A DNA stretch of 64,000 bases, from positions 1 to 64,000 of the forward strand of contig WION01000271.1 of assembly GCA_015039365.1 (NCBI GenBank). The letters run 5' to 3'. Both the position numbers and the translations under genes were made by a program. Under the pieces are notes generated by a model. The model was not told where the DNA came from. It ran no database searches and saw only the letters and a list, made by a program, of their open reading frames with translations. Of this stretch, positions 1 through 64,000 are shown in pieces. Within the stretch, counting starts at the first letter, position 1, and each line of letters starts with the position of its first letter. Source of the DNA: Amanita rubescens. Its lineage: Eukaryota; Basidiomycota; Agaricomycetes; Agaricales; Amanitaceae.

Positions 1-3000
1 AGCAGCTTAACACCCGAGAGTCTAAAAAGTCAATATCCCCAGAGTTTACGATCATCTCCCCACCTACGTACCCTACGTGACGCAATGGGCGCCAGTCTAA
101 CCGCTGCTAATGCGCTAATCACTTAAATTGCAGTGATGTTCGATACTGACTTCGAGATTAAAATAGGCTTTATCAGACGACCTCGAGTACCACCACACTT
201 TCAATTAGGCTACCGGTTCAGGTGAATTAACTACCACGCTACCTAATATCCCAACGTCACGATCAATATCGCAACTCGGAACGTATTCGTATTGCTCTTC
301 CCCTCTTCACCATCTCACCGACGCATTCATTTCTCTCACGAAGGATTCGTGAAGATCCAAATATGGTAATCACTCCCTTGGCTTTCCCACAGCTTTTCAA
401 TGGTTTGAGGAATTGGCTTTCAGGCAACGCTGGCCCTGATCGGCCAGCTGGCTGACGCAGTCCAACAGCTGCACAGTTGGCTCATACAACTATCCGAATT
501 AGCCGTACACTCAAGCCCACTGCGCCGTACGTTCCGAGTCGACCCCGTGGGTAAAAGAAAAAACAATTGACAACTTCCTCCACGTCTAGAGATCTTCGCC
601 GTCACAAGCACCGCAATGCATTATATGAAGTATGATCGTATGTATGACGCTTCGAAGACTTCTGCCAATGACGCTCAACGTCATCGTGACCACTGACCAG
701 CATATCAACACAGCTCTGTACATTCACCTTCCGAAAAAGTCAACTATGCTACCCTGCAGTCTGGCATGTGTTTCTCAGTCGAAGATTCTACTGGTACATT
801 CCACGTACTACTACGCTCCTGGGATATGATACGTATCTTATAGCCAGGCAAACCGCGTAAGCGCTACACATTACGACAGGCCGCGTTAATGACGCTCAGC
901 CGCGGCAACGCGGTAGAACTATTCCGATTGAGCTTGAGCTTATTTGAAGTCGCGATGCTTGCTTGATCAGCTAACTAGGTGCGTATGTCATGATGATCAC
1001 ATATCCGGAAACAGCTAATTAATAACATGACTCGAAACATCATACTCGTATGACTTTGCTTTCGAGATTTCGGATTCCCGTGGATATATGGCCGGCGCGA
1101 GAACGGTGTATGTATATGCCCTGCAGCGGCACTGGTCATGGGTATAGATCCTTCCGTTCGTTTGTTGGTTCATTCGCCTCCCCGAGGGGATTGAACCGGA
1201 TACGAACACGTTTTATTGCTATTGGTAATCCAATCCCGGTTGCGGAACACCTTCCCAGTGTATCCATGACAAGAGGACGACGCGGGCCGTCCGTGCCCGT
1301 GAGTACCCGACATCCCTCCATTCCAAAAGCGCCGGGTTCGCACGCACACGCGCAACGCGAACGAGTCGTCATACCCCGGATTACGAGCCTGAGAACCCGA
1401 CCGGTCGCCTTCACGCGCTCGTAATGAATTCACCGTAACACCAACTCAACACCCGTGCTGAGTCACTCTCGGTCATCCCAACTTATTCCCTATCTCTTTC
1501 TATACGATTTTCGAACTTTCCCAAGCTTGCTGATATATCACAACAAATCACATATGGGCTATACAGTTATTATAATATAACTATACGCTTGACATCTTCC
1601 GAGCGTGTAATATATGAGTTGTTGGATCATCATCTCCGTTATGTCCTGGATGAGCCAATCGATTTGACTGCCGGTGGGATCACGAATTTCAATTAAGCGA
1701 TATAGGGTGGGGAAAGGGAAGAAAGGGGGACGAAAGGAGGGAGCCACCTAACCGCTCGGCGTGAAAATAACCAATTGGCCACGTCATGACGCGAATAGGC
1801 TGCATATGTTGCAATTGTAGCTTATGCGGCAAGTATTTATAGCACCGTGCGCATATGGCGTATAATTAAGCAACGCGTAAGGTATCGCGCCCAGGCCGGC
1901 TTTTTCGGTATTTTATTATTCAAGGCGCACAGACGAATCGAGGTCTTGGGGAGATTGGATTGGTTCACGTTTGATAACGATGTGCGTGTGTGCAGTGGGT
2001 GGTGTGATCGTGTGCGTGTGCGTGTGGCAAGTGAGTGAGTGATATGATAACGATGGCGATGGCGATGGATTTGGGAGGGAGTTGGATAAGCTGTTAATCG
2101 CAGGCTATCAACTGAAACCCTGAGGTTAGATGCTATAATGCTGGCGAGGTGGGCACACAGTGTAGCCTAGATAACGGATAGCGTGGAAATCGTGCGATAA
2201 TCTTGTGCAATTCAGACGGATATAGATAAGATGGGTGGGTAGCTGCCTATCAAGCCTGGGCCGCCCATTCTTGCACACCACCCGTCATATATCACGGGTA
2301 TATAGATTATCCTGCAGTGTGCGGAACCTGTATGGTTTGATGAAAAGGGAGAAGCTGTAAAGCAGCCAATCGAACTGCGTTCCACAGCGCCAAATTATGT
2401 GGCTATTGGGCTTCTGGCTCGAATTCTGACACGCCGCAACCATATATATTCATAAATGTTCCAGGAAGAAAATCCAGAACAAAAGCCAACTCATGACGAA
2501 ATTAATCGATGGGAGGTTTATTGTCTGGGTCCCCCTAAGCTGGACTAGCGAGGAGAACACACGATATTATCATCCCCGCCCGCTTGGTATGCCAGGCACG
2601 ACCCGCACAGTGACTCACGCTGGTCAGAAATAGTGATCCCGAGTAATCGTTCGTTCATGCTTTAAACGCCCGATATCGGCAGCTGATTGCACGCGTGAGA
2701 AGCAAGACGGAAAGAAATGGATGCCTTGAATGCTGTGCTTCATCGTATACATAGAAGAGACGATATGTTTTGTTCAATGTTCCATCTAGAAGCTGGCTGA
2801 GGCATGTAGGAGCACAGAATAGGATGGACACGGGCGGAACTACTCATAGTAGCTGTAACTACACGGAGCTTCTGCTATACATGCATACTGATAGCCACAA
2901 ACGTGCTCGTGTATAATCTGAACTCGGTGAATTCAACTGCCCTGCGCCCTAGTAGGCGTAGCCTGAGATTGAAAAATCCGGGTATAGGTACCGTACGGGA

Positions 3001-3676
3001 ACAAGGGAGGTGAGTCATAGCCTCCGTCATCGCATCGCATCGGCACTTTGGAAAGAGTGAGTGAGTGTGATGATGAGCGGAGATACGGGCCTAAAGGATG
3101 ATGACCCGGAGCGACGCCAAGGGACGAGTTCTACCGATATGCACGCAAGAAGTTCGGGGGGTAGAGCGAAAGAGGCAAGTCTGAACTGAAGTGAGAGTAC
3201 GGGAAGGAGAAAGCTCTCGGATCGGGCCGGGGATGAGATGTCTACTGGATTATCAGGATTTAATATGACGCGTTGGAATATGACTGTGCCGGGAATGTCT
3301 TTGAGCATGTGTGTGCTATATGGGTCAGTGAGAAGCTGTAGGGGTAGGTCGTGAGTCAAAAGAGCAGTAGGTTGCAAGTCAAGACAGAAGTAGCAGCGAG
3401 TAGGACGCATGTGAAGAGATTGGCCACGTTTCCAGTGGGAACGGGTTGAAGACTACGAGTTAGGGTCTCAGGCGGACGACGAGCAAGACATGGGCTTATG
3501 GGGAAGGAGGCAGGCGATTGGACGGAAGCGATTGGATTGCAGCACGCGGAGTCAATGCGACCTAACGAACCGAACGGTTCAGTTCGACTTGGCTCGTATG
3601 ACCCGGAATGGACGGAGGGGGAGCGTTGGACTAGAAAAGGCGAGCGACAGCGGATGAATCCCTCGAGGCCCCCCCA
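1..3676. other. Intergenic stretch, no gene recognised
   Basis: Only short open frames (up to about 160 codons) occur, overlapping each other on both strands, without a recognisable domain or a convincing chain of splice sites. The stretch is CpG-rich like the rest of the left part. The frames at 1050-1433 and 3356-3890 overlap on opposite strands and look like chance. I see no tRNA, rRNA or repeat here. Confidence 0.5.
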
Positions 3677-4537
3677 ATGAAGCGTAACGCTCCCCACAAC
3701 GATATCTCCCGTATCCTCGACCCATCCTACTCTTCCGCTGCCTCGAACGTTCCCCCAGCCATTTACGTTGACAAACATGGTCATTTCCACGATCCCGACT
3801 ATCGTCACTTCCCCGCCATTGCCACTCAACAAGACCAACTACATCAGGACGATGACGACTCTGCCCCAGTCGACAATGACTTCTACTCACATCTCTCTAA
3901 CGCGTATAACCGCGCCGGTAACGCGTACATCCATCCTCGCAAGCGCAACAACCAGTACTCTTACATCTACGCATCTTACCGATCTCCTTACCACTACTTC
4001 TCAACTCCCCCAACGGCGTCCTCTTCCTCGCCACCAACATCCTTCGACTCAGACCGTACCGTGTTTGATGAGGCTGATGACTCGACGTTTGTAGATGACT
4101 CACATAGTCATGTCACCAATTTCAAGAAAAAGCTGGGCAAGCGTCGTAGTAGCGGGAGCAGTAGTAGCAGCAGCCCAACCAGCTCCCCTTCCAACAAACG
4201 GAGGTCCGCAGTGGAGGATCGGAGATCGTCCACATCTGACTCTGCCGAGCCCTCACCGCAAGAGTCTCGCGAAGAGTCCCGGTATCGTTACCTGGATCCC
4301 CCAGATGAGCTCGACGAACAGTATCTCCTCTCATCACATACACCACCGCCCAACCACGACTTTGATCGGAGTCATCAGCAGAACCAGCAGGAGAGCGAGA
4401 AGCACGATAACCAGGAGTGGACACCCACATGTACACAGAATCTACGGAGGCAATGGCAAGCGCTATCTCTGCGGTTCAGGTTTTCAATATTCAGAGCACA
4501 GCGTCGCGTTAAGCGACGCATACAGGGGCTGATATGA
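3677..4537 (+). CDS. Conserved basidiomycete protein, largely disordered, function unknown
   Basis: Single-exon frame of 286 residues starting at ATG 3677. Near residues 29-45 it has a segment beginning IYVDKHGHFHDPDYRHFP, a pattern I associate with an uncharacterised protein conserved in agaricomycetes. The middle is low in complexity: an acidic run (DDDDS), Tyr-rich stretches, a long Ser-rich tract around residue 160 and basic patches (KKKLGKRR, NKRR). The C-terminus is basic and aromatic (RFRFSIFRAQRRVKRRI), which could be an amphipathic or nucleic-acid-contacting helix. The two conserved-looking ends with a disordered middle argue for a real gene. No enzymatic motif is visible. A localisation or adaptor role is only a guess. 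Confidence 0.75.
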   Translation: MKRNAPHNDISRILDPSYSSAASNVPPAIYVDKHGHFHDPDYRHFPAIATQQDQLHQDDDDSAPVDNDFYSHLSNAYNRAGNAYIHPRKRNNQYSYIYASYRSPYHYFSTPPTASSSSPPTSFDSDRTVFDEADDSTFVDDSHSHVTNFKKKLGKRRSSGSSSSSSPTSSPSNKRRSAVEDRRSSTSDSAEPSPQESREESRYRYLDPPDELDEQYLLSSHTPPPNHDFDRSHQQNQQESEKHDNQEWTPTCTQNLRRQWQALSLRFRFSIFRAQRRVKRRIQGLI

Positions 4538-7500
4538 ACTATTCATCATGTACGTCGTATGTCTAGCCCTTAGACATGATACTAACCATGGAACAGGTGG
4601 TCTAGTTTCTGAACAAATCACTAGCGACGACCAGGGTTCACCCTATACCCGGGGGCGCAAGCCGTCACCCACATCATGTTCATCGGTTATTCGCTTCCCC
4701 CACCTTGCGACACCTCTAACCCTACGAACACGATCTATGCACGACGCAGATTACGCCAATATGGGGATCACGCCATCCATTCATCATTACCACCTTCATG
4801 TTCTACGATCGCAACGACAAACTAAAATGTGCCATATGAACCCCACACCCACCTCATCCCCCCCAATCCGGCTACACATGCGTCTTTCTTTATCGGGATG
4901 TTGAATAACTTTATTATCTCCGCAAACTCTTTCCAATCGCATAACGCAACAGCATTTCAATAACATTTGCATGCATTTTCGTCTTTTTTGGATACATTCT
5001 CCGCGAGGACATCGTCACCGCATTCCTCCTTGTTTTCTGTATGTATTTTTTTTCGTTCTTCATAGCGTGTTTCTTTGTTATGAAAGGGAAGGAGTTTCTG
5101 GAAGGAGTAGTTTCTCTTTTTTTTAAGTACACGCGGTGCCACAGTGCCCCGCGTGTATAAGGCAGTGGCTTTGTTCTTCGCTCATCCATTCGTAGCCTTA
5201 CGAGTCGCATGATTCTACATATGTTTCTATAGAGTTACGTACGTAGACGCATTTTTTTTTACGACACGACTGCAAACTGGCAATGGCAATGATACGATTT
5301 TTTTCATGATAACGGGTCGCTGTGATCTCCGTGCATGATTTGTGATTATTATTTAGCGCACTCGTGTCTTTTTGGGATCTTTGGTTTATCCGAACAGAAG
5401 GGATCCATGAACGTTATCAGTAAATCACACTGCTTTTGTCCGGCCCTTTCTTGGGCCGGATGGTTGCCGGTTATATACAATCATGGTCCCTATAGTATTT
5501 ACGGACTTGCACGGCCTCGACCTTTACAAAATGAATTAATGCATGTTCTACATCTTATGATGAACACGAGTAGTGCCAACGCAGACGATAATGAGACGTG
5601 ATATCATTTGACTTCGAGGGGTTCTGTGCCTGGAGTCCAGGTCTCTTGATCTGATGTGAACACGTCGACCGTCCGCCATTTTGCTTCATTGCAGGAGAGA
5701 TCGCGAGTAACTCTAAAATAAAATTTTATAACTTCCCCCCCTGTAATTTACTGCGAGTCAGGGTACCTGTAGTCGTGCGGACTGTCGCGAGCCGTGCGGT
5801 CAGGGCCGTTTCCGTACCTTGCTACGTTAACGTTACTATTACTAATAAATTCTGTATAGTCAGCCGGGTTTACTGCGAAGGAATCGGACGAGCGGGGAGC
5901 GGGGAATCGAACTTTAGGGTTGAAATTGGGACGTAAACGTGGCCCGGGGTTTTCTTGGTCAAGAAAGGGCCAAAGTCGTGCGGTGCGTCGAGCTGAATTT
6001 ACATACGTAGTAGTAGCTCGGGAGGAATTTTCTGATTGGACTAGGTTAGACTAGTGTCGTTTAAGGTAAAGACTGGTCGGGGTCAGGATCGGTCGTGAGG
6101 GTGCGATGCTAGTGAAAATTTGCGTGAAATGGAAGGACGGAGTGCGCAACCGTGAGTAACTGGTTTTCAATGTAGTCTTGGGTTGCGAGGGTGTTGTGGG
6201 AGGTGTTGGGGACGTTCGTCGGTGCTCGTAAGTATATTTAGATTGGGACGTGTATCGGTAAGCTATGTGTTATTATAAGCATTGCTAGTCGTAACGTTTG
6301 ACTCGAAGAATCACGGAGGTGTAACTCGTGTGAAGTTATTGCGGCTTACTATATCGTAGTGTAGGTGATAACATTAGCGTCGTAGTCAAGGTTACTATGT
6401 AGAGGGTTTGGGCTTGGCTTGGAGTGCTGTGAGCATCACGCGGAGTCCAACCCCGGGCTAGGAGCCAGCGCGGAGCGAGTATCCAGCGGGGGCCCGACTT
6501 CGGTTCGTGATAAGCAACCTTGTCTCGAATCAAGGAGCGGGCGCGGAACGACCGCAGTTCACGTCGAAGCACCCGTTATCTGAACAATAGTCGGCGCCCA
6601 ACTCTGGCGCATATCTAGTGGAAGCTGCGCTGTAGCCCCGCGGACTTGTACTTGATTGAACGGGGGCCTAGGCCAAATCGTATTGAATGGGCGCCGTCGC
6701 CAGTATTCTATGGGCTAATCATTGCGTGTCATACAATAGGAGCGGGTCGATCGACATTTGACGGAGGGGATTTGGTCCCGCGGGGTATTCCAGTTCAAAA
6801 AAGGGTTCGAAGCGCTGCCAATTTTATATCAACTTCCAGTTTTGTCACAATATTGAACATGTGAGACATACGCACTTTTCCTGGTGACATGGATGTACGT
6901 GAACCGCAGCGACGGTACAAGGAAGTTGGTTTAGCATTTGAGTGTCGGGAGCAAAGGAGGAGCAATCGGCTGCCTCGATCGTTTTCGCGTAACGGTCAAC
7001 ACGCCACGGCCTTTCGGCGGCCGCCGGGAGGTGCCATTTATAGAAATAGGTGATCGGGTGGCTGTACGCGTGTTGGGCTGGCGGCCACCAATTCCCAACG
7101 CGACTCGTGGCGGCCTCTCAGTGTCATCAAGTTTTCCGTTGGAGTAGGACGCGAAGAGATAACTCTGTCGTGGTTCGGTCTCACGCAGCCTTGCAATTAT
7201 GTGCTGTCACCCAGGATGGAAGGAGAAAATTGAAGCAGGCGTCCCGCGTTTTGTGGCGCATCACACCCTTTCATGCCCAATGCGGACGCGCCTTGTGAAA
7301 GAATGATCAATGGTAGTACACGTTGTCGTTTGTTCAAAGCTTGAATGTTAACAATTGCGAATTTCTTTCAGTGAACTTTGTTTCCGTGGATGAGAAATTG
7401 TACGGAAGCTGCTAGGCTAATGCGCATCACACGGATGTGATAAGTTGAAATCATAGAATTGCTTGGATCAACAACCAGTGATATTGACAATGACCCGACG

Positions 7501-10500
7501 CTTGATGTCAAGTCCAACAGACGAAGTTGATAACAGTTGTCTCACGAGCATACGTGACAGGGGACGAGAGAAATCTCGGCCCACTTTGCGGATAAGGGGT
7601 ACGTAACAGAACTAGAATCAATTCGCCAATTCACATCTGACAGTGACATCAAGTATGTGGGATTGACCTGGCTCAATCTCCATTTCGACCCAGCTCTCTG
7701 AATTGAAACTTCTTCGCACGTTGGCTAATCTTGAGGCTTCCGCTACGACAGGCCGAACAGAACTAGAGAGGCATGGCTTCTATCTCCGGTGACATAGGAA
7801 CGGCCGCTCAAAGACCAAACAGACATATGAGGCTAGCGTGAATGTTCTTACTCACGCCTTCATGACACGAGATACGGAGTTGTGCAAGCTGTGCACAGTA
7901 CACACAACTTAACTCTGCGTCCAGCGGGCGCGAAACACGACGAGAAGTCTAATCAGAGAAAAAGAAAGACTTTTGGCCAGTTCTTCCTCTCAAGGTTCTT
8001 GCTCGGTTCACGTGTACGGCTCTGGATTTAATATTCTACTGTCATGGGACTACATTTATTGAATACGTTTTCATATTCACGTATGGTTTCGCGGACCATC
8101 TCACGACTGTGGCAGAAACTCTGACGCATCCGAACCTAGTAACTTGTTGACGGGTACGGCTTACACCCAAGCTGGCGCGAATGAAAATGGCTGCAACAAT
8201 CGAAGTCATGGCTCAGTCTCACTTTGCTTGTACCCCTAACGGAACTCGCGAGATACCAGTGGCAATACCCTGTGGCAGGCTCTTCACTTATGCTCGCTGT
8301 TCCCAGAAGGCGGCGGCGTCCGCCAGATATACTTATGCTGTACAAGGTTTTCAATGCCTGATCCTCCGTCTATCGTGCCCAGGTTAACCTGGGCTCTCTC
8401 TCGAATATTAATCACGACTTTCTCCTGTGCGTCGCGAACGCTAATTTCTACTTTGACTTGGCCCAGTCTGAGGATGCTACACAATCAAAGGACAGGCTCT
8501 ACATCAAGTCGACCGCTTATCACTTCTCATGTCAGCTGTAGCGCCTGCTGCGGAGACGGGCTGTCGATGAAACGCCTTCCCCAAAGCCGTCTCATTACCG
8601 CGTACCCACCGAGGTGAACTAGTTCATCGCGGCTTGTGTCTCCGACGCTGATTAAAGAAGTTTTAATTCTCCTCTCGAGACTGGTATCAGCAAGAAGCAC
8701 GAGGTACGAAATAGCGGAAGAGGAGACGAGTACGGAATCCGAATATTATTCGGATCAGCCCCACTTTTATGTTTTCTTCTCACACTTCACTCACTCCTCA
8801 CCTTCGTACGGTGATAGAGATCAACATGAGCGTCATCTTGGAAGAGAAGAACATCGAAGACCAAGGTATCACTTCTCTATCCAAAGCGATTTCTGCGTAA
8901 AAGAACTTTTTTGTGTTATCAAGGGTCCGATATGCGCCATGCACGGAATGATGATTTACACGCCATCAGCTTAGATAAATAACGGTAATGAAAGCACGCT
9001 TATTGTACTTCAATTTACCTCTCATCCTTTGTTTATGAATGAGGGTCCATACTTCGGCGATCTGCGGAACAACGGGGAACGTGTCGACGATCCGTGCCTC
9101 ATTGGGGTTGCGTTCACCGGCGACCCAGCAATCAATGAAGTGGGCTTCGAGTCGTTCGCCATGGCTGTCTTGCGTGCACGTGCCCAACGATGTGGTGTGG
9201 TGGACGGAGAAAGCAAAAGTCCGATCTAAAAGGATTCATTGGGCGCGAGGAGCCATATGACCAGGCGTGAGCCTCGAGCCCTCGACACAGCTTATACACA
9301 GCTTGATGACGTTACAGTGTGCCTTCTGCCTGCAACACCTTGATAATGATGCCGATGTCTTCGGAGTTATTCGGGATAATCTATCCCAAAGCGGATATCT
9401 TATCATATCTCATTGGGCGCCCAAGGTTCGTCTCGGCCTGCCTACGAATCACATAGTCCTAAAGCGGCTCCCTCGAATGATGAGCCGTGGTGCTGATGGA
9501 GTTAGTGGATGTGGCTAAGATGTATATCAGACGCATATGAGTGTCTCTGTGAGGGTGTTTTTGGACCTACGTTGAGAAGGTTTGTGATTCATACCTGTGC
9601 AATGTGGAGCAGTTTAGGCAGCTCGATCCTTTAGACTGATTCGTGCTTCTGGAATTACCGTCTAAGAGTGCCTTGGGAGACGCACCTGAAATACGTGGTA
9701 CGAGCTTCACAGAAGGTATCCGAGGAAGTGGTGGCTAATGATCGCGCAGGCTGAGAATCATTTTGCTCGCCTGGTTGCTGCAGAGTGCATTCGGAAATTA
9801 TGCCTCCGTCACGGATTCAGGATGTCCACGGCGACGGCACAAAAATAGATTAATGCAAGCGCATGCTCCAAATTCGTCCTTTGGGTATTTCTCAGCAGTC
9901 CGAGACGGAGCGTTTTTCTGCGCGTTTCTGAACTAATTTTGAACTAGACGAAAGCTGATAATCCTCAAGCGCACGCCACAATTCGCACCATAGGCGTTAC
10001 CAGGACGTTTGGATATAGCATGGGGGGTATGGCAATCCGGCGGTCCCACTGAGATAGGGTGACCTGGCAGACATGGCGCAAGCTGTGAACAGTTGCAGAA
10101 ACTAGTACCGACGTTTCCGGATCCTCCGCAGCGAATTTGGTTGCCAACGAAGGACCCGTCTTTGCCCACAAGAAGAGAAGGAGAAGCTCAATCAGATAGA
10201 TGCCAGGGACACAACACGGGAGAGAGCGAGTGGAGGGAATGTGCAACTGCTTGATTGAAGGACGATGGCTCGTGTAGCGGGCCGCACGTGTTGAACATGT
10301 GCATTTTCATTTTCCCATGGCTTCAGTGGGCAGCATCGCTAAAGCAGTCGAAAGCATCTGTGATAGGCGTACAACTGTAGCAAGGAATGTAATGTAGCTA
10401 TAACAGGCAATGTATCTAGTCCGTATCATATTCAATTGAAGCAGGCTTGCTCAAAGTCCAGCGCAAGTTGATTGGCTTCCCATGCTCGTGCTCTTTCCGA

Positions 10501-10704
10501 GTCTCTCCGTTCCTTTTTTTCCTTTTTTCGATGAACATGCGATTCTGCTTGCCGCGCCATTCACCACCTCTACCCGCGCAAATACCTTTTGTTCAACGCA
10601 TCCACTATCAACGCTCTATATTCCTCAATTTATGCCAGCGCACCGCCCAAGATTAAAACGCTTGTAGATGCCCTCAAAGGACCATCGGCTCGGACAAGGT
10701 AAGA
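4538..10704. other. 6 kb interval without a recognisable gene
   Basis: No frame longer than about 118 codons and none with a known motif. Short overlapping frames at 8136-8617 and 9267-9518 were inspected and could not be extended through plausible introns. T-rich runs near 5.0-5.3 kb and 10.5 kb are AT-biased spacer. No tRNA, transposon ends or tandem repeats were seen. Old, decayed genes cannot be excluded. Confidence 0.45.
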
Positions 10705-11400
10705 CTAATCCACGGCGGAAGCCGCCGACTCTTGAACTATTGCTAATGCTTCCACGTCTAGCTCAGAACCAGCTCCGGGAAAAGCCAACTTGAGAACTAT
10801 GGTATATAAAGACGCGATCTTTGATTTTTGGTTCATGTTGGCAGTTGCGGACGTGAAAGACGATGACAATCCCAAGTCTCTTGCGCGCAGCGCTTTTTGC
10901 ACTGCGGTTTTGCCGATGTGATAACCGGATGCTTCATCACAGAGAAGGTAGCCCAAGACTCCGGAACGATCCACGGGAACAGGGATGGGCGAGTCATTAT
11001 TAGGTAGAAGACGATAGACACATGCAAGGCTGCCGGTGCCGGTGACGAAAACTAAGATAGGAGAGCACCATCGTTCGTGACGTGCAACCTGGTCAGGTCT
11101 GAAGATCTGAGATACAGAGCAGTTGAGTGATGTTTGGACGAATGGCATTTAATTCCGATTTATGATCTAAACCGGCTGCTTCGATCCGTGCAGAAGGAAC
11201 AGAGGCCGACGCAACGTGAGCATTCCATGACGACGACTCGGGTGATTTGCGGGCAGCGTATCGAGAGCGCGGCTAATGATATCCTTACTGAAGGATAACG
11301 AATATTCGGGATTTTCGGTAAACGACTCGCCCATTCTGACGGAGTCTTCTTCGCAACTCGTCCACGATGGGGTCTCCAATGCATTCTCGTATGGCAGGTA
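10705..11400 (-). pseudogene. Broken N-acetylglucosamine kinase-like (BadF/BcrAD ATPase family) gene
   Basis: The minus strand carries recognisable pieces of the sugar-kinase/BadF fold. A segment around 11120-11220 reads like the family's 'AAGLDHKSELNAI...ITQLLCISDL' region. It changes frame near 11100, and the next piece, 'LTRLHVTNDGALLS', matches the family's TND motif. Then comes TGTGSLACVYRLLP (phosphate-binding TGTGS loop) and GVLGYLLCDEASGYHIGKTAVQKAL, the conserved G-x-LL-x-DE-x-SGY-x-IG block. A C-terminal helix (KIASLYTIVLKLAF) follows before a stop at 10705. The stretch normally lying between TNDGALLS and TGTGS is missing, the frame is broken, and no convincing N-terminal phosphate loop is left. 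I read it as a decayed GlcNAc-kinase-type gene; an unusual but functional gene with missed introns is less likely. Confidence 0.6.
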
Positions 11401-12030
11401 CCACGACGCTATCAGCATAATACCTGCAAACCTGTTCAGCTACCGTAACCCGTCGGTATGGTTTACGCACGACACATCTCCGCTGTTGGCACGACATCCA
11501 TATCGAAAAATGACTGATTCCTCGACTCGGTTTGTAGGTATTCTTATTTGAGCATTGTTTGTGAAGCTAGCGAGGGCTAAGCTAAACATTGCGCTGCAAA
11601 ATCTTTAGTCCACGACGCGTGACGTAACGTGTTAGCGTGACACTAACAGCGCCTGCAATTCGCAACCCGTTTTTTCCTTTTTTTCAACAGAAAGAATGCA
11701 TTGAAAAATATACAAAGCACACATCGTGTAATCGAGTCGATCGGACGCTTCTCTTGGGTGCGTATTAGTCATTTAGAGCCTAAAGTGTACCGTGAATTAA
11801 ACTACCAATGAGGTCGTCACTGGTCAACATTCGAACAATGGCTGCTTGTGAAAAGTTGGCCTCCCGAGTTCATGCCGCTTGCTATTTGCGGTTTGGACAT
11901 GGTTTCCGAATTCCTTTGACTTGACGTAGCACAAACAACCGCCTTTGACCCATCAAAAGTGGCCAGTGCGCTTGACCTTCCTATTTCCAAATAGGTCTAT
12001 AGTAACCGCGTCGCTTTACCCTAGAATGCA

Positions 12031-12572
12031 TTGTTGCTTTGCAAATCCCAGCTACGGCTTTACATCGTGTTCGTCATCTTTGACCTCGCAATGCGTCGCA
12101 AGGGTATAAAAATGGCCGATAGTCGACTGGGCAGACTCCAGATCCCTATACTCGCGTTCTGTGTCTTCATAACTACAATGACCTCCCCATTCACGATATC
12201 CTCTCAAAGTGGAAGCATATACGACCCACCCATCTTCGTCGACGACATTACTACCGGCGGAGAACGAGTAAGTGGCGCACCACCTTGTCCTTTCATGGCT
12301 GAACTAATATTGCAATCTAGCCACGGAAGATCGTTACCAACTACGCTGTTCTAGAGGCTTCCTGGGAAAAGGCTGCACCCGACTCAGGGGTTGCTGGTTT
12401 TCCTAGACCTCGGATTTGGGTATCCAGCACCATACGTCACACTCCTAGCACAAACCCGAGCTATGGGGTTCCATCTGGTTTTCGGACGTACGATGTGCCC
12501 GCTCCAGAGGTAGAGAACCAGGTGTTTACACCACTGCCGCCACCACCGCGGCACTATAAAAGAAGAAACTGA
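12031..12572 (+). CDS. Small two-exon protein with N-terminal hydrophobic segment
   Basis: Exon 1 (12031-12267) and exon 2 (12321-12572) join across a 53 bp intron with GTAAGT donor and TCTAG acceptor, phase 0, giving up to 162 residues. In-frame ATGs at 12031, 12091 and 12112 are all possible. The last would place a short polar start just before a hydrophobic stretch (IPILAFCVFITTM), fitting a signal peptide or membrane anchor. The rest is Pro/Ser-rich and ends in PLPPPPRHYKRRN. No family was recognised. The stop lies about 200 bp from the stop of the convergent APN1 gene. The clean intron and the long frame in exon 2 are the main support. Confidence 0.55.
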
Positions 12573-12779
12573 GCGACAGTGACTCCGTTCTCGTCTTGAT
12601 TGTCCCTACCATTGTGAGCGAGCAAATTTCACATGTTTCTCATAGCTAACGTGCTGGTATTGCTCATTCGTCAGTTTATTACCTTTCACCCTTCGCGATA
12701 CATAGAGACTTCGCACATCGTTAGCGCTATCATGCTTATACATAAATCAACCCTGTATTAAATGAGTATATACAGATGC

Positions 12780-14581
12780 TTACTCTCCATCGCTGACATC
12801 GTCGTCGCTGTCGTTGTCGTGATTTATTTTCCTTCTGTTAGCAATCGCCTTGCTAGTGCGAGACTTAGTCGCCTTAGTCGCCTTAGTCGCTGTCGAACCG
12901 CCCATCCGCTTAACAACCTCCCTGACTTCGTTCGCCAATTCTCTTTCATCGGTGTCCGAAAGGTTAGGGTGACTTCCTGTTTCAACGCCTGCTAAACGCT
13001 GCAAGATCTGTATCTCCTTCCCCCATACTTCTCTTGGCTTTTCAAATGATGGCGTCTCGAGTATGAGAGGAATGTCCTGAACCCGATGATCGCTTAGAAT
13101 GTGAGCAAATGTTCGGATTCCAAGGAAACCTCTGAGGGATTCAAGAACATAAGGAAGACACCATTGTAAGGCAAGAAAAACATACAGCCCGATGTTTTCG
13201 TGCCTGTCCCGCTTAGAACCGACATCAACCTTTGAGTCGTTGAGGTGCATCCCCCGTAAATACTTCAAGCCCACTTTCTCGTCAAATTCGGATACTAGGG
13301 GATGGGGTGAGCATCGATCCTTTCGTTAACCGCGCGCATACGTACGCATTGCACTATTAGAACATGAATTTAGTGGAGACTTTTCAATAACTATGGACTT
13401 ACTTCCAACCTTCCTTCGTACGGATGTCATAACCCTGTAAAGTATTGAGTTAGATGTCAAGTTGGAGAAATGAAAACGCACCGCCGCAAACATATGGCCT
13501 ATTCGAATGCATTTATGTATCGGTGATCAACTATATAGCATAACGGGCCTGAGGCGACGTACAGGAATCCAGACATACACCGACCCTAGATTTGTCTTCC
13601 ACGAGGTTGATTATTCCCGCTAGCTCTGCGTAGTTTGAACCTATAACATTCCCTGATCCTGCCTGAATTGAGCAAGTGAGCGTGATGGACATAGGGTGAA
13701 GATAGACCAACCATATTCTCAATGACAATTTTCACATGTTGTGTTTCCTTATGGGCCCGGTTAATGCCTTCAGCAATGTAAGATATACACTCGGCGGTGC
13801 TAATGGCACCGACGGTAGATCCTGGACTATTAGAAAAAAGGATTAGAAACGCAGAACAGCACGCAAACCAACTTACTGAAAGTTGTACAACTCGAGACCA
13901 AGCAGTTCACAACGTTTCAGATCGTCGATAAAACACTCGTAAGATTTTTCACGTTTTGCGCTATAAAATGCGGAATGCATAAGGCAGATACATGTGTAAG
14001 AAAATTGTAGCGCACGCATCGGGATTCCCCAGGTTGACGAGATAGCTCCCATGAGGAAGAATGACGCTAGTCGCGTAGTCGTACCGTTTCAGGCGCGATT
14101 TGAACAAAGAAATGGATTCTTCAGTTAGTGGAGGGCCATTCCATTTACGCTGGCTCTTGAGGAAGAGGGCGAACGCGTTAGCGCTGACCGAGGGGAATGT
14201 TTAAGCCTGCATCCTGACTCTTGCATATGAAGACGCACCCAATTGCCGCAGCATTCAACACTGCATTTTCTACACCACCCGCACTCGATACGTGTGCTCC
14301 AATTTTCCATGGACAGCCTTTGTTTCTGTCGAGAAATTCTGTATCGTCCGCATCAAGTACTTTGGCCTTTCGTTTTCGGGATGTTTGAGGTGGAGGGTGA
14401 ACGTCTGCTTCGCTCCGAGCTTAGAAAAAAGTCAGCTTGTGCATGCTGGGAAACAGTTGGGAACGAAACTCGTAGTGGCAATCGTTTTCTTGCTCGCACG
14501 GGCCGAGTCAGGCTTGTTCGCGTCGTGCGCCTCTGGTTCCACCACAACTTCCCTCGTTGCTAGCCGTGCAGATCTCCTCAT
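12780..14581 (-). CDS. APN1: AP endonuclease Apn1 (endonuclease IV family)
   Basis: Eleven exons on the minus strand: 14581-14470, 14419-14239, 14183-14016, 13960-13877, 13826-13712, 13662-13563, 13498-13482, 13434-13403, 13353-13346, 13294-13186 and 13131-12780. They sum to 1278 bases, 425 residues plus stop, with every junction in phase. All nine zinc-ligand contexts of endonuclease IV are present: PHGSYLVNL, YNFHPGS, VIENM, CLDSCH, GMHLNDSK, DRHENIG and PLILETP. The family cleaves DNA 5' to abasic sites in base-excision repair and removes blocked 3' ends. The N-terminus is basic (MRRSARLATR, later SRKRKAK), fitting nuclear targeting. The C-terminus adds a Lys/Thr- and Asp-rich tail. Length matches fungal Apn1 (about 370-430). 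Exons of 8 and 17 bases are unusual. Two decayed fragments of this gene lie at 17.6 and 24.1 kb. Confidence 0.95.
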
Positions 14582-14805
14582 GATGTACGCTGAACTGTTT
14601 GAGTGTTTGATACGTGCCAAGAAGCTGGTCTGGAAGAACCTTGGCGAACCGGGCAACAAGGGCATAAACCTGACCCAGTATGCGTCTGTGTTTTGCCACG
14701 TCCAGAAAGTCTGATTTATCAAATTCGTATTCTAACACTTCCGTTCGGAGGACAGGTCTCTCGTCACTTGAAATACACAAGTACGATCCCTGAACTATTC
14801 AACTC

Positions 14806-15419
14806 TCATCTACATTGCCCCATGCTCCGGGCGTCCCTTTCCAACCACAGTTGATCCCGCACTGATGGCATCCACGGATCCAGCTGGTCAAAATACCACT
14901 TCGGTCGCACAGAAGGATCGAGTTTCAGCTCTGCCTTCACCATCGAAATGACATCTTCTTCATCCTGCTCAATGAGCTGCTTCCCTTTCATTGTATAGTT
15001 TGAATACAACTCAAGGACGAATTGGCAGTCGGTAGTCGGTCCGAAGGGGACGCAGAGCCCGAGTGGATAATAGACTTTCTCCGATAAAATGGGGACTTCG
15101 CGCATAAAACGTTCAGGATCCCTACTGTTTCGCTCCGCAAATTCGCGGAGATCGCTAGCTTCAAGGGGAATCCCATAATGAACGGTGGGGGGATTTGGAT
15201 TGGATTTCGTGACGCGGAACTCATCGCCTAACTGTTCCATGGGGCATCGTGGTGCGTATGCTTTGAGAAGCTTCTGCTCGTCAAGACACGGCAAGTTTAT
15301 GTCAGTAAGAAATAACAGGTGAAGGTTGAACATACAGGGCGATGCCGTAAACGTAGCTGGTACAGAGCTTCCCAGGTCTCTTCGTCTGCCGCATCTGAGT
15401 CGGAGTCACTGCCAGCCAT
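14806..15419 (-). CDS. Unknown family, tandem copy 1
   Basis: Two exons, 15419-15336 and 15273-14806, around a 62 bp intron (GTATGT...CAG), phase 0, give 183 residues from the MAGSDSDSD start. The start is acidic (Ser/Asp/Glu), then comes a globular-looking part with KLLKAYAPRCPMEQLGDEFRV and a central YPLGLCVPFGPTTDCQFVLELYSNY block, and near the end RPKWYFDQLDPWMPSVRDQL. I do not recognise the family. No catalytic motif or transmembrane segment is visible. It is followed by two closely related copies on the same strand, each with the same intron position. The copies differ mainly in codons, which suggests at least this one is under constraint. Confidence 0.7.
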
Positions 15420-15651
15420 GGTATAGCAAGAAACGAAGGTATTCCAGAGACGGTGATAATGGGAGGAAATAAGCCTCGTCGCACTGGTAGTAGGGGCGTG
15501 CAATGAGGTTTCTTACGTGATGATGCTAGCAGCTAACACTTCGGTTCCAAGTTGGAGGACAGGCCCGATCTCGTCACTCAGTGATATCATACACAAATAC
15601 GATCCCTGAACTATTCAAAGCTCATCTAGTACATTTCCCGCTACTTCAACT

Positions 15652-16247
15652 TCAGGCGGCCCTTTCCAACAACAGTTGGTCCCGTACTGACGGCATCCAT
15701 GGATCCAAATGGTCAAAATACCACTTCGGTCGCACAGAAGGATCAAGTTTCAGCTCTTCCTTCAACATCGAAATGACATCGTCTTCGTCCCGCTCAACTT
15801 TGAGCTGCTTCCCTCTCATTGTATAGTTTGAATACAACTCAAGGACGAATCGGCAGTCGGTAGTTGGTCCGAAGGGGACGCGGAGCCTGAGTGGATAGCG
15901 AACTTTCTCCGATAAAGTGGGGAGTTCGCACATGAAACGTTCAGGATCCCTACTGTTTCGCTCCGTATATTCGCGGAGATCGCTAGCTTCAAGGGGAATC
16001 CCATAATGAACGATGGGGGGATTTGGATTGGATTTCGTAACACGGAACTCGTCACCTAACTGTTCCATGGGGCATCGCGGTGCATACGCCTTGAGAAGCT
16101 TCTGCTCGTCAAGACACGGCAAGTTTATGTCAGTAAGAAATAACAGGTGAAGGTTGAACATACAGGGCGACGCTGTAAACGTAACTGGCACAGAGCTTCC
16201 CAGGTCTCTTCGTCTGCCGCATCCGAGTCGGAGTCGCTGTCAGCCAT
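15652..16247 (-). CDS. Unknown family, tandem copy 2
   Basis: Exons 16247-16164 and 16101-15652, same intron position and phase as copy 1, give 177 residues starting MADSDSDSD. The central block reads YPLRLRVPFGPTTDCRFVLELYSNY and the end WMPSVRDQLLLERAA. It is six residues shorter than copy 1 at the C-terminus. The frame is open throughout. Function unknown; same family as copies 1 and 3. Confidence 0.7.
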
Positions 16248-16445
16248 GGTATAGCAAGAAATGAAGGTATTCCAGAGATGGTGATAATGGGAGGAAACAA
16301 GCCTCGTCGCAATGGTAGTAGGGGCGTGTAAAAAAGGCCCTGAGGTTTTTTACGTGATGATGCTAACACTTCGGTTCCAAGTTGGAGGACAGGTCCGATC
16401 TCGTCACTCAGTGATATACATAAATAGGATACATTGCCCACTACT

Positions 16446-17038
16446 TCAACTCCTGGCAGCCCTTTCCAACAACAGTTGGCCCCGCACCGACGGCCTCCAC
16501 GGATCCAAGTGGTCAAAATACCACTTCGGTCGCACGGAAGGATCAAGTTTCAGTTCTTCCTTCAGCATCGAAATGACATCTTCTTCGTCTCGCTCAACTT
16601 TGAGCTGCTTCCCTCTCATTGTATAGTTTGAATACAACTCAAGGACGAATCGGCAGTCGGTGGTCGGTCCGAAGGGGACGCAGAGCCCCAGCGGATAGCG
16701 GACTTTCTCCGTTAAAATGGAGACTTCGCGCATGAAGCGTGAAGGTTCCCTACCGTTTCGCTCCGCATATTCGGGGAGATCGCTAGATTCAAGGGGAATC
16801 CCATAATGAATGGTGGGGGATTTGGATTGGAGTTCGTAACACGGAACTCATCGCCTAACTGTTGCATGGGGCTTCGAGGTGCGTATGCCTTGAGGATCAG
16901 CTGCTCATCAGGACACGTCAATGTCAGTAAAAAAATGAAGTTTAAAGTTGAACATACAGGGCGACGCTGTAAACGTAACTGGTACACAGCTTCCCAGGCC
17001 TCTTCGTCGGCCGCGGAGTCGGCGTCGCTTTCAGCCAT
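16446..17038 (-). pseudogene. Unknown family, tandem copy 3, frameshifted
   Basis: Exon 1 is 17038-16958 (27 codons, MAESDADSAADEE...) and exon 2 would be 16900-16446. Exon 2 is 455 bases, one short of a whole number of codons. The loss maps to the G run near 16815, which has five Gs where copies 1 and 2 have six, between the NPNPP and IHYGIP parts of the protein. Downstream the family sequence continues in the other frame to the normal end. Either this copy is a young pseudogene or the assembly lost one G. Confidence 0.75.
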
Positions 17039-17099
17039 TGTATAACAAGAATTATTCCAGAGGCGGGCCGGTAGAGGGAGGAAAAGTCGTACTACAATT

Positions 17100-19760
17100 T
17101 ATGTAGCAATTACGTGACTCGGTGGACCCTTTGATCTTTTCCTAATGTTCCGAAATCATTGTGGGCCATCAATGTTGTCAATGTGGAACAATGCGGACTT
17201 CGAATCGTGGCGCAAACAATACTACATGAGTTCTGGGGCTTAATAATATGACAGACCCGCATCAAGCGTTGAATTTTTTTGGTCTGCATTGCTGAGTACT
17301 TTTGTAGCCTGAGTCGGATTTCATTGAGAAGGCTGTCTTCGGACCTGATAAGCTACGCACATGCGAATTATGAGACGGGTTTGGACAAACCTTCTTGACG
17401 AGACAATAGGTCGCACGAGCATTCTTGCCAGGGAAGTCGAGGTCCAGAGGGACTCGAGTAATTCACGTCCGGGCGTAACTGGGCACGTTACCAGCCCGTC
17501 AGCAATACACTCTAGGTATCTGTTTCTCTTGTCGGCGTAAGCCATGCGCCCTTGTTTGGGCTGCGAACTGCCCCGGTCATACTCTTTGAACAGGTTAGCG
17601 CTGACCAAGAGGAATGTTTAAACCTACGACTGACTGCTGGACAGGAAACCCAAAGGCTTGCCGCCGGATTCACACTATACTCGAGACATCTGCATCGATT
17701 TTCTCCGTATGGACCTCAGAAATGGTAGGTATAAGGTAGCAATTTTCTTTCTGACAAGATTTGTTTAGCTAAAATCTGGCGTGAAAAAAGTCTAAACGAA
17801 CCATAGATTGCTGACCATGTTCGTCGCTAACATTCGCTTTCTTAAATTATCTGTTGCACGATTTCGCAAGCCACGATTTGAATTGAATTGCAGAGTAGCA
17901 TTGGAGGACGGACTTCGTCGCCTTGCCATAAAGGATCTAAAGATAAGCGATCTAGAGTCTATCCACCGACCCTTTGCGTTCCAACAAGCTTTAAAGGATT
18001 GGGAACTCGGAGCTGAGGACGCCTGCTGAACCGTCTCCTATAAATTCAAAACCAAGCTTAAAAAGCTTCCAGAAGGCCGCCAGGCTCTACGGTCATAAGC
18101 ATCGACTCAATTGCTTATTGATTGCATAGCTTACCGCGTTTCGACTGCTGCATGCACTTGACGATAGGTTCTTCCGTCGGTAGTGCCAGCTCTACAACCA
18201 TCTTTGGCAAATGAAATGGGAGGTTCATGAAGTAACACGACCTCTTCGACAGCTCTGATGGGGATATTATCGACTGCGGGTCGTCACCAGTCCACATCTA
18301 AGACGCATTCAATAGATGTTTTTTTATAGGGAATATCGTTAATGCAAAACGTACACAATAAATTTAATGCAAGAGACGTTAAACTGCGAGTTTTGCAGGC
18401 CCTTCTGGACAGAGCTTGTGGATTTATGATGGGCACAACAACGAGATGGCACTTACATAAACTGCGAGCAGCGACAACGGTGCTTGTTTCATCGTCACCA
18501 TCAGCGGCAAACCCAGCCGAATTCTGACAACAAGCACCCTAAATTCCAGACACGACCAAGAACGTAGCTCTGGCATCCCTTCCTCATCCTCACCATCTCT
18601 TCTGCTGTTCAGGGGACTTCGTTCCCACCTTACTCTGACGAAGGATGTTTAAAAAAAGTATCATTGCCGTCTGACGTTTCGTCGATGACAAGTGACGGCA
18701 TAGGAGCAGTTGGCGAAGAGGTTTAGCACGACGAAGAAAAGGAAGACGAGGGCAAAAGGAAAGGGTACATTTCATCCGCAACAGACCCGTCTACCGTTCT
18801 TTCCTCAGCTACCTCTGTCGTGGAGCAACCGCAGCAATCGTATCGACCACGACTTCACCTCCTCCTGCTCTGGCACTCGAATAATCATGGACATCCCTCC
18901 AATCAGGGTGAGGATGAAATGGAATACACCCTCCCCACGTCAAACGTCGTGTCATGAGGATATCTACTGCCGTGCCTTCTCTAATCACGGACGCGCGTTT
19001 AGTGAGCCGCACACTCGAGCCATCGTGATGCTGCTGGGCCCTGGGGCCGGCGTGACGACCAGACCTCGCAACCTGGCCAATAACGACAATGGGTTTCCCA
19101 ATGTCGTGCCGCCGACATTCGTCCACGAGTCTCTTTTTCTTTGTGGATGATGTTTATATTCTGCGAATGGAGATGGGTTGGTTCAATGCAATGAAGAGGT
19201 TTGATATCATGCCCGTGAGTGATGTTTCGATGTTGAGGGTTGAGAATTTCTTCTTGATCCTGGTTCAGCAGTGCAATCAACAACAAGAAGACGTAGCAGG
19301 GCTCTTGCAGACGCTGGAAGAGGAGCTGGCATCGGCGAAAAAGACGGCTATCACGTACGCGGTGAGTCTTCGTTCGCCCAATTTAATCCCCATGCTTACA
19401 ACCAGCGACAGATTTCAAGCATTCAGAGGCCTGTACCAGAAAATGTTCGGAGGCAAGTTCAGGACGACGTTAAGAGTTCCTTATGTGACACAGACTCAAT
19501 TTGTTTACTACTGTACCATTCAAAATTGGAACGAACATTGTCCTCATCATACTCTACAGAAATCACGTACTTATTAGCGAAAGGCTATATCAAGATAAAG
19601 CAATCGTAATCAACGTATTATCTTTGTCGCACGCTGAAATCATTTTGCAAGACAGAACGAGAATGGAACGGTTTCAATACTTTGGTACATTCATAAGCTA
19701 TTCCTACGTGCAGCACTCTATTGTATAAGTGGATCCCGCGCCAAGTAGCGAGGGGACAAG
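17100..19760. other. Mostly unassigned interval with one chimeric gene fragment
   Basis: Apart from the fragment at about 17.5-17.7 kb there is no recognisable gene. A frame at about 19250-19380 on the plus strand contains a short Glu/Leu-rich stretch (LLQTLEEELASAKK) that could be the remnant of a coiled coil, but no start, domain or splice chain could be fixed. Confidence 0.4.
17517..17720 (-). pseudogene. Chimeric fragment: arrestin-like gene piece joined to APN1 piece (copy 1)
   Basis: Bases 17517-17570 resemble 32700-32750 of the arrestin-like gene (shared 'tctgtttctc' and 'gtaagccacgcgc'-type words, coding SAWLTANEEK there). From about 17590 the sequence resembles the intron 2/exon 3 border of APN1 (shared 'ggttagcgctgacc' and 'ggaatgtttaa'), continuing with weaker similarity to APN1 exon 2 to about 17720. 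No open frame survives. The same joint occurs again at 24.1 kb. Confidence 0.6.
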
Positions 19761-19867
19761 CCTACCACCATTCTCGACTCAAGAAACTATACGCAAGCCT
19801 CTTGTGCTCGAACACAATACGGCTCGCTAAGTTACGTAAAAACGGATTCTGAGATTCGCGACAGAAC

Positions 19868-21496
19868 TTAGTCCACAATTCCCAGGCCCAAGTTTGGTTG
19901 ACCACCAGCGTAAGTGAGTCCGGAAGGTACGCAATTACCAACAATAATGTCCCCTGTTGAAATCGTGTTTAGTATGTGATAAGAATCTAGACTACGAGCC
20001 AAACCTACCATCCGCCTGTCGATACTACTCAATTCAGAATCATGATAATAAAGAACCAGCTGCTTAAGATTTGTGCACTTGAGAAACGCCAACTCATTTT
20101 CCGTTTGATGGATACATTGACACAGAACCTCATAGAAAATCCCAAGGCGTGTTAAGGATTTGGAGTGACGAGACAGGATTCTCACTGTGGTAGAACAGAA
20201 TGACTCATGGTAGGGACACAATATCGTTAGGCTGATAATGTGAGGATGATGGTCGAGATATTCGATTGCAAGCTGGTCTATTTCCTTTAACGTTATGGTT
20301 GGAGGAAATATGCCTTGTCTCAGCAACTCGTTCAAGATGCGGGAGTCAGCGATATCGATGGAAGTCAAGGAGCGGATATGAGGTGCAAGAGCTGCCAAGT
20401 TACGGAAGGAATGAGAAAGGGAAATGTGCTCCAGTTTTAGGGGGTAATCGGCAGGTACATATGCAAGCATTTGTGCAAGGTCAATGTTTTCGACATCAGG
20501 CCAGGAATGTGTCACTTCTAGATGCGTTAAGTTGGAGTTTGCCGCAATGATCTTCCCAGCTGCATTAATTCGGGGAAGGTTAAAGTCGAGGTCCGGAGGA
20601 CGGTATAACAAGCCCTCTGGAAATTCGTGATAAAATCTGAACCCGAGCTTGCGCAAATTGTGCAGCTTGGAGAAGCACTTGACGAGGTGGTTGAACTCCT
20701 CCAAGGCTTCATCCATGACAAGGAGAAGTTCACTGAGTCGAGGCAATCGTCGGAGTAGTTTAGCTGTGCGAGAGATTATCCACTTCGGATCATTGAGATG
20801 CACGCTCCATCTAAGATACAATCAGCCATTTTTCCGAAAATATAACGCACGACGTACACAACGCAGGAAACATTAGGTAAATTGAACTTGGGCGTGCAGG
20901 GCACATACAGCCTGAGTTTTGCAAAAGTGCGCAGGGCAGCATTGAACAGTATTGTGGGCACAATCCGCGGGTGCATGATTGGGGTGACAAGATAGAAAAA
21001 GACGATGCTCGCGGCATTCAGAAATATGTAACCAATCAAGGGTACTTCACGAAAAGGTATCGTAATGCTGTCTCCATCAAGCCAGTACCAAGTCCGAATG
21101 AAAAGGGCCGTCGTCACGTTCAATTGCTCATTTGGTTTTGAAGACAAGAGAGTCAGGAGCTGGTGCACATTGGACAATAGATCCTCATCGGAAGGGTGGA
21201 ATGCTTTGATATGGGAAGAATACACCCTAGGTTTAACAATTGCGTCGAACCGTCTGCAGACAAGGCGGAGAGTTTTGATTTCATCAAAAGTCGTGCCTAA
21301 ATTCCCTACGAACTACGAGAATACGAACGGTCAATCAGATGCCGTAGCTACAGAACATGAGCACGCATACCTCGGTGACAATGTAGTGATGTATCTCGAC
21401 TGGAAGGTCCATGAAGCTGAGTCGCGTGCGCTGCTCAGGTATGGCCGGGCTCGCAGCGATGGCATTGTGTTTTTTGCCAGGGAATCTGAATTTCAT
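19868..21496 (-). CDS. F-box / leucine-rich-type protein
   Basis: Three exons, 21496-21371, 21312-20858 and 20810-19868, joined across introns of 58 and 47 bp in phases 0 and 2, give 507 residues from ATG 21496. A second in-frame ATG at 21412 starts directly at MDLPVEIHHYIVTE, the N-terminal helix of an F-box. The next exon continues with TLRLVCRRFDAIVKPRVY, the usual second half. The remainder is a series of loose leucine-rich segments (LPRLSELLLVM, NLTHLEVTHSWPDVENIDL, SLTSIDIADSRILNELL, SLTRLGIFYEVL). Such proteins act as substrate receptors of SCF ubiquitin ligases, the F-box binding Skp1. This gene is only distantly related to the F-box genes at 25-31 kb. Confidence 0.8.
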
Positions 21497-21599
21497 AGGA
21501 AGTTCTGGAGGGATGTTGAAGCTGAAGGCAAAGCTGCCAGAAAGCTGTGCGCTGGAATTCGGATGCAATAACTGATTGCTGACGCAATTCAAGCTTCGC

Positions 21600-22290
21600 C
21601 GAAAATTGATTGGATACTCGTATTTGATTCGTGATGGGCATGCGGTTTAGGTGCCTTTCGGTTGCAGTCGGCATTCGTGACACTTCGGCCGCTCAGCGTT
21701 ATCATAGTGCATTTCGATCCTTCGGACCTCGCCTTGACTTGCTTCGCACAACCGAATTAGTATCCTACATGGCCTTACTTTACCCTTTTGTTAACGTTGT
21801 TATTAGGTTGAACGAACGTAAATGTTTGAACGTCGTGTTAACAGAGATTATATCAGATGATGTGCATATGTTGATTATGTCGATGGATGGAGCATGTGAT
21901 AACATTCCATTGCGCGTTACAGCATCCAGGCGCGATATCCCACGATACAGGATCAACTGTGGCGCCTTGTTCGAGATAAGGACAAGTATTGACCTGACCT
22001 GAGCCAGCCTTACGTATCGCGAATCCAATCCGCATACACGGACTATGGATTTGTGTACATGCCTGGGATGGATGATATCATTTATTCCGGGAGACATATT
22101 TTTCTCGGCGGTGAGAAAAACTTGACCATCGAGGGTGGTGCTGAAGCGCAAGGAGGCAGTTTGGGTGATGTTGATAGTAGAGCGTTTGGTGGTTGGGTAA
22201 GATCGTTGGAAGGCTGGGAAGAACCAGTCACGATTGGGTAGTGTACCGCCCAAGGACCGCAACGTTCGACTTTAAGGGCATAGGCGGCTC
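21600..22290. other. Unassigned 0.7 kb between F-box gene and F-box fragment
   Basis: Overlapping frames on both strands (up to 160 codons on the minus strand) lack a proper ATG and a known motif. Nothing else was seen. Confidence 0.35.
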
Positions 22291-22299
22291 TGAATTTTG

Positions 22300-22639
22300 A
22301 ACCGATCAGTCATCTGCTTTCGAACATGCGATAGCATTTGTTATACGGGCTTCGGATGGGATATAGACGAACACTCGTCTCCATAACTGGGGCGTAGCTA
22401 GCGCGAGTGTCCGCCACATTGAGCATATGGAACAAAGCAGGAAAGGATTTGATCGTCCGGGTTCTCCGATTGGGCATAGTATGAGACTCTTTGTGAAGTT
22501 CCAAGTCAGTGGGTAGAACAAGAAGGAAGATCTTGCTGAGGACCTCCAAAGGAAGGTTATGAATGGCGCCGAGCATATCGCCGGAGCCAGCGCTTTCAGC
22601 CTGAGATAGCCTGGTACCCGGCGCTTGAACAGTCAGCAT
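22300..22639 (-). pseudogene. Truncated, frameshifted F-box gene copy
   Basis: Starts at ATG 22639 with MLTVQAPG and continues through the F-box core IHNLPLEVLSKIFLLVLPTDLELHKE, closely matching the intact genes ending at 26913 and 29284. Near 22455 an extra T (run of three, against two in the intact copies) shifts the frame. The continuation (SICSMWRTLALATPQLWRRVF) lies in the next frame and similarity stops at about 22300. Only the first 110 or so codons remain. Confidence 0.85.
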
Positions 22640-22869
22640 GGTGCGGGGCGAGATTTTGTAAGAGTTCGGATCGAAGAAGCCTTGAGCGTTTATCTGTGCG
22701 AGTAAACTGGTAGGACTCGAGAAAGAATCGGTCATTGGCCAGTGAAGCGAAAGAAAGATGAGACCGACCGTATACCAGAAAACCCTAATCTCGCTCGAGT
22801 GCCAAAAGGAAAGCCACACTCGCTGGCACACGCACGAGTCTAATAATTTTATGTTCGTGCAGCTGATTA

Positions 22870-24045
22870 CTAGCAAACGCAAACGGGAGACTGGGATGTA
22901 CATTGTGCAGGTGGGGTATGCAAACTAGTAAACTAAAAAAAGAAAGCGTAAACGTTAACTAGATTTGGAGAACAGAGACTACGCAAGGGAGAAATAACAG
23001 TGTATGAGGCCCATACAGCAACAGCCTTGCTTTCAGTGAGAAAACGCAGAGATGAACGTAAACCAAAAAGCGATACTAGATCATAACAAAACTTCACCAC
23101 TCAAGCGCTCAATCTCCAAGCAGTTTCGGCCGTAATGGAGGTGGATTCGCAATCGTCCAATCACCCACCATCCCCGCCATCGGCTGCTGCTGCTGCTTCG
23201 ACTTTCCCGACTCGACCTCCAAAGGATTCATGGCCATCTGCGACGCCCGAACGTCTTCCTCCTGCGGAGGCCGAGGCAACGGAGACCCGTCTCGGTGAAG
23301 ACGTGTACGACATTCCAGAGGTGCCCCGCCGGTGATGCTAATAGCACTGGATAGGAGCACTGACGTATCCGTTCAGGTACATCGGTGGCGCCTCCCCGCT
23401 CAAAGCGGAATCCTGAGCTTCATACTTGGCCCTGAGCAAGGCTTTTCCTCGCTGCGCTCAACACCCGTTGTCCATTGCCATCAGGTAAAAGCGCTCTGCT
23501 CTGATAGGATCCGCAAGTCGGCTTCCTCAACTTCACCTTCTCCTCACCCTCCGAAGGCATCGCCATCGGCGAAACACGCGCGTCTTCCTCCCGCGCCTCC
23601 TTGATATGCTCCTGTGGCGGCCGAGACATCAACGCCAAAGTCTCAGCGAAGACGTGCAATGGAGGGAGGTGCCCCGCCTCCCGCGCTGCTGCTCGCACTA
23701 ACCAACCAATCGCTGACGTATCCGTTCAGGTGGCGGTGCCTCTTCACTAGGCCCTGAGCAGTGTTTTTTTCGGCTGCACTCAATATTCGCTGATTCCATC
23801 AGCGACGGGTGGTAAAGGCACCTGTCTGCTCCGGAGGAAGAAGTGGAAACGAGAGATCCACTGTGTGCGGGCGTCGTCGAGCTGGCGGGCATAGATCCAT
23901 TGCCACGGGGTGATGTCTGGGGGGCAGTAGGACTAGGTGCGCGTTGGCAGCAGCACCTCGAGCTTCGAACCGCCGACGTGGTAATGGCGGCTAAAGCACT
24001 ACGCTGGTCCACGTGCTGGGGTTGGATCATATCCGTTTCTCCTCG
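22870..24045 (-). pseudogene. Decayed copy of the arrestin-like gene's 3' end
   Basis: From the stop at 23109 the minus strand reads the same C-terminus as the intact gene at 31161 (AGMVGDW-IANPPPL-PKLLGD), preceded by LPRPPQEEDVRASQMAMN and other pieces, with deletions and frame changes up to about 24045. Downstream (22870-23108) it keeps the 3' flank of the intact gene, including a run beginning 'agcgtaaacgttaactagat'. It was copied together with the adjacent F-box fragment. Confidence 0.8.
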
Positions 24046-24300
24046 TCACCGTAAGCCACGCGCCACTGTTTGGGGCTGACATGTTACGCTGCTGCTGCGG
24101 ACTGTATTCTTTGAACGCGTTAGCGCTGACGAAGAATGCTAGTGACTCTGGAGCGGAGAGATCGACGCACCCGACAATTTCTATTTCATTCGAGAAATTC
24201 CGAGTTGTACAGATGAAGTATCTTGGGTGTTCATTTTGCTCGAGGTGGAAGGTGAATGTCAACTTCGTTAGAAAAAAGCCAGCTTGTGGACGCTCAGAGA
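24033..24300 (-). pseudogene. Chimeric fragment: arrestin-like piece joined to APN1 piece (copy 2)
   Basis: Bases 24033-24100 match the SAWLTANEEK part of the arrestin-like gene near 32700-32765. From about 24108 the sequence matches APN1 from exon 3 back through exon 2 into intron 1 (shared 'gaacgcgttagcgctgac', 'cgagaaatt', 'gaggtggaaggtgaa', 'ttagaaaaaa' and 'cagcttgtg' words, compare 14172-14440), with an internal deletion. The 'ctttgaac(g)' joint also occurs at 17590, so both fragments derive from one earlier fusion. Confidence 0.7.
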
Positions 24301-24859
24301 CAACAGGATATGGCAAACGGAGGTCACTAAACAAAGGCAAACACAGTCGACTGAGGCGTTCAATTGTCAACGTCCATGACCGGTACGTAAGCACTGTGTT
24401 TTCGGCGTGGACTGACGATATTCATACAAAAACATATCACGAGGGACTTGAATAAATACCAGAATTCTCTCCACGATGTCGTATCGTTATTGTCCATTGA
24501 AATTAACCTCATCGAGTCGTAAAGATCGAGAAGAACGATGAATCAAAGCAGATGATCAGAGTAAAGATCTAAGAATACCTAAATCAGGAAAAGATGCTGC
24601 CAATCTTCTATAAGCCCTCGCTTACGGAGATGAGAGAACGTCCTTCAGTGAGTTCCAGTGTAAATGCCAGGGAGACTCTGAGAGCCACTTTGACCGCCCC
24701 CTTCTCTGCATTCTAAAGTCCAAACCGGAGATCATTTTCAGAGATGACATCTGATTCGCAGGCAGTGCTTCGCAAAGAATTGAAATCGGAAAGCACACGA
24801 AGAATAGATGAAGGGTTGCTACTATTTGAGAAGTGAATATATGACTCCGTATAGGAACG

Positions 24860-25230
24860 ATGTCAAACAAACCGATATTGAAAGATGATCATTTAGCAGA
24901 AAGTACGGGCAGTTATTCCAATTCATCCACGAAGTGCCGATGCAGCCGGATGGTGCTGCGGTCCCATTTTATAAAAGTTGGGGATGAGCGGACACAGTTC
25001 GCGGGGAGACTATCAAGTCTCTCGAACTCAGACAGACCGCCTATAGGACATTTAGTGTATGGCACAGTTGAATCGGCTTGCTCGAGCTGACGAGGATGTC
25101 GGTCAAATTATTGCTGACATTGAACAGGCTGAGATCGATCATATACTCAAGTTGACTCTATCTATATAACTAAAACTAATCGCTTCCTTTGACTTGAAGG
25201 ATCTTTCCACGTCCGGATTAAACAGCCAGC
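24860..25230. repeat. Duplicated non-coding segment, copy 1
   Basis: About 370 bp here match 28790-29230, including 'cgatgcagccggatggtg', 'ggacacagttcgcggggaga' and 'ggatcttt'. Each copy lies just downstream of an F-box gene. No intact frame is shared between the copies, so it is listed only as a repeat. Confidence 0.8.
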
Positions 25231-25322
25231 ACAATGACTTCGGTGTTGGATCCTTGGGAAGTTAAGACTCACAATACCTATGATGTACACTTCAGAAAGA
25301 GTATAACTGGTTTCCTTGGCTC

Positions 25323-26720
25323 TCACCAGTTTCGTAATCCAGTGCAATAGATATCCTGGGAGTACGTCTCTCCTTGTGGCCAACCAGAGGCTGAGCCACC
25401 GGGGCCATCCCAGTCCAATGAATACGCCATTTCGCTCCTTTTAAGAACCTCATCCAGTCGTTTCTGATCAAAGTCTACGACACGAGCCCATTGCAAATGG
25501 AAATACTGGAGTCGACCGTGCAGAGCACAGGACTGGGGACAAATTCTTGATTCGATCATGCTCTGCATCGCCGAATGTGAACCCCAGATACCACGAAGGC
25601 ACAACAAATTCAAATATGGGCATAGTGAACCGCCCCGGTGTAAAGTGAGTCTCCGAAATATTTCATCGTCAAGCGTTGGACGAAAATCATAGCTCTGACC
25701 CGGAACTTCACGGATGATCAATGAAGTAATCAAACTGCAGCACCTATGCGCTAGGAGCCGGGGGATAATATCGCTTGAAGAAAAGGATCCCCCGAGCTCC
25801 AGCCTGTCAAGAGTACAGGAAGATCGCGTGAGAAAGTGATTAATTGATTCACTGTCTCTTGATGTCATCCAAGTACCGGCTACACACATTTCTCGTAGAG
25901 ATGGTGCAGAAATCGACTCCGTGAACACTGAGAGACAGCCTGTTCCTGATCTGAGGAATATGGAAACCAAGTCGTGTAGTAGTATTATGGGAGGCTTGTG
26001 CGAGTACGCAAGGCGTTGCGACACTTTGAAATTAATGGATAGCCACACGAGTTTCGAGCATGCCTTGCAGATGATTAACGCTTGTTGAGGAAATATGGAT
26101 CTGCGAATTTGGAGGTGCGTAAGTTGCACCCACGACTGGGGCGTTGTGTTAGGGCGACGAACTCGTCGTCGCCCAGACTGGACGAATATTTTCAGGAGCA
26201 TGTTATCTGAAGGTTTTTGAAGGTACAGAGCTCCAAATCGGGTGGCATTGCATTGGAGAACAGATATGATGGAAGCTACTCTGACAGCCTGATAGCCATG
26301 ACCGAAGAACCCTTGGGAAGATATGTATAACGCCAGCGGTAGCGATCCAGAATACTGTATCCGTTGAAGAAGGTGATCTGCTTTTGAACAAGCAGTAGTC
26401 TTTGATATGTCTTGTGGGATATGGATAAATATTTGCCTCCATAGCTGCGGTGTAGCCAAAGCGAACGTTCGCCACAGTGAGCATACTGCACAAAGTAACA
26501 GAGGGCTTCTCCCTTGGAGTCTCCGCTCGGAGAGGGGCAAGCGCCATTCTTCACCGAGTTCCAGGTCGCTGGGTAGAGTAAGAAGGAAGATCATGCTGAG
26601 TACCTCTAAAGGGAGCTTTAAAATGGGCGAGCGCTGGACAGGGGCTCGCCGAGATCTGGTGATGGGGCCTCTGTACTCAGCTGTATGAGCCTGTTTTTGG
26701 CCAGGGTATGAACGCGCCAT
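25323..26720 (-). CDS. F-box protein with leucine-rich-type repeats
   Basis: Uninterrupted frame of 465 residues from ATG 26720. After a basic lead (ITRSRRAPVQRSP) comes the F-box ILKLPLEVLSMIFLLTLPSDLEL and its second half LLLCAVCSLWRTFALATPQLW. The remainder contains spaced leucine-rich segments such as WVQLTHLQIRRS, LVWLSINFKV, SLREMCVAG and TLDRLELGGSF. It is a diverged relative of the two genes ending at 26913 and 29284, with the same block order. Expected role: Skp1-binding substrate receptor in an SCF ubiquitin ligase; the substrate is unknown. The last codons run into a good donor (GTGAGA), so a short extra exon is possible. Confidence 0.8.
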   Translation of the reverse strand: MARSYPGQKQAHTAEYRGPITRSRRAPVQRSPILKLPLEVLSMIFLLTLPSDLELGEEWRLPLSERRLQGRSPLLLCAVCSLWRTFALATPQLWRQIFIHIPQDISKTTACSKADHLLQRIQYSGSLPLALYISSQGFFGHGYQAVRVASIISVLQCNATRFGALYLQKPSDNMLLKIFVQSGRRRVRRPNTTPQSWVQLTHLQIRRSIFPQQALIICKACSKLVWLSINFKVSQRLAYSHKPPIILLHDLVSIFLRSGTGCLSVFTESISAPSLREMCVAGTWMTSRDSESINHFLTRSSCTLDRLELGGSFSSSDIIPRLLAHRCCSLITSLIIREVPGQSYDFRPTLDDEIFRRLTLHRGGSLCPYLNLLCLRGIWGSHSAMQSMIESRICPQSCALHGRLQYFHLQWARVVDFDQKRLDEVLKRSEMAYSLDWDGPGGSASGWPQGETYSQDIYCTGLRNW

Positions 26721-26912
26721 TGATAATACATCTGGGCACCTACATCGCTGTTAAAAGCTTTGGAACTTTTCACCTTGACATGCTGCTTTCGAGGGGGCAT
26801 CGCGACAAGCCAGTGTTAGATGGTAACTGAGTCAGAGCGTCTGTCTCGTGGAGTCTGAGAATCTGACTAATTATACCAAGCCGTGCCGCTTCACGGAAGT
26901 AAAATACATCTA

Positions 26913-28337
26913 CTACAAACAACTCAGATAGTTAGAACAGTCGCTTACCATGCTATCGGAAAAATACATCTCCAAACTCCGGCCTTCTAACCAGACTTTG
27001 TACTCGGTTATGGAATTCTCGGGCTGTCGACACATGGTATAACCCATTCCGCACCCATTGATTATTTCTTCCAGCTCTTGTTCGTGAGTGAAATATTTCA
27101 TTTTCAACGAAAGGAAATGAAATCGACTATCACCAGCACGAAGCTCTATTCGAGACTTCACCATTTCCAGTAAGGCTGCTGAAGATGATGCGTATCCGAG
27201 CCGACAACGCTCCGAAAGTACCAAGAACCTCAAATGGGGGCACAATGGTTTGTCGTGATACAAGAATAGTCGCTCGAGGAATTCATCTTCAATAAGGGGC
27301 TGTGAACGGGATTGTCCATGAATAGACAGAGATATGAGCGAGTTGCAGCACTGGTGGGCGAGGACGTGGACAAGACCCCCTTCTCTGAAGATGTATGCCT
27401 GAATCTCCAATTTATCAAGGGTACATGCAGATCGAGTGAGAAAAGCTAATAGTGGTCCGTCGTCTTCATCCGGGATAAGTTGGAAAATGAACATTTCCCG
27501 CAGAGATGGCAAAGAAATTGAATTCATGACGGCGTCAAGATCGAATGTTGAGAGATAGAGGGTGACCAAGCTGGGTAAGATCAAAGGAGGACGTCTTAAC
27601 CGTGTTGTTTCAAAAAAACCGCGGATCGAGAGCCACGTCAGTTCCCGACATTCTCTGAGAGCGTCCACTGCCAGATGAAAGAAAGGACCGTCGATTGCAA
27701 GATGTGTAAGTTGCGCCCATGGAAGGATAAGCCTGATGTCGAAGTCTTCTGTTATGCCATAGAGTTGGTGAAGGGATACACGCCGCAACGAGGTCCATCC
27801 ACCCAAGCGATACGCCGATAATGGTCGCAAGTTTCGCTCGATACTTACAGGACTTCGGAGGTAAAAAGCTTCCCAACGGGTCGCATAGCGAGTTAAAACG
27901 TCGATAATGAGGGTTATGGGACCTGCCTTGTCAAAGAGTGTTGGTTTGCGGTAGGCATGGGTTAGGTATAACGTCAGAGGGAGTGACCCGGAGCGTTGGA
28001 TCCATTGAGAGAGGTCGTCTGCTTTCGAACGTGCGATAGTCATTGTTATAGGAGTGATGCGGACGAACACTCGTCTCCATAACTGGGGCGTAGCTAGCGC
28101 GAGTGCCCGCCACATTGAGCATATTGAACAAAGCAGGAAAGGATTGATCAACCGGATTCCCCGATCGCTGGGTATAGTATGAGACCTTTCGTGATGTTCC
28201 AGGTCGGTGGGTAGAACACGAAGGAAGATCTTGCTGAGGACCTCCAAAGGAAGGTTATGAATGGCGCAGAGAATATCGCCGGAGCCAGCGCTCTCAGCCT
28301 GAGATATCCCTGTACCCTGCGCTTCAACAGTCGGCAT
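26913..28337 (-). CDS. F-box protein, tandem paralogue A
   Basis: Open frame from ATG 28337 (MPTVEAQG) to the stop at 26913, about 474 residues. F-box: LCAIHNLPLEVLSKIFLRVLPTDLE, then FLLCSICSMWRALALATPQLWRRVFV. The rest has leucine-rich-type segments (WTSLRRVSLHQL, WAQLTHLAIDG, ELTWLSIRGF, SLREMFIFQL, TLDKLEIQAY). It is strongly similar over its whole length to the gene ending at 29284. The terminal SDSM is followed by a GTAAGC donor-like site in both copies, so the true C-terminus may lie in a further exon. Upstream of it is a remnant of the arrestin-like gene's 3' end, showing the gene was duplicated with that flank. Confidence 0.82.
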   Translation of the reverse strand: MPTVEAQGTGISQAESAGSGDILCAIHNLPLEVLSKIFLRVLPTDLEHHERSHTIPSDRGIRLINPFLLCSICSMWRALALATPQLWRRVFVRITPITMTIARSKADDLSQWIQRSGSLPLTLYLTHAYRKPTLFDKAGPITLIIDVLTRYATRWEAFYLRSPVSIERNLRPLSAYRLGGWTSLRRVSLHQLYGITEDFDIRLILPWAQLTHLAIDGPFFHLAVDALRECRELTWLSIRGFFETTRLRRPPLILPSLVTLYLSTFDLDAVMNSISLPSLREMFIFQLIPDEDDGPLLAFLTRSACTLDKLEIQAYIFREGGLVHVLAHQCCNSLISLSIHGQSRSQPLIEDEFLERLFLYHDKPLCPHLRFLVLSERCRLGYASSSAALLEMVKSRIELRAGDSRFHFLSLKMKYFTHEQELEEIINGCGMGYTMCRQPENSITEYKVWLEGRSLEMYFSDSMVSDCSNYLSCL

Positions 28338-28534
28338 ATGGCGCAAGGGCGGGGTTTCGTAAACCAGGCTAACTCGGATCGAAGATGCTTTGAGCGTTTG
28401 TTTGTGCGAGTACACTGGTCAGACGGGAGAATGAGTCAGCCATTGGCCAGTGAAGCGAAAGAAAGACGAGACCGTTACGATTGAATGGGCCGTATACAAG
28501 CAACGGTGTAGCCTGAGAAACCCACGTGCCAAAA

Positions 28535-28740
28535 AGAAAGCGTAAACGTTAACTAGATTTGGAGCGCGGAGGCTACAAATTCATATATTTATATCGCACA
28601 GCAACAGCCCTCGCTTTCGGTCCGGAAACGCAGAGATGAACGTAAACCAAAAAGCGAAATACTAGATCATAACATAACTTTCACCACTCAGCAAGCAGTT
28701 TCGGCGGTAATGAAGGCGGATTCGCAATCGTCCAAGTCGG
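28535..28740. repeat. Remnant of arrestin-like gene 3' flank
   Basis: Carries the same 3' flank words as 22940 and 30970 (the run beginning 'agcgtaaacgttaactagat') and the final codons of the arrestin-like gene ('agcagtttcgg', 'ggattcgcaatcg'), then breaks off. It is the second of three such junctions next to an F-box gene. Confidence 0.8.
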
Positions 28741-28789
28741 AAAGCACACGAGGATATACGACTTCATATAGGAACGATACCAAACGAAC

Positions 28790-29230
28790 CGATATTGAAA
28801 GATGATCAAAGTTTAGCAGAAAGGGCGGGCAGTCATCCCAAGTCATCCACGGACCACGAAGCGCCGATGCAGCCGGATGGTGATATCTGCGGTCCCATTT
28901 TATGAGAGTCGGGGATGAGCGGACACAGTTCGCGGGGAGACTATCAAGTCGCTCGAACTCAGCCTACAGGACATTTTTTCCTTGTGTCAATGGAGAGCGT
29001 ATGGCACAGTTGAATCTGATATCAAATGGCTTGCTCGAGGGCAGAACGTAGCTGACGAGGATGTCAGTCAAGTTGTTGCTGACATTGAACAGGCTATCTT
29101 AGATCGATCGTATACTCAAGTTGACTCTATCTATACTTAACTAGGACTAATCGCGTCCTTTGACTTGAAGGATCTTTCTACGTCCGAATTGAACAGCCAG
29201 CACAATGATAGGTGTTGCATGATGATCCTG
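28790..29230. repeat. Duplicated non-coding segment, copy 2
   Basis: Matches 24860-25230 with small insertions. It sits immediately downstream of the F-box gene ending at 29284, as copy 1 does for the gene ending at 25323. Confidence 0.8.
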
Positions 29231-29283
29231 ATAGAGTCAAGACGCGTATTCAAACCAATGATGTACACTTCTTGCAACACGCT

Positions 29284-30681
29284 TCACGGAAGTAAAAAAA
29301 TACATGTACATCTATCACAGTCTCTTACCATGCTATCGGAAATCTCCAAACTCCGGCTATCTAACCAGACTTTGTACTCGGTTACGGAATTCTTGAGCTC
29401 TCCGAGTCGACGCATGCTATAATCCATTCCGCTCCCTTTCATTATTTCTTTCAGCTCATATTCGCGAGTGAAATCTTTCATTTCCAACGAAAGGAAGTGA
29501 AATCGACCATCACCAGCACGAAACTCTATTCGAGACTTCACCATTTCCAGTAAGGCTGCTGAAGATGCCGCGTCTTCGAGCCGATAACGCTCAAGTACCA
29601 AGAACCTCAAACGGGGGCACAATGGTTTGTTGTGATACAAGGAGAGTCGGTCGAAAAATTCATCCTCAATAAGGTGACACTTCTCAGGGAGTGAACGGGA
29701 ACATCTATGAATAGACAGAGATATGAGCGAGTTGCAGCTCTGGTGGGCGAGGACGTGGGTGACAAGGTTCCCTTCTGTGAAGATGTATCCCTGAATCTCC
29801 AATTTATCAAGGGCACATGCAGATCGAGTGAGAAAACCTAATAGTGATTCGACGCCGTCTTCTCTCGGGATAAGTTGGGAAATGAACATTTCCCGCAGAG
29901 ATGGCAAAGAAATCGAATTCACGACGGCTGCAAGATCGTATGTTGAGAGACAGAGGGTGACCAAGTTGGGTAAGACCAAGGGAGGGTCGCTTAATCCGAG
30001 TCGTGTTGTTTCGTAAAAAAAGGAGATCGAGAGCCACGTCAGTTCCCGACATTCTCTGAGAGCGTTCACTGTCAGATGAAGGGAAGCAACGCCGATTTCA
30101 AGATGTGTAAGTTGCGCCCATGGAATGATAGGTTTGATTTTGATATGTGGTGTTTTGATATAGATCTCGTGAAGGGATACATGCCGCAACGAGGTCCATC
30201 CACCCAAGCGAAACGCCGATAATGTTTGCAAGTTTGGCTCGTTATCTGCAGGACTTTGGAGGTAAAAAGCTTCCCAACGAGTCGCATAGCGAGTCAGAAC
30301 GTCGACAATGGGGGCTATGGGACCTGTCTCGTCAAGCTGTACTGGTTTGTTGTAGGCACCATGGGTTAGGTATAACGTTAGAGGGAGTGACCCGGAGCGT
30401 TGGATCCATTGAGCAAGGTCATCTGCTTTCAAACATGCGATAGCATTTGTTATAGGGCCCTCAAATGGGATATATGCAAACACTCGTCTCCATAACTGGG
30501 GCGTAGCTAGCGCGAGTGTCCGCCACATTGAGCATATGGAACAAAGCAGGAAAGGATTGAGAGTTCTCCGATTGGGGGGCATAGTATGAGACTTTTTGTG
30601 AAGTTCCAGGTCAGTGGGTAGAACAAGAGGGAAGATCTTGGTGAGGACCTCCAAAGGAAGGTTATGAATGGCACCGAGCAT
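29284..30681 (-). CDS. F-box protein, tandem paralogue B
   Basis: First ATG in frame is at 30681 (MLGAIHNLPLEVL), giving about 465 residues. The frame is open further up to 30774 but without ATG. The related gene ending at 26913 has a leader of about 22 residues here, which this copy lost by a deletion that joins the F-box start to upstream flank. Either translation begins at MLGAIHN, or an upstream exon is spliced to the acceptor-like 'gatctcag' at about 30710. F-box and leucine-rich segments are as in paralogue A. An SCF substrate-receptor role is inferred from the family. Confidence 0.78.
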   Translation of the reverse strand: MLGAIHNLPLEVLTKIFPLVLPTDLELHKKSHTMPPNRRTLNPFLLCSICSMWRTLALATPQLWRRVFAYIPFEGPITNAIACLKADDLAQWIQRSGSLPLTLYLTHGAYNKPVQLDETGPIAPIVDVLTRYATRWEAFYLQSPADNEPNLQTLSAFRLGGWTSLRHVSLHEIYIKTPHIKIKPIIPWAQLTHLEIGVASLHLTVNALRECRELTWLSISFFYETTRLGLSDPPLVLPNLVTLCLSTYDLAAVVNSISLPSLREMFISQLIPREDGVESLLGFLTRSACALDKLEIQGYIFTEGNLVTHVLAHQSCNSLISLSIHRCSRSLPEKCHLIEDEFFDRLSLYHNKPLCPRLRFLVLERYRLEDAASSAALLEMVKSRIEFRAGDGRFHFLSLEMKDFTREYELKEIMKGSGMDYSMRRLGELKNSVTEYKVWLDSRSLEISDSMVRDCDRCTCIFLLP

Positions 30682-31160
30682 ATCGCTGGAGCCAGCGCTT
30701 TCAGCCTGAGATCGTACTCGAAAGATGAGGAAACCCACGTGGTAACTTCGTCCAACCACGTGGCAAAAAGACACTCGCTGGCACTACTAATGATTTTACG
30801 TCCGTGCAGCAGCTGATTACTAGACATATGAAGCTGTGTGAGGAATAGTAGCAATAAACGCTAACGAGAGACTGGGGTGTGCATTGTGCAGGTGGGGTAT
30901 GCAAACTAGTAAATTAAAAAAAAAGAAAAAGAAACAGAGACAGAAAAAGAGGAAAAAAGAACATATAAAAGAAAGCGTAAACGTTAACTAGATTTGGAGC
31001 ACAAAGACTACAAATTCATATATATATATATCGCAGGGGGAGAAAATAAACGAGTGTACGAGGCCCAATACAGTAGCCTTTCTTTCAGTCAGAAAAGGGG
31101 TAAACAAAAAAAAAAGCAAAAAAATACTAGATCATAACATAACTTTCACAGCTCAACCGC

Positions 31161-34100
31161 TCAATCTCCAAGCAGTTTCGGAGGTAATGGAGGCGGATTC
31201 GCAATCGCCCAGTCACCTACCATCCCCGCTGTTGGCTGCTGATGGTGCTGCTTCGGCTTCCTCGACTCGGCCTTTCCCTCACCCTCCAAACGCATAGTCC
31301 CATTCATTGCCATCCGCGACACTCGGGCGTCTTCCTCCTGCGTCTCCTTGATATACTCCTGCGGCGGCCGAGGCAACAACGGAGGCGGAGACCCAAGTCT
31401 CGGTGAAGACGGGTACGACAGTCCAGATGAATGAGGTACCCCGCTGGCGGCACTGCTGCTTGCACTGGCTAGGGCACTGACGTATCCATTCAGGTACATC
31501 GGTGGCGGTGCCTCCCCGCTCGAAGCGGAATCCTGAGCTTCGAACTTGGCCCTAAGCAACGCTTTTTCCTCGGCTGCGCTCAACACCCGTTGTTCATTGC
31601 CGTCGGCGATTGGAGGTAAAGGCGTCGGTCTGGTCCGAAAGGAGGAGGAAGTAGATACGAGAGACCCACTCCGCGCGGGCGTCGCAGAGAAGGATCCGTT
31701 GCGGGGCGGTGTCTGGGGGGCTACTGGACCAGGTACGCGGTTGGCAACTGAATCTTGAGCTTCGAACCGCCGTCTTAGCAATTCTTTTTCAGCTGCCGCA
31801 CTAGAGTACGCTGGTCCACCCGAAAAAGGGGGAGGGGTTGCGTCATAAGGCGCTTGTGGTGGGGCAGCTGCGGGAGCTGGTCTGGACTGTATCGTAGACC
31901 CTTGAGAACGAATCGTTGCCGTTGCCGAAGTCTGGCGTGAAAGGGCAGCAGCATCTTGAGCTTCGTAAGCACGCCGTAATCGTTCCTTCTCGGACAACTG
32001 CTGTGGGGCCGTCATAGGAGGCCCTGCGTCAAATGGTGGGGGAAGATCATTCAGAGATGGTGCCATTGCCTGAGCTGCAGAACCCGAGGCGGAAGCCGGA
32101 TACAAGGAGTCGTACGAAATGAGGCCCGATCCGCTGCCTCCAGGAGTGCCCGAGAATTGCTCGCTGCCGCCTTGGACAATATCCACAGCACGTTTTGCGC
32201 TTTCGTACCTTCTCAAAGCGGCTTTTTCTTCTTCGGCTGTCAAGTAACCGGGTACCTTCGGCGTCTTTGATGGCGTTGCCGCAGGGAGTTGAACTTTTGC
32301 CGGGGCAGGCGGAGAGTACGCTTGTTTGTCATTTCGCACAGCTGCAATAGCCTGCGAGTACATCATGGCGGCTGCCGATGGACCCTTGCTTCCAGAGGAA
32401 GATTGGGTGGGATCGGAAACAGATGGAACGGTGTTGAATCCTTGAGTTCTTGCAACGGCCGCCTGCGCAGATTGGAATAGTTTGAGCTTTTCCTCTTCTG
32501 CCGAGGGCCAAGCATTGTTACGGGACGCAGGTTTCGTGGGAGAGGGGGTGATTTGCGTGATCGGTGGTCCAGGCGACTAAAAAGTCGAAAGTTAATATTC
32601 CAAAGCTTTCTCAGTATGGACGATCCTCACCGGTGCCTTTTGGACAGTGCCTCCCTGAACAACTTCCACACGTGCCTTGGCCTGTTCATATAACATCTGT
32701 TTCTCCTCATTCGCGGTAAGCCACGCGCTCTTGTTTGAGGCCGACCCATTACGCTGGTGCTGTGATGATTGCGACTCTTCAGGAATTTCGAGTGGGAGTG
32801 CATTGGTAATCGTAAATCGATGTGTTTGGTGGCCAGATCCAGCCGAAGGGGGCCTCTTACCTGTACCGACTCCGGTTCTACCCGTTGATTTCCAGTTGCC
32901 AAAATCGTCCGGCTTGGTGGATCCACTCCCTTGAGAATTGTTCGTCTGATGGGCCGGCCTCCTGCTGGATGATGATGCCCCATAGGGGTCGTCTGCCCTG
33001 GATGTGTTGTGGGGTGCGTTGTTTTGTTGCCTGCCATATCCATAGGCGTCAGTAGTCGCGGAACCGTTCAATGGCGGGGAAGAGGACTTTTGAGGAGAAC
33101 GGTTTTGGTCAGGACGGGTGATAGTCTGTTGCGGTAGTGCGTCACCGCTAGGTCCTGGTCCAGAAAGTACTGATAAGCCTGGAGCAGGACCTATCCGCCT
33201 GGGGAATGCGTCAGTATCTAGGTCATCGTGAGACAATAGATGTATCACCTCATCGCTTCCAAAGATACAGCCCTGTATATTGTCAACGGGGAACTGGGAC
33301 CCTCAAAAATTAATCCATACCTTTGCCAGTTGGAAATAATGACCGGCAGTTCAATGACAAGAGGTACACCATTCCCCACCAATGCTTTCACGATCAAGAC
33401 ATAGGTGATGTCTATATGTCGCGCGGCGCTCAAAGTGGTGTTTGTGTGCGAGGGCGATAACATGCAAAACAAGTCTTGGGTCGTTTGCATTCCTCCTTGC
33501 ATTGGCGTGTTGACTTGGAACCTATTTTCGCTAATGATGTTTGTCTTCGTCATCGACTCCCCCTTCTTCCCCGCTACATACATTTGCTGGAACGTGATCG
33601 TCTCCTTGAGCAGAATCTCAAAGCCGCGCAACATCATGACGTGTGGACTGTCTGATCGTACAGTGGCCGTTACAGACATGCGATCACCGGGCCCATAACA
33701 ACTTTGGTTGCGTTCGACGGTCAATTTTGAGGTGTCTTCAAGGACGTGTCGCTTTTCTGATTGACAGTAAACCGGCCAAGTAGAATGCAGGTCATGTTTG
33801 TCAATGATAACACTGGCGGTTGTCGTTGCAACCGCAGCCTTGCGCTTCCGAAAGAAGCCCCTATAACCAATGATAAGCGGAACGGCACAGGATATTACAG
33901 AAACCGGGGTAATACTTTTTGCCTTTTGTACAAACAGTGGCAATCAGTTCATAGTGTACACCGGCTGTAAACAACTTGAATTGGGGGTGACTCGACGTGA
34001 CAGAACCGCCGACATACCTCGTTGCTCCAACTGTAAGCTGGGTGGGACTGCCTCGGGTATCCGTATCGAGAAAGGGAAATCTTGCTATGGTGGAACATAT

Positions 34101-34630
34101 GAGCCCAGCAGCACCAGGGAACGGCAGGATCAACTCACCCCATGCAACGCCTCATACTCCGCGCCACCCGATGTCCATAGCGTAACAGACCCGGGACCTA
34201 TCAGGTCGAAGAATGTATTCGCTGCGCCCCCTCCCGGAAGTGTCTCAACCTTTCGTAGCTCTACTCTGACCCACTGTGCCTTAACTCCCTGAGCAGGTAC
34301 TCGAACTTCGATGGCCTGTTAGGCGCGAAAGGGTAGTTTCGGATAACAAGCCGAAGAATGAGCTGTGCTACGTGGATCTCGGGTGAAAGAACTTACGCCT
34401 TTGACCGCAGCCTGGGGTCTATCTGAGCCGTTGGGTGGAATACCGGGGTAGCCTATTGGAAAAGGAAAGGTCCGAAGTCAGGTTTCTGTTAGTGATTTGC
34501 AGAATTTTTTGACTAGCGAACCGGTGACAAAGTCGACATGGGGAGGCGGTCGGAGGGTTCTGGAATGGGCGCGGAGGTTAGGAGAGCGAAAGGAGATATG
34601 AAGAACAGCTCACAGCTGGACTAGGGACAT
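31161..34630 (-). CDS. Arrestin-like protein with long repetitive C-terminal tail
   Basis: Ten exons: 34630-34614, 34559-34522, 34452-34397, 34315-34139, 34084-34018, 33964-33916, 33860-33321, 33272-33249, 33198-32631 and 32576-31161. They total 2952 bases, 983 residues, all in phase. After MSLVQLTLRPPPHVDFV the N-terminal half has the arrestin-like beta-sandwich pattern: AIEVRV, VELRKVETLPGGG, GQDFPFSIRIPEAVPPSL and the YELIATV strand (GVHYELIATVCTKGKK). SNWQRAVSLEAMRRIGPAP closes the fold. Fungal arrestin-like proteins act as adaptors linking membrane cargo to ubiquitin ligases. The second half is Pro/Ser-rich, with a repeated short motif of the form (A/S)xEEKxxLxxxxEAQ(D) at least six times. 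The end is MVGDWAIANPPPLPPKLLGD. Its 3' end was duplicated twice into the F-box cluster. Confidence 0.88.
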
Positions 34631-35000
34631 GTGGCCCGGAGGCGCTGGAAGGAAGAAAAGAAAATGAAGGTTGGCGGATAGACTGCCGGCGTGCCTGTAG
34701 CGCCCAGGGCAGCGACACTGATTGATGGCTGTGCGTGACGCGTCTGTGCTCAAGTTGACGTCACGTTTGCATGAAATTCAGCTTCCTTCTCCTCAGGGGA
34801 GATGTATAAATAAGTGACTTCTTTGCTTCAGGGGAGAAGTGTTCGATTTTCTCACTCTAGGCAGTAGAACGTAGAATGAAGCAATGAAGCAATGATAATA
34901 TTTCCAATCCAAATACAAACGAAATAGATAGAGAGAATATAGAAGATAAATAGGGGGTGAAAAATAGAAAGAAAAGAAAAAACTAGAATGATACGAGTTA

Positions 35001-37566
35001 TTAGTAAAGAATAGTTCGCTTGCGTTGTAAACATTGAGTGCGCTTCACTTTCGGCATCCAAATCTTTTGAAACTTCCACTTGATGGATTCCCACAATGAC
35101 GTACTGTCCGAATCGTCGCAAGTAGGTAAAGTTAGCCTAGACGTGTCTTCTCGTTTCCTAGACCACGGCAGGAGTTTCCTCAACCAAGTCATGACTTTGT
35201 TATATAGCACTATCGCACGAGATTCTCGTTGAAGTTGCTCTTCAGGAACGTAATCCGTGTTCATCGATGGTTCAAAGGTAGGCTCAGAGGTGAGCTCAGA
35301 GGCAGGCTCGGCGCATTCAGCCAGAGGCTCAAGTACGGCTTGGAACGGAGCGGGCCGTGTGAAATTGACGGTAAGCTCCCCTGATGGCGGAGTTGCGAAT
35401 CGAAGAAGCCGCGGTACGGGCGATCCGACGGGGATAGTAGACTCCCAGTTAGTCTCGACTGCGGATTTACCGACAGTAGTATAGTCGACGCCGACGACAG
35501 GCTCAGTTGCCTCAGACTTGGGGGCGGTAGGACAGAATGGGACCAATGGCTCGACGATGCATTCAGAAGACGAGGTCGCGAGAGGATTAGCAGATAAGCT
35601 TGAGGATTCGGCCAGCTCAGGCATGACAAGGGTGGATTCGGGAATGCAATACTCCACTTGCACAGAAATAGGTTCAGGAACGTGGCAAATGACGGGTTGA
35701 GAAGGTTGAACAGCCGCGTGAAGCTCCGGCTCGGAAGGGTATTCAGATTCAACAAAAGCAAGTAGCGAAGATCCCGAGTGAACCGACGGCAACATAGGGA
35801 TGTGGGGTTCTGGGGCAGATATCGTCGGAAAGTGCGCTTTAACGACATTAACGGGGAGAGCATCGTCGTTCTCATCGATCTCGAGGGTCCACAGTTCCTC
35901 CTCCTCATCCATGTCGTCTTCCAGTTCTGAAGCAAAGAGATGACCAAAGGCGTCCTCGGGGAAGCTTTGTTGAGGATTAGAAGGGATCGAGTTCAGAAAT
36001 TCTTCGTTGATATCTCGTTCAGGGTTAGGGGAACCACAGTCCAAAGTGTCCTTGATGCCGTTGCATTGCAGGTTGGGAGACGTAAAGGCCAAGTTGGGCA
36101 GAATAGCTTCTTCTTCTTCGCTGGGCGCACTTCCAGGAATAAAATGCTCAATGGTGCCCCAGTCTTCAAAGAAATGATGTCCCTTGACAAAGTCTGGAAC
36201 CCAAGGAGGTAGCACAGTCCTATTCCTCATGGCTTCCCAGTCTCTGCGAGCATTGTCAGCAACTAGCGCTCGCGATAAAATAAGGAACGCGTACACTCCA
36301 GCAAAATAAGGGTGCGATGTCATGTCGAGTCCTATTCTGAGCCGTTCAGCCGGATTCTTCTTCAGCATCTGATGAAGGAAATCTTTGCATTCGTCGCTAA
36401 TGTCGTCTTCAGGCGCAAACTGGATATCATCTTCAAGTATTTGGATTCCAACTTCTTCTTCGTCGTCCCAAGGGTGCTGAGCAGCAGATTTTAGTTTTAA
36501 AAGACAAGATAAACAATTGAACGACTTACACTGCCGGTAACCATCGCGTACAGAGTGACGCCCGCAGACCAATAGTCCACGCCAAAAGAATAATAATCTC
36601 GGCGGACGATCTCAGGTGCCATCTCCATCTCCGACCCGCACCATTCCTTAGAAACGAATGTTAGTTCCGTAGGCAAGCGGCGCGGACCATCAAACACGTT
36701 ATCGTCCGTCTTGAATGGCCAATAAGGCTGGTAAGACCGTTCGGCTATAGTTGGCTTGGATCCAAAATCTTTCGCGAGGCCAAAATCAGCTAGGACGATG
36801 TGGCCGTCGGAGCGAATAAGGATGTTGGCCGCTTTGATGTCTCTGTGAACGATACCACGCTTATGCAATTCTTCCATTGCAATAATCTTAAAACCAATTA
36901 GAACGATAGGATCCGAAAACGAAAACGATATTGCTTACGATTTCAGCCATGTAGAAGCGCGCTCGGTCAGCCGGGAACTTGTCGCACCTGATAATTTCGC
37001 TTTCTATATCGGTAGGATAGTACATCTACACCGAAATTTAGATAATCTAAAGAACACGGTACAACCACACTCACCATAGCAAGATAAATGTTATTCGTAT
37101 CGTGCCAGCTTGCTTCGAGCTGGACAAACCAATCTGAGCCTTGAAGCGATGCCATAATCTTCTTCTCTTCAATGAGTATTTGCGCCATGAGCGGATGGTC
37201 CCATTCGCCCGCAACCTTTCGGATCACTTTGAGCGCAACTTTCTTACTGGAAATGTTGTCCCTTGCGAGATAGACCTGTCCACTCGAACCCTTGCTGAGG
37301 AACTCGAGCAGCTCGAAATCCCGGATATTCACGACGCGAGGCTCGGAAAAAGAGACGCTGGATACATCCGACGTTGGAGACGAAAGAGCAGGGGTGGAGC
37401 AAATAAGCGAAGGAGTGCAGGGCGAGGCGGAGATGCTCAAAGAATCTTCAAAAACCAGAGTGCTCGGAAGCAGGGGAGTATCAGGAATAACGGCGAGGTC
37501 CTTGACCACGTCTAAAGGCTCGAGAACTGGTGGTGCCACAAAGACTGGGCTTTGCGTGGAACCCAT
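35001..37566 (-). CDS. Serine/threonine protein kinase, AGC-like
   Basis: Exons 37566-37075, 37025-36939, 36886-36530, 36476-36295 and 36243-35001 give 786 residues in phase. Kinase landmarks in order: Gly loop GSSGQVYLA (about 94-101), VALK lysine (about 113), HRDIKAANIL (about 207), DFG (about 227) and an AGC-type activation segment WCGSEMEMAPE. Then comes VDYWSAGVTLYAMVTGSHPW and the closing HPYFAGVDWEAMRNRTVLPPWVPDF. The fourth intron is 51 bp without a stop, so it could be read through by mistake. Beyond the kinase domain lies a tail of some 390 residues, acidic and Pro/Ser/Glu-rich, likely disordered, ending in a basic segment (KWKFQKIWMPKVKRTQ). Substrate and pathway are unknown. The gene may begin further upstream. 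Confidence 0.87.
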
Positions 37567-38210
37567 TATGTCGTGAATGGCTTGAGTGAAGGAGACAGAG
37601 GAGGTTTGTAGAGTGGAGAATTGCAGGACGGTTCCAAGTCCGTGCTTCGTGGAGCGGCGAACGTCAAGGGTTCCTGGTTCGTGATAGGCATCATTGAGGG
37701 CTTCGAGGTATGAAGCTTCATTGGCCTAGAAGGTTTGTAAGGTATCAGAAACGCGGACCGATGAATGCAAGAATTGGTGGCTGACCTCATGCTTGACAGC
37801 TGCGTCTGATTTGACAAGTTTTGGCTCTTCCATCGACGAGAATGCCTCGCCAACGGACTTGCAAGCCTTAACGTGCTTGATCTATATGAATTGTCATGAG
37901 CTGAACGGAGCAGACAGAATCCTCCATGATGACGTACCTTCTTGTTTCGAAGAATAAACTCTGTAACTGACCGCTTGATGTGATGGAACGACATCTGGAC
38001 AGACTGAGAGAAGATGAGGAACGAGCACAGAACTTCGACGCGGTTATAGCTCACCTGATAAGTCAGTGACTATACCTGTGACGAATGCAACTAGTTGACG
38101 TCCTAGTACTTGATGGATCTTACGACGGGCGTTGAGGAATTTGTCGTGGATGGGGAGGAAAGAGTGAGGATCGCAGATCGGGGCGGGTTTATGTATGGAT
38201 ATGTTGCGGC
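37567..38210 (-). other. Possible additional 5' exons of the kinase gene
   Basis: The kinase frame stays open upstream of ATG 37566 to an acceptor at 37726. Three more pieces join in phase 0: 37786-37881, 37938-38003 (after a CAG|GTGAGC...TCTCAG intron of 51 bp) and a 15-base piece ending at 38055. Before that, a frame containing ICDPHSFLPIHDKFLNARRKIHQ can be attached across a short 40 bp intron. The pieces encode charged, helix-rich sequence (HHIKRSVTEFILRNKK, IKHVKACKSVGEAFSSMEE). No ATG could be fixed. Alternative: a separate upstream gene. Confidence 0.4.
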
Positions 38211-38219
38211 TGACATGGC

Positions 38220-39370
38220 TAACAGAAGGTGGGGCCAGTGGTCAGCCACAGAGCCTGCTCGCGTATTGCCGTTTTTGACACAGCCAAATTAGGCACCACG
38301 CATAGATATTTCTCAAGCGCGACATTGGCATGGTGCTGCTTTGAGGAAGCGAGAATGACGCGGGTGGGAGCCGGTGGCAAATCTTGGGATTATGTTGTGG
38401 TCACAAGTTCCCCTAGTATGGTTTATGCTGGCGGCAAGGACAGAGTAACGATGAAGCAACAAAGGTTGAGATTGCTTAAACCTTGAAGTTTGAAAAGCGG
38501 CGAGGACGAGGACTAGAACCTAGGCAGTCAATGTTAACTTCCTAAGAAAAATGATAGCGGACGAACAACTGAACAAGTAGCCGCGAATCCCGGAACGTCG
38601 TGCTTATGCCCTTCAATAGGCTCTGGATGCCAAACCTCGGAACCGTCCAAACCAGTTTTGGAGCCACATGTACCCCATCAACAATTCTTTGGTGGACCGT
38701 GGGCTCTTTTAAAATTTCAAATATCAGGATCACGGGGATTGTTGGACATAAACCAGGTGCCCAAGGAACATAATGATCAGCCTGACGAGCTATATGAGCC
38801 AAGTAGGTGTGACTTACATGTTGATGGTTTGGATACTTCGCCAGCAAGTCCAATCAAATTGTAGTAGCTTCAATTGTATTCCTGCACGCACGCGCCATAG
38901 CTTCGCGCTGGAAGAAGTCAAGTTTGGGGGAAGCTGGGAACGCAGATAAGTGTGAAGTAGGATTGTCCATGGAATGTGTTGAGTCATGCAGAGGTAGAGC
39001 GTGGGTACATACCCTCACGCGTTTGCGGATTCTGTCATTCCGCCAAAGCATATGAGAGGTTAGAATGGTGCATTGAGGGTGGCATTGAAAGGGGTAAGAC
39101 TCTCGGTTCGAATGACAGTGCATGGTTGACCGTATTCCAGAGTAGCAGTTCGCCGAAAAGCATCAGGTCTAAGGGCAGCTACTTCGTCGACTCAAAGCAG
39201 ACTTACGACAACTACGCGAGGATGGATAAGACTGGCAATGCGATGAACGCTCTTAACAATTCAATCTGTACCATATGTCGGGGTCGCGCCATCAAGCCTC
39301 CCAACCGTCGCATCATCTCATAGGCTCTTCTAATCTATCTGGTTCGTTTCGTTAACTCGCCTAGTTGAAC
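38220..39370. other. Unassigned interval upstream of the kinase
   Basis: Short overlapping frames only. No domain, repeat or RNA gene was recognised. Confidence 0.35.
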
Positions 39371-39740
39371 TTACGAAAATTCAAAGAGCTTTTTATGTTC
39401 CAGAAACTGCTTACCAATAGCACCACCAGCAATCGATGAACCTCGTCACCCCGATTTATCAGTGTATGCGTGTACTATCGGTCCACGTTGGCATACAAAA
39501 ACTCCCAGATGGTAGCTTGCGCAGCCGTTTTCCGCTAAGGATCTATTTCCAGGGCGATTCGGATGGACCCTCGGATTAGCGCTCTACGCCTTGATTTCAT
39601 TAGATACTCCAAACAGAGCATCAATTGATCGAAGAGGATATCACTCGTAGTGAACGTGCAAAACTATGTGTTTCTCGATGGTTCATATATTGCACGCCAG
39701 AACTTGAACAAGGTGTGAAGAATAGGGAGTCTGAGCGATC
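39371..39740. repeat. Direct repeat flanking the HNH gene, copy 1
   Basis: About 370 bp nearly identical to 41825-42222 (for example 'gatttatcagtgtatgcgtg', 'ccgttttccgctaaggatct' and 'ccaaacagagcatcaatt'). The orientation is the same, with small indels such as the extra 'actgcgca' in the other copy. The segment contains splice-like signals on the minus strand, so it may come from a gene. Confidence 0.9.
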
Positions 39741-40254
39741 TCCTCGTTGATGTACAAAAGGCCTGTGTGACTGCATCCTGCACACATCCTGCGGGCTGTG
39801 GACCGCTGGCACCTCCTTTCCCTTTCTTCTCATTATCTTCGCTCTCTCTATCGTTCGCTTCTTCAGGTGCTGGTCCTTTCGCGACATGATTCTTACTTTA
39901 GGTCACTGAACCTGAACGTTAACTGCGAAAGAGGTTGGTCTATAGTTGTCCCTTCTTGCCGACTTCCTGAACGCACTGGGTTAGACCTTCATAGCAACAC
40001 GGACATCTCACTGGTCAATTTGTCCCCAGAGAAGTAGTAAACAATAATTGAAGTTGGGATATTACACCAAATTCTCATCATCGGAGGAGTTATAATCATC
40101 AGGTAAAAGTTGACCACTGTGGGCCCTAATCTGCGGATGGGCATCAAAGTAGGCTTGTTTTCTCCTGTCAACAATCGCCCTCCCTGGGTACCAAGTAATA
40201 TTTTCATAGTGCCTAGCGGACGCCTTGACATTCGGATCCACTATGATTGATATG

Positions 40255-41672
40255 TCAAGAGGCTGTTAACGCGGATTTGCATACGTTACATGTGAAATAC
40301 TTACCGAAGAAAGGAAGGGTGTGAGCTGCTGTCTTCATGTCCTCTTCAAATTCTCGGGCTTCACTATCAAGCAACAGATGGCTACCATCTGGCTCAATAA
40401 TATCAGCATACAACTCTGGGAGGTGTGATGTTGGCCAGGCTCTACCTTCTCGTGGACAAGCATCAGACGTAACGTGGTTGCCGCTTCTCCGATCGCTACC
40501 TGGATCGGACGTGGCACCCATACCATAATGGGATTCGTCATCTTCGTTTTCATCCTCGTGTTTGCGTTTTACACCACCGCGACCGCGACCACCGCCTTTG
40601 TTTCCGTCACTACCGCGTCTACCACCACCGCCACCACTGCGTCCGCCGCCTTCGCCTCCTCCACCACTACCGCCTTCGTCTGCACCACCGCCTTCGTCCC
40701 CACCACCGTCTTCGTCTCCGCCACTATCGTCACCTCCACCATCAGTGTCTGAGGCCGTCAGAAATCTAAACTCTTTCATGTCTGCCACCGTGGAACTCTT
40801 GACAATCTTCATCAACACCCACGCGAAACGAGCATAGAGGGCTTCATGGGACAATGTGTTTTTGTGATCGAATTGAACGTTGTGGTATAGTTGGGCACTT
40901 TGATTGGCGGGTTGGAGGAAATGAACAACGAGTTGACCAAGTTTTGGGACGATAACAAAGCCCGCCTGATCAAATAGGCCCAGGCGTAAGTCCCACCGAA
41001 GAGTGAAGAGGTTGCTGGAGCTGTTGATGAGCGAACGTTGGTCACCACTTAGGTAGACATGCATATTATTCTGAACCAGCTGATAAGATGACAGATTAGC
41101 GAAAAACCTACGTCGAAGAAGAGCATTTTGCGTACCCATTTCTCGTTAATCCTGGAAACAACATGGGAAATAGCAAGGCAATCCTGCGATTCCGATATGA
41201 GACACCGGGTGTCTCGGGTTTTAACTTTTTCGCTTATTGCAGTCCAATTTGAAGGCCAAACGCCAGTCGTTTGATTGAGGAGCTCGTTCTCCCAGCCCGG
41301 GGGGAGTTGTGCGTGGGGAAATTTCCAGCAAGGAAAATCACAGCATATTGTGTATAGCGCTTCGGATTCTTGGGAACTAATATGGTAGTAATATACCCCT
41401 GGGGGTATAATTGAATCCAGGTCAACATTTATGCGTCCATGAGCATGGCGATCACGAGAAGTAGAGAGATAACCGTCCTCGTTACAGGTCAGTATCTGAC
41501 ATGCGGCGATTGCGGTTCCATAGTGAATACCAAAGGTAGGAGGACACCAGTCAAGAGCGGGAAGCCTTAGAAAAATAAGATTATTGGCTGGATGCCGAAA
41601 TTGAACTCAAGTTGGCTGGGATGGGGGTCCGTGCAGAGCTACGTGGATCTGTGGCCATTGTCGAATAGCCAT
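40255..41672 (-). pseudogene. HNH-type (HNH_2) endonuclease-domain protein with one in-frame stop
   Basis: Exons 41672-41136 and 41079-40255 join in phase 0 across a 56 bp intron. A further in-frame 42 bp intron (GTAAGT...AACAG) near the end is likely. The order is that of the fungal HNH_2 family: an N-terminal sandwich part (LIFLRLPALDW, HYGTAIAACQILT, GYLS), then CLISESQDCLAISHVVSR with the HNH His. NNMHVYL...LINSSSNLFTLRWDLRLGLFDQAGFVIVPKLGQLVVHFL and ALYARFAW follow. The tail is Gly/Asp/Glu-rich with KRKHEDENEDDE. Codon 22 after ATG 41672 is TGA (41607-41609), which breaks the frame unless a small intron removes it or the start lies in another exon. Catalytic activity of this family is unproven. 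Confidence 0.65.
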
Positions 41673-41824
41673 TCTTGCTGCAGTATCATATATCAGGAGC
41701 TGGCAATTGACTTGTAGAAGGCTCCACGGTCAATTCAAACTTCGACTTATCGACGCGCATTCGCGCTGCCAGCTATACAACACAAGCATGATGAAGATAT
41801 AGTATGTTTAAACCAGGCTCTGAA

Positions 41825-42222
41825 TTTACGAACATTCAAAGAGCTTTCTATTTTAACACTCGCAATCATATTCAGCAACTGCTTACCGATAGCACCACCA
41901 GCTTGAATCGATGAACCTCGTCACTCCGATTTATCAGTGTATGCGTGTACTAGCGGTCCACGTTGGCATACAAAAACTCAGAGATGGTAGCTTGCGCACT
42001 GCGCAGCCGTTTTCCGCTAAGGATCTATTTCCAGAGCGATTCGGACGGATCCTCGGATTAGCGCTCTACGCCTTGATTTCACTAGATACTCCAAACAGAG
42101 CATCAATTAATCAAAAAGGACATCACTCATGGTGAACGTGCAGAGCCATGTGTTTCTTGATGGTTCATATATTACACGCCAGAACTTGAACAAGGCTGTG
42201 AAGAATAGGGCGCTGAGCGATA
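41825..42222. repeat. Direct repeat flanking the HNH gene, copy 2
   Basis: Second copy of the 39371-39740 segment, upstream of the HNH gene. It continues on the minus strand into a frame of unknown identity (to 42466, with RQYNVCQCNEVACVNAQYR) that the first copy lacks, so the first copy is probably the derived, truncated one. Confidence 0.88.
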
Positions 42223-42229
42223 TCGGGCG

Positions 42230-42684
42230 CAATGAGGTCAAAGATGAACTATTGATATTGATGATTCGATCAGATATTTCCAAATGAGGGAGCTTTAGAT
42301 GTAGTAGCACCATGGCGCGATCGTAAGCACTCAACCCTAACCCATCCTTTACCATCACTTGCCTCGCACGCTCACTCTCAACAAGTCCATCGTGCCAACT
42401 TCTATATTGCGCATTCACACAGGCGACCTCATTGCACTGGCAAACGTTGTATTGCCGCGTTCTCAATTTTGACGCAGTAACTGTTAATTCTCACAATCTA
42501 ATTCTGCCATACTACCTAACACATCGGAATCCTTCACCTCGTCCACTGAAGTTGGCCCCTTGATCCCCGGTAGTGACTCCAGTCTCCACACATAGCACTA
42601 GTACGCTGTAGGCCAACCCTCAAGTTCATTATTACTTTTCTGCTATCCTATTGTTGGAACCCTAGTATTGTACAAGCAGAGACA
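42230..42684. other. Unassigned spacer at the composition boundary
   Basis: Contains part of an unrecognised minus-strand frame and the transition from CpG-containing to CpG-poor DNA. No start site or promoter motif for the downstream GTPase gene could be fixed. Confidence 0.35.
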
Positions 42685-45600
42685 ATGGTGGACACTGCTG
42701 GTGCACATGTATCAGGTATTTTGAAATATAAGGGGTGGCCCCTTGTGCCCTGCAGAGACTTATGTGGGATATATCACAGTGCTTAAGGAACAATACAAAT
42801 GCCCCCATTTTCGTGTTCTTATCATGGGAAGGGCCAATGCAGGCAAAACAACCATTCTTGAGAAGGTCTGTGGTGTAGAGAGTGGGACAGAACCTATCAT
42901 TTATGACCAGAATGGTGAGTAAACCAAACACTCAGTTACTTACATGTATTCAGTGTTTAAGGTGAACAATTGGTTCCTTCCACAATAAATTTGTCACCAA
43001 CAATGGAGGTGAGTTGACTCATGAGAACAAATGACTGAAACAGATGCAATCTGAGATTGTAGCGAGGGATTCATGATATTGAGCACCAAATTACATACCC
43101 TGGAAGTAACTTTATCTTCCATGACTCTCAGGGTTTTGAATCTGGTGCAAGTGAGGAGTTGGAGAATGTTTGGAGATTCATTGACAAGAGGTTAAGTGCA
43201 ACTCGAGTTAAGGATCAATTACATGCAATCTGGTATTTTTTGTTGTTCATTCTTTACAACATTAGATGGTTATGCTTTTTATAGGTACTGCATACCCATG
43301 GACAGTCCTCGTCCTCTTCTGCCTGCAGAACTTGAATTTTTCACCAAAGGTATTGGGAAAGGTTAGTCCTTACTATTGTCAATATTTGGTTGAGTTGGCA
43401 AGCTGCCTCTCAAGCCTTCCTTGGAACTTTCCACTAATTGAGACCTTTGCAGTGCCTTTGGTAGTGATATTCACCAAGTTTGATGGTCAAATAATTCAAG
43501 AGTCTACTCAGTTGAATGAAGCTGAAGATAAGTGGGAGAAGGCAAGAGAAAATGCTGATAAGACTTTTCAGGGAGTTTATCTTCCTAAAGTTCTGAGCAC
43601 AAGATATCCCCCAAAAGCCTATGTGCGATTGGAAGGTGGAAATAAAAAATATATAATAATATATGGAAATCCTAAGTTATCCAACAGATATGGACATTCC
43701 AGGGAATAACTGTCCAGAATTGACTGAAAAGACTGCTGATGTAATTGATGATGCTAGTCTTCTGCAGTTGTTTGTCTCAACACAGATGAACAATGTCAAC
43801 ATTTGCATCAAAGTTGCACTTGAGTAAGAATCACATTATGTATGAACATCAATCTGAATTTCACAATCTTTAGATCTGTTTTAGCTGCAAAAGATTCCAA
43901 ATGGAAGATAGTTTTTATGTTGGTTCTGATCAACTTTCCACATTATTGGGTGAGTCTGTGGCATATACATACTAACAAGAATGTCAAAGACTTAAGATAA
44001 ACACCAGAGTATTTTAGCAGTATGTTCCTTCAATACAAATGAGCCACACTGCAAACAGCTGAAGCATCTAATAGGTTGTAAGTATAATAACATGCCCTTG
44101 CATGCTTATGTGCTCAATCATAGCACATGGAACAGGATGAACCAAATGTGGGAAATATGACTTGATATTGCAGCGTTTTAGAAATTCTAATCACATCACA
44201 TCACATTACCAACAGCTTGTGTGTGATGTCACAGCCTTATTTTCTTGGGAGGTTCAATCATACCTCATTATAACCAATAGGAAGTGAGTAATACTGCAAT
44301 ATTTTCTCCTTAACAGTTTGATCATATTATGTGCAGAATGTAAGTAATCCTGCATTGTGTTTCCTCCAGACAGCTTGATTACATTTCTGACATGATTAAT
44401 AGTCAGTAAGTAACATAAAGTCTTTTTTTTCCTGCCAGGCAGTCTAATCATGTCACATATCATGACCAACAGCAAGTAAATGACTCACCAGTTGTCATTT
44501 TTTCACCAGGCAGTCTAATGGAATCTTGTCCTATGATTATTAGACAGTGAGTAAGGCTGCCATTTTGCTTTGGCAGACAATCTGATCATGTCTCATGCTG
44601 TGATCAATAGCTTGTGAGTTACACACCTTTTTACCAGGAATTACATTCAAATCCCACCCCAATTCCAACAGAAGGTGAGTGGCTGGGAGTCCTTGGTTTT
44701 CTGCACCACTGAATCAATTTCTGTATTATATGTAATATGACCAACAGCAAGTGAGGGCAATTTTGCTGTGTTCTATTGAGCAATGTAACCACATCCACTG
44801 TATCCCTTGTCAACAGAAGGTCCATAAGTGATGCTGCATTCCTTTGTTGTCAGACAGTCTGATACATCTCACCTATGATTGACAGATTGTGAGTGATGCT
44901 GTGATATTTTTCTTGTGGGTGATCTGATCATGCCTCATCCCATGGGCAATAGCTTGTGAGTGATGCTAGTGTTTCCTTACAGTTTTCTTGGACACAATCT
45001 GATAACATGTCTCATGACAAATAGCAAGTGAGTAACTCTGGGTGCTTTTCTGTCATGCAGTCCATGATTTACATCTTATCACATAACAAAAAGGGGGTGA
45101 GTAGCCTGATTATTGTATTTTCTGCTGGATAATTTGATCACATCTCATTAATGAGCCACAGGGTGTGAGTGACATGTCTCTCAAGTAAAAGTAAATGGTC
45201 TGATCATGTTACACTCATAACCAATAACAGCAAGTGAGTAAAACTGCTTCTTCCAGGCTGTCTGACCACTCATGGCCAACAGATTGTGAGTAGTGCTCAT
45301 ATCCTTTTCACATATCCCAGTGAACACCCCTCAACAACAGGGAGTGAGCAAAACATTTTTGCCGGAAAGACTGATTACAACTTACCCCATGATCAATAGT
45401 GGGCAAGTGACATTGCCTTTTCTAAAAGGCAATCTAACTACTTTTCTTCTTATGTCAAACAGCAAGTGAGTGAAACTTCAGTTATGTTTCTTTAAAGCAT
45501 TCAAATCACCTGTCACTCAGTCTGTCAGTCTAGAGTTCTTTCACCAGACATTCTAATTCCCATATCAATTCACAACAAACAGGTTGTAAGTGGTAGTGCA

Positions 45601-48600
45601 GTTTTTGTCCAAAGCACTCTGATAGTAATACCATGTACAATTCCAAAGCTTGTAAGTGATCCTGCATTGTTTTTTACATCCCATCCCATGCTGTGATAAC
45701 AGGAGGTCTGTGTGATGTTCTGCAAAGCAGTCTGATCAAATTCAATCTTCATGACCACCAGGAAGTGAGTAGGAGTACATGCTTTGTTTCCTGCAGCTCA
45801 ATTTTTTGCCTCCAATAGTGGGTGAGCAGGGCTGGTATACTTTATGAAAACAGTATAATCACATCAAGTCCATTATGAACAGTGGGTGAGTGACACTGCA
45901 CAAGTCTTCAGAAATGTAGTCTCATCACATCACACCATCAACAGCAAGTGTGTGACATTCCAATGATTTCTTTTGGCAGCCTTATCACAGCTAATTCCAT
46001 GACCAACAGGATGTAAGTGGTACTTGCAGCATTTTTCTCCCATACATTCTTTTCATTATGTGACCATGAACAGACTGTAAGTGCCAATAAATACTTTGTG
46101 TACCAGGGAGCCAATCCCATTAAATTCCTGGTGATCAACAGGTTGTGAGTTGCACTGCTGTACGGTTTTTATTATTATCTCACTGCATACCACTGTGGGA
46201 ACAGGTTGTGGGTGATTCTGCAATTTTTGCAGCCAACCAGTCTGATTACTTCTTATCATACAACAACAGCCAGTGAGTAAGGCTAATTCCTGTCAGTCAA
46301 CCTGACCAAATCTCATCATGTAGGATGTGAGTAATATGTTTCCAGGAAATCTGATTGCATCCTATCCTGTAACCAACAGCAAGTGGGTACAGTCACTGCA
46401 ATGTTGTTCTGCAAAGTAGCTGGATCAACTCATTCCATGACCATCAGGAGGTAAGCAATACTGTCCCTCTTCAAGCCTGCCAGGCAGTCTTATTACTTTT
46501 CATCCCATGACCAACAGCAAGTGAGCAGTACTTTTGGCCAGATACTGTAGTCTGATTGCATGGAACCTCATGACCAACAGGATGTGAGTAATTCTGCCAT
46601 GAAATTTTCACTGGGAATAGACTAGTACACCTAATTGCTTCCCTAATAGTGGGTAAGTTGCACTGCATTGTCTTCTCACATACAGCTTGATGATAGGTAT
46701 TTCATTCCATGACAAATAGGAAGTGGGTAACACTGCAGTATCTTCACTCTGACCACATCTTACACCATACCAACAGAGAGTGAGTGATATTGCAGTGATT
46801 TCTGTTAGCTGTCTTGTCTCAACATATGATCTACAGTGGGTGAGCAATGTTGCAACATTTTATTCATGCTGTCTGACCATATCTCTTCACATGATCAATA
46901 GCTTGTGGGTAACATAGTTGCACTTTTTTTTCAGTGATCTGATCACAACATTCTATGATAACAGGATGTTAGTAATAATAGTTTGGTTCCAGCTACTATC
47001 ATCACATCTCATGTGCTAATTGATAGCTTGTGAGACTGCAATGTTTCTGCATGGTCATTTTGAAAAAGTCTCATGATGTTGATTAGCTTGTGAGTGGCAG
47101 TGGACTCACCATTTCCCAGCAGTCTGAATACATGTCACCATGATCAACAGCGGGTAAATAATACTATTGCAATGTTCACCAAGCAGAAATTCTGATCACA
47201 ACACAATGAGTGACAGATAGTATGTGATTGCATTGTGGCTTTAAGATTTGAGTCTTTATTTCCTATCTCACAACCAACAGCAAGTCAGTGACAATGTGGT
47301 CTTTCTCTGCCACACAATCTGATTATTTCTCCCAACATTGACCATAGGTTGTGAGTCACTTCAGTTTCTTCTGTTGAGAATTTTCAAGACTCATCCCATG
47401 ATGAACAGGAGGTGACTTGCAGTCTTAATCAACCAGGCAGCCTAATCATGTTTTGTGCAATGATAATCAATAGCTTGTAGGTGATGATGGTGTGCTATGC
47501 TAGCAGAGAGTCTGATGAAATCTGGTTAACAGGTTGTGAGTAACAGTGCACCATTTTTTAGCCAAGCTGAAGCAGCCTGGTCTTGTGGTGTATTGTTGCA
47601 TCTTAGGAAGTGAGTGTCACAATTTTTTGTCTGCTGGGCAGTTATCTGATCCTCATTGCATAACTAACAGCTTGTGAGTGACTGTACTGCCAGAGGTTTT
47701 CATGTCTCATGTACATACATGATCCAGGATCCACAACAAGTGAGTGGTAATGCAATAATGTGATTACACCTTATCCAATGATCAACAGCTAGTGAGTGTC
47801 ACCACATCCTATTCTTCCAGGCAACCAGGTTAATCTAATTTATGCTGGTTTTTAGCAAGTGTGTGGCACTTTCAGATAGTCTAGTTACATGCCATATCAT
47901 GACCAACAGGAAGTGAGTACTACCATAGTGATGTTCTGAGTCCATGGTCTTTGATTGAATCTTTTCTCATGATCAACAGGAAGTGAGTGAGACATGAGTG
48001 ATATTCTGGCAGGCAGTGTGATCACACTTGTCATATGTCCAACAGATGGTGAGTGACTCTGTGACCTTTTTATGCCAGGTCTAATCATTGTCATTTCATG
48101 GCCAATAGGAGGTGAGTGATGCTGCAGTGTTTTTGCCAAGCAATCTCACCTCATCCCAAAAGACTGTGAGTGACACAGAAAACTTTTTGGCAGCCAGCAT
48201 AATCATGTTTTATGCATTTATAATAGATGGTGAGAGCACTGGAATGTATTTTGCCACAATGTCTGATTACATCAAATGGTCACACACATTACTAACATAA
48301 TTGTGATGGACCACAGGTAGTGAGTGATAAGGCTTGCACTGTGTTTGTGCTTGGCAATAAGATAATGACATGGTTCATCCCATTGCCAACAGCAAGTGGG
48401 TGACAGTGTAGTTTTTCCTTGTTAATCACGCAGCTCATACCATCCCTTAATGATAGGAAGTGAGTCTGAGACATTCTTCTGTCAGGTAATTTAATCAAAT
48501 GTTGTCCTTTCATAAAGGTTGTGAGTGATGATGCTGCATTGATCTTCTGCAGAACAGCATGATAAAATCTGATGACCAACAGCAACTGGTGATACTGCAA

Positions 48601-50155
48601 TTCTTGTTTTTCTGCCACTCAGTCTTCTCACAGCCAATAGGGAGTGAGTGATAATACTATTTCCCTTGTTCTGCTGCCAGCCAATCTCATAAAATTACCA
48701 ACAGTTTGTAAGTGGTAATGCAGCTTTTTTATGTCAAACAATTAAATCATATACCTTGTTATGCACCAATTAACAGAAAGTGAGTGATAATGTGGTTTTT
48801 GTTCCAGACAATGTGATTATATCTTATTCCACATGGAACAGTTTGTGAGTGGGACTCCAGTAATTTCTGCAAATCAATCAGTCACATATCACCCAATTCA
48901 AAAAAGCAAGTAAGTGCTCCTGCAGTATTCTTTTCCCAGTCAGTCTAATCATATCTCCCAATGAGCAACAGTTTGTGAGCAATATTGTAGAGTTTTATCT
49001 TAGAACTCTAATCACATCACATCCCATGACCAACAGCAAGTGAGTGACACTGTATAATACCATCTCCAGGCAGTCCAATCAAAATTGTTGCAATAGCAAG
49101 TTAGTGATTCTACAGTATAGCTCTGCTACAATGCACTCTAAACACACTGTATCATGTGATGAACAGCTTGTGAGCACAAAACCAATCTTTTTTCATCCCA
49201 ACTGGTCTCATTTAAGACTGCCAGGATGTAAGTGACACAACATGTTTTGATTCTATTTGGCTTGGTCATGTTACAACTCAAAAACAGCAAGTCAGTAGCA
49301 CCACACTGGTTTCAGCCGTATAGTATGATGTACCCTAATTCCATCCACCAACAGATTGTTGGTGCACCACTGTTTTCATTGTCCTCCAACCTGGCCTGAC
49401 CATATCTCATACCCTGAATACTCTGACAAACAGTTTGTGAGTAATGTGGCATTGAATTCAGATCTCATCCTTATACAAACAGGCTGTGAGTAATCATTGC
49501 AATATTTCCTGCCATGGAGTCCAATTTCAATATATCCCATCAAACAGCAAGTAAGAAAATATATTGTCTTTTCTATCTTCTTCCACATTCACACTCACTA
49601 TTATCCATAGATTGTATGGCATTATACATACATGGCCTTCAAAGTACATTCTGATGACATGTGCTATCATACTGGTTCTCTAGGTCAGTGGTAAAACACA
49701 CAAGAGGTTGATATACATGCTAATGAGTACTTAGCTTGTGTGCCATTACCAGATTAAGTTGATATTCCACTCATTCTAGTTGCTAGACTGGACTTCTCTC
49801 TTTGTTTGGAGATGCTCCATCAAATTTTGAAGAAACTGTAAGAGTCATATTTATGCCTGTAGTACACAGCTGACATAATGTAACCAGCCTGTAGCCTTCC
49901 AAATCTTAGCCTGTAATACACAATGCTTTGATTTATGTTTTTGAATTGATATTGTGCATGCTAGCAATGGTTGTCCTTGCCAAGCTGTCATTTTCCATAA
50001 GGAAGCCACTCCTTGTGTCATTACAAGATGCACTTACCCAGTTCAAGGAACAAGACTATATGGGCAAACTCAAGATGCAGATTACTTCTGAATCTTTGCC
50101 TTCTGACAAAAAAGCTTTGACTACCTTTCTATATGATTTGGCTATTTGCATCTAA
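42685..50155 (+). CDS. P-loop GTPase whose 3' half is split into one-codon exons
   Basis: Exons 42685-42700, 42756-42914, 42962-43008, 43063-43232, 43285-43361, 43453-43635, 43688-43823 and 43874-43949 join in phase, giving 288 codons with a full G domain. G1 is GRANAGKTTILEKV, a candidate switch region LSPTMERGIHDIEHQ, G3 HDSQGFESG, then QLHAIWYCIPMDSPRP, G4 VVIFTKFDGQ. A helical part (ELTEKTADVIDDASLLQLFVSTQ) ends in FPHYW, all typical of a GTPase family expanded in agaricomycetes; its role there is unknown. From 43950 the gene enters the array of three-base exons (44008-49550), then an 11-codon exon (49611-49643). A final frame ending at 50155 carries QDALTQFKEQDYMGKLKMQI and a hydrophobic stretch. 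The joins between 49644 and about 49950 are unsolved. CpG is nearly absent throughout. Confidence 0.8.
44008..49550 (+). other. Array of about 82 one-codon (3-base) exons between short introns
   Basis: Repeating pattern: acceptor (mostly CAACAG or AATAG), exactly three bases, donor (mostly GTGAGT or GTAAGT), about 15-25 bases, a branch-like CTGATCA or CTAATCA, about 20-30 bases, next acceptor. Unit length averages about 66 bp. Examples of exons: GAA 44281-44283, AAT 44337-44339, TCA 44403-44405, TGG 45400-45402, CAA 49548-49550. Longer exons are 44008-44019 (12), 44124-44147 (24), about 47726-47737 (12) and about 48583-48588 (6). All keep phase 0 with the GTPase exon before and the 11-codon exon after. 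No exon is a stop codon; CAA, CTT, GAA, GTT, GAT and TGG are commonest. Between the signals the units are barely alignable, unlike an ordinary minisatellite. Counts are by eye. Confidence 0.82.
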
Positions 50156-50228
50156 TGGTGTGCACTTCACTTACAATCTGAAAGCTAACATTTACCTTTA
50201 ATCTGCATAGATGCCCTTTTCTTGTGTG

Positions 50229-50262
50229 CATAGTGACGGTCCCATATGGGACCGTCACTATG
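50229..50262. repeat. Perfect 34 bp palindrome
   Basis: Two arms of 17 bases (catagtgacggtcccat and its reverse complement) without a spacer, just after the GTPase gene's stop. It contains two of the very few CpG sites of this region. It could be a transcription-end hairpin, a protein-binding site or a transposon footprint. Confidence 0.85.
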
Positions 50263-50589
50263 GCTGAGTTTAAAAGGAGCATTTCCTGTAGAGTATCACC
50301 ACTGAGGCCTCACCACTGCTAGTACTGCCACCTAGTTGCTCATAGGGCTAGGGGGATGACAGGGATATACCCCCAGATGTTTCCTACCACCTACTACTAC
50401 TTGTTGAAGGACCACGCAAGCATCAAGTATATATATATGTGAGCTGGAGAGGCAAATGATATATGCAACTGACCCATACCTGCCAATACATACTTGCTGA
50501 TGGACTTGGCAGGTCCTGCTCATTTTGTGACACTGACTAGTGACATAATATGGTCAATTATATAGAATGTATCATACTGCAAGCCATTC

Positions 50590-52340
50590 TTGCACCCAAC
50601 CAACACCTCCATATGTATGATGATGTTTCAATACCGCCACCACCACTGCTCCAATACTCAGCACAATGACTGCTCCTCAAGTGCTCACAGGGTGGCACTA
50701 ACCACCTACTATCATATCACCATTGCTGCTACCACCACGGCTACTCTAGTAGACTGTAGTAACAGCAACAACAAAGGTTGTACCTACCACTGGCCTAGGG
50801 AGCAATGGCCTAGGGATGGCCCACCATTATCACCACCATCATTGGATTTGGTACCATTCCCATGCACAAGTGGCTACTGTGTTACTACTATCAGCACTAG
50901 TGCAACCACTACAAACTGCCACCACCTGCCACCACTACTGAATTGAAGGGCCTCTATGATTGAGGATTTATTGTTCCAAGGCTGAAGTGTAATGGACAGT
51001 TAATAATACTATGACTACACTAACTACAAATGCAAGTATTTGATGCTGACTTCACTTGAATGTACATATACATGTTTACCTCTGGAATTCCTCATGAGGA
51101 AACCCCTTACAATCACCCTCACCACCACCCACCACCAGCCCTACTACCATCACTACTGGCATTACCACTGCTACTTGGTATTACTAGTACTACTACTCAC
51201 ACCATTAGCATGACCAACACCTACTATCAACTGCCAGTACTCTCACCACCACCACCACCACCACCACTGCTCACTAGTACTCACTTGTAACAGTTTAAGT
51301 TCCCCACTGATGGCCAAGCCCTGTTGAAACAATGAAACCCTGATTGGCTTCCTGCCCCTTCCTCTTTTGGCTCACCCTTCCTATTTCTGCCATCACTGCA
51401 TGCCCACCCTGCAATACCCTCTCCTGCACACTCTGTCTCTCATGCATACCCTGTCCCTGTCCCTATCCCTGTCCCTGGCTCCATTCCACCCCATCTTCCT
51501 CACCTGCATACTCTTCCCCTGTCCCTCCACACTTGCCTTGGTCAATGAAGAGGTTCCACTGGTTATGGATGTGGAGGGAGCATGTGATGTGGTAGTCCTG
51601 GATCACTAGTACAGCTTGATGTTGGATGTTCAATCCCGCCGAGTATGGGCGTGGATGTGATGCGCGTGATGCCTGATGCCGAGGACGTGATGGACGATCA
51701 GCGCTTGATGCGCTATATTTAGTACGTTTCTATTCTCGTCTGCAGCGACGCCTAAACGTCGTTTGCCTTTATATTTTGCCGTTCCCGTTTCCCATACGCT
51801 GCGCATATTTTCCCTTATAGTCTAGACGTTGCCAGGTCGCACCTCAGTCGCTTATTGCCACGACTGAGGTGAGATCCACGCTATTTGCCTTATTCCTTTC
51901 ATGTTGCTTATATTACCTGTAGCTATTGTATTGTCTCACAGGTACTATTGATTATAGAGTCGCTTATTGCCACGACTGAGCTATTGTATTGTCTCACACT
52001 TGATTCTCACCCAGCCCCAGCCACCCTAAGTCCTGTTTGCCCTTTCATTCTTGCACCCAGCACCCAGCACTCACCCTATGTGTCTACTCTTGCACATGCA
52101 CTGCATCCCCAGCACCTGGCTCTGGCCATTCTCAGCCTGAATGAAGAAGTGGTGGCCTACATCACCAAGTAGTTCTACCATAACTATCACCACTGCCACC
52201 ACCAGTACTTATCACCATGACCATTGCTGTGTCATGAGTCGCAGCACTACCACTTCCACTCACACAGCCACCACCACTGCTCACAAGTTACCACCACCAC
52301 TTGTAACTACCACTCACACAATACTTACTAATACCAGCAC
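50590..52340 (+). repeat. Dispersed CAC/CCA-rich element, copy A (interrupted by a solo LTR)
   Basis: Rich in caccac/ccatcacc words. It includes a block coding LVNEEVPLVMDVEGACDVVV (51540-51600) and another coding LAILSLNEEVVAYITK (52120-52170). Both blocks recur in reverse orientation at 56160-56500. The element is split by the LTR at 51620-51998. No intact gene is present; the origin of the element is unknown. Confidence 0.65.
51620..51998. mobile_element. Solo LTR with 5 bp target duplication
   Basis: 379 bp beginning TGTTGGATG and ending TCTCACA (TG...CA), flanked on both sides by CTTGA (51615-51619 and 51999-52003). The homologous site on the other strand at about 56400-56455 carries only one 'agcttgattctcaccc' and no insert, so it is an empty site. 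CpG is frequent inside, in contrast to the flanks. Two copies of 'tcgcttattgccacgactga' lie 110 bp apart inside it. No internal retrotransposon genes remain, as expected after LTR-LTR recombination. Confidence 0.88.
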
Positions 52341-52366
52341 TGCCAACACTACTTGGCTAATGTGGG

Positions 52367-53513
52367 TAGGGATTGGCACGGGTCGGCTCAACCCGCGCGG
52401 GTCATGTACCCGCACCCGTAGAGGGTACGGGTGGGGGTCTACACTCTGTAGACCCGTGGTCGAACCCGAACCTGCATCGCGGGTTCGGGTAGGGCACACA
52501 TACCCGTGCCTATACCCACTCCCGTGTTATTTGCGTGATGCGCCGATAGAGTCTGCATGGCGCGGCGGAGTTTGCTTGGTGTGGTGGAGTTTGCGTGGTG
52601 TGGTGGGGTTTGCATTGGGGCGCGACGTGTTTAAGGCAGCGTTGGTGGGGTGCGGCACGGTGGGTCACCGGTTGGTGCAGCACAATTGTGGGGGATCCGT
52701 GAAGGGTGCAGCATGTTTGCAGGTGGTGGTGGAGGGGTGTGGCAACTTGCAAGGTGGGAAAAGACGGGTGGAGGGCTGGTGTGGTGCCAGAGGGGCACGA
52801 CATGTTTAAGGCAGCGTTGGTGGGGTGCGGCACGGTGTGTGGTTGGTGCAGCACGTTTGCGGGTGGTGGTGGTGGAGGGGTGTGGCAACTTGCAAGGTGG
52901 GCAAAGACGGGTGGAGGGCCGTTAGTTCATGAAATGTGGTAGGGCAGATCGTCTCACTGTGTAACTGTTTCATGGGGGTGCGGCAGGTGTGGTGGATATG
53001 TTGGAGGTGCAACAAGGTCATCAAGGGCGGCGGCGAGGTGTAGATTTGTTAGCAAACAAAAATAAATATGTATCAGAGGGGGCTTACCCGTGAATGTCCA
53101 ATCCAACCGCCAGAACCACGGATCTTTCTACCACTTCCTCGTCATCACCATCTTCAGACATTTTTGGCCGTGGCTGAACTGGGCGGGTGGGTGGCTGAAC
53201 TTGGTGAGCGGCTGTATTGCTCATTGCAGACGACAGTGGCCGTGACATGTCGCGGTCTCGTTATGTGCTTTATACCTGTTTGGCAATGGGCCTGAATCCT
53301 CGGCCTCATCATCCACACACTCGATGGTATGCCGCCCCGTTGCATACAACCCGTGTGGGTACGGGTACAGGTAAGAGGTCGGGTCTGGGTCCGGGTCAAG
53401 TTATCCTCTACCCGCATCCAAACCCATACCCCGGCTACGGGTCTGGGTATATCACGGGGTCCGGGTCCGGGTATGCACCTGGTCACCCAGGGGTATACCC
53501 AGGCCAATCCCTA
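52367..53513. mobile_element. Non-autonomous hAT-type element (1147 bp)
   Basis: Terminal inverted repeats TAGGGATTGGC / GCCAATCCCTA, flanked by the identical 8 bp AATGTGGG (52359-52366 and 53514-53521). The 8 bp target duplication is the hallmark of hAT transposons. Just inside both ends are ACCCG/CGGGT-rich stretches (telomere-like in look). The middle has two tandem parts built from 'gtttaaggcagcgttggtggggtgcggcac'-type words, so I see no transposase gene. It would depend on a transposase encoded elsewhere. Confidence 0.85.
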
Positions 53514-54239
53514 AATGTGGGCCACTGCTGCGCACGGCATCATGTCCGAGGCCCTTTATTACCGTTGCATCATGCTGTCCACAGCATCCCTCACATCCTT
53601 CCTCCCTTCACAACAAGTTGCTGTATCTGAAGTTATGAATAGTTTTTTTTTTACACTCTCCTTACTTTAGTATTTCATAATCGAGGATGAGATGTGTTGC
53701 GGGTTTTGTGGCACTCGTCGCTACAAGCTGTATTTGTACATGTTGAGCACCGGAAAATGCTGGTATCTTAATGGAGCATTATTACAAAAACTTGCGCAGC
53801 TCGCCAATTATAAAACCGAGCCTCATTACATTCGGCCTCGGAATAACCACCACCACCACCTTTGTCCACTGATCAGGAAAAATCCTTCTCTATTGTGGAG
53901 GTACAGCTACCTCCCAATATACAACCATCTGCTACCACCACCACACTTCACCACCATCACTATTTTATGGAGCAGAATAGATCAAGGCAGTAGTACAGGT
54001 CTGGCTACCTCTGGGCCATATCAAAGCTACTGGTGTTCAATTACCTTTCATATAATTAGTGGTACCTGGACCAGTCAACCCATCACACAGGTCACTACAG
54101 GTAAGGGTGTGACAGGTATCCACTAAACCACTGAACCTGCAGTATTCCATAGTATAAGTTACCACTGCTGCCAGTACTGAACATGACCATCACTGTTGAC
54201 AGACTACTAGTAGTACTAGTACTACCACTATCTTACTAT

Positions 54240-54400
54240 ACTATTCACTACCTACATCACCATCACCACTCACCACCACCAACACTCAACCACCACCAAT
54301 ACTCAACTGCCACCATCACCAACACTCCATCACCACCAATACTCAACTGCCACCATCACCATCACCATCACCATCACTACTATCACCAACCACCAGTACC
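54240..54400. repeat. CAC/CAT-rich microsatellite
   Basis: Runs of caccatcac and caccaccaa words, part of another copy of the dispersed CAC-rich family. A second related end ('gtaatggacagttaa') occurs at 50990 and 54640. No gene was seen. Confidence 0.7.
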
Positions 54401-54764
54401 AGTACTACTGCTGCCACTGCTCTGGTTTGGCCCCCCAGCCCAACCCAGACATAGGCTGACACCACCAACCACCACATTCCACGGACCACCAGTAGTATTC
54501 ATTACCCAGTCACTACCACTCATAGGTCACTGGTCACCAGACAGTTGATCCTAGTAGTACTACTTGAGAACTGTGGTTCCAAGGCCAAAGCTTAACAAAG
54601 GCTTCGGCCTTATCCTTTCACCATCACTGTTCATTTTTGTAATGGACAGTTAAGAGCCAGTAATTACCAAGATGTGGCTTGCCATGCAGGAGCAAACACA
54701 GCCTTACCTTGGCCTTGGCCACATGCTGCATGAAGTGGCGGCCCATACAGGCCAAGTAAGTGCT

Positions 54765-55215
54765 GGTGCTGGTGAATTGTGATGGTGAATTGTGATGGTG
54801 AATTGTGATGGTGAATTGTGATGGTGAGTGCTGTGATGGTGAGTGCTGGTGCTGGTGAGTGCTGTGATGGTGAGTGCTGTGATGGTGAGTGCTGGTGCTG
54901 GTGAGTGCTGTGATGGTGAGTGCTGTGATGGTGAGTGCTGGTGCTGGTGAGTGCTGTGATGGTGAGTGCTGGTGCTGGTGAGTGCTGTGATGGTGAGTGC
55001 TGGTGCTGGTGAGTGCTGTGATGGTGAGTGCTGGTGCTGGTGAGTGCTGGTGCTGGTGAGAGCTGTGATGGTGAGTGCTGGTGCTGGTGAGAGCTGTGAT
55101 GGTGAGGGCTGGTGCTGGTGAGTGCTGGTGCTGGTGAGCGCTGTGATGGTGAGTGCTGGTGCTGGTGAGTGCTGTGATGGTGAGTGCGGGTGTTGGTGAG
55201 TGCGGGTGCTGGTTG
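54765..55215. repeat. Minisatellite of 12-15 bp units
   Basis: About 430 bp made of 'gtgatggtgagtgct' and 'ggtgctggtgagtgct' units in irregular order, preceded by four 'gaattgtgatggt' units. The minus strand reads as a long His/Gln/Ser/Thr frame simply because the unit has no stop; I do not call it a gene. Confidence 0.9.
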
Positions 55216-55779
55216 TCATATCCCATTCCAGACTCCACCCAAACTCCATAACCTCGGACTCCAATGGACACCCTACTATACCCCACATCCATTCCACACT
55301 CATATCACATCAGAACATGGCCATAGAACCCCTTGTCGGACTAAGTATATAAGGCTTCACTTGTACACATACAGTAGTCTGAATATCAACTTGGATTATG
55401 CCCCAACTTGTTCTAACACTCCCTGTCTTTCATCATCTACGACCCCATCCAGACCATTCACCTCCAGACTCCAGCCCCAGACTCCAGCTCCAGACTCCAG
55501 AGTGAAGTTCTCCAGAAGTTTAGGCAAGACACACATTAGCATGGCACAGCTTGCACACTAGCCTTTCCCCACTCAGTCCCAGACCCCATTATACTCTGTC
55601 CCAATTAGAATCACTGTCCTTGTGCTGGAAGTTGACTTCTCAGCTATGTCTCAGCTATTGGCTAATCAGTACCCAGGATATAATAGTCACATAACTGACC
55701 CCATAGCTCAGTCAAAAATGGCATATAAAGCCAAACAGATATAAAACCAAAGCCCTCACTTTTTTCGGCCGGGAATGAG

Positions 55780-56960
55780 ACCCATGAGCAGTGGTGGTGG
55801 TAGTGAGTTGGCAGTTGTATGAATAGTGGTGATAGTTGATTGTGAAGAGTGCTGGTGGTGGGATGAGTAGTAATGGTAGTCGTACTGATGGTATGCAGGG
55901 TATGTACACCCCCAATGTACCCTGATGGACTTTCTTGATCTGTGGACCATGGTGGTGTTAGTAGTGTTAGCAGTGCTGGTATTATTAGGTAGAGTGTCAT
56001 GGGAGTGATAGTCACTAGTGGTAGTGGTTGTCAAAGTGGTAGTGGTGTGACTCATGACACTGGACCATGGTCATGGGTGGTGGTGAGTCTGGTGGTGGCA
56101 GTGGTGATGATGGTAGTCTGTAGAATTGCTTGGTGATGATGGTAGTCTGTAGAATTGCTTGGTGATGTAGTAGGCCACCATTTCATTCAGGCTGAGAATG
56201 GCCAGAGCTGAGTGCTGGGGATGTGGCAGTGCATGTGCAAGAGTAGATAGGGTGAGTCCTAAGTGCTGGGGGTGCAAGCCTGAGACAGTGGACAGGGGTG
56301 GTGGGGGAGGGGGGGCTGGGGGCTGGGACCTAGGATGGTTGAGGCTAGGACCTAGGGTGGCTAAGGCTGGGACTGAGAGCACAAGTATGGCTGGGCTGGG
56401 TGAGAATCAAGCTGCAGTGCCGCACTACCATATCACATGCTCCCTCCACATCCACACCCAGTGGAACCTCTTCATTGACCAAGGCGAGTTGGAGGGACAG
56501 GGGAAGAGTATGCAAGTGAAGACAAGATGGGGTGAATGGAGCTGGGGACAGGGACAGAGCATTGCATGAGAGACAGAACATGCAGGAGAGGGTATGGCAG
56601 GATGGAACAAAGCCAGAGCTGAGAGGGTTGAAACAGCATGCAGTGTGCAACTTAAAGTGTTACAAGTGAGTACTAGTGACTGGTGGTGGTGGTGGTGGTG
56701 AGAGTACTGGCAGTAGGCCCAGATAGACTATAGTAGGACTAGGTCACAGTTGTGGTCATGATATAGTAGTACTAGTGTCAAGTAGTGGTATGCCAATAGT
56801 GATGGTAGCCATCTGTTGGCAAAATCAGAGCAGTCACGGTGGTGGTAGGTGATACATCGTAGTTGTGGTGGAGTCACTGGTGATGGTGAGTACTGTGAGT
56901 AGTGGTGGTGGCAGTAAATCATGAGTGAAATGCGGTGGCAGTTATGGTAGTGATACTGTC
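55780..56960 (-). repeat. Dispersed CAC-rich element, copy B (inverted)
   Basis: Reverse-complement relative of 50590-52340. It carries the same VNEEVPL-VDVEGACD block at about 56430-56490 and LAILSLNEMVAYYITK at about 56160-56210. It lacks the LTR and shows the unoccupied target site. Flanks are TGG/GTG-rich. Confidence 0.65.
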
Positions 56961-56969
56961 AGTAGATGG

Positions 56970-57221
56970 CTGATTGCATCTGACACTGCTGGAACACTGG
57001 CTGTCTGATTGTCTGATTGTCTAACCAGCACTGGAACACTAATTGTCTGACAGCTTGATTGTCTGACATCATCTGACAATGTCTGACAAGTGCCAGATGA
57101 GGTGTCAGATGTTGTCAGACAATGTCAGACAATCAGGCTGTCAGACAATTAGTGTTCCAGTGCTGGTTAGACAATCAGACAATCAGACAGCCAGTGTTCC
57201 AGCAGTGTCAGATGCAATCAG
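56970..57221. repeat. 252 bp foldback (inverted-repeat) element
   Basis: Left arm starts ctgattgcatctgacactgc and the right arm ends with its reverse complement. The arms match for roughly 110 bp with few differences around a short loop, so the RNA or single strand would form a long hairpin. It is made largely of tgtctgattgtctgac words. It could be a MITE or foldback element, or a small-RNA-producing hairpin. No target duplication was found. Confidence 0.88.
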
Positions 57222-57686
57222 ATGAAATCAGATTTTTCCCCAATTTCCTGATGTCAAGAGGACAATAAAAACTCCAAAACCTTAGAAGTCCTTCTCAGTA
57301 TAGTGGTGGCAGGTGGTGGCAGTTGTAGTGGTAATGGTGGTTGCACTGATAATGGTGGTGGTGGTCACTCATAGTACTATCATTGATCAGGAATTTGAAC
57401 AATTTTCAAATATTGTCCATAGCTCCGTGTTCTCATGTCCGACTTACCTCAGTCTTTCTCAGACGGGAAAAGGATGTCATAACTACTGTCCTGCAATACC
57501 ATCACACTTTTTGCATTTGTAGTTCCTAGATGCTGAATGATTCTATGTTCTGACCCGGAATTTGAACAAAACTGTCACGCTTTGTCACGCTTTGTCATCC
57601 CGGGAAATCAAACTCCGCAACGCACGTCACGGTCGAATTCACGTCGAAAACAACGTTGGGTATTCTATTCGAGAAAATCAAGGTAT

Positions 57687-58658
57687 CTACATGTTTTGCG
57701 GAACGGTATAGTAAAATGTATTATAAGGACTATTTGAATATATCGGGTTATGAAAATAGCCTTGGAAATTACCATTTAGTTGAGGAACCTGTGATGAATA
57801 GTAAGGATTCGGAGTCGTAGCTACAGCATTTCTGGGAGCATGTAGCATATGATTACTGGATGAGCTTGATGCTTCAGAAGTTGTAGTAGGGCCTTGAACA
57901 GATCGGTTCGAACGGCGGAAGAGGCCAGAAAATTGAGGATCTTCTTTTAGCTCGGGATGTGCTTCAAAGTGATCCTGGATGGCTTTCCGGATGTCCGCTT
58001 TCAAAGTCTTGTCTGTAAATGGAACACCGAGAGCGAGAGCAATGTCTTCCAAGTCGTTTTTATTTTTACTGGACAGAGAACCCAAGAACAGTTCATTGCG
58101 AAGGCACTGAGCTTGTCGCTCTGCTTTCTTTGCATTGCGCCGCTTTGCCCTCTCTTCTTCAATACATTTGTTTTCAGCCTTCTTTGCATCCTGGGCTGCG
58201 CGACGGGCAAGCGCTTCTGAGCTTGTGAGGATTTCTCTGTGGTCTACATGAACTGAGCGGTTTCGGCGTTGTAACTGTGCCTCTCTAGCATATTTTTGCC
58301 GAGTGGTATGTGCCAGCTGGTTGGCCATGATAATACTCCGAGCCTTGTATCGCGTCCTATCTCCGAGTAAGATCTCAACAAGATCTAAGGCATCTTTAAT
58401 TGCAGCTGGATGATCGGCTTCCTGGTCGTGTATTGCTGCTGCGATACAGCCCATCCTTCGACGGACTTCCTTGGCTGGCACATGGTCAGCAGAATTAGAT
58501 CCAGAGTGGCCTATACTGGACAATGCGAGGCTAGATGATGACGAAGCCGATAAGGAGCCTGTATTCAGGCCTCTTATGCTTGATGTAGTAAGCGACGGTT
58601 GTGCGCTACAGTCCAATAAATCATCTAAAATCCAAAAAGAAAAGTTTACTAGGCTCAC
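57687..58658 (-). CDS. Transposon-associated protein with SAP-like motif
   Basis: Open frame of about 320 codons without an early ATG (the first in frame is at codon 69), so a 5' exon is missing or the gene is a remnant. An intron-like sequence, GTGAGC...TTTTAG, lies at about 58622-58655. Features: a Ser-rich start, a Lys/Arg/Glu-rich helical middle (AQDAKKAENKCIEEERAKRRNAKKAERQAQ), then DLEDIALALGVPFTDKTLKADIRKAIQDHFEAHPEL, a SAP-like helix-turn-helix. FSGLFRR and an Asn/Tyr/Ser-rich tail follow. I associate this C-terminal block with agaricomycete DDE transposon proteins. It lies just downstream of, and on the same strand as, the transposase remnant at 59045-59646. Confidence 0.55.
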   Translation of the reverse strand: MSLVNFSFWILDDLLDCSAQPSLTTSSIRGLNTGSLSASSSSSLALSSIGHSGSNSADHVPAKEVRRRMGCIAAAIHDQEADHPAAIKDALDLVEILLGDRTRYKARSIIMANQLAHTTRQKYAREAQLQRRNRSVHVDHREILTSSEALARRAAQDAKKAENKCIEEERAKRRNAKKAERQAQCLRNELFLGSLSSKNKNDLEDIALALGVPFTDKTLKADIRKAIQDHFEAHPELKEDPQFSGLFRRSNRSVQGPTTTSEASSSSSNHMLHAPRNAVATTPNPYYSSQVPQLNGNFQGYFHNPIYSNSPYNTFYYTVPQNM

Positions 58659-58734
58659 CTGTTAGGCCGCTGTAACGGATGGAATCCTGTTACAGTGTGC
58701 AGCATGCTCTGAAGCCTTCCGAAGATGTCCTCCG

Positions 58735-58810
58735 CCATCCACCTTCGATCCGCTTTCCGTCCGCTTCCGTCCGCTTTCGATCCGCTTCGATCTGCTCCGC
58801 TCCGACGCGC
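58735..58810. repeat. TCCGCTT-type short tandem repeat
   Basis: A run of tccgctt(c/t)cg-like words, CpG-rich, between the transposase remnant and the SAP-like frame. It may be the core of another small non-autonomous element. No ends were identified. Confidence 0.55.
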
Positions 58811-59044
58811 GGGAATTCGTCGGAGTATGTCGGATGCACGGGAATATGTCGGATTATGTCGGACCACAAGCGCATGGTAAGCGCATGGTAGTTACTATAA
58901 GTACATGTCACATGTAGTCGTATACAATAGCTACGAACGAGAATTGGAGTTCCCTTCCCCTCAGATCAGCCTTAGCTTAAGTCTGTGCACTATTGTGCAT
59001 GGCACCTGCAGTGCTGGGTACAACCCAGAGCACATTGCAGTGTT

Positions 59045-59646
59045 TCACCGCGTAATCTCATCTCCTGCGATATTCTGGCTCTGAGCATTGAACGCGGGTG
59101 GTGCGGTGGTCACATTTGATTCAGCTGAGTTGACTGCGGATGTTTCCGGGAGTGGTGTCGGTCCAGTCATCACGTTGACAGGACCTGGGGTGTAATCTCC
59201 AGGTGCGCAATTACTAGTAGTGGGAGATGCATGTGTAGAATGCATGGCCGAAGTAGAAGGGACTTGTGTGCGGGTTCCCATGTCACCAGTGATTAGATAA
59301 TGGGTACCGTCACCAGCATCCTGACCATCACCGTCATCATCGCCAGTGTTGCCTTCAAGGTCTATGTCATCATCGGACGAATTCCCGATTTTTTCCAAGC
59401 CTTCAAGATTATTCCAGCAGTGAATGCTTGTTCCCGTGCTTTCATGTAGACACTAACGACGTCAGCACGTGGAAGCCCAAGACCCGTCACTGCAACATAT
59501 TTCTCAAGCTCCTTCTGCCACACGCGTTGTAACAGTGGCCCAAAGACGCCACTGATGTCTAAAGGCTGCAGCTTATGTGTCGTCTTTGGTGGTAAGCAAT
59601 ACTTGGTGATGTGGGCCATCGCTTCGCGTGGCATGTCCGAGGCCAC
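59045..59646 (-). pseudogene. DDE (pogo-like) transposase C-terminal remnant
   Basis: 59646-59362 codes MPREAMAHIT, LPPKTTHKLQPLDISGVFGPLLQRVWQ, DVVSVYMKAREQAF and ILKAWKKSGIRP, the block that follows the last catalytic acidic residue in DDE_1/pogo transposases. Around 59398 the frame shifts into a tail rich in Asp, Thr and Pro that ends at 59045. Upstream sequence with the catalytic residues is missing, and there is no ATG. A short second copy of its first codons lies at 60387-60426. Confidence 0.75.
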
Positions 59647-60386
59647 CTTATTATGTAATAATATGAATGACCTTGTTTAACTAATCTAGTACATGTATTG
59701 GTATTTAGTACCAAGTAAGCATGGTACCCAGTTCCCAGCATGCAGATGCAGTGGCTGGATCATTGAAATAGGTCAAGTTCATGGGGGTGGTGATTGAGCG
59801 GGTGATGGGTCGAAAGCTGCCAAAAGAAGCTGAGCCAATCAGAGCCAGCTCCAAATTTAGGCGACTCGGCTATGACCGATATCTGCACTGAAGTCTGGAG
59901 GGATCATGGCGGTTCACCTGAATCACGGCAGCCCACCCTGGACATGACAGGCAGTGGATCATAGTCTGATAATAAATTTTATGTTCATTTTGTTTGATGC
60001 AGACCATGATACTTGTACATTCTACTATAGTTTGTTTGTTTCAGAAGGTCTCAGCCATCATCGGCAGCTTAAAGTGTTACAAAACTCGTCACTAAAAAAA
60101 CCGATTCCTCCTTTCAGTCGGCCTCGGAATAACTCGATGTTCCTTTCTTTGGCTAATAGAATCACAGTAGTACTTACCACCATCATGACAAATGCTTCCA
60201 CCCACTACTCCTTAGTACTGCCAGTCCTCATCACCACCATCACCACCATCACCACCACCACCACCACCCAGTGACTACCACTCACAAGTAACTACCAGCT
60301 GGCAGTAGTGAGGCTGCTACTGCCCCCAATGACTTCCATCACAACCGTTGCACCACCACTAGTACTCTTCACCATCCACTATCACT

Positions 60387-60426
60387 TGGCGATGTGGGCC
60401 ACCGCTTTGCGTGGCATGTCTGAGGC
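60387..60426 (-). repeat. Duplicate of transposase remnant start
   Basis: 'gatgtgggccaccgctttgc' and 'gtggcatgtctgaggcca' here match 59607-59646 with few changes, suggesting an insertion or duplication of about 0.78 kb split the old transposase gene. Confidence 0.7.
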
Positions 60427-60740
60427 CATCCTTTTTTTTGGCTATAATCTATAATGTTAGCGGACAACGGTGTGAGAAGCTCGTAATACTATACTGGAGG
60501 GCACAGGAACATAGTGTGGGGTCTGGGGCATTATGGATCAGCTGTGGTCACTGGTGAAGGTGGGGCAAGATACCTGATCAGCTCATTACACCAACCAGCG
60601 CTTTGTCAGCGTATCCGCTTAGTTGCTGGGAGGCAGGTAGCAACGCCTAGCGGTAACCGCCTACCACTAAAAAATGGGTACAGCCGGCGGTACCAATATC
60701 ATGTGACCATTACACTATGTTAAGTAATAGTGGTGCCTTA

Positions 60741-61455
60741 TAGTATGGTGTGATGTACACCTTCTGAGGGGAGATTTGGGTATGGTGTGCTGTACACGAT
60801 TTGAGGAGAGATTTGAATATGGTGTGTTGTACACCATCTTTGGGTATGGTGTGCTGTACACCATTTGAGGAGAGATTTGAAAATGGTGTGTTGTACACCA
60901 TCTGTGGGGAGATATAGTGTGTTGTACACCATCTGTGGCGAGGTATGGTGTGTTGTACACTGTCTGAGGGGTATGGTGAGCTGTACACCATCTAGATATG
61001 GTGATTTCCACACCAAATTCAGGATTCCATTACCATATTTAGTAACCTATTACCATATTTGGCAGAAAGAGCTGTATTATAGAAGGATTCATTGCCATAT
61101 TTGGTAACCTATTACCATATTTGGCAATGCAGAATGGTGATTTGTACACCATTTTTGTATGATGTTGGAAACACCATAATACACCTATTACCATATTTGG
61201 AAATACACTTGCATTTTCAGAATGGTGATTTGTACACCATATTTTCAATGTATGGTGTTGCTAACACCATTTCTGACCAATTGGCAACATGGTGAAATAT
61301 ATACCATATTGAACAATAAGGTGATTCTGACACCATCTTTGGAAAGTGAATTGTACACCATACTGTAGGGTGTTTTCAACACCATTTTTAATCAATCAGA
61401 TATGGTGAATTATCCACCATATTAAATGTTATGCATTATGGTGGGTCCAACACCG
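60741..61455. repeat. Array of GGTG...CACC palindromes
   Basis: About fifteen short palindromes of the form (A)TGGTG-N(4-9)-CACCA(T), for example 'atggtgtgttgtacaccat' and 'atggtgatttgtacaccat'. In the first part they repeat every 40-45 bp with 'ttgaggagagatttg' spacers. Later the spacers differ while the palindrome stays. A second word, 'attaccatatttgg', recurs at 61.03-61.2 kb. The last palindrome is cut by the hAT element at 61456. Confidence 0.85.
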
Positions 61456-62330
61456 TAAGGCTCCAACCGTATTATCTATCTACCGTGTATATACAGTAGA
61501 TACGGTATACGTATACGTATATGTATAGGGTCTGTGGAGGAAAGGCCAAAACATACAGTATATGGTTTATTTATACGGTTGTCTCCGGAACAAATACGCC
61601 CAAAGAAAGCTGGCCTGCATCGCGTTTCACGGCTGCACGATTCGTGCCTCAGACAGTGCTGAAGGCTATGGCAATCGACCAGATCAAACTCTCATGCAAC
61701 ATAGACCGTGATTGATGTGTAGTTGGGCAGAATCAGCCCGGCATCGACTGGCATCATCAGGAGGAGGGCCAACCGGGGAAGGATAATCTATGCCAGCCAT
61801 TGCCAGACAGCAACGGGCCAACGGTCAGTCCACACACTCCGAAATTTCAAATATGGTGGGCGAGGTGGACTGGACGATAATCTATTGGTCAACTTATGGA
61901 AGGTAAGTGTTATCAGAATTGCATTACTAACTAGTAACTGACCATTTATGCTTCTGTCGTTATGTAGAACCTTTCAGGAGTGTTCCCGACCATTGCTTTA
62001 CTTGCACGCGACATCCTTGCCATACCAGCCACGAGCGTCGCAGTAGAACGGGTGTTTTCCAAATCCAGGCATATCTGCACTGATCTTCGTAGCTCTCTCA
62101 GGGCTGAAACAGTTCGCGAGGCCCTTTTGACGAAGGTATGGATCCGGAGTGGGCTTCTAGAAGTCGTCCAGAAGCCAGCAAAGTGCCTAAAGCACAGCTC
62201 AGTGGGACTGCCACAATAACCATATATAGATACTGTATAACTGTATTTATATGGTAAATAGAGTATAATTTACCGTATCCGTATATTTACACCCTCAGGC
62301 CTATACATATACTATATGGTTGGAGCCTTA
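61456..62330 (+). mobile_element. hAT transposon, internally deleted (875 bp)
   Basis: Ends TAAGGCTCCAACC / GGTTGGAGCCTTA (13 bp perfect, with a further TAT after one mismatch), flanked by the 8 bp CAACACCG on both sides (61448-61455 and 62331-62338). Inside, on the plus strand, lies the C-terminal part of a hAT transposase. Subterminal tracts are rich in 'tatacgtata' words. The clean ends and duplication show a real insertion into the last GGTG...CACC palindrome. Confidence 0.9.
61980..62219 (+). pseudogene. hAT transposase C-terminal dimerisation domain fragment
   Basis: The frame carries FPTIALLARDILAIPATSVAVERVFSKSRHI and LRAETVREALLTKVWIRSGLL, the hATC dimerisation motif (A-x-DILAIPATS-x-x-x-ERVFS). 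The DNA-binding BED finger and the catalytic core are missing, so the element cannot move by itself. The upstream frame at about 61850-61910 (RGGLDDNLLVNLWK) probably belongs to the same coding region across an intron. Confidence 0.85.
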
Positions 62331-62929
62331 CAACACCGTTGTGGAAAGCATTAAATGTTTTTCCGAGGCCGAGTGAAACGAAGGCTCGGTCTTATAGCGA
62401 GCATTTTTCATCAGTAAGGCTGAGACACGCCGGTATCTTCCGTGAACGGTGACCCTATCAAGTTTTAGGGGTAGCATTCCTTCAACGAAGTTAGGCCTCG
62501 GACATGCCGTGCATCGCAGCGGCCCCGTAACAGACACGTACTGCCACCAAAAAAGAGGAACGGATGGTCGAAATTCCCTCAGCACGTGACATATCTGATG
62601 TGATAGTTTTTCCAAAAACCATCGATCGTACATATCTGGATTCTGCCCTGGTACGTGAGCGCGTGAGCGCTGTATGCTCGTCTGCTCACCGTCTCATCTA
62701 TCTAGGGTCTATCTTATCAACGCCAAGGCTTGATTTCCCCACCGTACTCTTTACGAACCGCCGTCTAACGTTTCCTCTACACCAGTGGTCATGCCGGCGC
62801 CTAGCAACCTGGTGATTTAGCCCCCACCACTCCCCGCATTGCCCTGCCGTCCTTGGTACCTCAGTACCACCACTGCTCTATTGCTGTTGTCCATGGTTTC
62901 TCAGCAGCATTGCTGCCCCGTGGCCTGTG

Positions 62930-63500
62930 GTTCTCCAACACCGTTCCTCCGCCTCTCGCCCACAGTTTTCGTACACCAGCATGCCCATCATTCTTGAGAA
63001 CTATCCCCCATGCCCTCGTCTGCGGTTTTGTTATACTGGCACCCCCCATGGTTCTTTGGAACCATTCGCCATGCCCCCGCCCGCGGTTTTCTGACACTAG
63101 CAATGCCATGGTTCTTGCGAACCGTTCGCCCACCCTTGCCCGTGGTTTTCTTACACCAGCACCCCCATGGTTCTGTAGAACCAATCATCACGCCCCCACC
63201 CACAGTTTTCTTACACCAGCACGCCGTGGTTCTTGAGAACCGTTCGCCATGCCCCCCGGGCCGCCCGTGGTATTCTTACACTGGCGCCCCATGGTTTTCC
63301 AGAACCATTCTCCACGCCTTCGCCTGTGGTTTTCTTACACCAGTACGTACCCCCGTGGTTTTCTTACACCAACACCTCCATGGTTTTTTAGAACTGTTCC
63401 CCACGACCCGCGGTTTTCTTACACCAGTACCCCCATGGTTTTTTAGAGCCATTTTCCACCCCCTCGCCCGTGGTTTTCTTACACCGACATCGGCCATTTG
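62930..63500. repeat. Minisatellite of approximately 60 bp units
   Basis: About ten imperfect copies of a unit containing 'cccatggtt', '(g)aaccgttcgccatgccc', 'cgcccgtggttttcttacac' and 'cagca'. Long proline-rich frames on the plus strand and KNHGGxGVRKPR frames on the minus strand are consequences of the repeat. CpG is common here. Confidence 0.85.
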
Positions 63501-63509
63501 GCGTTGCAT

Positions 63510-64000
63510 GGGTACACCCGCGATTGTACCCCATCATCATCGGCATTTTTCTCCTCTTCCCATTTTGACCATACGTCCCCAACTCTCCGGCACTGCTAGC
63601 CGTGCGATCAGGGCGAGCAGCTATTAAGATGCATCATCCACAGCAGCCTCCAGCATTGTTTCGCTGGTGTTCGTTGCGACAGTGACTATGATATAGTATG
63701 ACCATTCGGTCAGACACGACCGGGGGCGTCGTATGAACACCTGCTATGCATCCACATCAACTCTCCCACCTCATTCTCCACCACGAACATAGCCACCACC
63801 CTCTACTCAACCCCCGTCTTCTCCTCTAGCTGTAGCTGCCGTATTCACTTTCAGCATAGCCAACAGGAAATTTGGCACATCGAGCCCCCCATCAGCTCAT
63901 TCTCCCCCTGCAGCACCTCCACCAGACGAATCGCTACGCAGTGTCCAAGCTGCGGAAGTCACCGTATATCACGTGACTAGTTGGACCGTCAAACCTCAAC
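63510..64000. other. Unassigned right end
   Basis: No gene, transposon end or RNA gene was recognised in the last 0.5 kb. Confidence 0.35.

Follow-up and report, generated by a model that had tools for sequence, protein, structure and literature searches.

Runs of predicted single-codon exons in a GTPase-like gene family of the fungus Amanita rubescens

The window analysed here is a stretch of 64,000 nucleotides at the start of contig WION01000271.1 of the Amanita rubescens assembly GCA_015039365.1, and its + strand carries a gene that we modelled by hand between positions 42685 and 50155, with a frame of 479 codons whose sole stop is the terminal one. The GTPase half (42685–43949) consists of eight ordinary exons (42685–42715, 42756–42914, 42962–43008, 43063–43232, 43285–43361, 43453–43635, 43688–43823 and 43874–43949), placed on splice sites and open frame and ending in the residues FPHYW. 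It is followed at 44008–49613 on the same strand by an array of 88 micro-exons, which are predicted to encode in frame the linker SILAVDEPNLENSQTLKQKILQGGQIGWQSVLEEWWQDTVVPDQEQDWERWLDLLRIQVELVELDPQQLQEEMETMVQEVQLGFKFQFQQLDQIFAQI; 84 of them are 3 nt long, three are 12 nt (at 44008, 44136 and 47728) and one is 6 nt (at 48583), a coding stretch of mostly very short exons in multiples of three, as in micro-exon genes. Array introns are typically ~61 nt (range 46–87 nt), save the final one of 173 nt in the hand model (49614–49786), which leads from the array to three C-terminal exons (49787–49837, 49888–49912 and 49965–50155), which align with the C-terminal domain of the protein P0014 and read TGLLSLFGDAPSNFEET, PVAFQILA and ..MVVLAKLSF...FLYDLAICI up to the stop at 50155. 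Throughout the model 97 of the 98 introns are GT–AG and one is GC–AG, the ends of U2-type introns, and the spliced window protein is identical to P0014 at 250 of 484 positions, with slight agreement in the linker. The original prediction had about 82 three-base exons, closed by an 11-codon exon at 49611; the run itself stands, its count becomes 84 in the hand model, and the ATT at 49611–49613 is best read as the final single-codon exon of the array. The 11-codon exon is absent, and the gene end had been set too early, missing the three exons that carry the gene on through 49787–50155.

Canonical in-frame sites were picked at several weak spots of the hand model with homologues in view, either in preference to the automatic parse or where no better site offered itself. 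At 44817–44825 the codon AAG is followed by the donor GTCCAT (exon/donor boundary 44820), where the automatic parse gives an exon of 7 nt; a family-like ATAAGT without the G of GT lies downstream, and the paralog L035 has ATAAAT there. At 45400–45408 the codon TGG precedes the donor GCAAGT (donor at 45403), the sole non-GT donor in the hand model. The other weak spots are the GAT at 46324, absent from the automatic parse, the GAA at 47607, for which that parse gives 14 nt, the exon GATCCACAACAA at 47728 and the acceptor CAACTG at 48583. The automatic parse of the window meets stops in all frames (4, 1 and 6), and the open frame belongs to the hand model only.

Acceptor and donor motifs are set exactly three bases apart. 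Between 43950 and 49786 the pattern YAG-NNN-GTRAGT occurs at 45 sites, compared with a mean of 0.21 and a maximum of 2 in 500 dinucleotide shuffles, which bears out the succession of three-base exons first noticed after the GTPase exon; for spacings of 0 to 12 other than three, YAG and GTRAGT gave a single case at 10 and another at 12 in this interval, and none at the rest. Across 19 loci, the distance from AACAG or AATAG to GTRAGT was three in 457 cases and six in 7, with each other length up to 40 found at most five times, and the reversed-string control on the same loci gave 1 at spacing three and at most 9 at any length. A splice-chain search of 21 loci, near-duplicates included, returned 3-nt exons in 794 of 896 cases in the first round and 1098 of 1190 in the last; its exon-length prior was flat, but the splice-site profiles started from pairs of sites separated by 3 nt, and the motif-spacing counts (the window shuffles and the 19 loci) are the cleaner test of size. 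Some irregularity exists: the array length in the automatic parse is not divisible by three in 10 of 20 arrays, and two off-size exons of L035 are readable as in-frame 3-nt exons with a GT donor. In the 784 parsed three-base exons the last base is seldom G (9.9%) and hardly ever C (0.9%).

The arrangement extends far beyond the window, and what had been read as the peculiarity of a single gene is instead a genome-wide family. The A. rubescens genome contains at least 2177 exact copies of the strict unit CAACAG-NNN-GTGAGTGA (1087 forward, 1090 reverse; control 1 + 1), compared with at least 14, at least 9 and at least 25 occurrences when the same flanks enclose two, four or six bases; the reversed-pattern control at spacings 2, 3, 4 and 6 gave 0, 2, 0 and 2. 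Units with two or four bases between the flanks are concentrated on contigs C749 and C13, and some arrays may be broken. Since the strict form fits 129 of the 784 parsed three-base exons, the genome may hold, very roughly, 13,000 single-codon exons, a figure that takes the sampled loci as representative and includes duplicate contigs. At least 150 matches to the GTPase exon exist genome-wide (150 scored among 249 candidates), duplicate contigs included, and in 19 of 20 slices fetched around such matches many units lie beyond the exon, on the strand of the gene; the slice without units, L034, belongs to a contig that stops ~2.1 kb past the match. Conversely, the GTPase exon lies upstream on the same strand for 16 of 22 unit clusters among the matches listed. 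The window copy is identical to L031 over 5721 aligned bases, which indicates that some of the copies arose very recently or are duplicate contigs. Three of seven loci parsed (L004, L009 and L172) gave no array in the one strand parsed and were dropped. In viral contigs at least 120 stretches matched, and of the 80 listed, 77 held a single match and three held two, which we read as chance.

The three bases between the splice motifs avoid stop codons. Only three of the 784 three-base exons, from 16 loci, are stop triplets, where 42.4 would be expected from the base frequencies at each position; one of the three, in L033, is without an AG acceptor, and the other two are a single TGA that L039 and L047 have in common. 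Among the strict units of the whole genome TAA or TGA is found once and TAG not at all, whereas triplets that differ from TAA and TGA only in opening with A, C or G number 1127; T stands first in 16% of triplets, from which arithmetic gives ~216 TRA triplets expected against that single TAA/TGA. Joining the triplets of the automatic parse gives stops at 3 of 776, 10 of 739 and 88 of 739 positions in the three frames, and in the hand model none of the 84 three-base exons of the window array is a stop. A non-functional minisatellite would decay evenly and carry no coding signal, and neither was found here. The same avoidance tells against reading the whole interval 43950–49786 as one long intron, removed entire, in which a tandem repeat decays and the motifs are merely its conserved part; a repeat, moreover, would not hold its three-base size exact while those three bases vary.

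What we consider the strongest evidence for single-codon exons is the agreement of an array with a protein encoded without introns. In the paralog L001 the peptide predicted from the single-codon exons is identical to the intron-free JGI protein P0015 at 41 of 50 positions without a gap, and at 35 of 43 when 3-nt exons alone are counted. The score of 245 stands against 57 for the best of 500 shuffles and is the top of 189 comparisons (21 arrays with 9 tails). The array of L001 has 45 exons (43 of 3 nt, one of 18 and one of 4) reading KHNEVDWFESADNAAAKERQYYDDGVHSAGYGYYGGEKISEKERDKRKDF, the P0015 counterpart being KHNEIDWFESADDAAGKEREYYDDGIHSGGYGYYGGKKISEKERDHRRDF; its 4-nt exon AGCT would cause a frame shift, and P0015 guided the manual fitting of these exons. 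Most of the peptide, namely FESADNAAAKERQYYDDGVH and AGYGYYGGEKISEKERDKRKD, had come out of a blind automatic parse trained on loci other than L001, which erred ahead of the first piece and between the two. Residues 238–315 of P0015 match C1:30667–30945, adjoining L001, at 90%, the highest identity among the matches listed. A second pair, L046 and P0016, agrees at 18 of 21 positions, and each of the best 22 of the 189 comparisons scores above the highest of 500 shuffles, in some cases by one or a few points; they include L046 with P0016 as well as L001, L041 and L047 with P0012, P0014 and P0015, and the window array is absent from them. The tails come from 9 of 23 JGI or ENA proteins that extend at least 74 residues beyond the FPHYW-type motif, the others stopping before or soon after it; six run into the C-terminal domain (P0012, P0014, P0015, P0044, P0088 and P0105) and P0016, P0020 and P0078 have other tails. 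For the linker of the window itself a protein search found no intron-free relative at E 0.01 among 41 candidates, and a search with the P0015 tail found only P0015 itself among 339. We take P0015 and its kin as transcript-derived solely on the ground that a 1.5-kb contig is filled by one long frame without introns, and a sequence of this type may instead be an intron-free copy of the gene.

Comparison between paralogs separates the splice sites from what lies between them. From the window to L035, 2.4% of GT and AG bases have changed, 9.3% of donor positions +3 to +6 and 19.5% of the intron interior, along with 20, 14 and 9% of exon bases in order of codon position; in the window group, then, splice sites are held and codons change nearly as fast as introns. 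Selection on the splice sites, as originally proposed, is upheld by these rates, and the contrast then drawn with a minisatellite holds in part, for the introns do form one repeated family. Codon changes comprise 24 replacements and 1 silent change between the window and L035, and 21 and 2 between L039 and L047; either the constraint on amino acids in the window group may be weak, or the bias at the last exon base may block silent changes. We discarded the ratio of silent to replacement changes as proof of coding, since replacements dominate and the last exon base is biased. Other pairs hold their codons better: none of 108 exon bases differs between L037 and L038, where the interior differs by 4.4%, and L044 and L046 differ at 2 of 39 exon bases over 13 codons, their introns being 0.78 identical at the same index and 0.52 when shifted. 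L043 and L046 have kept 9 of 13 codons with introns at 0.56 identity, compared with 0.51 shifted. The pair L042/L048 was left out, its alignment being out of register. Together these rates fit a linker whose exact residues weigh less than its length, its frame and some of its motifs.

On the reading that we hold with high confidence, the array is a coding stretch whose 84 single-codon exons, together with the four of 6 or 12 nt, are predicted to be spliced to one another without loss of frame by the U2-type spliceosome. That the units behave as codon exons, as first suggested, agrees with the scarcity of stops, a frame that can extend to a conserved C-terminal domain and the intron-free match of L001. 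Removal of the whole array as a single intron has some points to commend it, in that the introns belong to one sequence family and are near-identical in young arrays, skipping the entire array keeps the frame, units recur at constant spacing on contigs C8 and C13, and the annotation of the paralog P0082 lets the C-terminal domain follow FPHYW almost directly, practically without a linker (P0082 alone among the 21 annotated family proteins read has the C-terminal domain, as read). Such a repeat would nonetheless have to spell 41 of 50 residues of P0015 in the triplets of L001 and to keep 9 of 13 codons between L043 and L046 beside introns scarcely more alike than shifted ones, and we regard it as very improbable. 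Both the plain minisatellite and the single intron were rejected because stops are avoided, exon size is exact and the triplets of L001 match P0015.

On the reading as single-codon exons, we infer that RNA is spliced through every unit. Two splicing complexes would not fit on a three-base exon at the same time, which is why intron removal would proceed stepwise, the next donor being used only once a codon has been joined to the exon upstream of it; crowding of splicing complexes would then be reflected in the rarity of G and C at the last exon base. The branch-site motif CTRAY shows no clear enrichment, being present in 170 of 724 introns, compared with 151.3 expected after shuffling, and clusters 24–27 nt before the intron end; a candidate branch site is ATGACC, conserved at −11 to −6. 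A refinement of the same reading is that exons are used selectively, any subset being skipped in frame, to give many linker variants per gene. Skipping would indeed be frame-neutral, with 84 of the 88 window exons a single codon and the other four multiples of three, yet P0015 and L001 run gapless over 50 positions, which looks like full inclusion, albeit in a single case; we consider selective use unlikely.

The product of the micro-exons is very likely a flexible linker connecting two folded parts, to judge from a structural model of P0015 (mean pLDDT 74.7 from 21 sequences), in which the G domain is well supported, the C-terminal helical part is mostly confident and residues 316–357 fall below pLDDT 50. 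P0001, a close homologue, scores 25.2 against PF01926 (MMR_HSR1; cut-off 21.9), and P0012 and P0015 fall below it. Compared by Foldseek, the P0015 model weakly resembled dynamin-like and immunity-related GTPases, with query TM at most 0.33 among the 50 matches listed; any assignment to recognition or defence would be guesswork.

The introns of the arrays resemble one another throughout. Mean identity of their interiors is 0.545–0.568 within loci and 0.526 between loci, compared with 0.482 when shuffled, and declines slightly with distance, from 0.568 at lag 1 to 0.545 at lag 20. The original prediction described conserved CAACAG- and GTGAGT-type sites around interiors that were barely alignable; the sites are as described, and the interiors prove weakly similar, becoming near-identical in some paralogs. 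L044 has 18 dissimilar introns followed by ~39 near-identical ones of ~62 nt with differing codons between them, and L046 is alike; together with L042, these loci carry many near-identical introns at different positions, as introners do. Because near-identical introns flank different codons in such young arrays, introns seem to spread without codons, and this seems to be the main mode of growth: arrays would have grown mainly as copies of one intron family spread between codons, by insertion or by conversion from intron to intron. Best intron partners between L044 and L046 are out of order. We also considered the codons as three-base target-site duplications, and rejected this, adjacent identical codons not being in excess.

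Growth by duplication of whole intron-plus-codon units, one residue per event, is a rival for the origin of the arrays only. It would suit the constant spacing of units (56-bp steps on C8, 65-bp steps on C13), where the VRA-type triplets are just CAA and CGA among the matches listed, and the slightly higher intron identity at short distance. Adjacent identical codons, at 35 of 668 with 41.6 expected, speak against it, as does the near-chance rate at which introns more than 85% identical share their downstream codon (L044, 68 of 433 with 63.3 by chance; L042, 37 of 218 with 37.6; L046, 13 of 111 with 9.5). Above 92% identity a same-codon excess emerges in parts, upstream in 16 of 56 and downstream in 10 of 56 pairs of L044 (chance 7.5), upstream in 7 of 26 and downstream in 2 of 26 of L042 (chance 2.7), and downstream in 4 of 9 and upstream in 0 of 9 of L046 (chance 1.8). 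This excess among the most similar introns and the constant spacing on C8 and C13 suggest that some unit duplication also occurs, and as the source of the arrays we find it doubtful. The widest interpretation is that one intron family has settled at one codon boundary after another of the linker throughout a large GTPase family (at least 150 places, duplicate contigs included), that some 13,000 single-codon exons may have resulted, that the spliceosome would walk through them codon by codon, and that linkers could grow, shrink and change residue by residue with the frame kept; for this whole we see the balance as even.

If the array is spliced as read, introns divide its coding sequence more finely than in any case we found, with an intron for about every codon along a stretch of almost a hundred. 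Such genes would put the limits of splice-site recognition to the test, since a gap of three bases between acceptor and donor recurs dozens of times in succession, would offer a model for the codon-precise spread of introns and would reveal genes that annotation misses. According to the original prediction, tens of consecutive single-codon exons are not known to have been described, and we likewise found no report of runs of them in open-licence PMC literature, among the matches listed. The nearest systems, as far as the consulted parts of the cited papers describe them, share single features. Schistosome micro-exon genes have 10 to 20 exons per gene of 6–81 bp (3–81 in the abstract), most of 15 bp, with introns up to ~5 kb, and encode secreted proteins (PMC10526429); like the A. 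rubescens arrays they are runs of short exons, mostly in multiples of three, that automatic annotation finds hard. A. rubescens differs in having 84 three-base exons in one gene and introns of ~61 nt, and its fungal, GTPase-like protein, not being a secreted schistosome protein, stands outside that family. Plants have a 1-nt exon in APC11 (PMC4674806) and microexons of 1–15 nt, with GTRAGT donors at the VPS55 microexon (PMC8831610); exons of 1–3 nt are evidently spliceable there, singly or two side by side, whereas A. rubescens has tens in succession. In filamentous fungi, Trichoderma Xlr2 has one regulated micro-exon, the authors knowing of none earlier (PMC11121469), a single exon in contrast to the many of the arrays. 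Introners, or introner-like elements, are similar spliceosomal introns multiplied within a genome in many genes (PMC4457414, PMC9860276), whereas the A. rubescens copies lie at successive codon boundaries, in phase 0, in one gene family and with no excess of doubled codons. Recursive splicing uses ratchet points at which acceptor and donor are juxtaposed inside long introns (PMC8605326); the arrays resemble these in that acceptor and donor nearly touch and removal would be stepwise, but each step in A. rubescens would leave one codon behind.

Among the 784 three-base exons parsed in 16 array loci, C and G are scarce as the last exon base, with C at 0.9% and G at 9.9%; in the array of the window gene, 0 of 84 three-base exons end in C and 15 of 84 in G. 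This contrasts with the ordinary donors of the same gene, where G precedes seven of eight, and with its GTPase-encoding part, where 44 of 293 codons have C at the third position and 63 of 293 have G.

The array of the window gene aligns over 5721 bases with an array locus on a second contig of the A. rubescens genome (L031, contig C767), all of them identical; the two therefore represent either duplicate contigs in the assembly or very recent copies. A further cluster of array units, just under 9 kb in length, lies on contig C3 (126930-135643), and no GTPase exon was found near upstream of it among the matches listed in genome-wide searches. Exons of 2 nt or 4 nt between the strict flanks, 23 of which were listed in genome-wide searches for the two lengths, are concentrated in C749:2135-4150 (13 of the 23) and C13:582038-583224 (5 of the 23), and these two clusters are perhaps broken arrays or assembly indels.

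Downstream of the window gene, a perfect 32-base palindrome (ATAGTGACGGTCCCATATGGGACCGTCACTAT, 50230-50261) begins 75 bases past the stop codon, and is present as a single copy in the window when up to three mismatches are allowed. The window also contains a tandem repeat (AGTGCTGGTGCTGGTGAGTGCTGTGATGGTG) at 54759-55213 with 14.7 copies of a 31 bp period, alternatively read with a period of 78, and two degenerate tandem repeats, at 62957-63430 (periods 59-119 bp) and 60742-60993 (periods 27-64 bp), the latter appearing by eye to be self-complementary (GGTGTGCTGTACACC).
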